Below, piece by piece: positions 1 through 64,000 of a DNA stretch of 64,000 bases; positions within the stretch are counted from its first letter, which is position 1, and the number at the start of each line of letters is the position of its first letter. A program made the position numbers and the translations under genes. The DNA comes from Schizochytrium sp. TIO01 (lineage: Eukaryota > Sar > Bigyra > Thraustochytrida > Thraustochytriidae), in NCBI GenBank assembly GCA_004764695.1, contig SMSO01000031.1:6629261-6693260 (forward strand), in the 5' to 3' direction. A model generated the notes under the pieces. It saw only the letters and a list, made by a program, of their open reading frames with translations. It made no database searches and was not told where the DNA came from.

Positions 1-159
1 GCTGATGGGGCCCGGGTTCTCCAAGATGGTCTACACATCATCATCCGCGCTGACCCAGATCATGATCTGATGACTCTGAAGGACACAGAAGGACATCGAA
101 GTGCAGCTTCGCTTTGTGGAGTTGAAGCATGCCAGGAAGATGCAGATGTCAGTGTCTGA
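1..159 (+). CDS. possible 3' end of a truncated upstream gene
   Basis: Frame 1 is open from the window edge for 52 codons and ends at a TGA. The residues are hydrophilic and rich in Asp and Glu (for example ADPDHDLMTLKDTEGH), with a composition that looks coding rather than repeat-driven. The start lies outside the window and no domain is recognisable. It is equally possible that this is a chance open frame; minus-strand frames over the same bases are also open but start at non-ATG codons. No function is proposed. Confidence 0.3.
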   Translation, partial: ADGARVLQDGLHIIIRADPDHDLMTLKDTEGHRSAASLCGVEACQEDADVSV

Positions 160-992
160 TTTAATGATGCCAAGAAATGGTGGAGCGTGAGGGAGGGAGG
201 GTTTTGGCACACTTGCAAACAAGCGCAGCCGCAGCTGGTCCATTAATCATACTGGTGTTCGGATCACATGTAATCGTGCATCGCAGTCCCTTTGAGCAGG
301 TGGCAATAGGTGAGAGGTGATGGCTTGCTTTGTAATCGAAAGGAGCTTTGGTTGCAATCAAACAAAGATTGGTGCTTCTTGAGATTGCAGACAACTTGAA
401 GGAAGACTCGAAGGACAGTAAGAAAGGCTTTGAGGCGGCGATATTGCTTAACACTCTTAGCTATTATTAGTGACATCTGCTACTAACAGGAAATTGCAAT
501 TTGCGTTGGTTTCCAATAACTCTCTCATCGTTCTTTTGGTCATCGACGATGGAAAGAAGGAAAAGGAGAAGAAGGCGATGGCAGGATGAAAGATCAGCAG
601 TTTACTTGCGTCCACCCGGGGCCTGAGAGATTGTCATTTGGGCTGAGGTGGAAGGTGTCCTTGTGGAATGGCACCCACGGTTAATTAAATTAATTTGAGA
701 CTCTGCGACCAAAGCCCTCAAAACAAGACCAATCATCCTTCTTCTTACGTGAAGAAATCGCTAAACATGGAAAAAAATCAAGGTAATTAATTAAACCACA
801 ATTCAATTTTCTAAGTCAACAACTCAGCGCTGCGGAGTTGCGGCGCCGCGAGTTCTTCTGGGCCGCTTGAGCTCACCCCTGCCAGGGCGCCTCTGCCTGC
901 TCCGTTACAACGAGGCGGCTGAGCTGCTCTGAGTGTGTTTGCTCTCTGCAGTTGCGAATCTAGCTAGCTAGCTAGACCTGAAATTTGGCGGC
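160..992. other. intergenic stretch upstream of the DHX8 gene
   Basis: No supportable gene. Open frames on the minus strand between 161 and 476 overlap one another and match no family I know. The DHX8-proximal part contains AT-rich segments (about 680-810) and a short CTAG tetranucleotide run (960-975) just before the start codon. This stretch should hold the DHX8 promoter and 5' UTR, but no TATA box or initiator can be assigned with confidence. Confidence 0.5.
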
Positions 993-3900
993 ATGGAGGA
1001 CCTTGACCGCCTCTCGCTGGTGTCGCGAGTATCTCGCGAACTAGAGACCGGCCTAGGGATCGGTGAAGAGGCCCTTGCAGAGTTCTTTATCTCCCTCGCC
1101 AAGGAGCACGAACGCAGCGGCCCTGATGCTTTCGTGGCGGCACTTCATGAGCAAGATGACAGCATTCCTGAAGACCTCGCGCGGACCATCTTTGCGCTTG
1201 TCGCCGATATGAACGCGGCTAGTAGACCAAAGGGCCCCACTTCAGGGAATGGTGACGCGGGACCCTCCTCGAAGTCTCAGGACCCTCTTGCAAACAAGCT
1301 TCCGGGACTCTCGAGGCCCGATGAAAAGGGCCCAATTGGCGTAGGAGAAGGCCGTGATTCTGCCACAGAGCGAAGGCTTCGCGAACTTAGAGCGCAGTTG
1401 GACAAATCTGCACCCTCAAGCGACTCTGCAGACCATAGGAATGCAAATCTTGGGAACGGTAACTCAAGGTTCGGAAGCGGAAGAGAAGGCGTCTCCATTA
1501 AGAGAGGCTCCGAGAGCGAACCTCTGTTTGGCAAGGTTTATCAGGGAGTTGTGAGAAATGTGAAGGACTTTGGTTGCTTTGTAGAGCTTCCGGAGTTCGC
1601 ATCGAGGTCGTCTCGTGGAGGTGGTATTGTAGAAGGCCTAGTTCGTGCGAACCAAATGGCGAGGGATATGAGAGATAAAAAACCGTATGATGTTGTTCGG
1701 AGGGGAGACAAGGTACTGGTGAAGGTCGTGAGCCAACCAGGAAACAAGTTGTCTTTAAATATGGCGGAGGTGGATCAACAGAGCGGCGTGGACCTCAGGC
1801 CTGCCAAAGGATCAGCGAACTCATCAGTCTCGTCAAACTCTGTTGTAACGTCCACAATGGCATCTACGTCTATGAGAGACCCTATGTCACGAGAGCTGCC
1901 AGGTATTGTACAGCGCAAGCGCAAGATGAAACACTCTGAAGAAGAACTCTGGGAGATCCGACAACTCATTAACTCTGGTGCATTGCCAAAAGATGCTTAC
2001 CCAAGCTTCATTGAGGAAAAAGGCGCAGCCGGTGAATTTGAGGAAACCGAGGAGGAGCTGGAGATTGAGCTCAACGAGGCTGAACCTGCATTTCTAAGAG
2101 GCCAAACCGAGTTAGCTGCATCAATTGGACAAGTCAAGATTATCAAAAACCCGGAAGGTAGTATGCAACGTGCAGCTGAAAATCAAGCTGCCATCGCAAA
2201 AGAACGCAGGGAGCTCAAGCAAACAGAAGAACAAGCGCTTCTCAATGCTGTTCCTCGAAACTTGTCGCGTGCTTGGCTAGATCCCATGGCTGATGAGCGT
2301 GAGCGTACTCTAGCTGGTGATCTTCGCGGCATCACTCTCCCCGGGAAAGAAGTCCCTGAATGGAAAAAGAGCGCTTTTGGTAACAACACTAGTTTTGGTA
2401 TCGTATCTGATCGTTCGATTCAGCAGCAGCGCGAAAGCTTGCCTATTTACCAACTGAAGACCGCACTTTGCGAAGCCTTCGTTCAAAACCAGATTTTGAT
2501 TGTGGTAGGAGAGACAGGGTCTGGTAAGACAACACAGATGACCCAGTACCTCGCAGAGATGGGTTTTACAAAACGTGGCATAATTGGATGTACACAGCCG
2601 CGTCGCGTGGCTGCTGTGTCAGTAGCCAAGCGTGTTGCTGAAGAGGTAGGGTGCCATATTGGCCAAGAGGTTGGCTACACAATTCGCTTCGAGGACTGCA
2701 CTGGGCCAGAAACTGCGATTAAGTATATGACAGATGGTATGCTTATGCGAGAGATGCTCATGGACCCAGATCTTAAGCGGTACTCCTGCATCATGCTGGA
2801 TGAGGCTCACGAGCGTGGCGTGAGCACTGATGTATTGTTTGCTTTGCTGAAGAAATTAGTGATGCGTCGCAAAGATTTTCACCTGATTGTTACTAGTGCG
2901 ACGCTAGATGCTGAGAAGTTTTCAAAATATTTCCTTGATGCCAAAATCTTTTCTATTCCTGGTCGAACGTTTCCAGTGGAGATTATGTATGCTAAAGAAC
3001 CAGAATCTGATTACATGGATGCCTCTTTGGTTACTGTAATGCAGATTCATTTGAACGAAGGCCCGGGTGATATTCTTCTTTTCTTGACTGGTCAGGAAGA
3101 GATTGATACAGCTTGTGAAGTGTTGTTTCAACGTATGCAAAAGTTGGGAAAGGGCGCTCCAGAGCTTGTTATCCTTCCTGCTTATGGTTCTTTGCCCAGT
3201 GAAATGCAAAGTCGAATTTTCGAGCCAGCTCCGCCTGGTGCACGCAAACTGATTGTGGCCACAAACATTGCAGAAGCCTCTATCACAGTTGATGGTATTT
3301 ATTATGTTGTTGATCCGGGTATGTGCAAAATCAACGCATACAACCCGAAGCTGGGTATGGACTCACTAGTGGTGACACCGATTTCACAAGCCTCTGCTCG
3401 TCAGCGTGCGGGTCGTGCTGGTCGTACGGGTCCTGGTAAATGTTTTCGTCTATACACTGAGTTAGCTTTCAAGACAGAGATGTTGCCAACCAATGTACCG
3501 GAGATTCAACGAACCAACCTAGGTAATGTTGTGCTGCAGTTGAAGAGTATGGGTATCAACGACCTCCTCAGCTTTGATTTCATGGATCCCCCTCCTGCAC
3601 AAACTTTGGTTGCTGCTTTGGAAAAGCTTTATGCATTAGGGGCTTTAGATGAGGAAGGCCTGCTTACTCGCATGGGTCGAAAGATGGCTGCGTTTCCTCT
3701 GGATCCTATTCTTTCCAAAACACTAATTTCTTCTGTCGAGCTGGGTTGTGCAGAAGAAGTCGTAACAATTGTAGCCATGCTTTCCGTTGAGAATATTTTC
3801 TTTCGACCGAAGGAGAAGCAGGCTCAGGCTGATCAAAAGAAAGCCCGTTTCCACCAACCTGAGGGTGATCACTTGACATTGCTTGCTGTGTACGAGTCTT

Positions 3901-4406
3901 GGAGGAGGTCGGGCTTCACGTCAGCATGGTGTGCGGAACAGTTTATTCAAACGCGTTCTATTCAGCGAGCCCAAGAGATTCGCAAGCAGCTTGTTGGTAT
4001 TTTGGGGCGTTACCAAATGCCTATTGAGTCTTGTGGTCGTAATTTCAAGGCAGTGCAAATGGCTATTGCTAGTGGGTTCTTTATGCATGCAGCCAAGCGT
4101 GATCCTACTGAAGGGTACCGTACTCTGGTTGAGGGTCAACCAGTTTTCATTCACCCTGGTTCTGCGCTGTTTCAGCGCAACCCAGAGCTTGTCATTTATC
4201 ATGAATTGTTGCTCACTTCTAAGGAGTACATGCGACAGGTCATGGTAATTGACCCGAAGATTTTGATTGAGGTAGCACCAAACTTTTACCGGAGCGCAGA
4301 CCCTCACCAGCTTACTCGGCGTAAGAAGCGCGAGCGGATTGAACCTATGTACGATCCTCGCGACCCTGGAGCACAAGCGTGGCGGTTGTCTCGGCGTCGT
4401 GGTTAG
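993..4406 (+). CDS. DHX8: DEAH-box RNA helicase PRP22/DHX8 (spliceosome release)
   Basis: 1137 residues in one uninterrupted frame; the ATG at 993 begins a segment ([18 protein letters not shown]) that matches the usual DHX8 N-terminus. In order: an N-terminal helical module (about 5-70), a low-complexity linker, an S1 RNA-binding domain (about 175-260, [20 protein letters not shown]), a charged linker, then the helicase core with P-loop GETGSGKT (about 507-514), DEAH (603-606), SAT (635-637) and motif [16 protein letters not shown], followed by the HA2/ratchet and OB-fold regions to the C-terminus. In yeast and human, the S1-plus-DEAH combination is diagnostic of Prp22/DHX8, which remodels the spliceosome to release spliced mRNA. 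Residues essential for ATPase activity are intact. Its presence fits a genome that still splices, as the Rab gene at 20 kb shows. Confidence 0.96.
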
Positions 4407-4973
4407 AAAAATAAAATATCATTCATTTGTTTTGAACATGTAGAGTATAACATCTGTTCATGTTTTCTATCGTCCTTTTTCTTCTAAATTTAAGGATCAT
4501 ATCCTGCTGCTGAGTCTTTTTCATCAAAGATCATCATCATTACTATTATAGTTATTATATATACATTTTTTAAAATCGTATATTTCGTTTTTCTTTAAAG
4601 GTTAGGCAAGAATTTTTAGATGATAAAAAAGACTGTTCTTGTTTTTGCTTTTAAAGTAAAAAGATACTTTTGATTAATTTTTTTAATTTCAGTTTTTGGT
4701 GTTTTACAAAAACGAATACGAAAACTGGTGGGTCTCCATTCTGACACATTTGAGCAAAACCGATGTATGAAGCTCTCCGTATCCACGGCCCAAGCGGGAG
4801 ATGAGTGCAGATATAGTTGGATTCGCATGCACAATTCGTCGCTCCGCACTGCCTTTTCATGCGCTGCCGTATGCCGCTGACCTACCTGCTAAGGGCGATG
4901 GCGTTCGATGTGACAAGGCGCGAGTGGGCTGGATGAAGAAGAGCGCGGGCGCGTTACACGGAAGAGGGAAGGG
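4407..4973. other. intergenic stretch after DHX8
   Basis: AT-rich DNA directly after the DHX8 stop, with AATAAA-like A-rich runs that may serve as its 3' end signal. No gene was recognised. The open frames here are short and unlike known proteins. Confidence 0.5.
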
Positions 4974-5182
4974 CCAGGCGAATAAACCATAGCCCAATCA
5001 AAGCAGAGCAGTGGAGGGCAGTGGAGTTCAGGATGGGTGTTGTTTCTAGTACAATCTGTTATTTCTTATTCCAGGCGAATAAATTATCGCTCAATCAGAT
5101 CAGAGCAGAGCAGAGCAGAGCAGAGCAGAGCAGCGGAGTTAAGGATGGGTGTTGCTTCTAATACAATCTGTTACTTCTTATT
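4974..5182. repeat. tandem direct duplication (97 bp and 112 bp copies) containing an AGAGC array
   Basis: Two adjacent copies start with CCAGGCGAATAAA (4974 and 5071) and end with CTGTTA(T/C)TTCTTATT. The core GGATGGGTGTTG(T/C)TTCTA is shared. The second copy is longer because a pentanucleotide run (AGAGC, about seven units, near 5101-5135) has expanded. It lies in the 3' flank of the minus-strand gene ending at 5321. Confidence 0.85.
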
Positions 5183-5320
5183 CATTATACCAAGGTATGG
5201 ACAGGGCCATCAAAATTGGGAGGGCCAGCAGGCAGCACGCCGAGCTTGATCTGGACTACGAGCTCTCCACGTCGAGCAGCTCGCTCGAGCGAAGGGTATA
5301 TGGAGACTTTACTACAAAAT

Positions 5321-5812
5321 TTACTGCTCGGGGGCCTTGCCGTCGCGGGCGGCGGCGCTCGCCACGGTGCCGGCGGCGGAGTGGCTGACGGCCTGAGACT
5401 CGAGCTGCTCGTCGCTCGGGGTGATGCCGAGGAACTCGCGGTTCTTGCTGCCGAAGGGGCCCTTGCTGCGCATGGCGCTGCCCTGGTGCTGGAGGCGGTG
5501 CTGGGTGGCCTCCTCGGCGTGCTCGGCGCCGGTGGCCTCGTTGAACTGGTACTTCTCGGCGCCCTTGGTGGGCTCGGCCACGAAGAACTGGTATCCCGCG
5601 TAAGCCAGAGTCAGGGCCATGATGCCGCCCAAAAGCTGGGTGCCGTTGCTGGAGCTGGTGCCGGACCCCTTGGCCATCACGTTGGGGTGGCCGCCCTCGC
5701 CTTGGCCGGCGGCGGGGACCTTGTCGGTGTTGCGGCCTGCGGTGGTGGTGGCGGTGGCCTTGAAGCGGCGGCCGACCTGGGTGCGGGCAATGAGGCGTGC
5801 GTTGGAGAACAT
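5321..5812 (-). CDS. P1: predicted mitochondrial single-pass membrane protein, PAAGQ-GGHP family
   Basis: 163 residues, ATG at 5812, stop TAA. The N-terminus is Arg/Ser/Thr-rich without acidic residues for about 28 residues, like a mitochondrial presequence. It is followed by the motif PAAGQGEGGHP (33-43), a hydrophobic segment at about 59-78 (one membrane pass), then FVAEP.K...YQF and a soluble tail with GITPSDEQLE and SAAGTVAS. The motif, membrane segment and tail recur in the gene at 9275-9787; the motif and membrane segment recur at 11195-11494. The three are therefore paralogues. I know of no named family with this motif. Codons are strongly G/C-ending, unlike P2 and P3, as in the highly expressed STI1 gene; this suggests higher expression of P1 (inference). 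Function unknown; an accessory subunit of an inner-membrane complex is one possibility. Confidence 0.8.
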   Translation of the reverse strand: MFSNARLIARTQVGRRFKATATTTAGRNTDKVPAAGQGEGGHPNVMAKGSGTSSSNGTQLLGGIMALTLAYAGYQFFVAEPTKGAEKYQFNEATGAEHAEEATQHRLQHQGSAMRSKGPFGSKNREFLGITPSDEQLESQAVSHSAAGTVASAAARDGKAPEQ

Positions 5813-6322
5813 CTTGCTACTCTGCTTCGTCTTCCTGACTTCTTGACTGCGTGTCTTCTACGTGCTCTGCCGAGGCGGTTCTTGTCTTCTTCTTCTTTGG
5901 CTTTCTGGTTTCGGTTTTGCTGTTGCGGATTTGCTGACCCCTCCAAAGCGCTCTTCGCCGCCGCCAAAGTCCTCGCGCCCCGCACCGCCTAGGACTCACC
6001 TACCCACCGCTAGGACCGCTCCTAGGAAGCCTACGGTTCTCCGTACCTGGAACTTTGGGAACATTTCGCGCTGATTCTTTCTTTCCAACTCGCTGAGTCC
6101 CATGAGTCTCAGCCGCTTCCAGACACTTCCAGGCGCCATGATCGCGAACTCGGGGCTTGTCAAGCGGTGGAGACTGACCTCCTCGGCGGGCGGGCGGCCC
6201 GGGCTGCCGATTCTCGCGGGTTCTCTGCGGTTGATTCGCCTTTGCTCGCTAGATCTCGATGGTTTTTGATTTAATTATTGACTAACTTTAATTGTATTGC
6301 AATTAATCAGAAAGAGAGACTC
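5813..6322. other. upstream region of P1
   Basis: GC-rich DNA that should contain the 5' UTR and promoter of the minus-strand P1 gene. It has several CCTAGG-like and CTAGGA elements (about 5989-6035). Overlapping low-complexity frames on both strands are not considered genes. Confidence 0.4.
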
Positions 6323-6377
<55 letters not shown>

Positions 6378-6380
6378 AAA
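6323..6380. repeat. (GAAA)n microsatellite
   Basis: About 58 bp of near-perfect GAAA tetranucleotide repeats on the plus strand. Open frames across it (poly KERK or poly LSFF) are caused by the repeat and are not genes. Confidence 0.95.
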
Positions 6381-6409
6381 TACTTTTTACTTCATCTCCA
6401 CATAGTGCA

Positions 6410-6548
6410 AAGAAGAAGGAAGAAGAAGAGAAGAAGAGAAGAAAGGAGAAAGAAGAAAGAAAGAAGGAGAAAGAAGAGAAGAAGAAGAAGAAAAGAAGAA
6501 GAAGAAGAAGAAGAAGAAGAAGAAGAAGAAGAAGAGAAGAAGAGGAAA
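6410..6548. repeat. 139-nt uninterrupted polypurine tract, mostly (GAA)n
   Basis: Every base from about 6410 to 6548 is A or G, mostly GAA/AAG triplets and imperfect GAAA units. Homopurine-homopyrimidine mirror tracts of this length can adopt triplex (H-DNA) structure; that is known chemistry of such sequences, not shown here. Confidence 0.95.
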
Positions 6549-7529
6549 TGTTGCTGCCGCGATGTCTGTGGGCACCTGGTGTAGTAAATGTGTTTGCGCA
6601 GGCGTGATATCGAAGGCCCCATTTTATGCTGAAAACATACACCTTGCTTCGTTCGAACTCGACAGAACCGGTGGTCAGCTTGCAACCCAACTTAAGCTCG
6701 TTGTCCGTATGTGTTTATCTTCGCATTCTTCACTGCATCTCCGGCGATTGATTACTTCTTTATTCATTCCCTTCTTTTAGCTTTCATTAAATTTTTATTT
6801 TTTTTATTTTTTTTTAAATAAATAGATCTACAAACTTATATTCACAATCGTAATAACAAAGGTACATACACGCATGCACAGATTCGCCTAGGTAGCCGCT
6901 AGGGGGTCCTAGCGCATGCACGCGCGCACACTCCGCAAGAAGAATGACTTTGAGAAGTTGAGCAGAACTCGTGCAAGCAAAAGTTGGGAACGCGGCTCAA
7001 GAAGAAGACCAAAAGGCCCCGCAAAAGCACTCGCGGAGGGAGCACAGCGACGACAGCAGCAGCAGCAGCAGCATCAGCAGCAGCAGCAGCTTCTTCAGGC
7101 GCGGAAGCGAGCGCGCGGAGCCCGCCGCCGGCACTCGACGCCAGCAGGGCTTACAGGCCAGCAGCAGCGCCTCTATCGGCGCTCTCGCGCTCGTTGTCGT
7201 CGTCGCTGTTGCCGCTGTCGCCGTCGTTCTCCTCGTCGTCCTCGCCGTCGTTGTTGCCGTCGATCAGGGCGTCCCCGTCCTCGCCGTCGTTGGTGCCGTC
7301 GACGTCGCCGTGGTCTTCTGGAGTGCTCGTGCTCGTGCTGTCGGGTTCTTCACCGGCGATGGCTGGCGCGGCCTGAGCATCACTCGCGGCAGCCGCCAGG
7401 CCCGCGGCGAGCGGAGCGGGCGAGACAATCGCCGCCGGCTCGAGCGAGAGCTTCAACCGAGACCGTCAGGAGGAAGAGCCCGGCTCTGGGCGCCTCCGGC
7501 ACACGCTCGCGCAGACTGATGGACGATTT
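6549..7529. other. intergenic, trinucleotide-rich segment
   Basis: Contains a CAG/CAGCAG-rich run (about 7045-7100) and a long imperfect GTC/GCC triplet region (about 7180-7320). All reading frames through it give single-residue-rich products (poly-Arg, poly-Val/Ala, or Asp/Asn/Gly/Glu on minus), the usual sign of triplet repeats. A 208-codon Arg/Gln-rich frame from an ATG at 6916 exists but has no recognisable domain. No gene is supported. Confidence 0.5.
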
Positions 7530-7620
7530 GACAGACAATTGACAGACAAGTTGACAGACGAACTGACACGCGCACTCGATCGCTCGCTCGATCGCTCGAT
7601 CACTCGCGTTCGATGGATCG
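7530..7620. repeat. short tandem blocks TTGACAGACAA and CGATCGCT
   Basis: Degenerate repeats of TTGACAGACAA-like units (7528-7570), followed by repeats built from CGATCGCT/CTCGATCG (7575-7615). Low-copy, imperfect tandem arrays immediately before the 14-bp minisatellite. Confidence 0.8.
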
Positions 7621-7649
7621 CGGTCTTGGCAGCAGGCGCAGGACCTACG

Positions 7650-7918
7650 GCGTAGAAGACCTTCTAGCTTGAAGACTTTAGCTTGAAGACCTCTAGCTTG
7701 AAGACTTTAGCTTGAAGACTTTAGCTCGAAGACCTCCTAGTTCGAAGACCTTCTAGTTTGAAGACCTTCTAGTTTGAAGACCTCTAGCTGAAGACCTTCT
7801 AGCTTGAAGACTTTCTAGATTGAAGACTTTAGCTTGAAGACTTTAGCTTGAAGACTTTAGCTTGAAGACTTTAGCTTGAAGACTTTAGCTTGAAGACATC
7901 CTAGCTTGAAGACTTTAT
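7650..7918. repeat. 14-bp minisatellite, unit TTTAGCTTGAAGAC, about 18 copies
   Basis: The hexamer GAAGAC recurs about 18 times at 14-17 bp spacing. The most regular section (7828-7895) repeats TTTAGCTTGAAGAC exactly; flanking units carry CTCCTAG, TTCTAG or TCTAG variants. Neither strand keeps one open frame through the array, so it is not protein-coding. Confidence 0.9.
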
Positions 7919-7920
7919 AG

Positions 7921-7972
7921 CTTGAGGTCGTGCTTGAGGTCGTGCTTGAGGTCGTGCTTGAGGTCGTGCTTG
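7921..7972. repeat. 12-bp minisatellite, unit GAGGTCGTGCTT, four copies
   Basis: Four near-perfect 12-bp units follow directly after the 14-bp array, then decay into related units (to about 8000). The 12-bp period gives in-frame repeats on both strands (LEVV on plus, KHDL on minus), which explains the short open frames here. Confidence 0.9.
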
Positions 7973-7999
7973 GAGTCTTGCTTCGAGGCCTGCTTGAAG

Positions 8000-9274
8000 A
8001 CTTTCTCGCATTCTCGCTTTCTCACGGCTTCGCAGGACCCTCTCTGAGGCTCAACGCCGAAAGGTGTGCGAACGCTGCGCTTCGCAGGATAAAAGAAAGT
8101 GTTGGAAGTAAAGACTTCGTTCACGATGGTCTCGCAGCGCATCCATTCTCGCATCCACGCTCTTGCTCTTGCTCTTTCTTGCGGGGGCCGAGGGGCCGGC
8201 AGGGGAGAGGAACAGGCGGGCGCGGTGGCCGAGGAACAGGAGGAACGATGGGAGGGCTTTGGACGGGTTGGACTTTAGCTTGCTTGCTTTGTTGGTTAGT
8301 TGATGTTATAGAAATTAAAACTTGAATGGGTTTTAAAATAAATTTGTTTTTAATTTTAAAAGGAAGTATGCTTATTGTTATTATTCTGTAGGTATCATAT
8401 CATATTATATATATGGATATAAATTAATTAAAAAAAATTAAATAAGAGAATTGCTAAAACTGAGAAGTTAGCTTTTATTTCCCTTGAATTTTTAATTAAA
8501 ACAAATAAATAAAAATGCAGATAAAAAACGTGAGCCAGTCGCAAGAGACCAACCAGCGGAAAACGCCTGTGTGAGAGAGAGAGATACATGCCTTCACATA
8601 AGGTAGAAGAAAAACGAAGAAACAGAAGATCAGGGGAATCAAGATATCAACTCTTCGAGAGCACGGACATACAAGGAATCAAAATGGCACATTTAAGGCT
8701 CTAGAGGGCAAAATGGGTCCTTTTTGATGCGAATTCTGTAAGAATATTTCGCAGAGTGTTGATTGATCCAAAACTGTTGGACATCTTAAGAATCCAGTGA
8801 ACTCTCAAGGGGAGGGAACGACCTGGCACGTATATTAAACTAGCAAGCTGTTGCAAGATTTTGGGTGACCATCAAAGCAGTGATTCTTAATTCTTAGCAT
8901 TCTTTTACTCGACAATTTAGAAATAGAAAAAATAGAAAAAATTGAAAAAATTGAAAAGATGAAACTTCAGTTTGTTTGCCCGACCGAATAAATGATACAT
9001 AAAAAAGCAATTTCTGATTCTCAAAGATCCCACCCCGTTTCATGGCCTTGAGCCATACAGTGACAACATTGTTGGTCATTTGAGTACTCTGGAATGCATA
9101 TCAAAATGTACCACATCATACCTGAAACCAAGATTGCAAAATAAAACAATATCAAGCAAGAAAAAGTAAACTTGTAGTGATTAAACTCAAACCTTATATA
9201 TTTACAGTGTTTACACCCAACAAAATGTGGGTCGTAGATACATTCGAAGCAAGTCGACCAAGATTGAGAAACAA
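8000..9274. other. intergenic, AT-rich
   Basis: No gene was recognised. The first third is GC-richer and still echoes the minisatellite; from about 8320 it becomes AT-rich with long A/T runs (8330-8540). The last 200 bp presumably hold the 3' UTR of the minus-strand P2 gene. Confidence 0.5.
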
Positions 9275-9787
9275 TTACACGGCGTCAACCTTCTCACCCT
9301 TGTGCGCCTGGACACTGGCAACAGTTCCAGCCGCCGAGTATGTCGTAGGCTGCTCCTCAAGCTTCTTGTCGCTCGGCTTGATACCCAAGATGCCCTTATC
9401 CTTGAATGTGAAAGGACCAAAGCTCCAGGTATTCTTACGAGCAAGCGTAGCTGCCTGAGGGCTGGCTGTCTCCGTGATTTCTGCCTCGCGTCTCTCAGGA
9501 TCAAACTGGTATTCTTGCTTGCTAGGCTCCACCACGAAAAGCTTGTAGGCTCCTGCCACAAGAACACCGGCCATGATGATCTTAAGTGGAGTGAATGCGG
9601 GGCGCTTGGTCAAGCTAAAAATGCGCTTACCCATGTGGTTAGGCTGCATCACATGTGGATGGCCACCTTCAGCCTGTCCAGCAGCAGGCACCTTGGCAGC
9701 ATTGCTGCGACCGGCATCTGTTGTAGCGGTGGGGGCATGTGTCGCGAAGTTGCGCGTCATGCGAAGGTTGCTCCAGGCGCGGTTCAT
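9275..9787 (-). CDS. P2: predicted mitochondrial single-pass membrane protein, PAAGQ-GGHP family
   Basis: 170 residues, ATG at 9787. It has a basic presequence-like N-terminus (MNRAWSNLRMTRNFATHAP), the motif PAAGQAEGGHPHV (34-46), a hydrophobic segment at about 68-86 and FVVEPSK.EYQFDPERRE just after it. The C-terminal part contains GPFTFKDKGILGIKPSDKKLE and SAAGTVAS. P1 has the same order of elements (GPFGSKNREFLGITPSDEQLE, SAAGTVAS), so these two are full-length paralogues. Codon use is more A/T-ending than in P1. Separated from P1 by about 3.5 kb of repeat-rich DNA on the same strand, consistent with an old tandem duplication. Function unknown. Confidence 0.8.
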   Translation of the reverse strand: MNRAWSNLRMTRNFATHAPTATTDAGRSNAAKVPAAGQAEGGHPHVMQPNHMGKRIFSLTKRPAFTPLKIIMAGVLVAGAYKLFVVEPSKQEYQFDPERREAEITETASPQAATLARKNTWSFGPFTFKDKGILGIKPSDKKLEEQPTTYSAAGTVASVQAHKGEKVDAV

Positions 9788-11194
9788 CTCGTCTTGTCTT
9801 GTCTTGTGAAATCTAAGGTATTTCTCGTTCCAAAAAAAAATGGTCTCTACGTAAGCTAGCTCCTGCTGTTTGAGATTGGCAAAGCTTTCAAGTTTGGGGT
9901 TTGATTTGATTTCCTATCTCAAAATCTGCAAGGCCGATTCAATCTCACCAGCATACATTTATGCATGCTTGCATACATACCAGTTACCCCTCATTTAAGC
10001 CCCGGGCTATCAGCAATAGCAGCAGCTAAGGGAGAAGCTATCTGGCTAAGACACATGAGGCCGAGCATATCGAGAGAGCTTCGACTGTACTATACATGCG
10101 GTCAAGCAACAAACGCAAGAACAGCATCATCGCGCAGTACACAACATACGACCCTAAGCTGAAGCACTGGAGCTGCAGGTCATGCTCAGTTGGTGCAGAT
10201 ATCTAACGTAGGTAGGCAGGTACCTAGAGATAGGTGCACCGCACTGCAAACAAGTCAACCATTGTGGCAAATTGGATGAGTCCCAACGTTTTCTATTCAT
10301 TGTCACTGGATCTATAGAATTCACTCGCAGTGCTGTGATTTTTCATGTATAAATCGGAGGTAGGTACAGTTGCCATATACTGTGTGGTAGTGAGTTCTAC
10401 TGTGCATTCAAGACTGTCCCTGAAGCTTTGCGTTCCGCTTCGTACCCTCTCATATGTTAAATTCTGTTGGCTGAGACTCTTAAGCAGTTCCTTGCACAGC
10501 AAAACGAACATCGGGGAAACGGGAAATCTTCTGTGCGTTCAGGGTGTGCCTCCACTAAAAAATAACGACTCGGAAGAAAGAGAGGTTATCGGAGAAAGTG
10601 TATTGCTTCGTTCTGTTCTGTTTCGCGCCGTCACGCTGGAACATCCCAACATGTTTCCTGCGCGTCGAGGTCTGAGGCGACTTCCGTCGACGATGGTGCT
10701 CGAGATTTCAGGTTAATAAATATCTGCAATGCCCTGAGTGTGTGCTTATAGTAAATACCTTCATTCATAGTTATGCAAGGTCCAGTGAAAACCTAATTGC
10801 CGTTGCGACGCGTCGAACATGATAAGATATAGAAGTTTTCTTCAATTAAACGAGACGTCATCCCTAATCAATTTAAAAATCGTAAATGAAAATAATTGCA
10901 AGGTAGGTCTGGGTCACTCCCAGAGGCTGTGGAATAGAGCACTTGCGGTATTTGAGGCATTGAGCTGAGACCGAGACTAAATCTTTTCCTTCGGAAAAAG
11001 TGTCTCCTCTGGCAACTCAATGACTGTTGGCAATTTCGAAGGCCTTGGTGTCGAGCAAATCTAGAATTGCAGTTTCTTAATTGTCAATCGTAAATCGAAC
11101 TGCTGCCTCTGTTGTTCGTAAATAAAAAGCTTTGTTTGCAGCAAGGGATATTTGCAGTGGAGCTGCCAGGTGCAGTATCGTAAGACGCATAATT
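9788..11194. other. intergenic between P2 and P3 (divergent)
   Basis: About 1.4 kb between divergently transcribed paralogues, so it should contain both promoters. TAGGTAGG-type motifs occur near 10208, 10353 and 10902. A 123-codon frame from an ATG at 10345 has no recognisable domain and is not called a gene. Confidence 0.4.
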
Positions 11195-11494
11195 ATGAAT
11201 CTATTTAAAGGCATAGCTCGCAAGCTCAATAGACCCCCAGGCATTCACACAACCCGCCCCATGTACAAAGCAACATCTGCACCAATTCGCGACACTACAA
11301 TATTTCCCGCCGCTGGACAAGCACAAGGTGGACACCCCCATGTGCTTCCGCAGGGACAAATGATGTTCCGATTGGCAGGCCAGTCAGGGCTTGCACCTTT
11401 TAAGACTATTTTGGGAGGTATCGTTGCTGTTACCATGATCAAAGTTCTGCTCCTCGACCCAGCGAAACCTCGTGCTAAACATCAACCTCAATGA
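11195..11494 (+). CDS. P3: short member of the PAAGQ-GGHP mitochondrial membrane protein family
   Basis: 99 residues from the ATG at 11195; the frame is open further upstream, but the first codon of that longer frame is not ATG. The N-terminus MNLFKGIARKLNRPPG is basic and presequence-like. The motif PAAGQAQGGHPHV (38-50) is followed by a hydrophobic segment at about 71-87 and LLLDPAK, matching F.VEP.K of P1 and P2. The protein ends there: the GI.PSD..LE and SAAGTVAS tail of P1 and P2 is missing. An A/T-rich flank follows. It is either a naturally short paralogue or one that lost its 3' end. Function unknown. Confidence 0.7.
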   Translation: MNLFKGIARKLNRPPGIHTTRPMYKATSAPIRDTTIFPAAGQAQGGHPHVLPQGQMMFRLAGQSGLAPFKTILGGIVAVTMIKVLLLDPAKPRAKHQPQ

Positions 11495-12295
11495 GAAGGG
11501 AAAACAGCATCTCTTCAGCCACTTATCTGCAAACAAATTCTTCATGCTTGAAATGTTCTGTAGAAAATAATACAATGTAAACTCATGTAAAAACTGCCAA
11601 CCCCCTGAGAATTGGCTGCCGCCAATTTCATAGTATCTAAATTTGAAGTCTACTTCTACCATGAAATTAAACTTGTGTGTAGATGATACCATTCTGTAAA
11701 AAAATAAAAATGTTTTGCTTTGCATCTTGGCTTTCATGCAACTTTTAGAAAAGAATTAACGAGATCAGAGCCTACCGGCATAGTCAAAAAACGATTGATG
11801 ATCTCTTTGAAACTACTGCATTTAAATAGATGAAAACGACACTTTCGAAACTTTTCTCTCAAGCTATCATATAGTTACAAAGACGAAAAAAACTTGACGA
11901 ATCAATCTTTTGCCTGACAATCCATATCTTGTAGAGTCAGAGATGTGCTATATGGATAGCTTGAGGTACCTGTGGGCTACTGCATCATCACTTGACAATT
12001 GTCGTCTTTTCCCAAAGTGTTCTGTCAAGCTCAAAGAGCATCAAGGATTGTTAACCTAACTGCAGTACAACCCTATCAAAGCATCTTCTCTGTTGTTGAA
12101 GCAACAAAACAAAATCCGATTCGTACATTTTCACTTTGCTAAATATTGCTTCTTTACCCAGAAGTTCTTCTTCAGCCAGACCAAAACCAGTCTCCTATTT
12201 CTTCTCCACTCGGATTGCATCTTCTTCTCTGGGTGCCCTTTCTCAATCCTTATGAATGATGTGGCACACTTTTGTACTACCATATACTATATGAT
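11495..12295. other. intergenic, AT-rich
   Basis: The 3' flank of P3 and AT-rich sequence with no recognisable gene; short frames on both strands lack ATG starts or similarity. Confidence 0.5.
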
Positions 12296-12487
12296 ATGAA
12301 AAGATTACAAGAGAGTGTGGTTTTGCCTGCACAACAACTTCTGGCAAGAGCAAAGATAGCCAGGTCTCTTACCTCAAATCCTGTATCGGCGTCGCGGCAT
12401 CTCAGCAGCGGTGCCAGTAAGGTTCTCTCCTCCTCAGCTCTGCGCCGATCTAATCTTTACAGGATAAGTTTCCTTTTGCGAGGCTAA
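12296..12487 (+). CDS. small open frame with presequence-like N-terminus; possible unspliced first exon
   Basis: 63 codons from an ATG at 12296. The product is rich in Arg, Ser and Ala with almost no acidic residues and includes SRHLSSGA, resembling a mitochondrial targeting peptide with a cleavage site. A GTAAGG donor-like hexamer sits at 12417-12422, so this could be a first exon whose partner I cannot place. The next gene (12539) has its own start and a type II membrane topology, so joining them is unattractive. Alternatively it is a decayed gene fragment or chance. Confidence 0.2.
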   Translation: MKRLQESVVLPAQQLLARAKIARSLTSNPVSASRHLSSGASKVLSSSALRRSNLYRISFLLRG

Positions 12488-12538
12488 CTTAGAAAAGTGC
12501 ATCGTCTTGAATTGTCTGGTGTGCGAGGCGACGCATGA

Positions 12539-13720
12539 ATGAGTCGCCGTCGCGTATCTTCAAGCGGCGCCATGGATAACCCGGTTAATGAGGCAGATGG
12601 CATGGAGCTCGGTAGCATGGACGCAGCATCTGTTGCCAAGAAGCGAAGTGGGACTGGAGCATATGACGTGGACGAGGAAACTGAGCAGCTCTTGGACCAA
12701 TCTTTTCAGCCAGCTCCAGGAACTACTTCGAGCACCGCATTTGCAGGGAGCTCTCGCCAACGTGGAGTTCTCAACTACGTTAAAGCATGGTGGAAGGGTC
12801 CTAAGACTTGGCGCACTGCTCTCGGCATTTTTGTGGGATTTGTCATCTATTACTACTTAGTGCGTATGGTCAACACCCCATTGCAACTCCGTTTGGACGC
12901 GCCACAGCGCTTCTGTCCGTACCTTGATACCTCTGCGATCGAGTTACGTCGCGCTGGACTTCCTAATTCTATGAAATCGTCGAAGATGAAACTTGGTATC
13001 GTGACATTTTTTGGAAACATGGATCCTGAGATGCGAGCCGCGTCTATCGCGAACAAGGAAACTTACGCAGCTCGCCACGGATATGACGTCATCGTGGCTG
13101 ATGAAGATATTGATAAGTCCAGGCCAGCGGCGTGGTCTAAATTTATCATTTTGAAGAAGTACCTTGATAAGTATCAATACTTGATGTGGATGGATGCAGA
13201 TGCACTCTTCATGAATATGACCATTCGTGTCGAGGATCTCATCGACAGCCACCACGAACTCTTTTTCGCACGCGATGAAGCTGACATCAACTCTGGTATC
13301 TTCCTTATTCGCAACTCAGAGTGGTCCAAGTGGTGGCTTGATCAAGCCTGGGACCAAACCTGGCTCATCAAGGGAAGCCACCCGTTCAAATACGAGCAGC
13401 GGGCTATTCAATACATGTATGGTGTGGAAGCTATGGAGAAGGATGCCGAAAAGCACAACCGCCCACTTTATGAGCATAGAGAGGACGTTCGAAGCAAGAC
13501 GCAAGTCCTCCCTTACTGTGCTTTCAACTCGAACATTTGCGAGGAGTTTTGGACTGGCCTTATCCTCTTTCGCCGTAGGCAGGTGGCTGGGTGGATTTGC
13601 GACAATGTCTATGCCAACGGCGACTTCATCATTCATTTTGCTGGCAAGACTCCAAGCTCTTGGCGTAATTGGCTCTTTTTGGAGTTTGCCGAGCTTGCCA
13701 AACAGAAAGATGCTCTTTAA
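12539..13720 (+). CDS. GT34-type glycosyltransferase (galactosyl/mannosyltransferase, GMA12/MNN10 family)
   Basis: 393 residues, type II membrane topology: an acidic cytosolic tail of about 90 residues, a membrane anchor at about 93-108 (TALGIFVGFVIYYYLV), then a lumenal catalytic domain. KLGIVTFFGNMDPEM (about 151-165) begins the nucleotide-sugar fold. WMDADALFMN carries the DxD metal/nucleotide site (D219, D221), INSGIFLIRNS (about 250-260) is the conserved acceptor-side element, and FIIHFAGK (363-370) is near the end. These features are those of family 34 Golgi transferases, which add galactose, mannose or xylose to glycans; the exact sugar cannot be read from sequence. An ATG in another frame at 12535 overlaps the start, so leaky scanning may affect translation. 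It converges with the TTL-like gene, 214 bp between stops. Confidence 0.9.
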   Translation: MSRRRVSSSGAMDNPVNEADGMELGSMDAASVAKKRSGTGAYDVDEETEQLLDQSFQPAPGTTSSTAFAGSSRQRGVLNYVKAWWKGPKTWRTALGIFVGFVIYYYLVRMVNTPLQLRLDAPQRFCPYLDTSAIELRRAGLPNSMKSSKMKLGIVTFFGNMDPEMRAASIANKETYAARHGYDVIVADEDIDKSRPAAWSKFIILKKYLDKYQYLMWMDADALFMNMTIRVEDLIDSHHELFFARDEADINSGIFLIRNSEWSKWWLDQAWDQTWLIKGSHPFKYEQRAIQYMYGVEAMEKDAEKHNRPLYEHREDVRSKTQVLPYCAFNSNICEEFWTGLILFRRRQVAGWICDNVYANGDFIIHFAGKTPSSWRNWLFLEFAELAKQKDAL

Positions 13721-13934
13721 ATAAGGCCCTTGCATGTTTGTGTGAAAAAAACAAAACAAAAAACTCTTTCTCAACAAGGATTTTAACTTTCCTTGGTTTC
13801 GTCTTTCGTGAGGTCCGCAAGAAGCATTATATCGTCCTGCACTTCAACGCGTAATTTTAAATATCTGTAGCAAAACCACTCGAATAATTTATTCCATGGA
13901 AAGGTTTTGAAAAATTAAGTCATCTGAGATTATT

Positions 13935-15392
13935 TTAGAAGAGTTTCTTGTAGCCGTTTGAGGTTCTTGTCGTCAGTGGTTCCTCGCATGGGAAGAACGT
14001 CTGATCCATAACTATATCGAAGGTATCGTCTATAACCCGAGGAATGAGTGCAGAGAGGAGAGGACACACTCTTTCTAGACATGGATTTTCGTTTATCTCA
14101 ATCAGCTTTACTCTCCGGTCTATACCTGGATCATCGGTTATCATAAAGTCAAGTCCAAATAGCTCAAACCTTCTGCCACACCCTGTCGGTTGAATACCAG
14201 GGAGTGCATTAAGGAATGTTTCCTTAGAGATTGTGCAAATCTGTGGCCAGAAAGAATCCATCACCTGTTTACCTGCACCCTCACCTTCTGCGGCATCTAA
14301 GACCTCAGCTAGCTGGGTCATGCTTAATTTGTTTCCAGCTTCTATAGTACCGTAGTCACTTGCTTTGTTTTGAACAGCATCATTTGTAAGATGGACCAGT
14401 CGATCATTAAAATTTTTGATAGAATACGGTCTGCTTGACGTTCGTACATAGGCTTGTTCGTGGAGATATAACTGAAACCCATCATGAACATGGTGGTTTG
14501 GTTCTGCGGAGAAACTTGCCGATAGGAGTTGGCTATGACTGGTAGATAATCCATCTCCAGCCTCTCGATTGCTATCAACTTCTGGCTCATTTGGCTGTGT
14601 TGTATCGTCGCAGCCCTGGTTCGTCACGTGTTCTATTACCTTTTTTGTACTTGCAGCACTTGATGAGCCCTTGTTAAGAATAAGGAGGACATAACAGCGA
14701 ATGTCAAACTTTCGCCCGTGCACAAGCAGGGGACGCTCGATATACTCTTGCACAATCCACGTTTTGCGCTTACTATCTTTCCCCTCTAAGCGTTCAATAA
14801 GCTCTTTGGCAACATTGTTACGAGATCGAGCCAGGAAAATCCCTACTCCTCGGTTAGTTCCACTTCCAGGTTTGACAATGAAAAGCCTCTCATTGTCCGT
14901 GTCTTGACCTTGTTCTTGCCACGCAAGAATTTCTTCTGAGTCAGCATTAACTTGGTATGATCTAGGTGCGAAATCTAGGGTTTCAGGTCTTTGTGAAAGG
15001 GTCTCTAAGAGTCCCTTTTTACTCGTAACAACTTTATTCGAGTCGAAGTGATTAATTATAGGCTCAGCAAGACGATTCGATATAGATTTCAATGAGCGTG
15101 TTCTCTTTCCAGGTTGCGAGTTTGCAAGTTTAGCAGAAGGAATTTCACCTAGCGATGACCGATACTGACACCAGACAAAGTCAGCCTTCGCCAGTGCTTC
15201 TTGTTGCCGCTCTTTTGCTGTGGAGCTATCCTTCCCTTGCCCTGGTACAAAAGGAGACCATCCCTTTCGTAGACGGAACTGTCGCCGAATTAAGTCTGCA
15301 CTATTCCCATTTGCGACGCAGTAACGAAGTCTCGATGCAGGCCTATCTAGGCCCAGCTGTTCTCCGCTGCGCTCCCTAGCTCGACGCTGCAT
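13935..15392 (-). CDS. tubulin-tyrosine ligase-like (TTL family) protein
   Basis: 485 residues from the ATG at 15392. The frame is open to about 15470 but no ATG lies further upstream. TTL-domain landmarks, numbered from this start: FIVKPGSGTNRGVGI with the ATP-binding lysine near 174, WIVQEYIERPLL and the RKFDIRCYVLL strand (about 212-238), HLTNDAVQ (334-341), FELFGLDFMITDD, and LIEINENPCLE (430-440), which carries the metal-binding Glu and Asn. The family ligates tyrosine, glutamate or glycine to tubulin tails, usually on axonemal or cytoplasmic microtubules. A poorly conserved, Ser/Asn-rich insert (about 240-302) splits the ATP-grasp core. Which amino acid is added cannot be decided here. 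Confidence 0.88.
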   Translation of the reverse strand: MQRRARERSGEQLGLDRPASRLRYCVANGNSADLIRRQFRLRKGWSPFVPGQGKDSSTAKERQQEALAKADFVWCQYRSSLGEIPSAKLANSQPGKRTRSLKSISNRLAEPIINHFDSNKVVTSKKGLLETLSQRPETLDFAPRSYQVNADSEEILAWQEQGQDTDNERLFIVKPGSGTNRGVGIFLARSRNNVAKELIERLEGKDSKRKTWIVQEYIERPLLVHGRKFDIRCYVLLILNKGSSSAASTKKVIEHVTNQGCDDTTQPNEPEVDSNREAGDGLSTSHSQLLSASFSAEPNHHVHDGFQLYLHEQAYVRTSSRPYSIKNFNDRLVHLTNDAVQNKASDYGTIEAGNKLSMTQLAEVLDAAEGEGAGKQVMDSFWPQICTISKETFLNALPGIQPTGCGRRFELFGLDFMITDDPGIDRRVKLIEINENPCLERVCPLLSALIPRVIDDTFDIVMDQTFFPCEEPLTTRTSNGYKKLF

Positions 15393-15840
15393 TTTGTTGT
15401 AGCTTTGTCGCACAGGCTTTAGAGTACAGGGAAGACTAGCCAAAATGGCAGCCTTATTGTGATCAAGTGTTTAATTTTCGCAAGCGTGCAGTTTCCATGG
15501 AAGTAGCGAGAAAAAGGCATACTTCGTCATCAACCCACAAGCTTGTAGCATCATACGCAGGTAAATGCATAAACGGGGCACTCAGCAGTACTAGAGTGTC
15601 AGTAAGGAAGGACCTCAAGAAAGAAAGAAAGAACCGTTAAGTCTATGGTCACATTTGACCTAATAGTGAATCCCGTGAGAATCCTGCAATTGAGAGGCCG
15701 GGCTAAGAAATGCCATCTTGATAGTTAACCTGGTTCATGTTAATGTAACATGGTGATGGGTGATACAAATCACAAATGAGTGTCAAAATAGATGCAGGGG
15801 AACAAAATATGTGGCATAAAAAGTTTAGAGTATAAATTGT
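15393..15840. other. intergenic between TTL-like and STI1 genes
   Basis: About 450 bp upstream of the TTL-like gene and downstream of STI1, both on the minus strand. It should contain the TTL-like promoter. A short GAAAGAAAGAAAG run lies at about 15620. No gene is seen. Confidence 0.5.
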
Positions 15841-17562
15841 CTATCCGGTTTTCAAGATACCTGCGGCGATAAGAACTTCGATCTTCTCGCGAACACCAGG
15901 GTTTGCCATGTGTTCGCCGGCCGAAGCCGGGTTCTGTCGCATGTCATCAAGAACACGGCGCATCACGGGGTCGTTAAGGATACCCTGGACTTCAGGGTCC
16001 TCCATTGCACGGCTGGCGCGCAACTGATCGTCAGCAGGGGAGGCGCTGTGAATAGCCACTTGGGTGCGCTGGAGACCCTGGAGGCACTCCTGGTTGGTAG
16101 GATCAATCTCGAGACCGAGCTTGAAAGACTTGAGGGCCTTGTGGTACTCCTTGAGAAAGATCTGAATGTTACCACGCTTGGCGATGCACTTGACGTACTT
16201 GGGGTCAATCTCGAGTGCCTTCTTACAGTCGTCCATGGCGCGGCCAAAGTCACCAAGCTTCATGAAGGCCGTGGCGCGGTTACCGTAGTAGACGGCGCAC
16301 TTCGGGTCGCGCTTAATAGCCTCACTGTACTTCTCGATGGCCTCTGGGAATTTGTGCTCCTTGAAGAAGGCATTGCCCTCCTCCTTCGCGGCGGCTGCCT
16401 TTTCTGGGTCGAGGTATGCCTTGGACTCCTCCTCCTTGAGCTTGCGCTCCGCAATCTTGATCTTGTTGGCTACACCAGGGTTGCTGAACTCGAGCTGGCC
16501 CTTCTTGTATTGCTCAATAGCCTTGGTCCACTGCTTGTGCTTCGCATAAGCGTTACCCATGCGCTCGTACGCCTTGGCAATTTGTTCGTAAGGCGCATAC
16601 ACTGACCTTCCAACCTGGATTGCCTCCTCGCAAGATTTAATGCATGACTCAAGGTCTCCCTGTTCGAGCTTGACTGATGCGATGTTCAGATGAAACAACA
16701 TGTTTTCGGGGTCGAGTTCCTTGGCCTCGTTGTACTTAGCAAGAGCTCCATCCATGTCCTTGGCCTTGTACAACTCGTTACCCTCGAGCTTGATAGCTTC
16801 TGCCTTCTCCTTCTTCTCGCGCTTCTCGCGCTCCTCAGGCGTCTCGTTTTCACGCTTGATGCGCTCTTCTTCCTCCGCCTTCTTCTTGGCCTCCTCCTCT
16901 GCCTTGGCCTTGCGAGCCTTCTCACGCTCAAGATGTTCTTCTGCCGCCTTAGCCCGCAAAGCGTCGTCATCCCCGGGAGTAACCTGGAACTTGATGCCAA
17001 GAATCTCACTAAAAACCTCCCGAATACGAGGATCTTGTGCTCCGAGTTGAAGCATCTGAGGGTTGGTCTGCATCATGGCGAGCAGCTGCGAAAAGGTCGG
17101 GTCTTCAAGGTACTTTGAGAGCTTGGGCGAGGCCTTGATGCGGTCCATGAAGTCGGGCGGGAAGAGGCCTTCGAGACCAGAGCTGGTGGAGGTCTTCGCC
17201 TGCTTCACGGCGTCAAGGCCATTCTGGAGAGCCGCAAGGCCAGGCTCCACCTCAAGACCCTTCTCGTAGGCGGCGATGGACTCGTCAAACTTCTTGAGGT
17301 TGTGAAGGGCTGCACCCTTGCGCACATAGCCCTTGCCCCAGCCAGGCTGCAGCTTAATGCACTCCTCAGCGTCCTTGAGAGCGGTCTCGGCGAACCCCTT
17401 GGAGAGGTAGGCGGCAGATCTGTTAGAGTAGTAGACGTGGTTCTTCTCGAGCTTGATGGCCTCCGAGTACCACTCGATGGCCTTGTCAAAGTCCTTGTTC
17501 TTCAAGGCCTCGTTACCGCGCGCCTTGCAGTCTTCGGCATCGGCCTTGCGATCCTTCTCCAT
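15841..17562 (-). CDS. STI1: Hsp70-Hsp90 organising co-chaperone STI1/HOP
   Basis: 573 residues with the full HOP architecture: TPR1 (about 9-118), DP1 (about 135-195, with NPQMLQLGAQDPRI), a highly charged Lys/Glu linker (200-256), TPR2A (about 257-356), TPR2B (about 388-500) and DP2 (about 515-572, with DPEVQGILNDPVM). Carboxylate-clamp residues for the EEVD tails of Hsp70/Hsp90 are visible in TPR1 (K13, N17, N47, K77, R81). It is a cytosolic adaptor that passes clients from Hsp70 to Hsp90. Length and domain order match yeast and animal orthologues. Codons are strongly G/C-ending with few rare choices, as expected of an abundantly expressed gene. A TTC-rich stretch lies just upstream (about 17617-17650); I could not identify a convincing heat-shock element. 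Confidence 0.97.
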   Translation of the reverse strand: MEKDRKADAEDCKARGNEALKNKDFDKAIEWYSEAIKLEKNHVYYSNRSAAYLSKGFAETALKDAEECIKLQPGWGKGYVRKGAALHNLKKFDESIAAYEKGLEVEPGLAALQNGLDAVKQAKTSTSSGLEGLFPPDFMDRIKASPKLSKYLEDPTFSQLLAMMQTNPQMLQLGAQDPRIREVFSEILGIKFQVTPGDDDALRAKAAEEHLEREKARKAKAEEEAKKKAEEEERIKRENETPEEREKREKKEKAEAIKLEGNELYKAKDMDGALAKYNEAKELDPENMLFHLNIASVKLEQGDLESCIKSCEEAIQVGRSVYAPYEQIAKAYERMGNAYAKHKQWTKAIEQYKKGQLEFSNPGVANKIKIAERKLKEEESKAYLDPEKAAAAKEEGNAFFKEHKFPEAIEKYSEAIKRDPKCAVYYGNRATAFMKLGDFGRAMDDCKKALEIDPKYVKCIAKRGNIQIFLKEYHKALKSFKLGLEIDPTNQECLQGLQRTQVAIHSASPADDQLRASRAMEDPEVQGILNDPVMRRVLDDMRQNPASAGEHMANPGVREKIEVLIAAGILKTG

Positions 17563-17859
17563 CGTGCTGACCTGTCGTAGCGGACACTCGAAACTACGTT
17601 GATTCGGTTTTGCTTTCGCTTCTTCTTCTTCTTCTTCTGCTTCTTCGCTTCTCTTTACTCCTACTTTGCTCTATGTTATTATGGCTTTTTCTCTTGGATC
17701 GAGATCGACGGAAGAAGAGGTCAGACAGACTATCGAAAGAGGCCCTCTGCCCGGCCAGAAGCACGGGACACGCCAACGGTGCAGGGCTGCAGGCGGCCAG
17801 AGCAGGTTACGAAGACCTGAATTGCGGTTTCCTCAAGAGCGGGGCAGACTTGATCGATT

Positions 17860-17942
17860 GATCATTCATTCATACGTTCATTCATTCGTTCCTTCGTTCG
17901 TTCTTTCGTTTATTCATTCATTCTTCATTCATTCATTCTATC
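17860..17942. repeat. imperfect (ATTC)n/(GTTC)n array
   Basis: About 80 bp of degenerate CATT/CGTT tetranucleotide units on the plus strand. The period is clear but units vary. Confidence 0.85.
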
Positions 17943-18196
17943 TTTCAAAAGGGTAACGGCGTAATGGTCAATCAATTCGAGAGAAACGTTTGAGAAGTGG
18001 GCCACGATCTGCTCCACACACGGGGCTTCAGCTGCGCCGGGGTCCTCCGAGAGAAGGCCAACGCAGAGCCTGCAATCGCAGATCGAATTTGGGTGGATTG
18101 TCCGCGCGTTTGGTCCATCCATAAACATCTCGAACTCGAAGATCTGCATTGCACGAAAATCTTTTGATACTTCTGAAGAAGAAGAGAAAGAAAGTG

Positions 18197-18232
<36 letters not shown>

Positions 18233-18234
18233 TC
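18197..18234. repeat. (TTTC)n microsatellite
   Basis: About nine TTTC units. A GAAGAGAAAGAAAG stretch ends just before it, so the two can pair as a short hairpin. Confidence 0.9.
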
Positions 18235-18799
18235 GAGAAGGTCTCTGTAGAACTCCCATATGCGCCAGTAGGACTCTCGCTGCGTTTACCCCGCTGTGTA
18301 ATACAGTGAGGTATAGTCTGATACCTCTGTGTGTGCCGCTCCGTTTACTATGGAAAGTTCACTCGAAGTTTGCCCCTCTTTTCCTGCCTTCTTTAGAGGG
18401 AATAAATAGGTGTGCGCCATAAGTTGCCAAACTCAATGCGGGCAGCAGTTGAGGTCTCTGAGTGTAGTGCGGCTGCGATGCTTAGGTTTGGCACCTTAGC
18501 TTGCTGCTGCTTAACTTTAGAGGATGAAAGCAGTTTAAGAATTCGTTGTACATTTTGAAAGACTCATTATGATGGCATTTCTAGCAGGTTTGCCTGCTCT
18601 GTAGGAATTCCTACTCTAGAGTAATAAGAAAGCAAGCATCAGTAGTACGAGTAGCACTACCCATATATTGATTGTACTGCTGTATGTTTGTTGGAGTGCA
18701 AGATGAATGAAGTGGAGAATCAATCATTAGCGTCAATCGCGGATTTTCCCGAGCCTCGTTGAGACTTTGGTATCTGTTACGCTCGAATCTTGATCAACC

Positions 18800-19642
18800 A
18801 TGGAACGCCTCGCAGCTTCCATTCGTCCTCGCCACGTGATCCTGGGCCTCGCTCTGTATGGCGTTGGCGTGGTGGGTGGATCCTCGCTGTACCAGAGCTC
18901 GCAGAAAAAGTCCGAAAAGAGTGGCGAGCAGCTGCAACTTGGAGGAAAGGCATTCGACGGCCTTGCAGAGGCTTATGATAATCGCATCTCGACTTCAGAA
19001 CGCATGGCTGGCATTTTGGGTATGCGGAAAAAACTGCTTAGCGAACTCAAGGGCCCAACACTAGAGGTTGCTGCAGGCACAGGCCGTAACCTGGAGTACT
19101 ATCCCAAGGGCATTCATGTCACGCTCACAGACACCAGTGAAAAGATGCTCGAGCAAGCCAAGGAAAAGGCACGCCAGGCAGGCCACCTCGCTATCCGACT
19201 GGGCGTAGGCAGTGCTCAAGACTTGCCATTTGCGGAAAATAGTTTCATGCATGTGGTTGACACATTTGGACTCTGCTCCATGCCAGATCCCAAGGAAGCT
19301 CTTATCGAGATGCGCCGTGTTGTGAAACCCGAGGGTGATATTCGCCTTATTGAACATGGACGCTCGCACTGGGGTTATTCTTTACTTAACAAATATCTCG
19401 ACTCGCGTGCAGAAACTCACATCCAGGACTGGGGCTGTGAGTGGAACCGCGATATCAGCGGCATCATCAAGGAGACACCTGGTTTAGAAATTGTCGAGGA
19501 ACGCCACCACCATCTGGGTACAACATATGAATACATTCTTCGTAAGGTTGACCTTCCAGCAAACGATGATGTGGCGCGCCAGGCAGAGAAACAAATTTTG
19601 TCTTCATCTACCGGGCCAAATGCTTCTGCTCAAGCAGCATAG
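18800..19642 (+). CDS. membrane-anchored class I SAM-dependent methyltransferase (Methyltransf_11 type, OMS1/METTL7-like)
   Basis: 280 residues from the ATG at 18800. A single N-terminal hydrophobic segment (about 12-30, VILGLALYGVGVVGG) anchors the protein. The class I fold follows: motif I LEVAAGTGRN (88-97), an acidic loop after strand 2 (LTDTSEKM, 109-116), AQDLPFAENSF (139-149) and VVDTFGLCSM at motif IV, and VVKPEGDIRLIEHG at motif VI. The region WGCEWNRDISGII (211-223) with a late Cys/Trp pair resembles the METTL7 and yeast Oms1 type, where the substrate is poorly defined. Location (mitochondrial inner membrane or ER) is inferred only from the anchor. Its TAG stop is 2 nt from the TAA stop of the Rab5-like gene on the opposite strand. 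Confidence 0.85.
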   Translation: MERLAASIRPRHVILGLALYGVGVVGGSSLYQSSQKKSEKSGEQLQLGGKAFDGLAEAYDNRISTSERMAGILGMRKKLLSELKGPTLEVAAGTGRNLEYYPKGIHVTLTDTSEKMLEQAKEKARQAGHLAIRLGVGSAQDLPFAENSFMHVVDTFGLCSMPDPKEALIEMRRVVKPEGDIRLIEHGRSHWGYSLLNKYLDSRAETHIQDWGCEWNRDISGIIKETPGLEIVEERHHHLGTTYEYILRKVDLPANDDVARQAEKQILSSSTGPNASAQAA

Positions 19643-19644
19643 TT

Positions 19645-20844
19645 TTATGCGCCACAACATCGACGTCTTTTTCCTGTAGAAAGGTCATCATCATTGCTTA
19701 GTTGAAATTGCAAATTTATCCTTCCGAGGTCTGCACCAAAGTTAACGTCAGCATCGGAACTCCCAGCTCCTTCTTTTGCTTCCGCTGTTGCGTTTCTAAA
19801 GATCAACCCTCCATTGTGGTGAATTTGTATTGAAACAGCCTCAAAAATCGCTTCTACATTGATGTTGGCCTTGGCGCTTGTTTCAAAATATAACGCGTTA
19901 CGGCTTTGAGCATATGCGCGAGCCTCCTCTTCTGGGACAGCTCGCTGGGCGTGTAGGTCAGTTTTATTGGCAGCAATAACAAGCTGTACATTTGGTGGCC
20001 CAAGCTGTGAAAGCTCATGGATCCAAGTTCTAACACCTTTGAATGATTCCTTTCGAGTCACGTCAAAGACAATAATCGCGGCGTCTGCGCTCCGGTAGTA
20101 TCTGTCAATTTATTAAGATGTATAAGATCATGCAAGTTCTCAATCACATCAAGATTGAGGGAGATAAGAAAGATATAGACGTCACAGTGCTTGTTGAAGC
20201 ATTGATCGCGATAGCAAAAATAGTATACGTCAGCAATGTCATATTCTTAATCCCCCTACTTTTGTTTTGCTCATTAATCTATAAAGTCTTCCTTTCCCAT
20301 TTATCCTATTCTAGAAAACCCGACGTGAAAAACTGAACGCCCTCTCCTCAATCTACAAGGGAGACTTAAAAATTGAAACTTACAAGCTTGCTAAACTGTG
20401 GTATTGTTCCTGTCCTGCTGTATCCCAGACCTGAAACTTTATGGATGACCCGTTCTCCCGTTGTATAACCTTTGTAGAAAATGCAACCCCTAGATATTTG
20501 TAATCCCCATTGAGACATTGTCAAATAAGCAAAATAAATTTGGAGTGAGTTGATTATCACTTCCCCAAATCAAAAACATATTCAGAAGTGTCAATTGCTT
20601 TGTACATCCGCATGTGCTACGTACCTAAAGTTGATACAGAGTTGTTTTCAAATGTGTTGTGACACAACCGAAGAATGAGACTTGTCTTTCCAACACCGGA
20701 ATCGCCCAAAAACACAACTTTAGCTGCGTCGCTCTTGGCAGTCCCTACATCTTGTTTGGGTTGCTTCACGGCTGACATTGCCCGAATAATTTGGCTTGTG
20801 CGGCCTAGACTAAGACGCTTCGCAACACTTTTTTCTGTCACCAT
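19645..20844 (-). CDS. RAB5: Rab5-family small GTPase, three exons
   Basis: Read on minus: exon 1 20844-20625, exon 2 20489-20384, exon 3 20101-19645, giving 260 residues. Donors GTACGT and GTAAGT and both AG acceptors are clear, and the joins restore the Rab fold without gaps. Landmarks: P-loop GDSGVGKTS (47-55), STLGVAF (switch I), WDTAGQEQYHSL (95-106, switch II with the catalytic Gln at 100), YYRSADAAIIVFDV, NKTD (154-157), ETSAKAN, and C-terminal CCGA for double geranylgeranylation. The YHSL and YYR elements and the CCxx end are typical of Rab5, the early-endosome organiser. The N-terminal extension of about 40 residues is longer than in animal Rab5. The ATG at 20844 is the first in frame; a second Met (MSAVKQ, residue 23) could also be used. 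It converges on the methyltransferase. Confidence 0.92.
20102..20383 (-). other. intron 2 of the Rab5-like gene
   Basis: 282 nt, consensus GTAAGT donor, CAG acceptor, interrupting the codon for Leu109 after its second base. Joining restores SLASL-YYRSAD, the expected Rab5 sequence around switch II. Confidence 0.9.
20490..20624 (-). other. intron 1 of the Rab5-like gene
   Basis: 135 nt, GTACGT donor, TAG acceptor, interrupting the codon for Gly74 after its first base. An in-frame stop directly after the donor makes splicing necessary for a functional protein. Confidence 0.9.
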
Positions 20845-21567
20845 GTTGATTGAATACGGCAATAGACTGAATGAAGGTTAGAGAAACAAAATAAAAAAAT
20901 GAATGAACCCAGCAAGTGCAGCTGTTGCTCCCAATTATCTAGCTCAAATTGCAGCCGCTACCTTTCTTGTGAACAAGCCCGCAAGACTGAGACCCTCATC
21001 CACGCTATGTAGTCTCTCTATGCGAGGGCTTCACTCATAAAACAACGGGAGAGCCCTTTAGGTGGTTTTTGGAGGCCCGTTCTGATGAGCCTTCCTTCAT
21101 TAAGCAAATAGGCGAACAGTTCCTCTGATGATGACGATGTTGGCAACAAGCCAAGATTGACTCACGCGCTGCTAAACGTTTCTCTATATTTAGTAGAGTA
21201 GGAAGGTAGTAAGGAAGGTGAAAACAACTTTTCGACGGCGAACCCAACGGATCGTTTGGTTTTGCCCAATACAGAAGCTCTTCACGGAGAGACCGATACA
21301 TCCCATCGTCCTACTTGCGAACTTGCACGCTGGTGTTGCTACTACTTCCCCTCTATTGCAATAACTAGGCTAGGGTTCTGTACCCATTGTGCCAAATTCA
21401 ATAATATTGCTTCCTGCCAAAAGGTGACCGCTACAAAACTAAGCAGAAGTCATTCAAGAATTTGTAAATCATCGTCTTGAAGTGTTAATTAATGCAAATG
21501 TTTAGAGAATCAATTCATAAGCTCGAACGTATTATTACATAGACTGGTATTCGTAAGCACCTCCGAA
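20845..21567. other. intergenic, divergent promoters
   Basis: About 720 bp between the Rab5-like gene (minus) and the coiled-coil gene (plus). No coding frame is recognised. Confidence 0.5.
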
Positions 21568-23700
21568 ATGGAGGCCTCGCGGGCCTCGCGGGCTTCGCGA
21601 GCCTCGCGGGTAGGTTCCGCTTCGAGGATGAGGGTCAAGGACCTCGATGCTTCGATGAGCGATTATTTATGCGATGAGCTCTGCGAAACATCCAACTTCA
21701 TTCATAATATTTATTCACAGGGCGAGGATCGGGCGGCGAAGCTCAAACAATCTTCAGCTATGCTTGTGCAAAGCGAACGAGATAGAGTAGTCCTAGCACA
21801 AGCTCTGAGAGCTCAGCGAAAGACTTCGGATATTCAGGCACATGAACTTGAACGACTACGCCGGGCAGTCACACAGCAGAACAAGGAGCTGACGCAACTT
21901 AAGACCAATATTGCCAGATCTCGTATTAAGTCCCTCGATGAGGAGTGCGAAGACCTTGCTAAGAGCGTTCGTGCCCATGAAGCTGCCCAAGAAGCCCTGC
22001 AAAGTGACTTAGAGCAAACTCGGTATCATCTACAAGCTCTAAAGTATGAAAATAAGGCCAAAAATACGAAGATTGAAACCCTTACGGAGAAACTATTGGA
22101 GCGAGACGCTGAAATAAAAGAGGTGAAGGAGAAACTTGCAAAAGAAGTAGACCAACGGGTTTCTCAACGACAACAATTAGCAGTACTGAAAGAACGTTTA
22201 GCAAACGTTGAAAAGGAATCACCACAGCAAATTATTATCGAGGCTTATGAAAGTAAGATTCATGGACTCGAAATGAAACTTAAAAAGGAACAACAGAAAT
22301 GGTTCATGGAGTCTCGAGAAATCATTGCAAAGCGCGAGGCAGAAATTGCAGAGCGTTATCAAAAGATTACTGACACTGCAATAGAAGCGTCTCGAAAGGC
22401 TTCTGTGCAGAATATGCAAAAACAAAGAAGCGAAAATCAAAAGCTTTACGAAGAGCTTGCACACTCGAGGTCAGATTTTATGCCTCTTCATGCTCATGAA
22501 AAAATTGTCGACAACTTAGAAAGAGAGCTTGATACGATGCGCAAGCGTCTAATAGAGGTTGAAGAAACCTTGCACACAGATGCACTCTATTCTCAGAAGC
22601 TAGACCGTAAGCTGCATGTGACGAACCAAGCATCTGAGCTGGCGCGGACACGCATGGAAAGAGAGTTATCTTCTCGTTCGGGCGCTATGGAGCTGTTTCA
22701 GTCTCGTTTGGACGACATGAGCGACGCTCTAGAGCGCGAGAAGCGCCGTGCGAATGATGTTGACAATATGCTTCGAAACACAAGAGAAAAGGTTACTGAG
22801 CAGCAAAAAGAAAATGCGTTATTATCAGCTTCTCTTGAATCCGCACAACGCGAACTCGAACACACCCGAGATGCATCTGAGTCAACTGAGAGAAAATGGA
22901 AACTGGTAGTAGATGATTATAAAGTGAAGATAGCCCGCCTAGAAAGCCGTCTGGAAACCAAAAGTCAAGATTTGGAAGAAGCTAAAGCTTTCCATTCCAC
23001 TTCGATGGACACCCTCAAAGGTGAGCTTGCTGCTACAACGCAGTCCTTGGCTTCGTTATCTGAAAAACATAAATCGCTTCAAGAGACCATGTTTGGCTTG
23101 GTCCCAGAATTCAAACATGTACGCGATAGCCAAAATGAGCAAAGCAAACAGCTAAAAGCTACTGCCGCCCGCACCATTGAACGTGCAAAAAGCATGGAAA
23201 ATGAGATACGTTCAAGATTACTTCAAGAACAACGCTTACGTAAGGATGTTGAAAAATGTCTGAAGCAACAGCAAAGCCAGACAGCTAGGTTGAAACATGA
23301 GTACAAGAAAGCTCTGAAGGCAGTGGGGGAGCTTCGCGTAGCCAAAGCTTGTGCAGAGAAAGAGTTGGCCAGGATTCAAAGTTTATTTCAAGAACGTATA
23401 AAGCTGGTAGAATCGAAAGTACAAAAACGAAGTGTTGGGCACATTGAAGAAAATGCCCAAGCATGCTACGAAGGTCAGTGTGTAGTTCTTCTGTATGATA
23501 AGGATGCAGAGCTAACACCGCGCAGCATCGGCACTTTTCAACAACGAAATCATTCGTTCGCAAGCCAGATTGGTATTGACGAGGAGCAAGAAACTAAAAC
23601 AGAAACAAGCATTGCAACTCCTCGAAGCCTAGGTCTTCAACCAAAAGCAGTTGGCCCATCTTCACCAGCTCCTTCTTCTGTGAGAGGCATTGTCTCCTAA
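21568..23700 (+). CDS. long coiled-coil protein of unknown function
   Basis: 710 residues from the ATG at 21568. The first codons are built from a 9-bp repeat (GCCTCGCGG variants) and give a basic ASRASRASR start. From about 60 to 630 the sequence is almost continuous heptad-type coiled coil, rich in Glu, Lys, Arg, Gln and Leu with few Pro or Gly. The C-terminal 80 residues are disordered (Ser/Pro/Thr). There are no motor, kinase or CH motifs. It could be a centrosomal, basal-body or cytoskeletal scaffold, but coiled coils align with many unrelated proteins, so I name no orthologue. Confidence 0.8.
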   Translation: MEASRASRASRASRVGSASRMRVKDLDASMSDYLCDELCETSNFIHNIYSQGEDRAAKLKQSSAMLVQSERDRVVLAQALRAQRKTSDIQAHELERLRRAVTQQNKELTQLKTNIARSRIKSLDEECEDLAKSVRAHEAAQEALQSDLEQTRYHLQALKYENKAKNTKIETLTEKLLERDAEIKEVKEKLAKEVDQRVSQRQQLAVLKERLANVEKESPQQIIIEAYESKIHGLEMKLKKEQQKWFMESREIIAKREAEIAERYQKITDTAIEASRKASVQNMQKQRSENQKLYEELAHSRSDFMPLHAHEKIVDNLERELDTMRKRLIEVEETLHTDALYSQKLDRKLHVTNQASELARTRMERELSSRSGAMELFQSRLDDMSDALEREKRRANDVDNMLRNTREKVTEQQKENALLSASLESAQRELEHTRDASESTERKWKLVVDDYKVKIARLESRLETKSQDLEEAKAFHSTSMDTLKGELAATTQSLASLSEKHKSLQETMFGLVPEFKHVRDSQNEQSKQLKATAARTIERAKSMENEIRSRLLQEQRLRKDVEKCLKQQQSQTARLKHEYKKALKAVGELRVAKACAEKELARIQSLFQERIKLVESKVQKRSVGHIEENAQACYEGQCVVLLYDKDAELTPRSIGTFQQRNHSFASQIGIDEEQETKTETSIATPRSLGLQPKAVGPSSPAPSSVRGIVS

Positions 23701-24471
23701 GCAGAGTCTATAAAATTTTGAACTATAGATAACATGTAACTTTATCATCATCGGGAAATCATTTTTGCACTTGTAGATACACAAGATGCCGCTCTCAACA
23801 TCATTAGTAAATAGGTAAAAGGAAACAACTAACCAACCAAATAAAATGATGATTCTAGCGTGGGGATTTTCTCCAGAGGTTTCTCTCTGGGAACCCCAGC
23901 ACTTGCCTCACTTGCAGAGCTAAGAGCAACCCAGCTTTACCTCCACATCAGCATATATCAGCATTATGGTCACCCACGAACTCAAATGATCAATTAAAAG
24001 TCCTTCAGGCCTAATTACCGATTAGGTGTCCTCCAGCCACATTTTTATTAATTTAATAAATAAATAATTATATATATAATTATAATCATAACTACTTAAG
24101 AATAAAAGCCTCTCTTCCTGAAACACTTGAGTAATCAATCAAATATGGCTTTTAAAGAAGTGCCTGAGTAACTCATTGCAATCACGTAAGGCGATTGTGA
24201 TCTATGAGCGAATTGGTTTGTAATGGAATTGTTGGTTCTACAGATTGTATTTTACCTCTTTTTTTTATAACTTTTTTTTAAAGCAAAAAAGAAAAGAAAT
24301 GAAAAGAAAGTGAGATTGATCACAATTCATTTTCTTTAATTTTCTCCATCCAAAATAGGTCTTCCCTTCGGTGGTCTCCAAAACCTGAACAAGGAGACAA
24401 AGACATCTCCATCTGCTCGATCTCTCATCCCCAAATAGAACCCTGGCGTGGGATCGAGGGTGGCTCGGGCC
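23701..24471. other. intergenic upstream of ATR
   Basis: AT-rich DNA with an (AT)n-like stretch (about 24044-24090) and poly-T/poly-A runs (about 24258-24300). It should contain the ATR promoter. No gene is seen. Confidence 0.5.
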
Positions 24472-27400
24472 ATGGCCACATCTTCGGACCTCCTGCACAA
24501 CTTGCAGGCTGAAATCAGCCGGCATCGAGACCGTCACGATGGCCAAAGCCCCAACACGGCCCGCCGTGCCGCTTCTCCGAGCGAAGGAGCTTCCTCTTCG
24601 ACGAGCCCGAACAGAAGTAGAGCTCAGTCCCACGGAAGAGATAATACCGATGCTGATCGAAATATGCAAATCGACATCAGCGACAAGGATGCCAACTTCG
24701 GAAATGACACTAGGAATCAGAGCAAGAGCGATGGCACTGCCACTGTAAAAAGCAGCAGCAACGTCAGCACCGGTACCATTGCAATAAGTCCTGTGCACAG
24801 AAATGAATTTAACTCAAGACACTCAAGGCAGTCTACAAAATCGCCAGGAAATGGCACGGGCAAAGATCACGAAGATGCTACGGATGTCAAGTGCCGGGAC
24901 ATGTTGACGAGAGTGAAACATTTTCTGCAGTCACTCTGCAAACACTGCATCACTATCAGCTCATTGCAGGCGTTCTTGGAGCTACGACATGCCAGAAGCT
25001 CTTCGGCTGGATCTGGGGCGGGCCAAGACGCTGCTCATGATGTTCTACTAGAACCTGCTCTGGAGCTGATGCGAGTACTGCTTGATGGCAAGTTCTGCCC
25101 GCATGCAAGAGCAGTCTTTGACTATGGTGACATCAATGGTATCCTAACCCCCCTACTCAGCACTCTAGGCCTATTAATGGATCCACTTGTCACAAACTCA
25201 GGTTTGGAGCCTATGCTTTGGGGCAATGTACTTGGACTTACAACAGTACTTGTGGAAGGAAACTTAGAAGGTTTAATTATCCTTGTCGAGGACGTATACA
25301 CGATGCTTGAGTATCTAAATGCTGAGGAGGGAAACAACTTACCCTTAAATCTTAGCTGCTTCCAATCTCTATGTAAGAGTGCCGCGATTGCGAATGGAAC
25401 ACAGCTCGAAGTCCAGCTCGGCAAACGAGAGTCCATCTGGCATGTAAAAATTCAGACCTACCGTCTTGCAGGAAAACTTATTGCAAAATTTGGATCTGTG
25501 CTGGGGGCTCACCCTGCTTTTTCAAAAGTCACGGGAGAAATCCTTGATCTTCTTACTGAAGCAACATCTCCATCTCAGACTGCACCAGAACCAAGGCACA
25601 TTTCGGGACAAATTCGTATAGTTTCTTCTTTATGTATTGCTGCCGGCGACGCCTTAGAAGGCTTACGTGCTTGTGCTCCGACACTTTCCACTACGCTTCG
25701 CAAACAGCTTCTTGAACTTGGCCGCTCATGGGCATGGGAAAGGGTCATTACACGTCAAACATGGGCATCGTTGGCAAGTGCTTTAGAAAGGTTACCAACA
25801 AGCGTTTTTGACCGAGACGATGCCTCTCTTGCATCAGAGAGCTTGCGCACGCTATTGTGTCGGGATGACGGCGCTCTTTCATCCAGTCATGATCAAAGAG
25901 CTATGCGATCTGCAGTTCCCTTTCTATGTGCCTGTATACGGATCATTGAAAGTCAAAGTGTGCACGATGTGAACTTAATTCGTATTGTTGGTTGGTTTGC
26001 TAATGAGCAACTCTTACTCGACCAGTCTACTCATGGAAGTATCGCGCGATGCCTTGCTTTAGGTCTATCAGCAGTAGCTCGTCAAGAAGCACAGGCTCGT
26101 GGCGATACTGTTGTGAAAGTTTGTGAGGAATTGTTTGCTGTCACAACTGAAGAAAATAAACAGCCAAACCAAGCCACTCAGAACCCTCCATCAAGTGAGA
26201 GATATCTTGAAACAATCGCAAGAAATAAACGCAAGGCCTCATGTTTAAGTACTGACACCAGTGCGGTTTCCAACCTTTCCCCTTTTGTATCCCCGATTAC
26301 CTATGATGCTGTGGTAAATACAATGCAGTGGTTTATTGCTCATGCTTCACATCTTGAGCCTAGAAACTCAACAAACCAGTTACTTCAAGTGGCATGCACG
26401 TCAGTGGTTCTTCAAGCTTTGGTACAGTCAAACTTAGAATTAGACACTGGTCACACATGTTTTCGTCTCACGTTGCAACGTGTGTTTAAGTTGTTTGAGA
26501 TTTTGCGCCTGGGCCATGATGATCGTATCGCTCGATCATTTCTTATCCGAGCTGGTATCGACACAGGTTTAGCCCTTACGTATCAACTTCATATTATGCA
26601 AAGAAGCAACGAGATCGAAAAGGCTGAACACGACGCCCTTGTAAGCGCTGTTAGTGGTATTCAAAGTATTTTCGCACGCGAAGATTGGATGCGCGCTGAA
26701 ATTGAAGGAAGAGCAACTAATGTTTTGGGGTTTTCAGGAAATGAACAAAATAGCCAGGACAACATTTCAAGTCTCAAAGTACGCTTTCCAATAAATAGCC
26801 TCAGTGATGGCCTGTCGCGTTCTTTGGGTGATCGATTTATTATTCTCGCTGGATCTTTTCCATGCAATTGGTTTTTCGTCGACTTTTGTCATTCTTCGCA
26901 AATCTCGCTTGCACAGGATTTCTCGAAACGATGTACAGCAGTTTTTGGGGCTAGGATACTGAATTCCTCTGAACCAATCAGATTATTTACTATTGCACAG
27001 CTTCCTGATCTTATCCGAAACTTTTGTTTTCGAGAAGAAGATGTTGCAAATTATTGTGATCACCTCGCATCACTCATGGCTTCATCGCAAACTTCACAGA
27101 ACACTGATGCTACTCAGTATGATATACTTTCGCAAGCGACACTTGGGGGTCAATTCGCATCTAGCACGGCACTATCTCGAGCTTCTCTTCAAACACTCCG
27201 AGGCTTCTTAGTCAAACTAGGCATGTGGATGTCACAACCTTCTTCCGATATTGCTCTTGAGGCATGCACTGCAGCCATCACGGAAATTTGTCAACTACGC
27301 GTTGTGGATCCCATAGCTATTGAAACAAATCCAACTGCCTTCAAATGTCGATGCCACGCACTCAATCAGAACGAAAGGGCTCTCGGTGATGTTAGAGGTG

Positions 27401-30400
27401 GCATCCTTTTGTTCTATCCTTGGCTTCATAGCGTATTTTTTGAGGCGCTTCCAAACCAATCGATTAGTTCGAAGGCACGAGTTGCTATGCTTAAATGCTC
27501 GATCGACATTTTCAGGCGCGTGGTACATATGGCAGCATGGCAAGGATACGAAACTCCTCTGTTCATGGGTCGATTTCCTGACATGCTAATACGGATCCTT
27601 TGGCTTCTCGAGGATCCTGATCAGCATGTTCGCCAGGCTTTAGCAGAAAACATTTCTGTGTTTGTTGAAGGTTGTGGAGGTGGTATGCAGTTTTTAAATC
27701 GATCGTTCCAAAACACAGGGTCCACAGTGCTAGAAGAACGTTTTCGTGTCCCTGAGGACGCACTTGGGCGGTGTGATTTGCTTCGTGCGGCATTTGGATA
27801 CTCATCGATTCAAACTTATGACGTGAGTCATTTTATGCATATTCTCCGCCAGGAATATTCACCTCTTCAAACCAATAACGTAAGTCAATTCATGCGCATT
27901 CTTCGCCGGCTTATTAGTGATACTCAGCGAGCACAAACATTACAGCTACAACAAGGTATTCTTGATCTCCGGGATCGATTGCCAATCACTCATACGCTGC
28001 TTGTTGGTATCGGGACGATAGGTTGCACAGCGGATCCCACATACTCCGTAGAGAACGTTGAAATTGGCGCAAATCTCCTAAGCTGGGCGCTTCTCATGCT
28101 CACTCAGCAATACGCTATGGCTCTTGCCTGGTCAAATGAAATGATGCGTCAAATGGGTGAGAAGGGAAAAAGAAACTTCTCTGACGAGGATAGCAGGAAC
28201 TGCGAAATTATTTTATCCATGCAGCAGAACGCAGCGGTCAAAATGAGAGAGATCATTATGGAACAGTTCAAGCGAATTGCTGCTTCCCATGGCTTCATGC
28301 AAACAGCTGTGCGCCAACCTGGTCAGGATGGAGCTAAGCAATCTGGCGTTGCCATTCGACGTTTGTTCGCATCAATGCGCAAGACCCTCTACCCACAACT
28401 TTTCATCATGTTACTCTCGGAACCGATGGTTTCTAAGGCGCCGGAGGCTTTAGAAGACTTGCTTTTTGAGGTTTTTGAATACTCCATAGAAAGCACCTCA
28501 AGTATGGTGAATGATTTTACCCAATCCAGTATTTACTCTCCTGAGATACATGAAACATATCGATTCGAGTATGGCGAAGATGCAAGTAGCTTTGGAGTCT
28601 CTGGATCAAACGAAACCGAAGCACGTGCTTATTTCCTCAGTCTTTTTGTGAAGGAATGTCTTCCTGACGTGCTTCCGGAGCAATTGCAACCGAAAATGAA
28701 TATTGATGTCCTTTACGAAATTGCTCGTAGATTATATCGCGAGCCAGATGCGAAACGCGAAGTCATTGTAAAACGTCTTTTAATTGACCATTATCATGCA
28801 TGGATAGTTGACCTTACGCAGCTTCTAGCTCAAGACTCACGTGAAGACTATGGCTCCGCTGATAATTCAAAAAAGGGTTACACAGCGTGGCGTCAAATTC
28901 TGGAGTTTGGCTCATTTTCTTTATTGGATATCTTTAAGCTGAGTCGGAAGACGATTTTACGCCAGATTGTCTTCCGTCTCGTGGACAAATCTGGAAAGCC
29001 AGATGACCTCGTAGAAAGTACATTGGGTCTTCTTGCAGAATATGCGCACCGAGAGACCGAAACTAAATTACCATTACGCGAGAAGGCTCATCATGAAGAT
29101 GACAAGTCTGCCCCCTCAAGCGGTGTTGATGCAGAGTTGCTACCAATGAAAGCAAATACGTCAGAGGATTTGACTATGGCCCTGGTGCGCCAAGAGTTCA
29201 TGTATCTAATGAGTGTCTTATCAGAAAGGATTGGGGAAAGATGGCGATCAAGCTCACAACGTTGCCATGCACTGCGTTGCGCAGCAGTCTTGCTGCGCAA
29301 GCTTGGGCAAAATGAAATTGATCCATTTCTCATCAAGGTCTTGCCTACGGCAAAAGCTGCATTGCAGGACCAAGATCCTGAAATTCAATTACTTGCCTGT
29401 GACCTCATGCACGAGCTTGTTAATCTGCTGAGTGATGATGCTCTTCGGGATAATTTAAGTATTGTTGTCGTGTCTTTACTCCCGTGCTTACAAGCTCAGG
29501 AGGATAGCGAACACGAAGCTGAGGCTGTTGTAGACGATAGTTTACATAATAAAGTAGAAGAGCGTGCTGTGGAGACTATCCACCTCCTCGTTGTGCAAAA
29601 GCGCCGTTGCCTACATAAGGTGTTTGCAGATATCGATGAGCTTGTGCCTCGGCGTTACCCAGCGTTAGTGGAGGTACGTAAAGTGCTGGAGGAAGAAAGA
29701 GGGCGTGCGACGCTATTAGATCGTATGCGGCAGCTAATGAAGCTAATTCAGCATGAATCTGTCAATGTTCGACTTTTAGCATTGAGCGAGCTGCGCATTG
29801 TCATTGCGGAGAACGTATCAAATTTACACAAGGTTTTACTTGATAAGTCGATTGTTCCATGGTCGGAGGCCCATGCAGAGGATGAACTCGAGCTTGACTC
29901 AAACGAAAATGACCGTAAAGGCGCTGTTACACAATTGTTGTCAGAATTGATCGGAACTCTACTTCGTTTGAGCCGATCGCGCGCTGCAGGTGGAGCGCAT
30001 GCTAATGATCGGGCCACAAGACGTGCCACAAGGGATCTTCAACTTGCTTGTGGCAATTGTCTTGGGGAACTGGGCGCAATTGATCCCTCCAGGCTCGATC
30101 TTGAAATAGTTCAAAGCGCTTTGTCCCGTGGCCGTGAGGTTCTTGTATCGAGAGATCGTGGACAGGGCGCTTTCTCTTTGGATATGGGAAACGAGGAACT
30201 CGCTGTTTACCTCATCCAAGTTTATCTTGTTGACGCTCTGAGAGCTGCACCTGATCCCAATTCGCATATGCAAGTTGGCATGGCTATTCAGCAACTTCTT
30301 CGATATTTCAACAAGAAAGGCTACGAATTGGGTGAGGCAGATAGTGCTTCATCACAGCTAGGTAGTGAAGCTTCAAAGCAGACAATTACAGGACTGCTGG

Positions 30401-33400
30401 GCGCCCCCAAAATGGAAATTGTGAAACCTTTCTGGGACACAAACTATACTTTTGTTGAGCAAAGTATAATGGATGTTAAGCCTCGCGGACGTGGTGGAAA
30501 GTGCTTTTTTGGTCCCGAGGTAACTTTTGAGACGTCTGTCGGTGATTGGTTTGCGTATCTTACTAAGCATACCAAAGGGGATCAATCTATCGTATTTAAT
30601 GCATTGCTTGTGCTGTGCACGTACCCAGGAGCAACAGATCTTTTACTTTTTGTTTTGCCTTATGTGGTTCAAAACGTCTTACATCATGCTCATGATTCTA
30701 CGTCATATCCAGAAGATTATCAGAGCATTTACACACAAGTTCGTCTAGAAATTATGGAGGTCTTTCGCGATACCTGGCGCGGAGAAAGTTGTCCCGGTGA
30801 TGACAATGCTGAAGCAGATGCCAAATGGCTATCCGGTACGGTTGATGCAGACGGGCACAGTAATTTTGATGAGAATTCCGCGCAGCATTCTGCACTTCCA
30901 AGTTCTCAAGTCTCAAGTAACTCGCAGAGCAGTTCCTCTCGGGCGCAGGCGCATAGAGATGTTTCTGCGCGAATTCGAAGAAACGCGCATGTGATGTTTT
31001 CGCTATTAGATACGCTTGCAAGCTGGGGAAAATCTATGAATATTCATCTTGCCGCATCTCGTGCGCGAAATACGGTGGAATCTGGAACGTCGACGCGAAC
31101 GAGTACCTCATCCAAGTCTCATGCAGAATATCAAGGCGATTTCACAGTTAAGAAATCTATTAAAAACCTTTTACGGTGTATTCCATTGCGCTGTCTTGCT
31201 GAAGCTGCGTATCGTTGTGGCGCAGCTGCGCGGGCCTTACGTTATATGGAGTCCTATATGCGACGGACGCACGCTTATGAAGAAAGAGGTGGTGGGGTGG
31301 CACCTGGTGCATGGTTAGTCACGCGCAGGCCGGTGCAATTTGAAAGAGACGAAATCACTTTCTTACATCGTATATATGCTGCGTTGGATCAGGATCCAGA
31401 TGGCTTACTGAGTGTTATTGCAATTCGCTCGCGCCATGATGGTGGTCCAGGCACAGGATATGTCCTTGGTCGCACGAATCATACTGTGTCATCGTGGCCT
31501 GTGAGCGCGTCGCCGACAGAGGCTACTCGCCGTAAACGAAATCAAACTCGCGGCAATCAACTTTTCAATAATCCTGAATTGCAGGCCCCTGATGGTATTC
31601 ATGTTGGTGATGGTGGACAACCTTCCCTACTAGAGCGTGTTCTCGAGCTGGAGTTTTCAGGAAGGTGGGATGAAGCTGTGGGCTGCTATGACCGTATGCT
31701 TGAAGGTCTTCGTGGAGCACTTAAGGTTGATACTGACACTACTAGAATGGAGATATCAGGTTCTCTTCCAAAGAGTAAACGCGCCCGCACTACTGAATCA
31801 ACTTCTCACCTTTCAAGCCCTGCCGATGTACAAGTCGCTGCGCGGCGGATGCAATTGCAACAAGGTCGTCTGAGCTGTCTTCGACGCCTCAATCACCTTG
31901 GCCTTCTCATATCAATTGGCGACATTCACCGTGTCACCCAAGACGAATCAAGCGTTGTGGCGCGTCCATTTTGCAAAGAAGCGTTGTGGCGCCTGTCGCG
32001 CTGGGCTGACCTGAAGGAGGTCCTCAATCAAGATAGTGGAAGTGGTGATGATAAAAAGAAGGGTATGCCAGATGAAGACTTGGAAGTCATGCTTCTCAAT
32101 TCGGGTCCTGGGAACATGGGAAGCGCGTATACTGATGCACTAGCACGTGCCATGAGTGCGCTCGCAGAGTCATCCAATTCACAGGGTCTGGAAGGAGACG
32201 AACATGTATCTCAGCGTGAATTTATAAAGCAAGTTGATCGCGCAAAGTTACAAATTATGGACTTTCTTTCTGCAGTAAGTACGGAGTCCTACAATCGCGC
32301 ATATCCTTTGCTCTTGCGTCTACAAGCTCTGACTGAACTATCAGCGGGATGGGATATTGTACACTTAGCTAAGCGCCATCGCCATCGGGTGGTCATTGGT
32401 GCGGCAGCAAAAGTCAATGATCTATCTTTGATGAAAGAAGACGATGAGGCTGGTTTTACTCATGATGTTTCTGATGTTAATGGGGAAGGTAAGGAGGTGA
32501 AGGGTCATTCTTTAGGTGTAGTGACGTCCGGTATAGGGATGTCAGCATTTGATTTAGCTGCTTCACGCGCACAGATCCGTAGAAAGCTATCTGAGCGAGG
32601 ATGGGATGATCGTTTCAAAATCACATCTCCATCGGTTGAAATGCGTAGAGAACTTTTCGAGGTGAGGCGGGTTGTGTTTGAGCTCTCAGGATTACGTGCT
32701 GAGGAAATGCACGGTTGGCTCTCTCTAGCAAAGGTGACTCGCCTTGCAGACGATCATCAGGGGTGTCACGATGCCATTCAACGTGTACAAGAATGTGCAC
32801 GGGAGCTACTCGTTGCAGAACGTCGAAACTTAATGCAGCCACAATCCACAGACACGAAGCAAGCATCGATCTTCGAAAGTAGTAAAGAAGAAGCTGAGGT
32901 AGCTCAGCTGAAGGCCAAGCTGCAGCTTGCAATGATGCATTTGCAGTCAAACACATCTTCATTTCTGAGTATGTTGCAAAACGGCAATTCAGGGTTGAAA
33001 GGAGGCTCGGCATTTCATCGAGCCTTGATGGTTCTCGAGCCAGTACAAGAGTCTCTCGATGAGCTGAGACGGGCCCCACCCCCAGCGCCGAGCAAGTTAA
33101 GCAAAACGCGAGCTAAAGCCCTCCTTATGGCGACTAACCTAATGGTGGAGTCTGGGCAAGGTATGGGCGAGCTTGTTGTCAATCGCTACAAAGCTGTCTT
33201 GATGCAGCGCCCTGGATGGCAGCAAGGCCACTACTATCTTGCTCGTTTCTTCGACTATCTTTTGTTGAAATTAGAGCAAGAGGAAGACAATCTCGATAAG
33301 GGTCCACAAAGTGAGTCAACAGGTGGTGCAGGCTCTGCTCTAGCTTTATCGCATAACTCGGACTGGAAGTATCGGAGTCGTGACAGTCATGAACTATTAA

Positions 33401-35628
33401 CATCAGTAATTCGTCAGTACGGCAAATCCTTGGAGCATGGCGGTTATGAACACATTTACGAGTCATTACCACGTCTTCTGACGTTGTGGTTCACCAAAAT
33501 AGAGCGAATGTATCCGCGTGTTTTTGAATACTGGGAGCGTGATGGAGGTGGGAAAGGGAGAGGTGGAAGTCGTGGTAAAACAAAAGCTTCTCAGGTTGGT
33601 AGTGGAAACTCGCGCAGCAGGAGCGCTGCCTCGACAGCTGCAGTTCTCCTGCAACAAAACAAGAGAGACAACTCGAAATCAGGGGATGGTGAAGCGAAAA
33701 GTGATAAGAAAACTATTGCTGGTCAATTCGATCGAGCTAACTCGTCAGTAGAGGACTTGGCAAAACGACTACCAGCCTACGTTTGGTACACAGCTCTTCC
33801 GCAGCTCGTTTCACGCATTGGAGTCGAAATTGAAGATGTGTGGAAGGTCACCAAACTCATTCTTATACAGATTGCTGAAGCGTATCCTGCTCAAGCCTTC
33901 TGGCACATCATGGGCGTTGTAAAATCAAACAAGTCGAAACATCGACGTGATCGAGCTACTAATATGTGTTATGAAATGCTCGAGTCTAAATCGGTTCAAG
34001 GTTGGGTGCGCGTGTCTGGATCATCTGATAAAACAGAATTGACGATGAAATCACAGTTTCAGCAGGTTTCTCAGATTTTCGATAGTTTAATTAAAATTGC
34101 GACACACAAGCCTCGCTTACTATCTGAAATCAAGAATTCAAAGGGGAACCGTCGCGCCCCTGTCGGTGACAAGAGGCGGGAGACCAGGTTGCATATTCAG
34201 GATTTATTCGATGTGCAAAAAATTCAAAAACGCTTGCAACGATGTAATATTGTAGTTCCAACACAAAGTGCCCTAACCCCAACCTTGCCGGTTGCTGCTA
34301 AGGAAAAGTATCGTCTCAGACAAACTGGGACGGCGCCGAAAGGTGGCGCCCGATCTATGAAAGCAAGAGATTCCAGTGCAGCTAGTGCTGTAAGCAGCGT
34401 GACATCGGTAGAACCAAACTCAACATCTCACGGACAGCCTTCTGGAAGCGCTTCCTCTTCTGTTCCGCAAGTTTTCGGGCGCCAATGCCCAATGATGAGT
34501 CGTCTTAATCCTTATGCGGATATTATGTCTTCGAAAGCAGCACCTAAGAAAATTCGTATGTACAGCCATACCGAAAAGGCATACAACTTTTTATGCAAGA
34601 ATGAGGAACGTGGCGATCTTCGCAAGGATGCACGAATGATGGAGTTCAATACAGTTGTCAATCGCCTTTTTCAACATGACCCACAGGCGCGTAAGCGCAA
34701 GCTGCAGTTGCGAACCTACGCGGTTGTGTGTCTCAATGAAAGTTGTGGCCTTCTTGAGTGGGTAGAAAATACCATGGCCCTTCGTCATGTTATTCAGTGT
34801 GTTTATAATGAAGAAAATATATCCACGACTCTTCATGAGGCTTGGAAGGAGGCGCGCATTGAACAAGAGAGTTTGCAAAGGAAAGAGAGGACTCTCGTAG
34901 AGAAGGTTCGACGCTGGGAGGACAAGATCGTATCCAAATTTCCCCCCCTACTTCATAAATGGTTTATTAATCACTTTGCTGAGCCGGAGGCGTGGCTGGA
35001 GGCACGATCACAATTTACACGATCCTGCAGTGCGTGGTCAATTGTAGGCCACATTGTAGGTCTGGGCGACCGCCACGCAGAGAACATATTGATTAACAAA
35101 GTCACAGGTGAATGTGTACACGTCGATTTTGACTGTCTCTTTGATAAGGGGTTGACTCTTCAAATTCCGGAGATTGTGCCATTCCGTCTCACGCCTCAAA
35201 TGGTAGATGGCATGGATCTGGGAGGTTGTGATGGTGGTTTTCGAACCAATTCAGAGGTTTGTCTGCAGGTGTTGCGAACCAATAAGAAGATGCTGATGAG
35301 TGTCCTTGAGTCTTTTGTAGTCGACCCTTTGGTTGAATGGAAACGTGTAAAACAAACGCAGGGTGGAAATGCGCCTATGGGAGGCCAAGGCTCTGACGAG
35401 GTGGATCAAGGAAAACGTGCAGCACAAGACAAGCTAAGTCTTATTTCTGAGCGTCTCGATGGAATTATGCGCGAGAGATTTTCCTTTGATCGTGGGGTTA
35501 GGTCTAGCGACGGCGTATTTGATCTACTCCCCATGTCTGTCCAAGGTCAGGTTCACCGTCTCATTCTTGAAGCTACAGACCCTGCCAAACTTATGTCAAT
35601 GTACTCTGGGTGGGCAGCCTTTTTGTAG
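24472..35628 (+). CDS. ATR: ATR checkpoint kinase (PI3K-related kinase), very long form
   Basis: 3718 residues without visible introns. The frame is open from a GTG at 24448, but the ATG at 24472 (GCCATGGCC) is the credible start. Order: disordered Ser-rich N-terminus (1-140), HEAT-type helical repeats, UME-like domain (about 1585-1680), FAT (about 2240-3200), kinase (about 3340-3620), FATC (last 33 residues, ending MYSGWAAFL). Kinase landmarks: catalytic Lys in NFLCK (K3376), DLRKDARMMEF, GLGDRHAEN (D3533, N3538), HVDFDCLFDKG (D3552). The last, with EIVPFRLTPQMVDGM, identifies ATR rather than ATM, TOR or TRRAP. In known species ATR with ATRIP senses RPA-coated single-stranded DNA. Oddities: about 1000 residues longer than human ATR because of low-complexity insertions, and SHTEK where ATR usually has a glycine-rich GSDGK loop. 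Confidence 0.95.
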   Translation: MATSSDLLHNLQAEISRHRDRHDGQSPNTARRAASPSEGASSSTSPNRSRAQSHGRDNTDADRNMQIDISDKDANFGNDTRNQSKSDGTATVKSSSNVSTGTIAISPVHRNEFNSRHSRQSTKSPGNGTGKDHEDATDVKCRDMLTRVKHFLQSLCKHCITISSLQAFLELRHARSSSAGSGAGQDAAHDVLLEPALELMRVLLDGKFCPHARAVFDYGDINGILTPLLSTLGLLMDPLVTNSGLEPMLWGNVLGLTTVLVEGNLEGLIILVEDVYTMLEYLNAEEGNNLPLNLSCFQSLCKSAAIANGTQLEVQLGKRESIWHVKIQTYRLAGKLIAKFGSVLGAHPAFSKVTGEILDLLTEATSPSQTAPEPRHISGQIRIVSSLCIAAGDALEGLRACAPTLSTTLRKQLLELGRSWAWERVITRQTWASLASALERLPTSVFDRDDASLASESLRTLLCRDDGALSSSHDQRAMRSAVPFLCACIRIIESQSVHDVNLIRIVGWFANEQLLLDQSTHGSIARCLALGLSAVARQEAQARGDTVVKVCEELFAVTTEENKQPNQATQNPPSSERYLETIARNKRKASCLSTDTSAVSNLSPFVSPITYDAVVNTMQWFIAHASHLEPRNSTNQLLQVACTSVVLQALVQSNLELDTGHTCFRLTLQRVFKLFEILRLGHDDRIARSFLIRAGIDTGLALTYQLHIMQRSNEIEKAEHDALVSAVSGIQSIFAREDWMRAEIEGRATNVLGFSGNEQNSQDNISSLKVRFPINSLSDGLSRSLGDRFIILAGSFPCNWFFVDFCHSSQISLAQDFSKRCTAVFGARILNSSEPIRLFTIAQLPDLIRNFCFREEDVANYCDHLASLMASSQTSQNTDATQYDILSQATLGGQFASSTALSRASLQTLRGFLVKLGMWMSQPSSDIALEACTAAITEICQLRVVDPIAIETNPTAFKCRCHALNQNERALGDVRGGILLFYPWLHSVFFEALPNQSISSKARVAMLKCSIDIFRRVVHMAAWQGYETPLFMGRFPDMLIRILWLLEDPDQHVRQALAENISVFVEGCGGGMQFLNRSFQNTGSTVLEERFRVPEDALGRCDLLRAAFGYSSIQTYDVSHFMHILRQEYSPLQTNNVSQFMRILRRLISDTQRAQTLQLQQGILDLRDRLPITHTLLVGIGTIGCTADPTYSVENVEIGANLLSWALLMLTQQYAMALAWSNEMMRQMGEKGKRNFSDEDSRNCEIILSMQQNAAVKMREIIMEQFKRIAASHGFMQTAVRQPGQDGAKQSGVAIRRLFASMRKTLYPQLFIMLLSEPMVSKAPEALEDLLFEVFEYSIESTSSMVNDFTQSSIYSPEIHETYRFEYGEDASSFGVSGSNETEARAYFLSLFVKECLPDVLPEQLQPKMNIDVLYEIARRLYREPDAKREVIVKRLLIDHYHAWIVDLTQLLAQDSREDYGSADNSKKGYTAWRQILEFGSFSLLDIFKLSRKTILRQIVFRLVDKSGKPDDLVESTLGLLAEYAHRETETKLPLREKAHHEDDKSAPSSGVDAELLPMKANTSEDLTMALVRQEFMYLMSVLSERIGERWRSSSQRCHALRCAAVLLRKLGQNEIDPFLIKVLPTAKAALQDQDPEIQLLACDLMHELVNLLSDDALRDNLSIVVVSLLPCLQAQEDSEHEAEAVVDDSLHNKVEERAVETIHLLVVQKRRCLHKVFADIDELVPRRYPALVEVRKVLEEERGRATLLDRMRQLMKLIQHESVNVRLLALSELRIVIAENVSNLHKVLLDKSIVPWSEAHAEDELELDSNENDRKGAVTQLLSELIGTLLRLSRSRAAGGAHANDRATRRATRDLQLACGNCLGELGAIDPSRLDLEIVQSALSRGREVLVSRDRGQGAFSLDMGNEELAVYLIQVYLVDALRAAPDPNSHMQVGMAIQQLLRYFNKKGYELGEADSASSQLGSEASKQTITGLLGAPKMEIVKPFWDTNYTFVEQSIMDVKPRGRGGKCFFGPEVTFETSVGDWFAYLTKHTKGDQSIVFNALLVLCTYPGATDLLLFVLPYVVQNVLHHAHDSTSYPEDYQSIYTQVRLEIMEVFRDTWRGESCPGDDNAEADAKWLSGTVDADGHSNFDENSAQHSALPSSQVSSNSQSSSSRAQAHRDVSARIRRNAHVMFSLLDTLASWGKSMNIHLAASRARNTVESGTSTRTSTSSKSHAEYQGDFTVKKSIKNLLRCIPLRCLAEAAYRCGAAARALRYMESYMRRTHAYEERGGGVAPGAWLVTRRPVQFERDEITFLHRIYAALDQDPDGLLSVIAIRSRHDGGPGTGYVLGRTNHTVSSWPVSASPTEATRRKRNQTRGNQLFNNPELQAPDGIHVGDGGQPSLLERVLELEFSGRWDEAVGCYDRMLEGLRGALKVDTDTTRMEISGSLPKSKRARTTESTSHLSSPADVQVAARRMQLQQGRLSCLRRLNHLGLLISIGDIHRVTQDESSVVARPFCKEALWRLSRWADLKEVLNQDSGSGDDKKKGMPDEDLEVMLLNSGPGNMGSAYTDALARAMSALAESSNSQGLEGDEHVSQREFIKQVDRAKLQIMDFLSAVSTESYNRAYPLLLRLQALTELSAGWDIVHLAKRHRHRVVIGAAAKVNDLSLMKEDDEAGFTHDVSDVNGEGKEVKGHSLGVVTSGIGMSAFDLAASRAQIRRKLSERGWDDRFKITSPSVEMRRELFEVRRVVFELSGLRAEEMHGWLSLAKVTRLADDHQGCHDAIQRVQECARELLVAERRNLMQPQSTDTKQASIFESSKEEAEVAQLKAKLQLAMMHLQSNTSSFLSMLQNGNSGLKGGSAFHRALMVLEPVQESLDELRRAPPPAPSKLSKTRAKALLMATNLMVESGQGMGELVVNRYKAVLMQRPGWQQGHYYLARFFDYLLLKLEQEEDNLDKGPQSESTGGAGSALALSHNSDWKYRSRDSHELLTSVIRQYGKSLEHGGYEHIYESLPRLLTLWFTKIERMYPRVFEYWERDGGGKGRGGSRGKTKASQVGSGNSRSRSAASTAAVLLQQNKRDNSKSGDGEAKSDKKTIAGQFDRANSSVEDLAKRLPAYVWYTALPQLVSRIGVEIEDVWKVTKLILIQIAEAYPAQAFWHIMGVVKSNKSKHRRDRATNMCYEMLESKSVQGWVRVSGSSDKTELTMKSQFQQVSQIFDSLIKIATHKPRLLSEIKNSKGNRRAPVGDKRRETRLHIQDLFDVQKIQKRLQRCNIVVPTQSALTPTLPVAAKEKYRLRQTGTAPKGGARSMKARDSSAASAVSSVTSVEPNSTSHGQPSGSASSSVPQVFGRQCPMMSRLNPYADIMSSKAAPKKIRMYSHTEKAYNFLCKNEERGDLRKDARMMEFNTVVNRLFQHDPQARKRKLQLRTYAVVCLNESCGLLEWVENTMALRHVIQCVYNEENISTTLHEAWKEARIEQESLQRKERTLVEKVRRWEDKIVSKFPPLLHKWFINHFAEPEAWLEARSQFTRSCSAWSIVGHIVGLGDRHAENILINKVTGECVHVDFDCLFDKGLTLQIPEIVPFRLTPQMVDGMDLGGCDGGFRTNSEVCLQVLRTNKKMLMSVLESFVVDPLVEWKRVKQTQGGNAPMGGQGSDEVDQGKRAAQDKLSLISERLDGIMRERFSFDRGVRSSDGVFDLLPMSVQGQVHRLILEATDPAKLMSMYSGWAAFL

Positions 35629-38600
35629 TTAATGTTATTGTTATTATAAAAACTGTATTGATCTTTGTGAAGAAGAACATGGGTGATTAATTATCTTTTG
35701 TCAGATGGACGCGGAGATATGTGCCTCTCAAAAGCTAGCTTATGTATGCATACACAGGGTTTTGGTATTCTCCCATCATGTACTCTTTCATACGAAGTGT
35801 TGACTTACCGGAACAGGTGTGATTTATTTTCGTAACGGAGACCACTGTGAATCCCCACAGCTAGGTCTTTCATAAATGAAGAGAAAGCGAGAAATCTATC
35901 ATACCCCCTGTTTATGAAAGTCTGTGCGACGGATTCTCATTGCTGCGGCCTTCGGTAGTTGTATAGTGTTATAAAGATAAAGAAGAGATAAACTTTAAGC
36001 TTTGAAATTAAGACCATGCTCTATTTGAATGTCAGAGTGCAATAAGCTTTATCCACTGTTTAAGGTGGATTTCCCCACAGTTATTCCTTCGTAACACAAA
36101 TTGTTTTTTCACGTTCACGGCACGTGCACTCTTTTATCATATAATTTTATTTATGGAAAACATAGACGTAAATCCTAATATTTCAATAATACAGAAGCCC
36201 TGAAAGGAATTTAGGGCCAGTAGCGTAATGTGAATGTGGCCATCCTCTTTATAACCAGTATAGTGGCCTATTCCATACACGCAGTTGTAGTGAAACCAAT
36301 CAATGACCGAAGCGGGGCATCTGTTCTGGTGACTTTGTTTTCGCAATCGTCAAACGAAGCACGAGGAGCCCCTATAATTGCCTGCACAACAAGAGCACAA
36401 AGCATCCAGCAACAAGATCGAATACCCTAATCGAATGTTCAGCTTGCAGCTATGTAAAGAAAGAAGGCACGGGCTGAGCAGTGATTATGACAGTCTTTCA
36501 AACTTGAATAATTGAATAATTGAATAATAAAGAGAAGGGTATTTGTAGTTATTTTCAAAAGACACTGGACAGTCTCTCAGCAAAAAAAAAAAGAAGAAAA
36601 GAAAATGAGGGCCACTACGCTACCTCTCTTAAGCTTTTTATTTAGGTAGGTAAGGGCTCAAGGTAAAACCATATCTTTCACGATATGGAGGATGATGATG
36701 CGAGAGCGCATACTTAGGAGTCTCTTTTACCAAACTTCGGCCATAAATAGCTCAACTGCAGTGTAAAAAGGAGCCTCAAATCTTAGAATGAGTATGATTA
36801 GGCCACTCTTTCATATTGGAAGGTTGGGAATGCAATGCCTAGAGTGACTTTACATATCAAATTTGACATTTTTAGTCTGATGGGTAGCAAAAAACCAAGC
36901 GCTCCTGCTGTCAAAGTGAGCGAAGAGATATGTGGTGCTGCTTCAAGTTATCGAGGAGTTCAAGCTGATTTACATCCGCTATCTGTTGACTGCAATTCCT
37001 TATGTTACGATCGATGGTCACTTCAATTGCTCACTCATAATAACCTTAAAAGAAACTAATGAGATTCAAGTTGGACCCTGCTCTATGGTACCAGCCAAAA
37101 TTTTGCGTGTGGAAGTAAGAATGCAGTCTCGTTGTTCTCGATACACGATAGAGGGTGTTTTCGATTGCCTGAAAGAACAGACAATCATTATCTCACACCA
37201 CATACGACTTTGTGTCCTATTAAGGAGCTAAGGCGAATAATGCTGTTTGTGATATGTACTAATAGTCGTTGCTACCACAAAGCTCCAAATGAAACATTTC
37301 TAGGAAACTACTACGGTCTTTCAGTCGGCTCTGCACACTCACTATACAGGTTAGTAGTCATAAGGAAACAAGCTGATAAAGAGTTAGGTCCCTGATGCTC
37401 GGGATGCTTTATGAGATTCTCATCAGGTTCGAAATGATGCTCAATTGCGAGAGGAAAGTTCTATATCTAATTCCCACAACCGGTGTCACCCTGTACTAAA
37501 AAGTTCGCTGGTTGTATCCATGCAAAAGAAGATCTCGAGACAATCATTCTCAAGCTCGGCAATCCTTTAGACTTTATACGAGTGAGTTATTTATCATCTC
37601 GAAGTTCAGCTGGTGCTGGTGCTCACTCCAACAGCTAAGCGCGCTCGCAGAAGTGGGTCTAGTTTCTGCCTGCACTACCTCTGATCATTCCGAGAGTAGT
37701 CAGCCCAGTTAGCAGCCGGCTTATCAGGCTGTATACGTGGCTAGTTTGATCATAGTTGTCGCTACTTAGGTTCACGGACTCAGTGAAGGAAACTTGTGTG
37801 TATGGACTCAAAATAACCAACCAAACTTCGCAGTTCGGGCCTTCCAGTAGGAAGGCAGCCATGGGGACATCAGAACCTCAACAGGAGCGTATTTGCATTG
37901 CAATTTCAAGGCAAGCATCTTTCGCCCACGTACACAAACAAATATAGTCCGCTACGCAAGCAAGCAAATAATCTATCTATTCAGGAGTCAATCAGTGATG
38001 TTTCAGAATTTAGCACGATGGTACTTGGAAAATTAAAGACGGGGAGTGTAGATACAAGACTCGTGTATCAGGTTGTCTCAAAAAGTCTAATTGAAAGAAA
38101 AGAAAACACAAATTATATTCATTGATATAAAGGTACTTTTTAAAAAAAGTTTTTTTTTTTTTTTAAATCTACGATAAATTGTTTTTTGTATTTTTTTTAA
38201 AATTTATCTTATTTTTTGAAAAACTGTTTTCATTTGAAGAAAGACTAGAAAGTAACTCAAATATAGTAATTGAGCTCGAAGAACTTAAGAGTGAAAAGGT
38301 ATTTATAAGGTAGAGTGGTTTGCTTTCTTTAATCTTTCTATATCCAATAGCTGAGGCATTGGAGCTTTCTAATCAAAATATTAGGATTTTAATACATGAC
38401 GGAATCTTATTTAAAAAGTAAAATTAATAGAAATAGAAATAGAAAAGAAAAAAAAGGGGGATTAGAAGTGGGGCTCGTCTCTCTTTCCGTGGGGAACGCA
38501 CTTTTCCTAGTAGACCCAGTGTGTTTTTGTTTTATCTAATTATAATTGTTAACACTTTGTCTGGTGGCTCGCAGTCCACACTATACCAGACACACTCTCA

Positions 38601-38960
38601 AGCTGTATCCGAACTTCCTCACTCCGCTTTTACACTGGACACCCATGACATGTACTATCGACTTATGAGTGTACTCGTTCTGCCTCATCCCCGTCTCACA
38701 AGCCTCTTCTAGAGTCTGAACTCGCTTCCCCATCAAGAAGCTCTTCCCCGTACTCCACTGAGTACTCTTGGTGGCAGTGTTGTCCCCCAAATCTCATCCA
38801 GTGTACCTCTGTCTGATCAATCATGGCAAAGCTCAGCACTTCTGAGCACTGCGCTTGGGAGTCGGCAGTAGAGAGGGGATCGTGGCCGACTGTTGCCTGT
38901 GCTGCCTCACAAGGCGCTGTGCAGAGGCGTTGAGAGGGGAATTCCATCCCACAGCTGCAG
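35629..38960. other. start of a long gene-free region
   Basis: No gene is supported. AT-rich with poly-A/poly-T runs (about 36580-36605, 38140-38220) and a TAGGTAGG motif at 36644. Open frames of 60-99 codons at 36835-37400 and 38521-38950 overlap on several frames, some lack an ATG, and none resembles a known protein. Confidence 0.5.
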
Positions 38961-40873
38961 AGGGAGAGCGTGCCTAGGTCTACTTCGAGAAAGCAGAGAG
39001 GAGTAGACGGCGGCGTAGAAGATGAGAAAGAAAAGGGCTCGTGGCTGCCTGCTCTGCTTCTTACCCTTCTCCTCTCTTTTTCCTCTTTCGCTCTTCGAGT
39101 TCTTCTTTCTTTCGCTCTTCTTGTCGTGAAGCGCTACTCATGAAGTAGTAGGTACTAGCAGCGAGCTCTCTCCCTTCTTTCTGTAGTTGAGGCTTTTTTC
39201 CCCCTTCATATATCGACTACCCATATTTGAATATAATCATCTCTTTTCATTCATTACTCTTTTAAAAACTCCTTTAAATTCATACTCTTCAATTAAAATA
39301 CGCAGCCGAAATGTGAAATACTAACTACGTACAAAACACCATAATATATCACTACCCGCTGACGTGACGGCCCGAGGGCTGGGGTGTAATTAATTTATTT
39401 TTTTAATGCTCTTTAAGGTAAGAAAATACTTTCCAGACACCTTTCTTTAAAAAAAAGAAAAAAAAAAAAAAAGAAAAGATGATTTTTTGTTGTCTGTCTT
39501 CTGTTCAATTGAAAACAAGCAGCACTTTTTAATATTGTATACATTTTCTTTCAAGATGCAGTATGGCAAGAAGCCCTTCCCGCTGTATTTTATTTTATTT
39601 CATTTCATTCTTAGAGCCAACTACTCTCCTACTCGACGTACCTCATGAACCGCTCTAATAGCAGCTGCCTCTGACGGCTATCATAAAGTTAAACAAACAT
39701 TCATCATTCATTCGAACAGCCGCAGAAGTGGGGAATCGATCGATTCATCGAAGGAGGGTTCTTCAAGCGCCCTTTTCCTTCTAGCAGAGTACGCAGGTAG
39801 CCACTGGCTAGTAGGTACTAGGCCCTGCTGCTACCTATTGTTCTCCTTTGTTTTCGTGACTTTTGAGCAGTTTGTTTGGTTTGATGGGGACGTGAAAAGC
39901 GCGACAGAAGTGGTTCAAAGCCATCGCCTCCGTTTGGAGTTGGTTCTTCAAGATCTTCTCCAGCTTGAGGTCGAACTTGCAGTTGGTCTTGAGCTCGAGC
40001 TTGAGCTTGAAGCTCCTCGCGAACATCTTGAACCTTTCGCAGAACCCACGTTATAGAGATCACAAGCTAAACAAAGATCTCAGGAAGCGAGTTCCTCAGC
40101 GAGCTTTGCATAATAGGAGCAGTATCGTCCCTCATCGCAGACGAAAGATATTGTTGACTAATTCCTGTGAACCATCACTCACAAAGGGTCCATACAGACG
40201 CACGCTTCAAAGAACCCAAAGGCTGATGCACAATATAAAGGATCTTGCTTCGAAGTTGAGGCTGCCCGCTGAGTTTTTCTGGCAAAAGGCCATCTTCGAG
40301 TTCTCAGTGCAGTTGGCGTCATCACAATCTTCACGTTGATCGTATCATGGTTGGTTGGTTCTTCATGCGCATAGCTCGCGACGATTGTGTGCACCGCAGT
40401 TCCGTTTGCTCAATCTTCACAATCTTGAACATCCTGCCGGCCGAGCGCTGTGACAAATTGCAGTATATATATTTCTGCTCGTAAAGCCTTCCCGCCTCGA
40501 TGACAATCTGCCCAACATCGCCGCCAAAGTATCACATCGCCGCATTGAAACCCCTTCGACTTCAATTGAGCCCACTCCACAATCGCCGTCGCGCTATCTA
40601 TCTATCTATGTATCTCTATCTATGTATGTATTTTGGTTTCCATGTACGACTCTCTCACGAGTTTCCCAACAATTAATCGTTCAAAGGGAGAAGGTAGTTT
40701 AGAGAGAGAGGGGGATAGCTAGCTTCCTTCCTACTAGGTGCCACCTAATCACTCTTACCATGTCGAACAGGGACCTTTCCCATGAACGCACTGGGGCGGG
40801 ACAGGCCAGTTAAGTCCCCGAGTGGGGCCTCAGTGGAATTCCGCCTCAGAAAATGTTGACGATTCACTCCTCA

Positions 40874-40947
40874 GAGACAGACAGACAGACAGACTGACTG
40901 ACTGACTGACTGACTGACTGACTGATTGACTGACTGACTGAGGCAGA
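40874..40947. repeat. (GACA)n followed by (GACT)n
   Basis: About 20 bp of GACA units run directly into about 50 bp of GACT units, with one GATT variant. Confidence 0.95.
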
Positions 40948-41070
40948 CAAAGAGAAGAATGGATAAAAGACAGACGGCCCGAAGGGAGAGAATGAATGAA
41001 GGGGTGGATGAGAGAGTGGCTGGTGAATGAAAGGCAGCAGCTAAGAATCAGCCAGTCTGTTTGTTCGATA

Positions 41071-41120
41071 AGAAAGAAAGAAAGAAAGAAAGAAAGAAGA
41101 AAGAAAGAAAGAAGAAAGAA
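41071..41120. repeat. (GAAA)n microsatellite
   Basis: About 50 bp of GAAA repeats with GAAGAAA interruptions at the 3' end. Confidence 0.95.
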
Positions 41121-41592
41121 TGAAAGATTGGCTGTTTGTTTGTTAATTCAACCTGTGTGTCACAGTCTTTAAGTCTGTCTGCCTGCCTCCTTCTTTAATG
41201 GAGATGAGTTAATTGGAAAATTTTAGTGATACAGCCAACTTGAAGGGCATTGACGGAAATGACTGATATAGGTACGTACCTGTGGCGGGAGCAGCGCTGC
41301 CAAATAGATAGATGAATGTATGCCTCTGTAGGTAGCGTGGCGTACGGAGGTGCTTCATTACATCGAGGCCTTCTGTGTTTATTTCAAATCTAGGGCTGCG
41401 TTCAATAAAGCTTCAATCACAAATATACCTTTCAAGAAATGCACTTTTTAGAGAAGCAGAGATGTACTACGTGGCACCTTTTCCGCCCAGAAGAAATGTT
41501 AATCTGGTTTTTTATTATTGATTATAAAATTTTAAAAATAAAATTTAAAAAAACACTAAAAAAAAACACAAAAAAAAAAACATCGAATTGTT

Positions 41593-41616
41593 AAAAAAAA
41601 AAAAAAAAAAAAAAAA
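41593..41616. repeat. poly(A) run of 24 nt
   Basis: Uninterrupted A24 in an AT-rich segment with several shorter A runs before it. There is no adjacent coding remnant to suggest a retroposed gene. Confidence 0.9.
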
Positions 41617-41650
41617 GATAGTAAATTTGAAAAATAAGCATAACATTTTA

Positions 41651-44419
41651 AATCATGAAAACCCTTTCTTCAAGTTCTCTGAGTTTCATTCGGGCTCTCC
41701 ATCTTCTGCATTCCGTCAAGCGTAATGCCCAATGCCCAATCGTGTCCTCTCGAAAGCCTCTTCTCCCTTCACCGTCAGTCGCTGCCACAGCCGCCACTGC
41801 CGTTTGCCTCGCCTCCGTGCGGCCCATAGACAGACAAACAGTCAGTCACCTGACAGATACATACATACATACCATCTGGAGTCCGTGGCCATGCCATCGT
41901 GGTGACTGGCGTGCGTACTAATCTTGAAGCACCGGATGACGAGAGGCTGTCAGTGACTACCTCGGTAGTGGGCTACAGCAGCGGCTGAGAAGGGAGGGAG
42001 ACCCTGCGCAGAACTCACAACTTGGACAATGGACGCCAGGTAGGTACGGCTTTCTGGTACTCTCAGAGTCGGTAGAAATGAACGAATGAATGAATGAATG
42101 AATGAATGAATGAATGAATGAATGAACGAATGCCTTGGAAGCACGATGGCCTTCATCAGAATCCACTGCTGCCATGATGGAGGCAGGATTACGAAACTCT
42201 TCAGTGGGTGGGCTCTTCGAGATGGAACTGCGACACCCCTTAGGTGCAGGCTGAACGTGTTGGGGGAAAATGGGACTGCGATGGCAGCGACCCGTAAGCT
42301 ACGTTGGCGAGTCGGCGAATTGCTGTCCTGTTAGATACCGGTGGGGTAGGTAGGCAAATTCGAGCCTCGAGGGCAATTTGCTTACCTTGGAATCTCAGTT
42401 CTTCCCCGCTATGCGGAGGTGAATAGACTGGTGGAACGCGCCTCTTATGCGGCACAGACTTTGCTCCCGTGGATGGGGCGGGGCGACTTTGCTGCTGCTT
42501 GAATACGTACCGAGTGGCGTATTTCCAGGATAACGCACTAGGTATTACAAACCAGCGTGGTTATTCAGGTTTCATATCAGTTATTGTTGCTCTCTGCGCA
42601 GGAGTTTGAGCAGGATACACTCGTGCATCTATGGTAATACCATAGATTAAACATGTTCTCTAGAGGTCCTCCAAGAAGGAGAAAGAAGAAAGAGAGAAAG
42701 AGGGAAAGAGAAAATCTGGGGCTGCTGCGAAGGAGTGGGGTCAGCCGCCGAACGATCCGTAGATGTCAAGTAAATTCCTTTTCAAAAGGACTGAAAACCC
42801 TGAAGACCGAATGCTTTGTAGGATTTTCCGTCCTTCACGAAAACATCCCAACCCCACTTCCCATTCCTAGCTTGGTGGAATCGTCCGCCACAGGAAAGCT
42901 CACGAGCAACGCTCGAAGGGAAATGGTCCTCTCAACAAGTAACTTCTCCTTCCTTCGCGTGGCCTTTCAATGCAATGTAACACTCAACATTAAAATCATG
43001 TTTATTATTGAACTCTTGTGAAGTCCGCTATCTCCAGTCAAGTTGGGGTGTTGGCAAGGTCCTCTGAAGAGCTCTTCCCCATATTAAGCAGGCAGGACGG
43101 GGAGAGGAGTTCATCTGCACTCCCGCTCAGCACAAACTTACTCAGAATGATGACCACAAGCCGCGATTACGCAGGCGCAGGACAAGAAGGCTACACCAAC
43201 TTTGAGCATGAAAAAGTGGTGGGAATGTTCTTGGCCAACTTTTGCCTATGGAATGTGCTCTGCAAGATCATACTTGCAATAAATAGACCGTGTCACAAAA
43301 GACCACTAAGGCCGGTTTGGTGTTTTGCCACAACCAGTAAGTTTACTTATAAGCGCTTGTGTATTCTCTACAGCTTGCAATGAACGTAGTGTATGCAAAC
43401 CTCGCAATACGATCGGAAGATCTTATACATTTTAAAGCGGCAGATGTCTCCTCCTCAGTAGTAGTTTGCTCAAACAAGTCCTAAAGCTTACAGATGGTAT
43501 CGAAAACTTGTAGATTGTTCACGCCAGGGCGTATCAATCAGCGCCTTTCGAGTTTCCCGCAAGCTCTTCGCGTTTCCCGCGTCCTTAGCTCGCTAGTGGG
43601 GCCCCGCCATGCTCCCTCGCCGGGCGGAATAGCAGGCAGAGCAATCCAAGCAGTCCGTCATAGTTCGCTGCTCCCCAGCCCCAGCCCCTGCTGTCAAACT
43701 AACGCATCCTCCTCCTCCTCCTCCTCAACCCGGTTCGCGTATCCCCACACGCCGTCGGTCGTTCGCGGGACGGTCCAAGCCTGCCTCTGGCGCCCAGAGC
43801 GTGGGTTTTGCTCGTGCGCCGCTCTCGAGCACGCTCTTCCATCGCTCCAAGTTCGCCAATCCTCTTCTCTCGCGACGATCGATATGTATTTATTGATTGA
43901 TGCCAAATCTCTGCTGAGGTGCCTTATTTTTTAAGGTGTGCGCCACAGAAAGGCACTTCATTAGGTATGGAACTGGCGATCTTTCAATACCATCGTGCCA
44001 TGAGGACCCGAAGCCGTGGATACTGTGACAATCTGAGCGGTTATCGCAAGAAGAGGGGTTCGTTCAAGTGATGAATAGCACTTACCCTCTGCTTCTTCGA
44101 CTAGATCTGCTGCGATCTCTCGCAGTTCTTTGGTTCGTCAGCAGGGTTCGGATTGCCATCCCTACCTCTAGAGTTCCTATCTATTTCTCATGGGTGTGCG
44201 CAATCAATATCTTTCGCAATTTCGAGTGCGCTTTATTTTTTTACTTCATCCGAGTTTAATTGTGGTGGAGACTGAAGTTTTGGATACTCGTCTTCAAGAT
44301 CATAGGTAGACGGGCAATCAGACGAGCAGCGTTGGCGCTTTCTCAACATCCTCAGCGTCTACGTGTCTACAGGTTGATTTCACCTCTCTGTTCAAGATTC
44401 AAGCCGAGGACGATGATTC

Positions 44420-44420
<1 letters not shown>
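41651..44420. other. gene-free region, GC-richer part
   Basis: Short open frames at 41655-41921, 42653-43021, 43018-43383 and 43494-43934 have no recognisable domains. The segment 43500-43850 is clearly GC-richer than its surroundings and could hide an exon, but both strands are open and neither product is familiar. TAGGTAGG motifs are at 42038 and 42348. Confidence 0.4.
42078..42130. repeat. (GAAT)n microsatellite
   Basis: About 13 GAAT units on the plus strand (ATTC on minus). Confidence 0.95.
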
Positions 44421-44458
<38 letters not shown>

Positions 44459-44460
44459 TC
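44421..44460. repeat. (TTTC)n microsatellite
   Basis: Ten perfect TTTC units. Confidence 0.95.
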
Positions 44461-44969
44461 AATTTCCTTTTTCTGTAGCCTAGCGTAGCTAGCGTCTAGC
44501 TGGTCCTACGAAGTCCCGTATGTTTCCTCGCTGGTGTTTCGCAGGGTCAATTCGAGTCCGTACCTGTGTAATAGAATGAATGAATGAATGTAGAAAGGAC
44601 GATGGTTCTTGCGAATGGCGATGGATGATAGCTATCTTGAAGATGGAAAATGAATTCGAGAAAGCCTTGATCCCAAAATATGCAAAGGCTCAGGGCTCCT
44701 CGCGGCTCTGCCGAAGAAAACCAGCTCAGGAACAGGCTTGAAAGCCCTTCACCAGGAACTTGAAGAAGTTCTTCCCCACTTACTTTCTTCTTGAAATCTT
44801 AGGTTCATTCATTCATTCATTCATTCATCGTTCATTTTTATCATATTAAAAAAAAATATAAAATATATATATATAAACAGCAAAAAACCTTTGTAAAAGT
44901 AAGTCACTGAATAAGCCGAACGACAGACAGTACTACAAACAATTCTATAGGTACCGCATAGCATGGTCT

Positions 44970-45058
44970 CTTTCTTTCTTTCTTTCTTCTTTTCCTTGAA
45001 AGAAAGAAGAACAAAGCAGGCGCAAAGGTACTTTCTTTCTTTCTTTCTTTCTTTCTTA
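44970..45058. repeat. two (TTTC)n blocks flanking a short GAAAGAAAG
   Basis: TTTC units at about 44970-44988 and 45031-45057 with a GAAAGAAAGAAG stretch at 44999-45010 between them. The middle segment can pair with either block, making alternative hairpins possible. Confidence 0.85.
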
Positions 45059-45219
45059 CTTAAGTACTTATCGTGCAATAGTGAGCGGAGGAGCCCCAGA
45101 ACCCCTCGCTCCGCTTCTCTTCTCTCCTCTTCCCTTCCCCAGCCCCAGGCATGCGCTCCCCAGCTCATGCACTGGCTGCTTGCTCCTCCTTGCCAGACGT
45201 GCCAGAAGACGCGATATCA

Positions 45220-45275
45220 CAGACATCGAAGCAGACATCGAAGCAGACATCGAAGAAGACATTGAAGAAGACCTC
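45220..45275. repeat. 12-bp tandem repeat, unit GACATCGAAGCA
   Basis: Four to five units, the later ones reading GACATCGAAGAA or GACATTGAAGAA. Confidence 0.85.
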
Positions 45276-45346
45276 CAAGGCCTCGAAGAGAGAGAGAGAG
45301 AGCGCTATCGTTGAAGGCGCGGTCACTCAAGTTCATCGAAGAAGGA

Positions 45347-45347
45347 T

Positions 45348-45438
<91 letters not shown>
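45347..45438. repeat. (TTTC)n microsatellite, about 23 units
   Basis: 92 bp of perfect TTTC, the longest tetranucleotide array in the window. The frame through it encodes repeated LSFF, an artefact. Confidence 0.97.
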
Positions 45439-45882
45439 GCTTTGAGCAAATCGAAAGGAGAGAACTGCGCTGCTTTTTAGCTTTTAGTCAATTGAAAATT
45501 GCTTCTACTTTTGATTCATTAAAAAAAACTTTAAAAAAAACTTCAAAAAAACACACTAAAAGGAAAGACATACACAGAGTAAGTAATTAACAGCAATTTT
45601 ATAAAATTTAAAGAAAGAAAAAAGGCACCCCCTTTTTCGCCCTGCAAGGAAGGCGAGGCAGGAAACCAAAATAAAAGCTCTGCGAGTTAGAGAACTCCAC
45701 GTGTAAAACAACTCAACTCAACTCAACTCGAGCAGAGAGCCTGAACTCTCAAAGACAGACTTGGAAACGCAAAAAGCTTTGGAATCCATGGATCGACCCT
45801 GCTCCACTGCGACTGCTGTCTGTCTGTCTCCCTTCGCCGCGAGGAAGCTATGCATCGCAGGTAGCAGCACCAAAGGTTTGGC

Positions 45883-45978
45883 TTTGCATTATTGCATTGC
45901 ATTGCATTATCTTATATTATTGCATTATATTATATTATTGCATTATATTATTGCATTATATTATTGCATTGCATTATT
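45883..45978. repeat. ATTGC/ATTAT pentanucleotide-type array
   Basis: About 95 bp composed of GCATT, ATTAT and TATTATTGCATTA blocks; period 5 with a higher-order period near 15. Confidence 0.9.
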
Positions 45979-46143
45979 GTGAGACAGATTATGTGTGCCC
46001 AATGGATACGAAGATGGGAAACGAAATGAAGATCCAGAGCTCCTCAAGTTCGAAGAAGCCCGACTTGGCGATGCGACATTCTCTCCGCGTCCAAGAGACC
46101 GTCCATCATCGCTCTCCGTGCATCCATCCTCCCCGTGAAACGT

Positions 46144-46204
46144 AGTGGAATGGACTCGGAGTGGAATGAAGTGGAATGGAATGGAATGGAGTGGAATGGA
46201 ATGG
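46144..46204. repeat. (GGAAT)n array
   Basis: About 60 bp of GGAAT pentamers with GTGGAAT and TGAAG variants. Confidence 0.9.
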
Positions 46205-46492
46205 GAACTGTTTTGGGGCAGTCCATCTCATCGTTCATTCGCTGGGGAAAGGCAGCTGATTCACTCTCGAATCGCTTGCAGCAGCAGAGGTAGGTATTTT
46301 AACCGTGTTCTAGTCGCCGCTGTAGCCGCGGGTACGTACTAAATGGCGAAGCGCTTGGTCCGAAATGGAGATACTCGAAGCGAGAAAACGAATTTAAGTA
46401 TTATTAATAATAATAGTGATGATAATAATAAGTAAACATACATCTTTGTTTGGTTTTAAATGGTGCCATTTGAATTTATTTGTATTTTAGAG

Positions 46493-46533
46493 TTCGAATT
46501 TCGAATTTCGAATTTCGAATTTCGAATTTTGAA
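46493..46533. repeat. 7-bp tandem repeat, unit TTCGAAT
   Basis: About six units, the last being TTTGAAT. Each unit contains the palindrome TTCGAA, so the array is self-complementary. Confidence 0.92.
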
Positions 46534-47190
46534 TATTTGGAGAATGGAGCGCACGAGATGAGACGAGGAGGAGGATTGGTGGTGGCAATGCGAAAGGAGG
46601 CGCTGCGGAGCCCAGGGAGAAAGGCGCGAGGAGGGAGGGAGAGGGACCTGCGTGGCCGCTGCGCCCTTCTTGCTCTGCGCTGCCTTTGTCTCTGGCCCCA
46701 TTGGCCGCCGGGGCGAAGGAGAAGAGCAGAAGAAGAGCAATGGCAATCGTTGCAACCGTCGACGGCGGCAGAGTTTTCCAAGTTACCAAGCTTTCAAATC
46801 TTTCTATTTTAGGTTTATTCTTCGAATGGGCTTGTTTTGAAAATTATGTTCGAAATAACAACGTCATTTTAAACTTCTGTGTATTTTATTATTATTGCTG
46901 CTGTTATTATTGCTATTATTATCATGAAACGAAATGTTTGTATTTATTTTATTTTATCGCGCCATGGTTCGAGGCGAAAGGCTGAAGCGGGCTCTGGAAA
47001 GGGTGAAGAAGCGCCGCAGCGGAGAGAAGAGAAGCGAAGGCAGACGAAGGAAGCGCCGGAGAGCCGCTTTGGGCGCAGAGAAACTGAGGAGACAGACAGA
47101 CAGACACCTTGCTTACTACCTAAACAGGAGCGCCGGTAGGCTCTTTTCAGAGCTAGCTCATTAACTGGAGCGAATAAAATACGCCGCTTC

Positions 47191-47240
47191 AGTGAGTGAG
47201 TGAGTGAGTCTGTGTGTGTGTGTGAGAGAGAGAGAGAGTG
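47191..47240. repeat. GTGA, TG and GA repeats in series
   Basis: (GTGA)n passes into (TG)n and then (GA)n within 50 bp. Confidence 0.9.
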
Positions 47241-47333
47241 CGAAGTAAAACTTTTCTTACTCACTTTTTCGTCTGGAAAAGGAAGGAACTGAAAACGAAA
47301 TGGCTGAAAAGAATGAAATTCGAATTCATTCCA

Positions 47334-47354
47334 AAGAAGAAGAAGAAGAAGAAG

Positions 47355-47384
<30 letters not shown>
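47334..47384. repeat. (GAA)n trinucleotide repeat
   Basis: About 16 GAA units. It gives a poly-Lys run on plus and a poly-Leu run on minus in spurious frames. Confidence 0.95.
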
Positions 47385-47385
<1 letters not shown>

Positions 47386-47648
47386 CTGATGATATGATAA
47401 GTCAAACCCGAATTCGAAGTTGAACGAAACAGACGGAGAAGAAGACGGCGACGGCCAACGAAGCGCCCGTCAGTCGCCTGCTTGCTTGCTTGCTTCGGAG
47501 AGCGAGGAAGGGCTCTCTGGACGTGGCCTTGAGACGCCAGACGAGGGGAATCGAGGCTGGCTGAGGAACCGAGGAGAGAAAGGACAAGAATCGAGGTTTT
47601 CGCAGCCCAGAAGAACAGGAGTGCACTTGTCAATGAAAGAAAGCTCAG

Positions 47649-47679
47649 CTTCTTCTTCTTCTTCTTCTTCTTCTTCTTC
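47649..47679. repeat. (TTC)n trinucleotide repeat
   Basis: Ten TTC units, the complement of the GAA array 270 bp upstream, so the two could form a long stem. Confidence 0.95.
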
Positions 47680-47766
47680 AGCCTCGTTCAGTCTCTCTAT
47701 CTCTCACACACACGAAGTGAATAACTAACTATCACTAACTAACGAACTAACGAACTAACTACCAAA

Positions 47767-47885
47767 GCAGTAGAAGAAGAAGAGAAGATAAAAGAAAGAG
47801 AAGAGAAAGAGAAAGAGAAAGAGAAAAGGAAAAAGAAAAAGAAAGAAAAAGAAGGCAGAAGAGAAGAAGGAAGAGAAAAATAGAA
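47767..47885. repeat. purine-rich (GAGAAA)n-like tract
   Basis: Almost entirely A and G, built of GAGAAA and AAAAAG units, with few pyrimidines. It lies in the presumed 5' region of the F-box-like gene. Confidence 0.85.
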
Positions 47886-48116
47886 ACAAACTTGAAGGAA
47901 GTGAGAATAAATAGAAAAGGAACAGAGGAATGAAAAATAATAAAGAAGGGATAAAGAGGTAGTAGATCAATCAGAGAGCAAAGCAGAACAATAAGCGAAA
48001 AGAGATTTTTGAAAGCAAAAGCGAAGAGCATCGCAGCAGACCTCGCTCGCTCGCTGGCTGGCTGGCTGGCGGCGGCGCGCGGCGGCGATTCTCTCTGGCG
48101 CGGTCTGCGCCGGTGG

Positions 48117-50798
48117 ATGTGGCCCGCGCGCCACGCAGGACCGCCCGATCGTAGCTCGCTCCCGCTCCCGGCCCGCGCTTGTGGTGCTGCACAGCGGCCT
48201 CTGAGCCTGCATCACCTTCAAATTCATCAGCACCCTGCTGCTGCTGAGCAACGGCAAGAGCGACGACCCCTGCTGAAGCACCAGCAAACTCAACCGAAGA
48301 GACAAAATTGCCACGAAAGGCAACAACTGCAGGGACAACAACTACAACAGAAGCAGCAGGATTGGTCTGCTAGCCAGAACGACCTTGAAGACAGACCTGG
48401 ACTTGGCCAAGTCGAAACTTTTGAGTCTGAGTTCGATTTGAGAATCGACATAGAGAATCTGAGACCCCCCGTGGCAGAAGCACCCAGTATGGGCCGCACC
48501 CGCAAAGTGGCACCCAGCAGCAAGCCCGGGAATAAATTTGTAGACAGCGCTCCAGCATCGATGTCTGGACCGCAGCAGAACCTGACGCAGCAACATCCGA
48601 CGGCAATCTCGTCGGCAGCACAACCATCGCCGAGATCTAGCGTCGCAACAAACAATGTGGCTAGCTCTGGAGGAGGATCGGCACCCAAATACTACTGCAG
48701 AGCCTGTAATGAACTTTTCCCGAACTGGAGCCAATGCCTTAACCACGTGCGAACAGCAGAGGCTGACAATGACCCAGAACTCTTTAAGCTCACCACGACG
48801 CCAGAAGGGCGCAGGGAACTGCAAAAGGTATCCAAGTACGTCTCAGGAGACCCAGCAGCAGCATCGCCAGCGGGCAGTGGTCTCAACACCCCCGCCCCAA
48901 CTCCTCCTGTGACACCCAGAAATACAATCAGAACACCCACGCCTACGGGAACCTCCTCGGTAACGCCAATCTCATCAGACACCAACAACTACAGACCTCA
49001 TGTCAACACCTCCTCACACAACGCTAATAACGTTGAAAGATCCAGGTCAAGGCCTGAATTGTGCTCGTCGTCTTCGTCCAGTTCCATCCCAACCTCTCCC
49101 GAATGCACCGACCAATACGAATACCAGCAATCGCAGCAGCACTTTCTTCCGCCGCCCCCTTCATCCTTCTCCAACCAGGCTCCCGAGAACCACCCAGACA
49201 TGCACGTGCCCAAGCCGCAACGCATGGCAACAAATGCCATAGTAGCGCAGCACATGTCCGGCTCTACGAGCGCCAACACTAGCACCAGCAACGCCAGTTC
49301 TGCAGGCCGTCCTTCATCCTCTGGAGGATCGTCGACGAAATCACGCATGGCGGAGCTCGTCTCGCTCTTCAGCTCCGGGTCTTTTCTGCGCGGTGGATCC
49401 TCATCCTCTTCGTCGCACTCAAACAGCGCCGCAAGCCACAAGAACAATCTCCCGCATGTAGACAAACGTGACAACCTGACGGCAACTGCATCAGCCGCAG
49501 CCTCCGCGGCTCCTTGCGCGGCGCAACGAAGTAGTAGCAACAGCTCTGCAAACATGAACATGAACTTAGGACAACAACAGCAACAGCAACAGTTCCACGC
49601 CCAAAGTCAAAGTCAACACGGGTTTGTGCCACTTCAAAGCCCGCTGTCAGCGGCGAGCCTCGGGGACCTCGAAGACCATGTCTCCATCGGATCATCATCC
49701 TCAGTGACCATCACTCCCGATACCACACCACAATCTTCCCCCATGGGTGACGAGCGCTTCTTCGAGTTTGGGGACTGCCTTGCGGGGTCATCCCAGTCTC
49801 TGCACCGCGGGCTTATGGTTCCTCAGCGCCACACTACAGTGCCAACTTTGACATCCACATCTAGTGCAGCTTTCCCTGCTACATCACCGTGCTCAACGAC
49901 GTCTACGATGTCTTCTTCGTCCTTGTCTACCATCGGCACACAGCCGCAGCAGTCTGGAGGGTATTTGGTGGCTAGAACCGCAGTAGGTAGTGCTCCGTCG
50001 TCGTCTTTGCACACATCTTCAACCGGCCCTCTCACGAAGACCTCTTCGACGGGCTTTGGTATGAAATATCCTAGAGTAAGAACCGGTAATTTGGCTTCGC
50101 TGACTGTCACCACGACTACACCGACCGCGGCTGGAATGAGCTCGGCTTCGACGACGCCCTCTTCCATTTTGTCCTCCGCGTCGTCAACCTCGTATGGCAG
50201 CAGTAGTGCTGCGACCACACCTGTGGAAGCGTTCACGCCCTCGGTTTCGCTCGTCCTTAATCAAGGTAATAATACGCCTGGAAGTAGCATCCGTTCTCAT
50301 GCTCAACTCCATGCAAAGCGTGCGTCTGCCCTTTACACGGGCCCGCCGCCGCCTGGTTTCCGTTCTTCATCTTCATCGTCTTCGCTCAATTCCATGCACC
50401 CAACGATGACCACGATGATGCGGAATAAATCCACTCCCACCCTCGGTCTTCTCAGTGCTGAAGTCGACCTCCGTGGCGATCAAGATGAGATTGATCACCA
50501 ACACCACGGACAACTCTTCACAAAGCACGCGGCTGCCTCCATGCTGCCGCGACACCTTGAGATCGATCCGAACTTTACATCTTTTTCTCCGTCTGCTTCT
50601 GCAACAACGACGCCAACATCTGCTGCATTCGCTACTTCCGTAGGCACAAGTGCTGCGAGCGTGCCGCCGACACCGTCGGCCTCCCGCCAGCCGGTCTACA
50701 CTCTAAAGGCGATGCCTGATGTTGTAGCAACCAGAATCTGCGAGTTCCTTGATCTCGGGGACTGCGCCAGCTTGTCGCAGGCGATTCTTCTTGAGTAA
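48117..50798 (+). CDS. Ser/Gln-rich protein with a C2H2-like finger and a truncated C-terminal F-box; 3' end probably incomplete
   Basis: 893 residues if started at the ATG at 48117; the frame is open upstream but without ATG. An ATG at 48489 with better context is an alternative, and would drop a Gln/His-rich stretch. A finger-like element CRACNELFPNWSQCLNH (C-x2-C-x12-H, last His absent) lies near residues 193-210. Most of the rest is disordered Ser/Thr/Pro/Asn. The last 28 residues (from MPDVVATRICEFLDLGDCASLSQ) look like the first half of an F-box, the Skp1-binding module of SCF ubiquitin ligases. The frame then stops at 50796-50798. A splice-donor-like GTAAGG overlaps this stop (50795-50800), so a downstream exon may complete the F-box. 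Confidence 0.65.
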   Translation: MWPARHAGPPDRSSLPLPARACGAAQRPLSLHHLQIHQHPAAAEQRQERRPLLKHQQTQPKRQNCHERQQLQGQQLQQKQQDWSASQNDLEDRPGLGQVETFESEFDLRIDIENLRPPVAEAPSMGRTRKVAPSSKPGNKFVDSAPASMSGPQQNLTQQHPTAISSAAQPSPRSSVATNNVASSGGGSAPKYYCRACNELFPNWSQCLNHVRTAEADNDPELFKLTTTPEGRRELQKVSKYVSGDPAAASPAGSGLNTPAPTPPVTPRNTIRTPTPTGTSSVTPISSDTNNYRPHVNTSSHNANNVERSRSRPELCSSSSSSSIPTSPECTDQYEYQQSQQHFLPPPPSSFSNQAPENHPDMHVPKPQRMATNAIVAQHMSGSTSANTSTSNASSAGRPSSSGGSSTKSRMAELVSLFSSGSFLRGGSSSSSSHSNSAASHKNNLPHVDKRDNLTATASAAASAAPCAAQRSSSNSSANMNMNLGQQQQQQQFHAQSQSQHGFVPLQSPLSAASLGDLEDHVSIGSSSSVTITPDTTPQSSPMGDERFFEFGDCLAGSSQSLHRGLMVPQRHTTVPTLTSTSSAAFPATSPCSTTSTMSSSSLSTIGTQPQQSGGYLVARTAVGSAPSSSLHTSSTGPLTKTSSTGFGMKYPRVRTGNLASLTVTTTTPTAAGMSSASTTPSSILSSASSTSYGSSSAATTPVEAFTPSVSLVLNQGNNTPGSSIRSHAQLHAKRASALYTGPPPPGFRSSSSSSSLNSMHPTMTTMMRNKSTPTLGLLSAEVDLRGDQDEIDHQHHGQLFTKHAAASMLPRHLEIDPNFTSFSPSASATTTPTSAAFATSVGTSAASVPPTPSASRQPVYTLKAMPDVVATRICEFLDLGDCASLSQAILLE

Positions 50799-52656
50799 GG
50801 TTCTACGCCATGTGAGATTTTGTGTGTGTGTGAAATTCCCCGCGAATCCACATTTAGCCTGGTACTGACAATGCTTTGACGCAAAACTTGTCCTGTGTGG
50901 CAATCTACTTCCGAACATATCCATCCAATGAGCCTTTTTCTCTCTTTAAAAAATGGGAAAAGGCGCTCGGAGAACCTGTATCGCGCTGTGCATTTTGCTT
51001 CCCACGTCGACGAGACAAACATAGAGATCATTACTTTCGTCTTTCTCGCCACTACATGCAACCACGCACGGCCTTCCGTTGAACGAACGCTTTACTGCTC
51101 CTATCCCCTGATATATGTGAGCTTTGAAGCTTTAATATCGCTTGATGTTCGACTCCGGAAGTCTGAACTTACTGCCAACACAGGCCCTATAAGGAAATCT
51201 TTACATCTCAACTTTATAATTCTGTTCCTTTTTTCACTGCATATATCTATCCAAATCGTTGGAATGTCAATCTTTCCTTTATCTATCAGGTGAATAACTT
51301 TCTTGAATTGGTATTATTTCCAAAAATCTTAACAAAGTGCACAACATCTATCATAATCAGCTCAGTAAGTCGTTATTATCTCTGAGTGTGTTTCCGAAGA
51401 TCAACTTCGTGTTCTGTTTTCAGAAATCTCTGTACGAAAGAAACCCTTGACACCATAAGTCGTTGTTGGTTGCATAAAATGAAGCACCGCAAAACTTAAA
51501 GGTATCATGAGTTAATATTTTTCGTAGGTGGTGAATTCTAAACCAGAAACCAAGCGACGCAGCCATTTACAAAAAAAAAAAGGTATCTTTAGATAAATTC
51601 TTTCAAGGACCAAACTTTTATACGGTTCCAGTTGGCATGCAACCAGGCTGCGGGCATAGATTTTATTTTTTAAAACAAAGAAACATATATTTAAAAGAGA
51701 GCAAACAGTAAGAGAGAGAGAGTCTTTGCGGACAATTAAAGTTGCCTGTTAAGTTCTGGCGCTAGAAATATAATATTTAGAGTCTTGAAATTCTTCTGAA
51801 GGTAATTGGGGAGTGTTTTTTTTTTGTAAAAATCTTCATTCATCTTTGAATTAGAAAACACGGATTAATGATTGATAAGAGCACGTATAATGGGTAAAGA
51901 CCCCGCGCCATTGAAATTGGAGGGGTTTCCTTAGTTCAAAACACTCAGACAGAACAAATTAACTTATCTTAAAAAATCCTGCTTACACCAAGCAAACATG
52001 TAAGTCCTTCAAGTCTACAAATTTTACATTTCAAAACATGTCGTAGTCACAGAAATGGCGTGGTGTAAGAGCTTTCCATTCTTTCGACAGAAAATAGGAT
52101 CTCACAGCAATACTCTGAAAGGCTAAATGATCCTTGGGTTTCTAGAAAATTCTTAAAAGCAGGGCACAGTTGAAGTCGTCAAGGAAAACGAAGAGAAGGT
52201 ATGAGAGAGTACTATTTCCTTCTCCTTGGATGTAAGAGTAACTTTGAAAGGCTTCTGGAGTGCATTTCGGAACTTTGCCTAGTTTGTCGTATCTAGAGAC
52301 GCGTGTAGCCTATGCGAATTAGCATCATCATAGGCGTTAAGCTAGCCTCGCTTTCTGTACAATACATCGAGTAAATTAAAAAGACGAAGTCATCCAAAGA
52401 AGGAGAAATCTTTGCGATAAAAAGTGTGTGATTTAGGAAGCTTTAAAGAATTCCATGGATCGACATAATAGACAAAAGGAACTTCCGGGTGTCACCAATT
52501 TGATCTGATAATATAACTGAATGAGTGCAGAAACATGGACATTAAAACCAGGTGCTTAAAAGAATAATTGAAATAATCAGGAATTATTGTCCACGCACGA
52601 AAAGATCAGGTTTTGTCAATAATTGTGATTAGCTCTTTCTACCACCATTAAAAGGG
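50799..52656. other. intergenic, or unresolved 3' exons of the F-box-like gene
   Basis: Two overlapping plus-strand frames directly downstream (50876-51082 and 50895-51293) are open without recognised domains. The first includes AIYFRTYPSN, similar in style to the segment that follows many F-boxes. A possible acceptor, TTTAG at 50853-50857, does not restore either frame when joined to the GTAAGG donor. From 51300 on the DNA is AT-rich and no gene is seen. Confidence 0.4.
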
Positions 52657-55600
52657 TTACTCGAAGAGCTCAGCCAGATTAAAGCGCAAATGCGCAGTTG
52701 CGATAACTGACCCAGGATCGAGTTCCTCCACGCTGGAACGCATCGTAACACGAATAGTCTCCTTTTGGTCTACACCGATCTCACGTATTGCCTCTACTTT
52801 AATACCTCGTATATCAAAAAAGAGATCGTGTTTTTCACTTGTCATAAAGTTAGGCAGGCTTGGGTGTTCAATCTCCTCAACTACGGCAGTGTCCATTCCA
52901 ATTTCTTCCTGCGTAGCCTGGTATCGAGCCCATAATCCAGATACAAGAGCGCGGGAGCGATTCAGAAGATCTTCAACCTGGGATTCGGGATCTTCATCGG
53001 TGTCCAGAGATGCCTCAAAGTCTGGACCAGGTGCTGACCTTGTCGTATCATGCTCAGGAGAGCTGTAGGTCATCTCACCCAGGGTTGCCATGTACAAAGA
53101 AGCACGAATCGACTCTGCTGTAAGACGCACAGAACCAGCAGGTTCGTGACTTTGGAACAAATTGAGTTGTACATCGCGTATAGTGGCCCTGCCATCCTCC
53201 TCGGGAGGAATCGAAAACGGATATTCATTTGGATCTACAAAGCGGTGTTTGGCACTCAGTGTATACTCGGAATCTCCTGGTCCAGCTTGTCCCTTGATAA
53301 CTAGATTGTATCCCTTTGAGAGGTCGATAGTCTCACCCATGAGTTTTGCCCACTCAAAATCGGGAGGCAGGCGCAGCTGAGCGATGAGGTTGGACACATG
53401 CGCCATGAGTATTCCTGAAATGAGGCCTCCTGTCATGCCAGCACGCAGATCCATAGAAATATGATCTGAAAGAATAGAAGCTGTGTTTTCCACAATACGT
53501 TCAATGTTTGCGACGAAGACTTTAGCATCCTTTATCTTCTTCTGGGCTGCAAACTTTGCCCGCTTGCCGATTGCCACCTCCACATCATGCTCAAGACCAT
53601 CAATATACATCCCAGTGCCAATAGCAATCATCTGTTGGACGTTGATATCTGCCTCCACGTCCGTAATATCCAAGTCGAAAGAGATAGGCTTGCGAGCGAG
53701 CTCACATACACGTGTCACTAATTGTAAGAGCCACCCATCAGGAGGATGCAACATCTCGGAGTTTTCTACATGGTTCTGAAGCTGCCTATCACTTTGAACT
53801 TCACTCAAAATTTTACCAAGACGGGAAAGAGGAATAGAGGCGTATTGGAGACGCCACTTGTACAAACGATATATGCTCGCACCTTTGCGATGAAATCCAG
53901 CAGTTGTAGCAAGATCGCCACGCAATAGCAAATCCAGAAGCACCGCTTCCTCACTTGTAAGCCCCATAGCACGACGAGCAAGCTCGCCAGATGCAGTTGG
54001 CGCAACTAGCGGCGCAGTCCATACGCGCGGAGGAATCTCACCTCGCATTTTGATCTGTCCTTGCAAACGCAGATAATTTTGTGGATGTTGGAAAAAAGCT
54101 CCAAGACGAGTTGGCAAATTGAGCATAATAGCATTAGAAATGACCTGTGGAATCAGCTGTGTGGTGAGCCAACGAACGATGCGATCAGGTAGGCGCACCA
54201 AGCTTGCACCAGCCATTTCCTTTGTCAGATGAAGCTCAAAATGACTTGTCTCCTTGATCCACTTCGGGCGGTGGTCTGCACTTGTCGCGCCTGGCTGGAA
54301 ACGCAGCTTAATACGCCAGGTTCCATCTAATTCAAGATCGAGGCGATTTACAGTTGGCGTTAACAACCCTCTCAGCAATTTTGAGTTCATGGTGCTTCCG
54401 TCAATCGAGAATTGATAAATGCCAACAATAGCTTTAATGTTGGTAACGTTGAGGTTCACGGTCCCAAGTTCATCGCCGCGACCCATCTCCACATCAGCAT
54501 CTAAGACCTCGAGATCGACATCACGCATACCAATAAACATACCATCCCCAGAATTCAATCGAACCTTCCAATTCATAGCCTTTGGGTAGTACTGTTCTAG
54601 CTCAAGTTCATTCAGATGCCCAACCGTGGTGGCAAGTTCTTCTTGCAGGCGCCCGAGACGAGCCTCAAAACGCTGCTGCAAGATCTGTTGTGCCTCGTTA
54701 ACGCGCTCCCTTTCATGTGCATACGCCTTTTCAAAGGCATCATCTTCATCGTCGCCACTAACACGCAGGCCCTCGTCCTCGCTGCCTTCGGAGGACGCCC
54801 GCTCACGATTGGACATAGACCTTGCAAAAGTGGCCTCCATAGCATTTACACCTGATATTAGCTGCTCAAGTTCCACAGAATCTTGGTCATCCTCCTCACG
54901 CAATTTCTTCTTAATTGTGTGAGTGAGCTCTGTAACATGCTTACGAAGGCCCTTGATGACTGCCTTAGATTGAGCACGCACATTTGCAATGAGCTTAGCC
55001 TGCTCATTAAGAAGGTTCGTGCGCAAAACCTTGATATGTTTTATTTTAGCAACTTGAAGCTGTTTCTCACCCTTATCTAGCTGAGCTTTGTTCCGTCGCA
55101 TCTGCTCAAGCGATGCTGCAAGGTACTGATCAATATCCCTGTTATAGAGGGCCTCATCTTCCTCTGGTACATCAACAAGGTCATCAACTCCTACACTTGA
55201 TTGTGTGAGGGTACGTGCGTGACCTTTCGCACCATTTTTTGCAGACTCGTCTCTGCGAAGTTCAGAAAACACATTTGCCTCTGCGCTTGTTGCCCTAAGC
55301 GCCTGCAACATTTCATGCATTGGTTCTCCTCTGAAGAACTCCTGCCTCAGTGTGTTTGCCCTATGAAGCCGCTTTTGCGTATTTTCTACCTGCACAGTTC
55401 TCCTTGCCTCCTCTAATCTACGTTGATAACCAGCATCCATAGTGTTCACTCGGTGCTGTGCTGCCTGCTTTAAAGTCCCCTCTAGCTTTGCTAGCGTTGC
55501 CCTCCTCATACGAGCTCTCCTCGTAACCGATAATCTCGAGCCCTCCTCATCTGCATCAATCGCCTCCGCAATCATCTGTTCCTGTGCCAGTCGCTGTTGG

Positions 55601-56130
55601 CGTGTTTTCACGCGCCGCACCCAACCACACTCAGGGCACTTCCCCGTATCACTCAAAGAGGCTCCGCACCTCTCGCAGTAATTGGAGAGGCCATTGTTGG
55701 CAATATCGGACTCGTCCCATTCGGACATGGCTGTACTGCTTCCACGAGTCCTCGAACCCGCCAGCAGCGAGGCTCTGGCAGACGCCATTGCAGAGCTCTG
55801 TCTTCGCGAAGACCCATCACTGCCACCAAGACCGTTAGCAAGCAGCCTCGACGAGAGCCTGTGGCCCTGGGCGGCAGCTGACTTGGGTACAAAACACGCG
55901 ACCATGCGTGAAAACCCATTCTTTCCCGACTTCTTGCCCCCAAGCAACTTGCCGTCTCGTCGCGAGCCAGAAGGTGACTCCTCCTCCCGCTGGGCCTTGC
56001 TCAGGAGAGCATCAACCTCACGAAGGCTACGAAGGTCTTCGCGCAGAGTTGACTCGCCTTGATCGGCTTCGTCATCGTGGGTGTCGTCATGACCGCTGCT
56101 GGTCTCGCGCCATTTACGCAGAGACGACAT
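52657..56130 (-). CDS. large protein of unknown function: zinc ribbon, coiled coil, beta-rich C-terminal half
   Basis: 1157 residues from the ATG at 56130. The frame is open to 56283 but only from a TTG. Parts: a charged, disordered N-terminus with Ser-rich segments (1-140); a four-Cys zinc ribbon CERCGASLSDTGKCPEC (C-x2-C-x9-C-x2-C, near 150-167); a long Arg/Glu/Gln-rich helical and coiled-coil section (about 170-500) with an acidic Asp/Glu patch; then about 600 residues of alternating polar and hydrophobic strands (for example LDLELDGTWRIKLRF and FDLDITDVEADINV). The strand-rich half recalls amphipathic lipid-transfer folds, but that is impression only, and I cannot name a family. No signal peptide or membrane helix. 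Well conserved in appearance and clearly coding. Confidence 0.85.
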   Translation of the reverse strand: MSSLRKWRETSSGHDDTHDDEADQGESTLREDLRSLREVDALLSKAQREEESPSGSRRDGKLLGGKKSGKNGFSRMVACFVPKSAAAQGHRLSSRLLANGLGGSDGSSRRQSSAMASARASLLAGSRTRGSSTAMSEWDESDIANNGLSNYCERCGASLSDTGKCPECGWVRRVKTRQQRLAQEQMIAEAIDADEEGSRLSVTRRARMRRATLAKLEGTLKQAAQHRVNTMDAGYQRRLEEARRTVQVENTQKRLHRANTLRQEFFRGEPMHEMLQALRATSAEANVFSELRRDESAKNGAKGHARTLTQSSVGVDDLVDVPEEDEALYNRDIDQYLAASLEQMRRNKAQLDKGEKQLQVAKIKHIKVLRTNLLNEQAKLIANVRAQSKAVIKGLRKHVTELTHTIKKKLREEDDQDSVELEQLISGVNAMEATFARSMSNRERASSEGSEDEGLRVSGDDEDDAFEKAYAHERERVNEAQQILQQRFEARLGRLQEELATTVGHLNELELEQYYPKAMNWKVRLNSGDGMFIGMRDVDLEVLDADVEMGRGDELGTVNLNVTNIKAIVGIYQFSIDGSTMNSKLLRGLLTPTVNRLDLELDGTWRIKLRFQPGATSADHRPKWIKETSHFELHLTKEMAGASLVRLPDRIVRWLTTQLIPQVISNAIMLNLPTRLGAFFQHPQNYLRLQGQIKMRGEIPPRVWTAPLVAPTASGELARRAMGLTSEEAVLLDLLLRGDLATTAGFHRKGASIYRLYKWRLQYASIPLSRLGKILSEVQSDRQLQNHVENSEMLHPPDGWLLQLVTRVCELARKPISFDLDITDVEADINVQQMIAIGTGMYIDGLEHDVEVAIGKRAKFAAQKKIKDAKVFVANIERIVENTASILSDHISMDLRAGMTGGLISGILMAHVSNLIAQLRLPPDFEWAKLMGETIDLSKGYNLVIKGQAGPGDSEYTLSAKHRFVDPNEYPFSIPPEEDGRATIRDVQLNLFQSHEPAGSVRLTAESIRASLYMATLGEMTYSSPEHDTTRSAPGPDFEASLDTDEDPESQVEDLLNRSRALVSGLWARYQATQEEIGMDTAVVEEIEHPSLPNFMTSEKHDLFFDIRGIKVEAIREIGVDQKETIRVTMRSSVEELDPGSVIATAHLRFNLAELFE

Positions 56131-58257
56131 AGGCAAAGGCTGTGAAGAGAAGAGGAAAGTAGAAAAATCGAACCAGGAAAGGGTGACGTAAACGTTGTTG
56201 TCTATCACGTCCTTGGAAATGTTGAACTCGAGAAGAAGTTGGAAAAGCGATACAGAACTCGGATGCCTTGAACAGCAGACCAAGTAAGTGAGTACGATAT
56301 CTCAAGCTTTGCAGTCCAGGAAGAGCTGTACCACCTCGGAAAGGGCGCAGGCGACTGTAGGAAACACCCTTTTCTCCGGCGATGCAGCGCCACTCACCCT
56401 CCCTCTCGCCGCACTTGAGCGAGGGGTGTTTGTATTCTGTCTGCTCCTGAAGCGATGTTGTTATAATCTGTTCACGAGCGGCCCACTTTATCCTTATACT
56501 TGTATAAAGTAGTTAATCGCAGAAAGTGAAAGGGAGAAACAACACGTGTGTGCCAGCAGTCTGACCTTCTCTCTGATCAAGCAGAGGCTCGCTAAACCAC
56601 GTGTATAGAAAAATGACACTGCGATTGTGGCTTGCTAGTTTTCCTCTCCCGTAAAGTACGATTCCTTGCTGCTAGGACCGGCGCCAGGGTCGTTCGCCCA
56701 GTGAAGTTTCTATTCTCTTCTCATGAAGGTACTAGTATTATCGTGAGCTCGAGGCCTAGCTCTATTCTACTATTTACTTTAGGGATACGTACCTCAGCGA
56801 AAGTATGTCGGCACGTGCACGTGAGCTGGACCCTGGTCCCGTGAAGCGAAAGTGCAACTCGTGGTTAAGATGTGACAGTTGCCCATTTGAAGTAACTGGG
56901 GAAAGAGACAGTCATCGCCATGCTGGGTGCTTTGCGGCCAGAGATGCTTTGCTCTAGCGTTCTGTCCTCCCAGGGCTTGTGCGAGGAGCGCGCTCGATTT
57001 CAACTCATTTCGGCTATTCTGTGAATGACTGTGTGCGAGGGGACCAAATGAGGACGAATACTAGTAAAAACTCTATAAGTTGTATAGGTAGGTACACTGA
57101 CCCTTTTCTTTCTTTTTTCTTTCTTTCTCTTCTCTTTCGATAATATGATATCTGTGAAGATATAAGATGCGAATATAGAGTTTGGGCTACGGTGGACATC
57201 TGGAGTAGTGGAGTAGTCTGAACATGTTTGTAGTTACTGCAATGTGAATGAGTCATTTCGTCTTTCCCAACTGAGATCCTCGCCTCGCTCTCTTATTACA
57301 GTAAGCAGGGGAAATGCACAATAGGAAAGAGATTCTAGCGATTGTATTGCAGGAACCTACTACAATTAATAAGGAAGAAACTGTTCAATTCATGATGCAT
57401 CGACATATGTACACAAAGGCTAGCCACCTTCAGGAGATGATGACGATAGAATTAAGAGTTACTTCTACTACTAGCCTTAAGCTATTTACCTTTCTACCTA
57501 CCAGGGGTTTAGAAAAGCTTAGTACCTGGAAAATTCACACATAGAACTGCGCTGACTTTTCATTCAAGTTCATTGGCATATTATTCTGCTCAGCGATGTG
57601 CTCAGCCGTTTGGCAAAGTCCGCATAAGTTCACAATACGTAAAGCAATTCTCTTCCTCAATATTATGCTTGACTTATCCTTATCAGCAATCGCTGCCAAG
57701 ACAAATCATCACACTGATCCTGTGACCTTTGCCGCACACAATGTATTCAGGAACCCAAAAGAATTTAAACACATCAAAGAAAAGGCACGTCGATATTTCT
57801 TAGTCTTGAAAAATATATTCCAGCGCGTCGCATTGAATTTAGGGTGGGAAGTACACTAGAATGTGACAATTTAGCTTTTTTAAATACCACCCTGGGTACC
57901 ATGATATCAATACTTTCGAACCATACTATTAGTCTCTTTGATATCAAGATGATGAACACCAAAAGTAAGTAAAGCAATTACAAAAGATCTATTTCATAAA
58001 CAAACAAACACTTGGAGCCTCTTCCAGGGGCAAAGAACTTTATACAAGTGTCTCTTGCAAGAAGACTACGATTGGCACGATGAAAACGAATGAGAGAAAG
58101 AAAGAGAAAGAATATAATGATAGAGAATCAATAAATCACATCAGCCAGTCCTGCCAATAGTGGCATGGCGCAGATTATGTCAGCTGCTCGAATATCATGT
58201 ATGGGTCACAGATGAAAGATGGTAGTGGCTATCGAACTCAAACATAACAGCGGTTGA
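56131..58257. other. intergenic between the zinc-ribbon gene and UVRAG
   Basis: About 2.1 kb containing the upstream region of the zinc-ribbon gene and the 3' flank of UVRAG (both minus). Short frames at 57314-57544 and 57596-57859 have no recognisable similarity. A TAGGTAGGTAC motif lies at 57086-57096, and an AGAAAGAAAGAGAAAG run at about 58094. Confidence 0.5.
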
Positions 58258-60336
58258 TCATGGCGGCGGGGTTTGGGGGGTTATCGGCGTAGATTGAGGT
58301 TGCATAGAACTAACACGAGAGCCAAAGTCGTCAAAAATTGTCTTGAGTTGCGCAAGCATGTGCTGTTTTGCCAATGGCGTATTTGTATTGCTGCGCAGGG
58401 CGTGCACAAAAGCAAGGAGCTGCACATCACGGGCTAAAATGTCTACTGCCTGGGAAAACCGTGGGCGCAAATTTTTAGACAATGTCTTCCAGTACAGCGG
58501 GAAAGTGCCATTGCTTAATGCTCGTCTGGCTAGCACACGACCGAGACGGCCACTTGCAGATCCAAAGATGTGTTGGGGGAAAGACGATGCAAGACTTGTC
58601 TGATGATGTGTCGAACGTGTCATAGGCTCATGCGGAGTTTCTGCACAAACAATAAGTGGGTCACATATTGTTGAAGAGCTGCTATGGGGCAACGGAAGAT
58701 AACGAATAGGTATATCTACATACTTGCTTAACAAGCTCACAAAGTGGGCTAAATAGCCCAGAGCTGTTGAGACCTGCTCCTCCTCAAAAGTTCCTAAGAG
58801 AGCTGGGTCCATAGGCACAGCTGGAACTTGGAGGCCACGGATCGTGTAAACCCATACCCCGGTGTCTGTGTATCGTTCTTGAAGTGGATAGATACGTGAT
58901 AAAGCTCTGAGCATGCTGATACGGTGTACTCGCATCAAGACACGTTCTTTGGCAAGGGCACGCCGCGCCACTTCTTCCTCAGATTGGACAGCTTCATTTC
59001 GAGCATGAATCTCCTCATATTTAGCTAATATTTCCTGCCCCTTTGTTATATCTTCGAGCCTTTTCACGAGAGTTTGCTTCCTTTTTTTAAGCGCCTCGCG
59101 TTCGTCGTCATATATACCGGCAAGATGGTCTCTTGCAAGGCGAAGCTTTTCGACACGCCTTTTCTGGGCATGGCGTTCTACATTATCACGTAAAAGGGTA
59201 GCTTTTGACTCTAGTAGCTGGGTCACTTTTGATTCTAATTCATTCACTGCAGCTTGTTTCTGAAGCAGTACTTGTACATTATGCAACATTTTTTCATATA
59301 CCTCTTTTCCTCCCAAGACTTGCACTAGTTGCGCCTTGGATGGCAGAGGAAGTGCTTCGGATAGTACTTTCGTATGAGATCTTTCAGTAGCACCATTTGT
59401 CGGAATCAAGTCATTTACAGAAGGTGCTGACGGTCTTGAGACATCGTCTAAGTTATCGCCTGGCAAACGAAAAGCCATCATGTTTTGTCCACTGCGAAAG
59501 TTGCTAGTGCGCTTGCCTACTTTCCATACGGGCAAGGTGGCATCATCGCCCTTAACAGAGTCTGTCGTAACAGTATCTCGCACAGCCCCTGCAGCTGCTG
59601 CTACTTTTGCAGGCGTGATATTCACTGACAGTGTTGAAGTCCGCTCTACGTGCGGCAAATTTCCAGGCCAGATCCCAATAAACACCTCATTTGGACCCTT
59701 AGTATCTAGCATGTGCATTTCCGATGTAGTCAACCCTGTAGATTGGAGCTGGTCCACATGTACAGTCCGCTCGAGCACTGTCACGCATGCATCTTCATCA
59801 GGCTCTTGATCATGATGATATGGGTATGCATCCATCCGTTCTTCACTGCAGCATTCCGCACTCCCACGGCCTCCTCCTCGGCTTGCCGTGCTCCTTAAGT
59901 TCCCCATATTTCTTAAATTCGTCCAGTTCTCAAACCCAAAATTCGTCTCGTCAAGATTTTGCTGGTTTTGAAGGGGTTTTGCATCTTCAGAACAGGATCG
60001 TGCTTCGACCATATTTGGTCGCAAAAGGATTCTTACACGAAGTCTTAGAGGCTCCGTCCAGGCAATCTGGTCTTCTTCGGCGCCAATATCTGGCCAGTGG
60101 CTTCGTGAAACGCGCGACCTCAGTGTCCACGTAGGATTCAATGACCTGTGCACCAGTCCTGACCTATAGACGAGCAAGTCCCCACGCCAAAGTTCACAGA
60201 AGACGTCAGGCAGACCTCCGCCCAGTTGCGCCTCGCATGTTGCCGGCACTCGAAGACTGCGCACGGAGACCGCACCGCAGACCTCCAATAGTAGGTACCG
60301 TTGAAGTGAGATGTGACCGGCTTCGTCTGCCTCCAT
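58258..60336 (-). CDS. UVRAG: UVRAG/Vps38-type subunit of class III PI3-kinase complex II
   Basis: 692 residues from the ATG at 60336. An N-terminal C2-like domain includes DVFCELWRGDLLVYRSGLVHRSLNPTW (about 44-70), very close in form to the YRS...SLNPTW segment of UVRAG, and continues after a Ser/Gly-rich insert (about 110-190). It is followed by a coiled coil (about 341-475, with LLQKQAAVNELESKVTQLLE) that in homologues pairs with Beclin-1/Atg6. The C-terminal BARA-like region begins RIYPLQERYTDTGVWVYTIRGLQVP and contains ALGYLAHFVSLLSKYVDIPIRY (about 481-546) and FPLYWKTLSK...FSQAVDILARDVQLL. UVRAG/Vps38 directs Vps34 to endosomes and functions in endosome and autophagosome maturation. It is consistent with, but not linked to, the Rab5-like gene at 20 kb. 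Confidence 0.88.
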   Translation of the reverse strand: MEADEAGHISLQRYLLLEVCGAVSVRSLRVPATCEAQLGGGLPDVFCELWRGDLLVYRSGLVHRSLNPTWTLRSRVSRSHWPDIGAEEDQIAWTEPLRLRVRILLRPNMVEARSCSEDAKPLQNQQNLDETNFGFENWTNLRNMGNLRSTASRGGGRGSAECCSEERMDAYPYHHDQEPDEDACVTVLERTVHVDQLQSTGLTTSEMHMLDTKGPNEVFIGIWPGNLPHVERTSTLSVNITPAKVAAAAGAVRDTVTTDSVKGDDATLPVWKVGKRTSNFRSGQNMMAFRLPGDNLDDVSRPSAPSVNDLIPTNGATERSHTKVLSEALPLPSKAQLVQVLGGKEVYEKMLHNVQVLLQKQAAVNELESKVTQLLESKATLLRDNVERHAQKRRVEKLRLARDHLAGIYDDEREALKKRKQTLVKRLEDITKGQEILAKYEEIHARNEAVQSEEEVARRALAKERVLMRVHRISMLRALSRIYPLQERYTDTGVWVYTIRGLQVPAVPMDPALLGTFEEEQVSTALGYLAHFVSLLSKYVDIPIRYLPLPHSSSSTICDPLIVCAETPHEPMTRSTHHQTSLASSFPQHIFGSASGRLGRVLARRALSNGTFPLYWKTLSKNLRPRFSQAVDILARDVQLLAFVHALRSNTNTPLAKQHMLAQLKTIFDDFGSRVSSMQPQSTPITPQTPPP

Positions 60337-61644
60337 TGTGGAGGGAAACTGCTGCCGGTAAAAGAACGCGAGACTCGCAGAAGCTGCTGCCTTTGACGAA
60401 GAGAGACCTAATTCGTCAAAGATCTGTTTTTTAGTCTCTCTTTTATTTTTTTATTTTCTCTTCTCCCCTTATTACCTGCAGTAGGTAGGTACTAACTAAG
60501 CACCTCCTAACTTGTTAGGGATTAGTACTATAACTTTTAGGACTCTGAAATAACACGAAGAAATTGCTACGAAAGTCACTTGCGGCTCTTTTTGTTTTAC
60601 TCACAATCCGCAGGTACACGTACTCCAGTTTGGAGAGGCAGATTCCTGACTTACAGCTGTACTGTAGAATTATCATCCGATTTTGCTAAGTTGAATTTGA
60701 AACTTAGTCAGCAAATCAGCTTTGAGACTGCTTGCAACGAAAGAGGATTTGTGGCGGTGGCTGTGGAAAAAGGAGGAGACTTGAGATGGACATCCATTCA
60801 TGAAATGTAGCAAAGATCCTAGCAAAGAGCGAGCTTCAACAGTTTGAAATTGGAACGAGTTTTGCGGAGCAGATTGCGAAGATAGCCCCCCTTACAAATT
60901 GGTGCAAATTGTGTAATTTGTACGCCTAGTTGAAAATTATCCAGGGAATCCGCACAAATTAATATAAGCGTCTTCTAGTTTAAGTAAAAACATAAGCGAA
61001 TGCAATTACAACAGGGACTGCACCGCAGAAATACAAGAGGTTTGTCGAATAATCAATCACACAGAACGTTAGATTTTTCACATACTTAGCGGTACTAAGT
61101 TTTTTTGTCGTTGTATGGCGCCTTCTCATTGGGTAAATTTGTTTCGAAGCATCTTTGTATCGTCCTTGAAGTCTTCGATACATTGTATAACATATGAGAA
61201 TCATTCAAGAAGATACTTTGTAAGAAATACAGACTCGCAACTTGAGCTTCATTCAAAATGTTGATAATAATAGGATACAACGTAGCCTCAGTTCACAGAA
61301 AATCCATCTATAAATAACAACGTAAGGCTTGCATGTCGCTTCAATTACACGCTAACTTGCAATAATAAAGGATGTAGAAAACAGCGTATAGTTGTTTTAT
61401 AAATGGCGCATAACCTTGACTGCTGTCCGTAAGGATCAGTGAACATTTGTACATTTGTACAGATTTACAGATGTGGAAGCGGGCACGTGCCCAGGTACCT
61501 ACTTTCCGTTCCACCCAAATGTGAGCTTTGGGGACTTACATTAACCGGTATCTTAAGGCGCTCATGAAGTAGAGAGATGGGGCTTTAAAAGAAGAAGCTC
61601 AGCAAGTAAGTATCCAACCTATTGAAGTAATATACAGCTACTGT
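60337..61644. other. intergenic between UVRAG and the retrotransposon
   Basis: Holds the UVRAG promoter side and, at its right end, probably part of the 5' LTR of the copia element, whose left border I cannot fix. A TAGGTAGGTAC motif is at 60482-60492, about 150 bp upstream of the UVRAG start codon. No gene is recognised. Confidence 0.4.
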
Positions 61645-61669
61645 CTAACCTAACCTAACCTAACCTAAT
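61645..61669. repeat. telomere-like (CCTAA)n repeat
   Basis: Four to five CCTAA units (TTAGG on minus), ending in CTAATC. It resembles the TTAGG class of telomeric repeat and lies inside or next to the 5' LTR of the copia element. Confidence 0.8.
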
Positions 61670-61823
61670 CTCCTGTCCGTTGGACTGACATCATGCATTC
61701 ATCTCTACCTGTATGAAGACCTGAAACCCCGATAACTCATATATCATCCTCTTTCTCTTTCTCCTGAGTTCGTCATCCTTGTCAGACTACCTCTCCACGC
61801 TTCACAGCACAGGCTACTCTGCA

Positions 61824-61848
61824 ATAGGTTATGGGCCCAAGATACGCC
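61824..61848 (+). other. primer-binding site of the copia element (half-tRNA type)
   Basis: GGTTATGGGCCCAAGATACG is complementary to the anticodon stem-loop and part of the D arm of initiator methionine tRNA (GGGCCCATAACC on the other strand), not to the 3' CCA end. Drosophila copia uses this mode: a tRNA cleaved in the anticodon loop primes reverse transcription. The preceding CTGCA at 61819-61823 would be the end of the 5' LTR. Confidence 0.75.
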
Positions 61849-61985
61849 AGGAAGACTCGAGCGTAACAACTCGTTTCCTAGACATCTTGAAGATCAGACG
61901 AGCTCAACATCAGAGATAGAGTAAACTTTTTCGAAGTAAGACTTCCTACGGAAAACTATACACAGTCCTCAGGAACGTCAACACG

Positions 61986-63086
61986 ATGTCTTCTGTGAGA
62001 GAAAGCAAGCGGAACAGGACAAACCAAGCGGCGAACTCAGAGAGCCAGAGTGCTCTCTCTGCGGAAGAAGTTCAAAAGATACAGGAAAAACTAGAAAAGT
62101 ACAAAAGGCTTTATGAAGAAAGTCAGAGGACGAAGGATCATCTCAAAGACTCCGACTATGATGATGACCTAGAATACTTGAATGACGACTCTTCGCGCAA
62201 ACGCCAGTCTCGCTCCCGCTCCTCATTCAGAACAACGGACCGTACTCGCGACATTCTAATCGATAGAATCAACAAGATTCCTATAGGACCTTCTCTCGAT
62301 TTAATGGGAAGTAACTGGGAGACCTGGTCAGCCAATGTACTGAGATACATGGATCACCATGGATGTACTCCTGAAGAAATTGAAGCTACCACTGACCCTA
62401 AGAGACAACGTCTACTAGACAGTGCACTTTTCGCCTTACTCAGCAATCAAGCTGGTCCAAATTTTCAAAAACAACTACTACATTATGGTAAATCACACCA
62501 TGGACATGAAGGACGCGCTGCCTGGGCACAGCTTCAAATTGCATTTAAAAAACAGCCTGGTGAGACCAATCTTGACAAGGTCACAGCACTCTTACAATGT
62601 CTTCGGAAATACCTTGACAATTCCCTTGAGAGTATGTCAGAAAACGAAATCATGGTATGGTTTATGGAACTATACAACACTCAGTGTGAATTGTTAGCTA
62701 CTGGCATGATGTTACATGATTACATGTTTATCCTTAACCTTTTACCACGTATTCGTTACATGGGTCCACAAACAACTGCGATCTATGGCAAAGCAATTAA
62801 ACTCAAAGAGTATAGTAAAGAATTGTTTCAAGAGTTACGAAACACGGAACGGGAAGTTGCACAACAATGCACACTTAAAGGCAAAAGTGGCTATTCTGCT
62901 GGGAACCCTGAACCCACACATCTACAAGCAAACTCCTTTCACCCTTCCGGAATAAGTTCAAGCGTCAAAAACGACCTACATCTCAAAACAACAATTCCGG
63001 GGGAGCACAACAACCCTTTCCTCAAAGGAATAAATGCTCACACTGTGGTTATTCAAATCATGCTGAGGCAAACTGCAAATTCTTGA
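61986..63086 (+). CDS. gag: copia-type Gag (capsid) protein
   Basis: 366 residues from the ATG at 61986. The N-terminal 90 residues are charged and helical or disordered with an RS-rich patch. The capsid region follows (about 95-290), with WETWSANVLRYM, ARAAWAQLQIAFKK-like GRAAWAQLQ, and LLPRIRYMGPQT, matching the order of the UBN2/retrotransposon Gag domain. The frame ends at TGA 63084-63086 without reaching its zinc knuckles; those are encoded in the -1 frame over the last 50-170 nt of gag. The final 40-50 residues of this frame may therefore not be the natural C-terminus. Confidence 0.85.
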   Translation: MSSVRESKRNRTNQAANSESQSALSAEEVQKIQEKLEKYKRLYEESQRTKDHLKDSDYDDDLEYLNDDSSRKRQSRSRSSFRTTDRTRDILIDRINKIPIGPSLDLMGSNWETWSANVLRYMDHHGCTPEEIEATTDPKRQRLLDSALFALLSNQAGPNFQKQLLHYGKSHHGHEGRAAWAQLQIAFKKQPGETNLDKVTALLQCLRKYLDNSLESMSENEIMVWFMELYNTQCELLATGMMLHDYMFILNLLPRIRYMGPQTTAIYGKAIKLKEYSKELFQELRNTEREVAQQCTLKGKSGYSAGNPEPTHLQANSFHPSGISSSVKNDLHLKTTIPGEHNNPFLKGINAHTVVIQIMLRQTANS

Positions 63087-64000
63087 CAGCAATTTGTCCT
63101 ATCTGTAACCAAGTTGGACACAGACCCTCTGTTTGTCCAAGTAGATCATCGCGACAACAAAAGTCGAACAACAAGCGTCAGCGTCATAACTCAACATCAC
63201 CGTACAAAGGTCTCGCGTTACACAACGCTCCTTTTGATCAAGGACCTTTTCATGCCAATTTCAGTGTCAACCTTCTGACAATCAATCATCTAAAATCAGA
63301 ACCGAAGTCAGCAGAGACAACCTCAGAAGGATTCCTACTAGATTCTGGATGCAATTTGCATGTCACACCAAATCTTGCATTACTTTCAAACTATGAGAAC
63401 ATTAATCCACTATCAATGGATGCAGCTCAAGGATCCTCAGTTCCGATTTTAGGAAAAGGTACCCTGGAGGCACGAGTAAGATCAACGTCGGGTAGAATTG
63501 TTCCTTTAACACTTACAGTCTACTACGCACCTTCCCTTGCTCACACATTACTGTCGACGTCTATTATGACTCAGCAAGGATTCTCATTTTTCTTCTCACA
63601 AGATAGCGATCGTATGACCACTCCACATGGAGAAGTTATTACACTCGGTCAGCAATCTGACATCCCAATGCTTATCCCTGTAAAAGCACCCAAAGTTAAC
63701 GCTCTGCAACTACGGAAAGCACAAAAACTCAGTTATAAAGGAATAGATTGGCTAGAAGCTCACCTTAAATTAGGTCACGCTTCAATTCCACGCATAGCAT
63801 CCTCCATAGGAGTTTCTGCATCACAAATCGACTTCTTATGCATGGATTGTAAAGTTGCCAACTTTGAACGTATTCCAGTGACAAAAGGACCTCACACACC
63901 ATATGCTAAGTCTCCTCGACAAGCTGTTACAGCTGATGTGATGGGACCATTCCACGTTCTAGGCATCCCCCACAAGTTAAAATATGCCATAGTCTACAGA
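62912..64000 (+). CDS. pol: copia-type Pol, 5' part: zinc knuckles, protease, GAG-pre-integrase, start of integrase
   Basis: The frame -1 to gag is open from just after a TGA (62909-62911) to the window end, 363 codons; the exact entry point is unknown. A Gln/Asn-rich linker leads into two CCHC knuckles, CSHCGYSNHAEANC and CPICNQVGHRPSVC (63035-63136). LLDSGCNLHVTP (63335-63370) is the protease active site in the DSG form usual in copia elements. The GAG-pre-integrase HHCC element follows (HLKLGH from 63761, then CMDC near 63837-63850), and ADVMGPF starts the integrase core with its first Asp. It has no stop codons and no obvious damage in this part. Confidence 0.88.

Follow-up and report, generated by a model that had tools for sequence, protein, structure and literature searches.

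Three genes in the window (the whole 64,000-nucleotide stretch of Schizochytrium sp. TIO01 DNA that was analysed) encode small paralogous proteins, P1, P2 and P3, of a family with a GGH motif ahead of a single hydrophobic helix, for which there are at least twelve GGH-bearing loci in the genome. The three proteins are most likely tied to B12D/NDUFA4 in two steps, by way of their relatives elsewhere in the genome. Our preferred reading, to which we give about an even chance, is that P1–P3 are divergent isoforms of an NDUFA4/B12D-like branch, mitochondrial and located at the edge of complex IV or of a supercomplex.

Three paralogous proteins in the window

P1 (163 aa; 5321..5812, minus strand) and P2 (170 aa; 9275..9787, minus strand) have long tails while P3 (99 aa; 11195..11494, plus strand) has a short one. 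The start of P3 was set at the ATG at 11195, leaving out the open reading frame P0004, which is read from before that ATG. Searching the 64-Mb genome with P2 recovered P1 and P3 with E-values of 1.9e-21 and 1.9e-8, with P1 recovered P2 and P3 (8.1e-22 and 0.0026) and with P3 recovered P2 and P1 (8.4e-9 and 6.0e-4). Given these mutual genome-wide E-values the likeness of the three is beyond chance and they are paralogues, in keeping with the initial annotation, which had reported three related small proteins with a shared motif at this span.

Across all six frames of the whole window just three matches to the pattern P.(A/K)G(Q/L)..GGH were found, one per protein, as PAAGQGEGGH in P1 (5687..5716, minus), PAAGQAEGGH in P2 (9659..9688, minus) and PAAGQAQGGH in P3 (11306..11335, plus). 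The trio have in common PAAGQ..GGHP, a single hydrophobic helix and an (E/D)P.K element. The Kyte-Doolittle helices cover residues 60–78 of P1 (5579..5635, minus), 68–86 of P2 (9530..9586, minus), with a PAFTPL turn before the helix, and 69–87 of P3 (11399..11455, plus), the coordinates for P1 and P3 being derived from the residue numbers. The best 19-residue means are 1.52, 1.97 and 1.99 for P1, P2 and P3 with the next best at 0.54, 0.11 and 0.21, such that each protein has one clear hydrophobic stretch and a single predicted membrane helix, as had been proposed. The tail described as common to P1 and P2 was likewise recovered, with six-frame searches for (G/A)I.PSD..LE and for SAAGTVA each giving two matches, in P1 and P2 only. 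Alignment and shuffles also support the tail element, which is GITPSDEQLE in P1 (5399..5428, minus), common to P2 and to the tandem array described below, and GIKPSDKKLE in P2 (9356..9385, minus). No second exon with a PSD tail was found for P3 in the three plus-strand frames between 11195 and 12600, and the window contains no Rfam match.

The N-termini are basic and acid-poor, with six basic and one acidic residue among residues 1–30 of P1, four and one in P2, and six and none in P3. This part of the claim of a presequence-like N-terminus stands, while the amphipathic moment of all three was no different from that of shuffled sequences (p 0.73, 0.17 and 0.076 for P1, P2 and P3); it exceeded shuffles (p < 0.05) in three of eight proteins, C33g, C33h and C24. 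A mitochondrial presequence on P1–P3 is plausible. The charges flanking the helix fit an N-in orientation for P1 and P2, with P3 being contrary (+1 on the N side, +2 on the C side).

A wider family in the genome

Contig C33 carries nine further members, of which eight form a tandem array and the ninth, S1, lies apart. Motif and helix are found in all nine and the tail in the eight array copies, while S1 is short-tailed like P3, so that the short form recurs. No second exon with a PSD tail was found for S1 in the three forward frames downstream. One unrelated PSD lies at the start of S1, in another frame. Six near-identical array copies were reduced to one representative in the alignment, profile, Pfam and NCBIfam, charge, substitution and shuffle tests, with the DNA-level comparison taking in all six.

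A profile of the C33 proteins and S1 ranked P2, P1 and P3 first, second and third of 6849 entries (E 1.8e-10, 5.1e-8 and 0.037), and the reverse profile, built from the trio, recovered S1 and all eight copies of the array with E-values between 4e-9 and 8.6e-8, every decoy ranking lower. The profile-profile probability between the trio and these relatives was 98.4%. When the N-terminal parts alone of the trio and the relatives were compared, 0–17 of 5000 shuffles reached the score in six comparisons, while for the tails none of 5000 did so for C33 against P1 or for C33 against P2. As such P1–P3 all show the features by which the GGH family was defined, namely the order motif, helix and (E/D)P.K together with significant likeness to the C33 array and S1. 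A further P3 match at C30:6012003 was taken as chance (E 0.517, inside a 494-aa open reading frame rich in low-complexity sequence). Six columns are invariant across the seven distinct members (R, P, G, G, G and one H). The GGHP described as invariant is so in the trio, but across the seven only GGH is kept (7/7), the next residue being P in the trio, S in three and L in one.

A proposed relation to B12D/NDUFA4

NDUFA4, also named COXFA4, is a small subunit of cytochrome c oxidase, and B12D (PF06522) is the NDUFA4/MLRQ family. In Pfam scans PF06522 was matched by four of the seven distinct members, with E-values of 1.8e-4 for S1 and 0.0027 for one C33 copy, and no other Pfam family was found for any of the seven. 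For P1–P3 themselves the scans, run to E 10, gave no match to PF06522 or to any other Pfam family. The description of the family as unrecognised thus holds for P1–P3, but their nine paralogues tie the trio to B12D/NDUFA4. A profile match to a known respiratory subunit, the result that the initial annotation had named as fatal to its proposal, was nearly obtained, the relatives matching B12D while P1–P3 do not. Against the curated cut-off of 21.5 bits S1 scored 21.3 in the protein scan and 21.7 with its frame neighbours in the genome search, with the C33 copies at 17.5–19.7. Sub-cut-off matches to PF06522 were also seen in two of 14 control genomes, while none of ten helix-shuffled copies of S1 matched B12D.

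In the trio the helix of P2 comes nearest, ranking first with the profile of the relatives' helices and unmatched by any of 2000 of its own shuffles (the second-ranked 'natural decoy' was checked and is P2's own open reading frame). With two helix-only profiles 54 and 7 of 2000 shuffles reached the score of P1, which is marginal, and 315 and 393 that of P3; against the canonical NDUFA4-like gene (C24) alone the counts were 13 for P2, 269 for P1 and 620 for P3. The family resembles NDUFA4/B12D in being small with a single helix, in the P...P(L/I) turn that opens the helix in the relatives and P2, and in an apparent helix similarity of S1, the C33 copies and P2. It differs in its long N-terminal part with P.AGQ..GGH, missing from the C24 gene and the human sequence, in a tail that is unrelated by the shuffle test, in occupying at least twelve loci, and in that P1–P3 lie outside PF06522.

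These differences could also mark a family of its own, restricted to this lineage, that serves in the inner membrane as a subunit or assembly factor (of complex I or III, of ATP synthase or of the import machinery) and resembles B12D in the helix only, a reading that we regard as a serious but less probable alternative. In keeping with it, the B12D match of the relatives spans just 21–25 of 54 model positions, all in the helix, and the trio profile shows no NDUFA4 likeness, with column shuffles reaching its score in 47 of 100 cases for a mixed NDUFA4 set, 7 of 100 for C24 and 56 of 100 for the human protein; the C24 gene was absent from its best 400 matches, and hhalign probabilities against the mixed set were low (12.6–31.3%). 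The motif and the tail have no NDUFA4 counterpart. Although the C33 tail looks like an NDUFA4 tail by eye (PW....G.N), 588–3291 of 5000 shuffles reached its score in six comparisons with two NDUFA4 tails and the likeness was rejected, with 1114–4799 of 5000 doing so for the tails of P1 and P2. Furthermore, a canonical NDUFA4-like gene, lacking the motif, is already present in the genome. Against a separate family, nine of the ten places listed for PF06522 in the genome are GGH relatives, the tenth being the C24 gene, though the model scans every helix in the genome, and PF06522 is the only Pfam family to match any member.

The seven members had only two weak NCBIfam matches, L35 (E 0.069) and FecA (0.16), which were read as chance, as were PDB-sequence matches to Mediator 4 (E 0.092), HMG-CoA reductase and thiolase (1.2) and MmpL3 (1.3). 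No convincing PDB chain was found for the family profiles, and since the C24 gene matched nothing either this search is too weak to decide. Pattern matches in viral contigs numbered 85 and those in prokaryote genomes 452, and tblastn confirmed none of them.

It is improbable that P1, P3 or both are duplicates in decay or without expression. Codon use is uneven (GC3 0.94, 0.60 and 0.40 in P1, P2 and P3), P3 has no tail, and distant pairs give substitution counts with no sign of constraint (pS 0.39 and pN 0.47 for P1–S1, confounded by GC3 bias). However, each of the three reading frames runs uninterrupted from its ATG to the stop, the short form is seen again in S1, and pN is below pS both for P1–P2 (0.41 and 0.71, synonymous divergence being saturated), a pattern as under purifying selection, and for P2–P3 (0.41 and 0.76). 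A wholly new, unrelated family in which GGHP binds a metal or a partner, to which the absence of a direct family match for P1–P3 and the GGH of all seven members would lend themselves, is very improbable given that the relatives match B12D, and the metal site itself was rejected with only one conserved His, no second conserved ligand and a variable P, while a partner site would suit an NDUFA4-like branch as well.

A possible place at cytochrome c oxidase

If P1–P3 do belong to an NDUFA4/B12D-like branch, the basic N-terminus would probably direct import of each protein into the mitochondrion, where the single helix would anchor it in the inner membrane with, as in NDUFA4, the N-terminus in the matrix and the C-terminus in the intermembrane space. 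Its binding place would be at the periphery of cytochrome c oxidase or of a supercomplex. The matrix-side P.AGQ..GGH, not found in the canonical NDUFA4-like gene, may serve for packing or for contact with a partner, and the long forms may make a contact in the intermembrane space through their GI.PSD..LE tail. The diverged copies suggest interchangeable isoforms. A more elaborate version, which we offer as a tentative and rather unlikely proposal, is that these are lineage-specific respiratory subunits, amplified to at least twelve loci, in which a matrix AGQ..GGH contact and an intermembrane-space PSD tail have been set on an NDUFA4-like helix, giving several isoform-defined versions of complex IV or of the supercomplex.

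Known systems offer partial precedents. NDUFA4 of human complex IV has an N-in/C-out orientation, that of ciliate (Tetrahymena) complex IV lies at the dimer interface (PMC10060162), and that of Toxoplasma has an extended lumenal C-terminus in touch with complex III (PMC12350165). NDUFA4 is a component of protist complex IV, and the Toxoplasma protein carries, where the supercomplex partners meet, a C-terminal extension specific to its lineage; the likeness to the present family is one of description rather than of compared sequences (PMC12350165, PMC10060162). The vertebrate NDUFA4 paralogues MISTR1, MISTRH and MISTRAV (PMC7793259) and the rice B12D genes (PMC4159805) are models for the upkeep of several diverged copies in one genome, as stress-linked isoforms, the copies here being far more numerous than in either and mostly in one tandem array.

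The diverged copies of that array, judged by their sequences, are under purifying selection. The GGH family is most likely a variant on the NDUFA4 theme and not a wholly novel type of protein, which turns a seemingly orphan family into a respiratory-chain hypothesis open to test. The P.AGQ..GGH upstream of a single helix is a signature by which small unnamed proteins in related genomes may be annotated. If the proposal is true, this protist would possess many more copies of an NDUFA4-like subunit than the three paralogues of vertebrates, in two tail types and with one tandem array, and the family would suit work on the tuning of cytochrome oxidase and supercomplexes by their peripheral subunits.

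The window trio and its setting

The search covered a 64-Mb genome made up of 37 contigs, the window being C30:6629261-6693260. The three small ORFs of the initial annotation, P1 (5321-5812, minus strand; 163 aa), P2 (9275-9787, minus strand; 170 aa) and P3 (11195-11494, plus strand; 99 aa), were borne out at their coordinates, and the shared motif and tail elements are confined to these ORFs, with no other occurrence in the six frames of the window. The paralogy proposed for them held in whole-genome searches, with the P2 query recovering both P1 (E 1.9e-21, 46% identity) and P3 (E 1.9e-8, 34% identity), P1 recovering P3 at E 0.0026 and P3 recovering P1 at E 6.0e-4. Between P1 and P2 synonymous sites are saturated (pS 0.71; pN 0.41).

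The surrounding genes are of eukaryotic type, and the organism may be a thraustochytrid-like protist. They include a DEAH-type helicase (993-4406) carrying S1 and OB_NTP_bind domains, a tubulin-tyrosine ligase family protein (13935-15443) and an intronless GT34-type glycosyltransferase (GMA12/MNN10; weaker match to DUF273) adjoining P3 at 12539-13720. Between P1 and P2 lies a tandem repeat (7655-7997) of approximately 18 copies of a GAAGACTTTAGCTT-like unit of 14-16 bases, followed by a 12-base GCTTGAGGTCGT array. GC3 differs strongly among the neighbouring paralogues, being 0.94 in P1, 0.60 in P2 and 0.40 in P3.

Relatives on contig C33

In the same genome the P1 query gave six weak matches on contig C33 (E 0.12-0.26, 58-75% identity over approximately 24-31 residues of the tail that follows the helix) and P2 gave one, at C33:288144 (E 0.026). 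Following up these matches led to the discovery of a tandem array of eight related genes, all on one strand (C33:195569-214252), and a singleton gene (C33:288147-288419), such that the GGH family, named for its P.AGQ..GGH motif, has at least 12 loci, three in the window and nine on C33. Array copies 2 to 6 lie approximately 1.9-2.6 kb apart, and over the query sequence five of the eight proteins show no differences, a sixth is 99% identical and two are 84-85% identical. Pairwise differences among the first six coding stretches number 2 to 9 per 336 bases, while the three distinct array forms show between-form dN of 0.09-0.12 vs dS of 0.49-1.17. Six near-identical copies alongside two diverged ones read as recent amplification or gene conversion. 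The pS/pN counts are uninformative for pairs more distant than P1 and P2, with P1 and the singleton having pN > pS.

The array proteins run from a basic start through KFPEAGQSHGGHSKFL, the helix and KPSKGPW to NNREILGITPSDAKLE, an order shared by P1 and P2. The singleton has the motif and helix and, as in P3, a short tail. A profile of the three array forms and the singleton, run against 849 window ORFs and 6000 shuffled copies of P1-P3, placed P2 (1.8e-10), P1 (5.1e-8) and P3 (0.037) at ranks 1-3 of 6849; adding the exon of the C24 gene (see below) gave 2.6e-10, 6.3e-7 and 0.0027, respectively. With the singleton alone as query, P2 (1.7e-4) and P1 (0.0053) came top and P3 fell outside the best ten, while a single array form placed P3 third, scarcely better than decoys (0.35 vs 0.41). 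In reverse, the trio profile recovered all eight array copies and the singleton among 6505 entries at 4e-9 to 8.6e-8 (best decoy 0.091), and profile-profile comparison of trio and C33 genes gave a probability of 98.4%. The N-terminal parts alone, in six comparisons, had scores reached by 0-17 of 5000 shuffles; for the tails alone, none of 5000 shuffles reached the score for either P1 or P2. Together these profile and shuffle results place the window trio in a single family with the C33 genes, P3 being its weakest member.

Proposed relationship to B12D/NDUFA4

In a Pfam scan of seven distinct members, four matched PF06522 (B12D, the NDUFA4/MLRQ family) and no other family, with P1-P3 lacking any Pfam match. 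The best scores were those of the singleton, E 1.8e-4 (21.3 bits, cut-off 21.5; 21 of 54 model positions), and a C33 form, E 0.0027 (17.5 bits; 25 of 54); none of ten helix-shuffled singleton copies matched B12D, one weakly matching an unrelated family (E 0.28). Searching the genome with PF06522 found ten places, namely a gene on contig C24 (1.7e-8) and the singleton and eight array copies (E 0.012-0.19), with sub-cut-off matches in 2/14 control genomes. The C24 gene (C24:875651-875776), a canonical NDUFA4/B12D gene with an apparent GT-AG intron after MSAPARQLSRHITAD and without the GGH motif, is the candidate for the ordinary NDUFA4 of this genome. It was absent from the best 400 of the 6505 entries searched with the trio profile.

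Alignments were compared with a mixed NDUFA4 set (two PDB sequences and C24), with 100 column shuffles as control. The seven-member alignment matched this set with the helix aligned (P 0.0023, 0/100 shuffles, probability just 12.6%), C24 alone at P 7.3e-4 (0/100) and human NDUFA4 alone at P 0.09 (1/100). For the C33 genes including the singleton the values were P 5.1e-4 (probability 31.3%, 0/100), 8.2e-4 (0/100) and 0.049 (6/100), respectively. The trio alignment alone gave no NDUFA4 link, its score being reached by 47/100 (mixed), 7/100 (C24) and 56/100 (human) shuffles. Helix-only tests were in keeping with the alignment comparisons (P2 clear, P1 marginal, P3 nothing), and the tails did not match NDUFA4 tails. 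B12D kinship of P1-P3 would thus be indirect, a two-step chain via the C33 genes, and the trio is not classed as B12D members. The GGH family is real and coherent, and is best read as a divergent NDUFA4-like branch.

Possible placement and role

A mitochondrial address for the trio is likely, the N-terminal charge suiting import, with amphipathicity not significant for P1-P3. NDUFA4 is described as spanning the membrane from a matrix-side N-terminus to a C-terminus close to COX6B1 in the intermembrane space (PMC12894743); it lies at the complex IV dimer interface in Tetrahymena (PMC10060162), and in Toxoplasma its C-terminal lumenal helix touches TgQCR6 of complex III (PMC12350165). By analogy, the matrix would be the site of the GGH element, and the intermembrane space that of the PSD element (GI.PSD..LE) of the long-form tails. 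Helix-flanking charge, given here for the N side and then the C side, is consistent with this orientation in P1 (+1, -1) and P2 (+4, -2) and inconsistent in P3 (+1, +2) and the singleton (0, +2).

Vertebrates are described as swapping NDUFA4 for paralogues under stress (PMC7793259) and rice as having six B12D genes, one flooding-induced (PMC4159805), which makes isoform exchange a reasonable reading of the many GGH-family copies. Among the open-access papers searched, no NDUFA4 report for Schizochytrium was found, nor any report joining GGHP with transmembrane and mitochondrial. The NDUFA4 passages of the papers found there on stramenopiles do not mention such a motif, and a term search of the main text of a proteome paper on Aurantiochytrium limacinum found NDUFA4, B12D, MLRQ and cytochrome c oxidase all unnamed (PMC12221091). 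What makes the GGH family moderately interesting is how many copies it has and the additional element in its N-terminal part.
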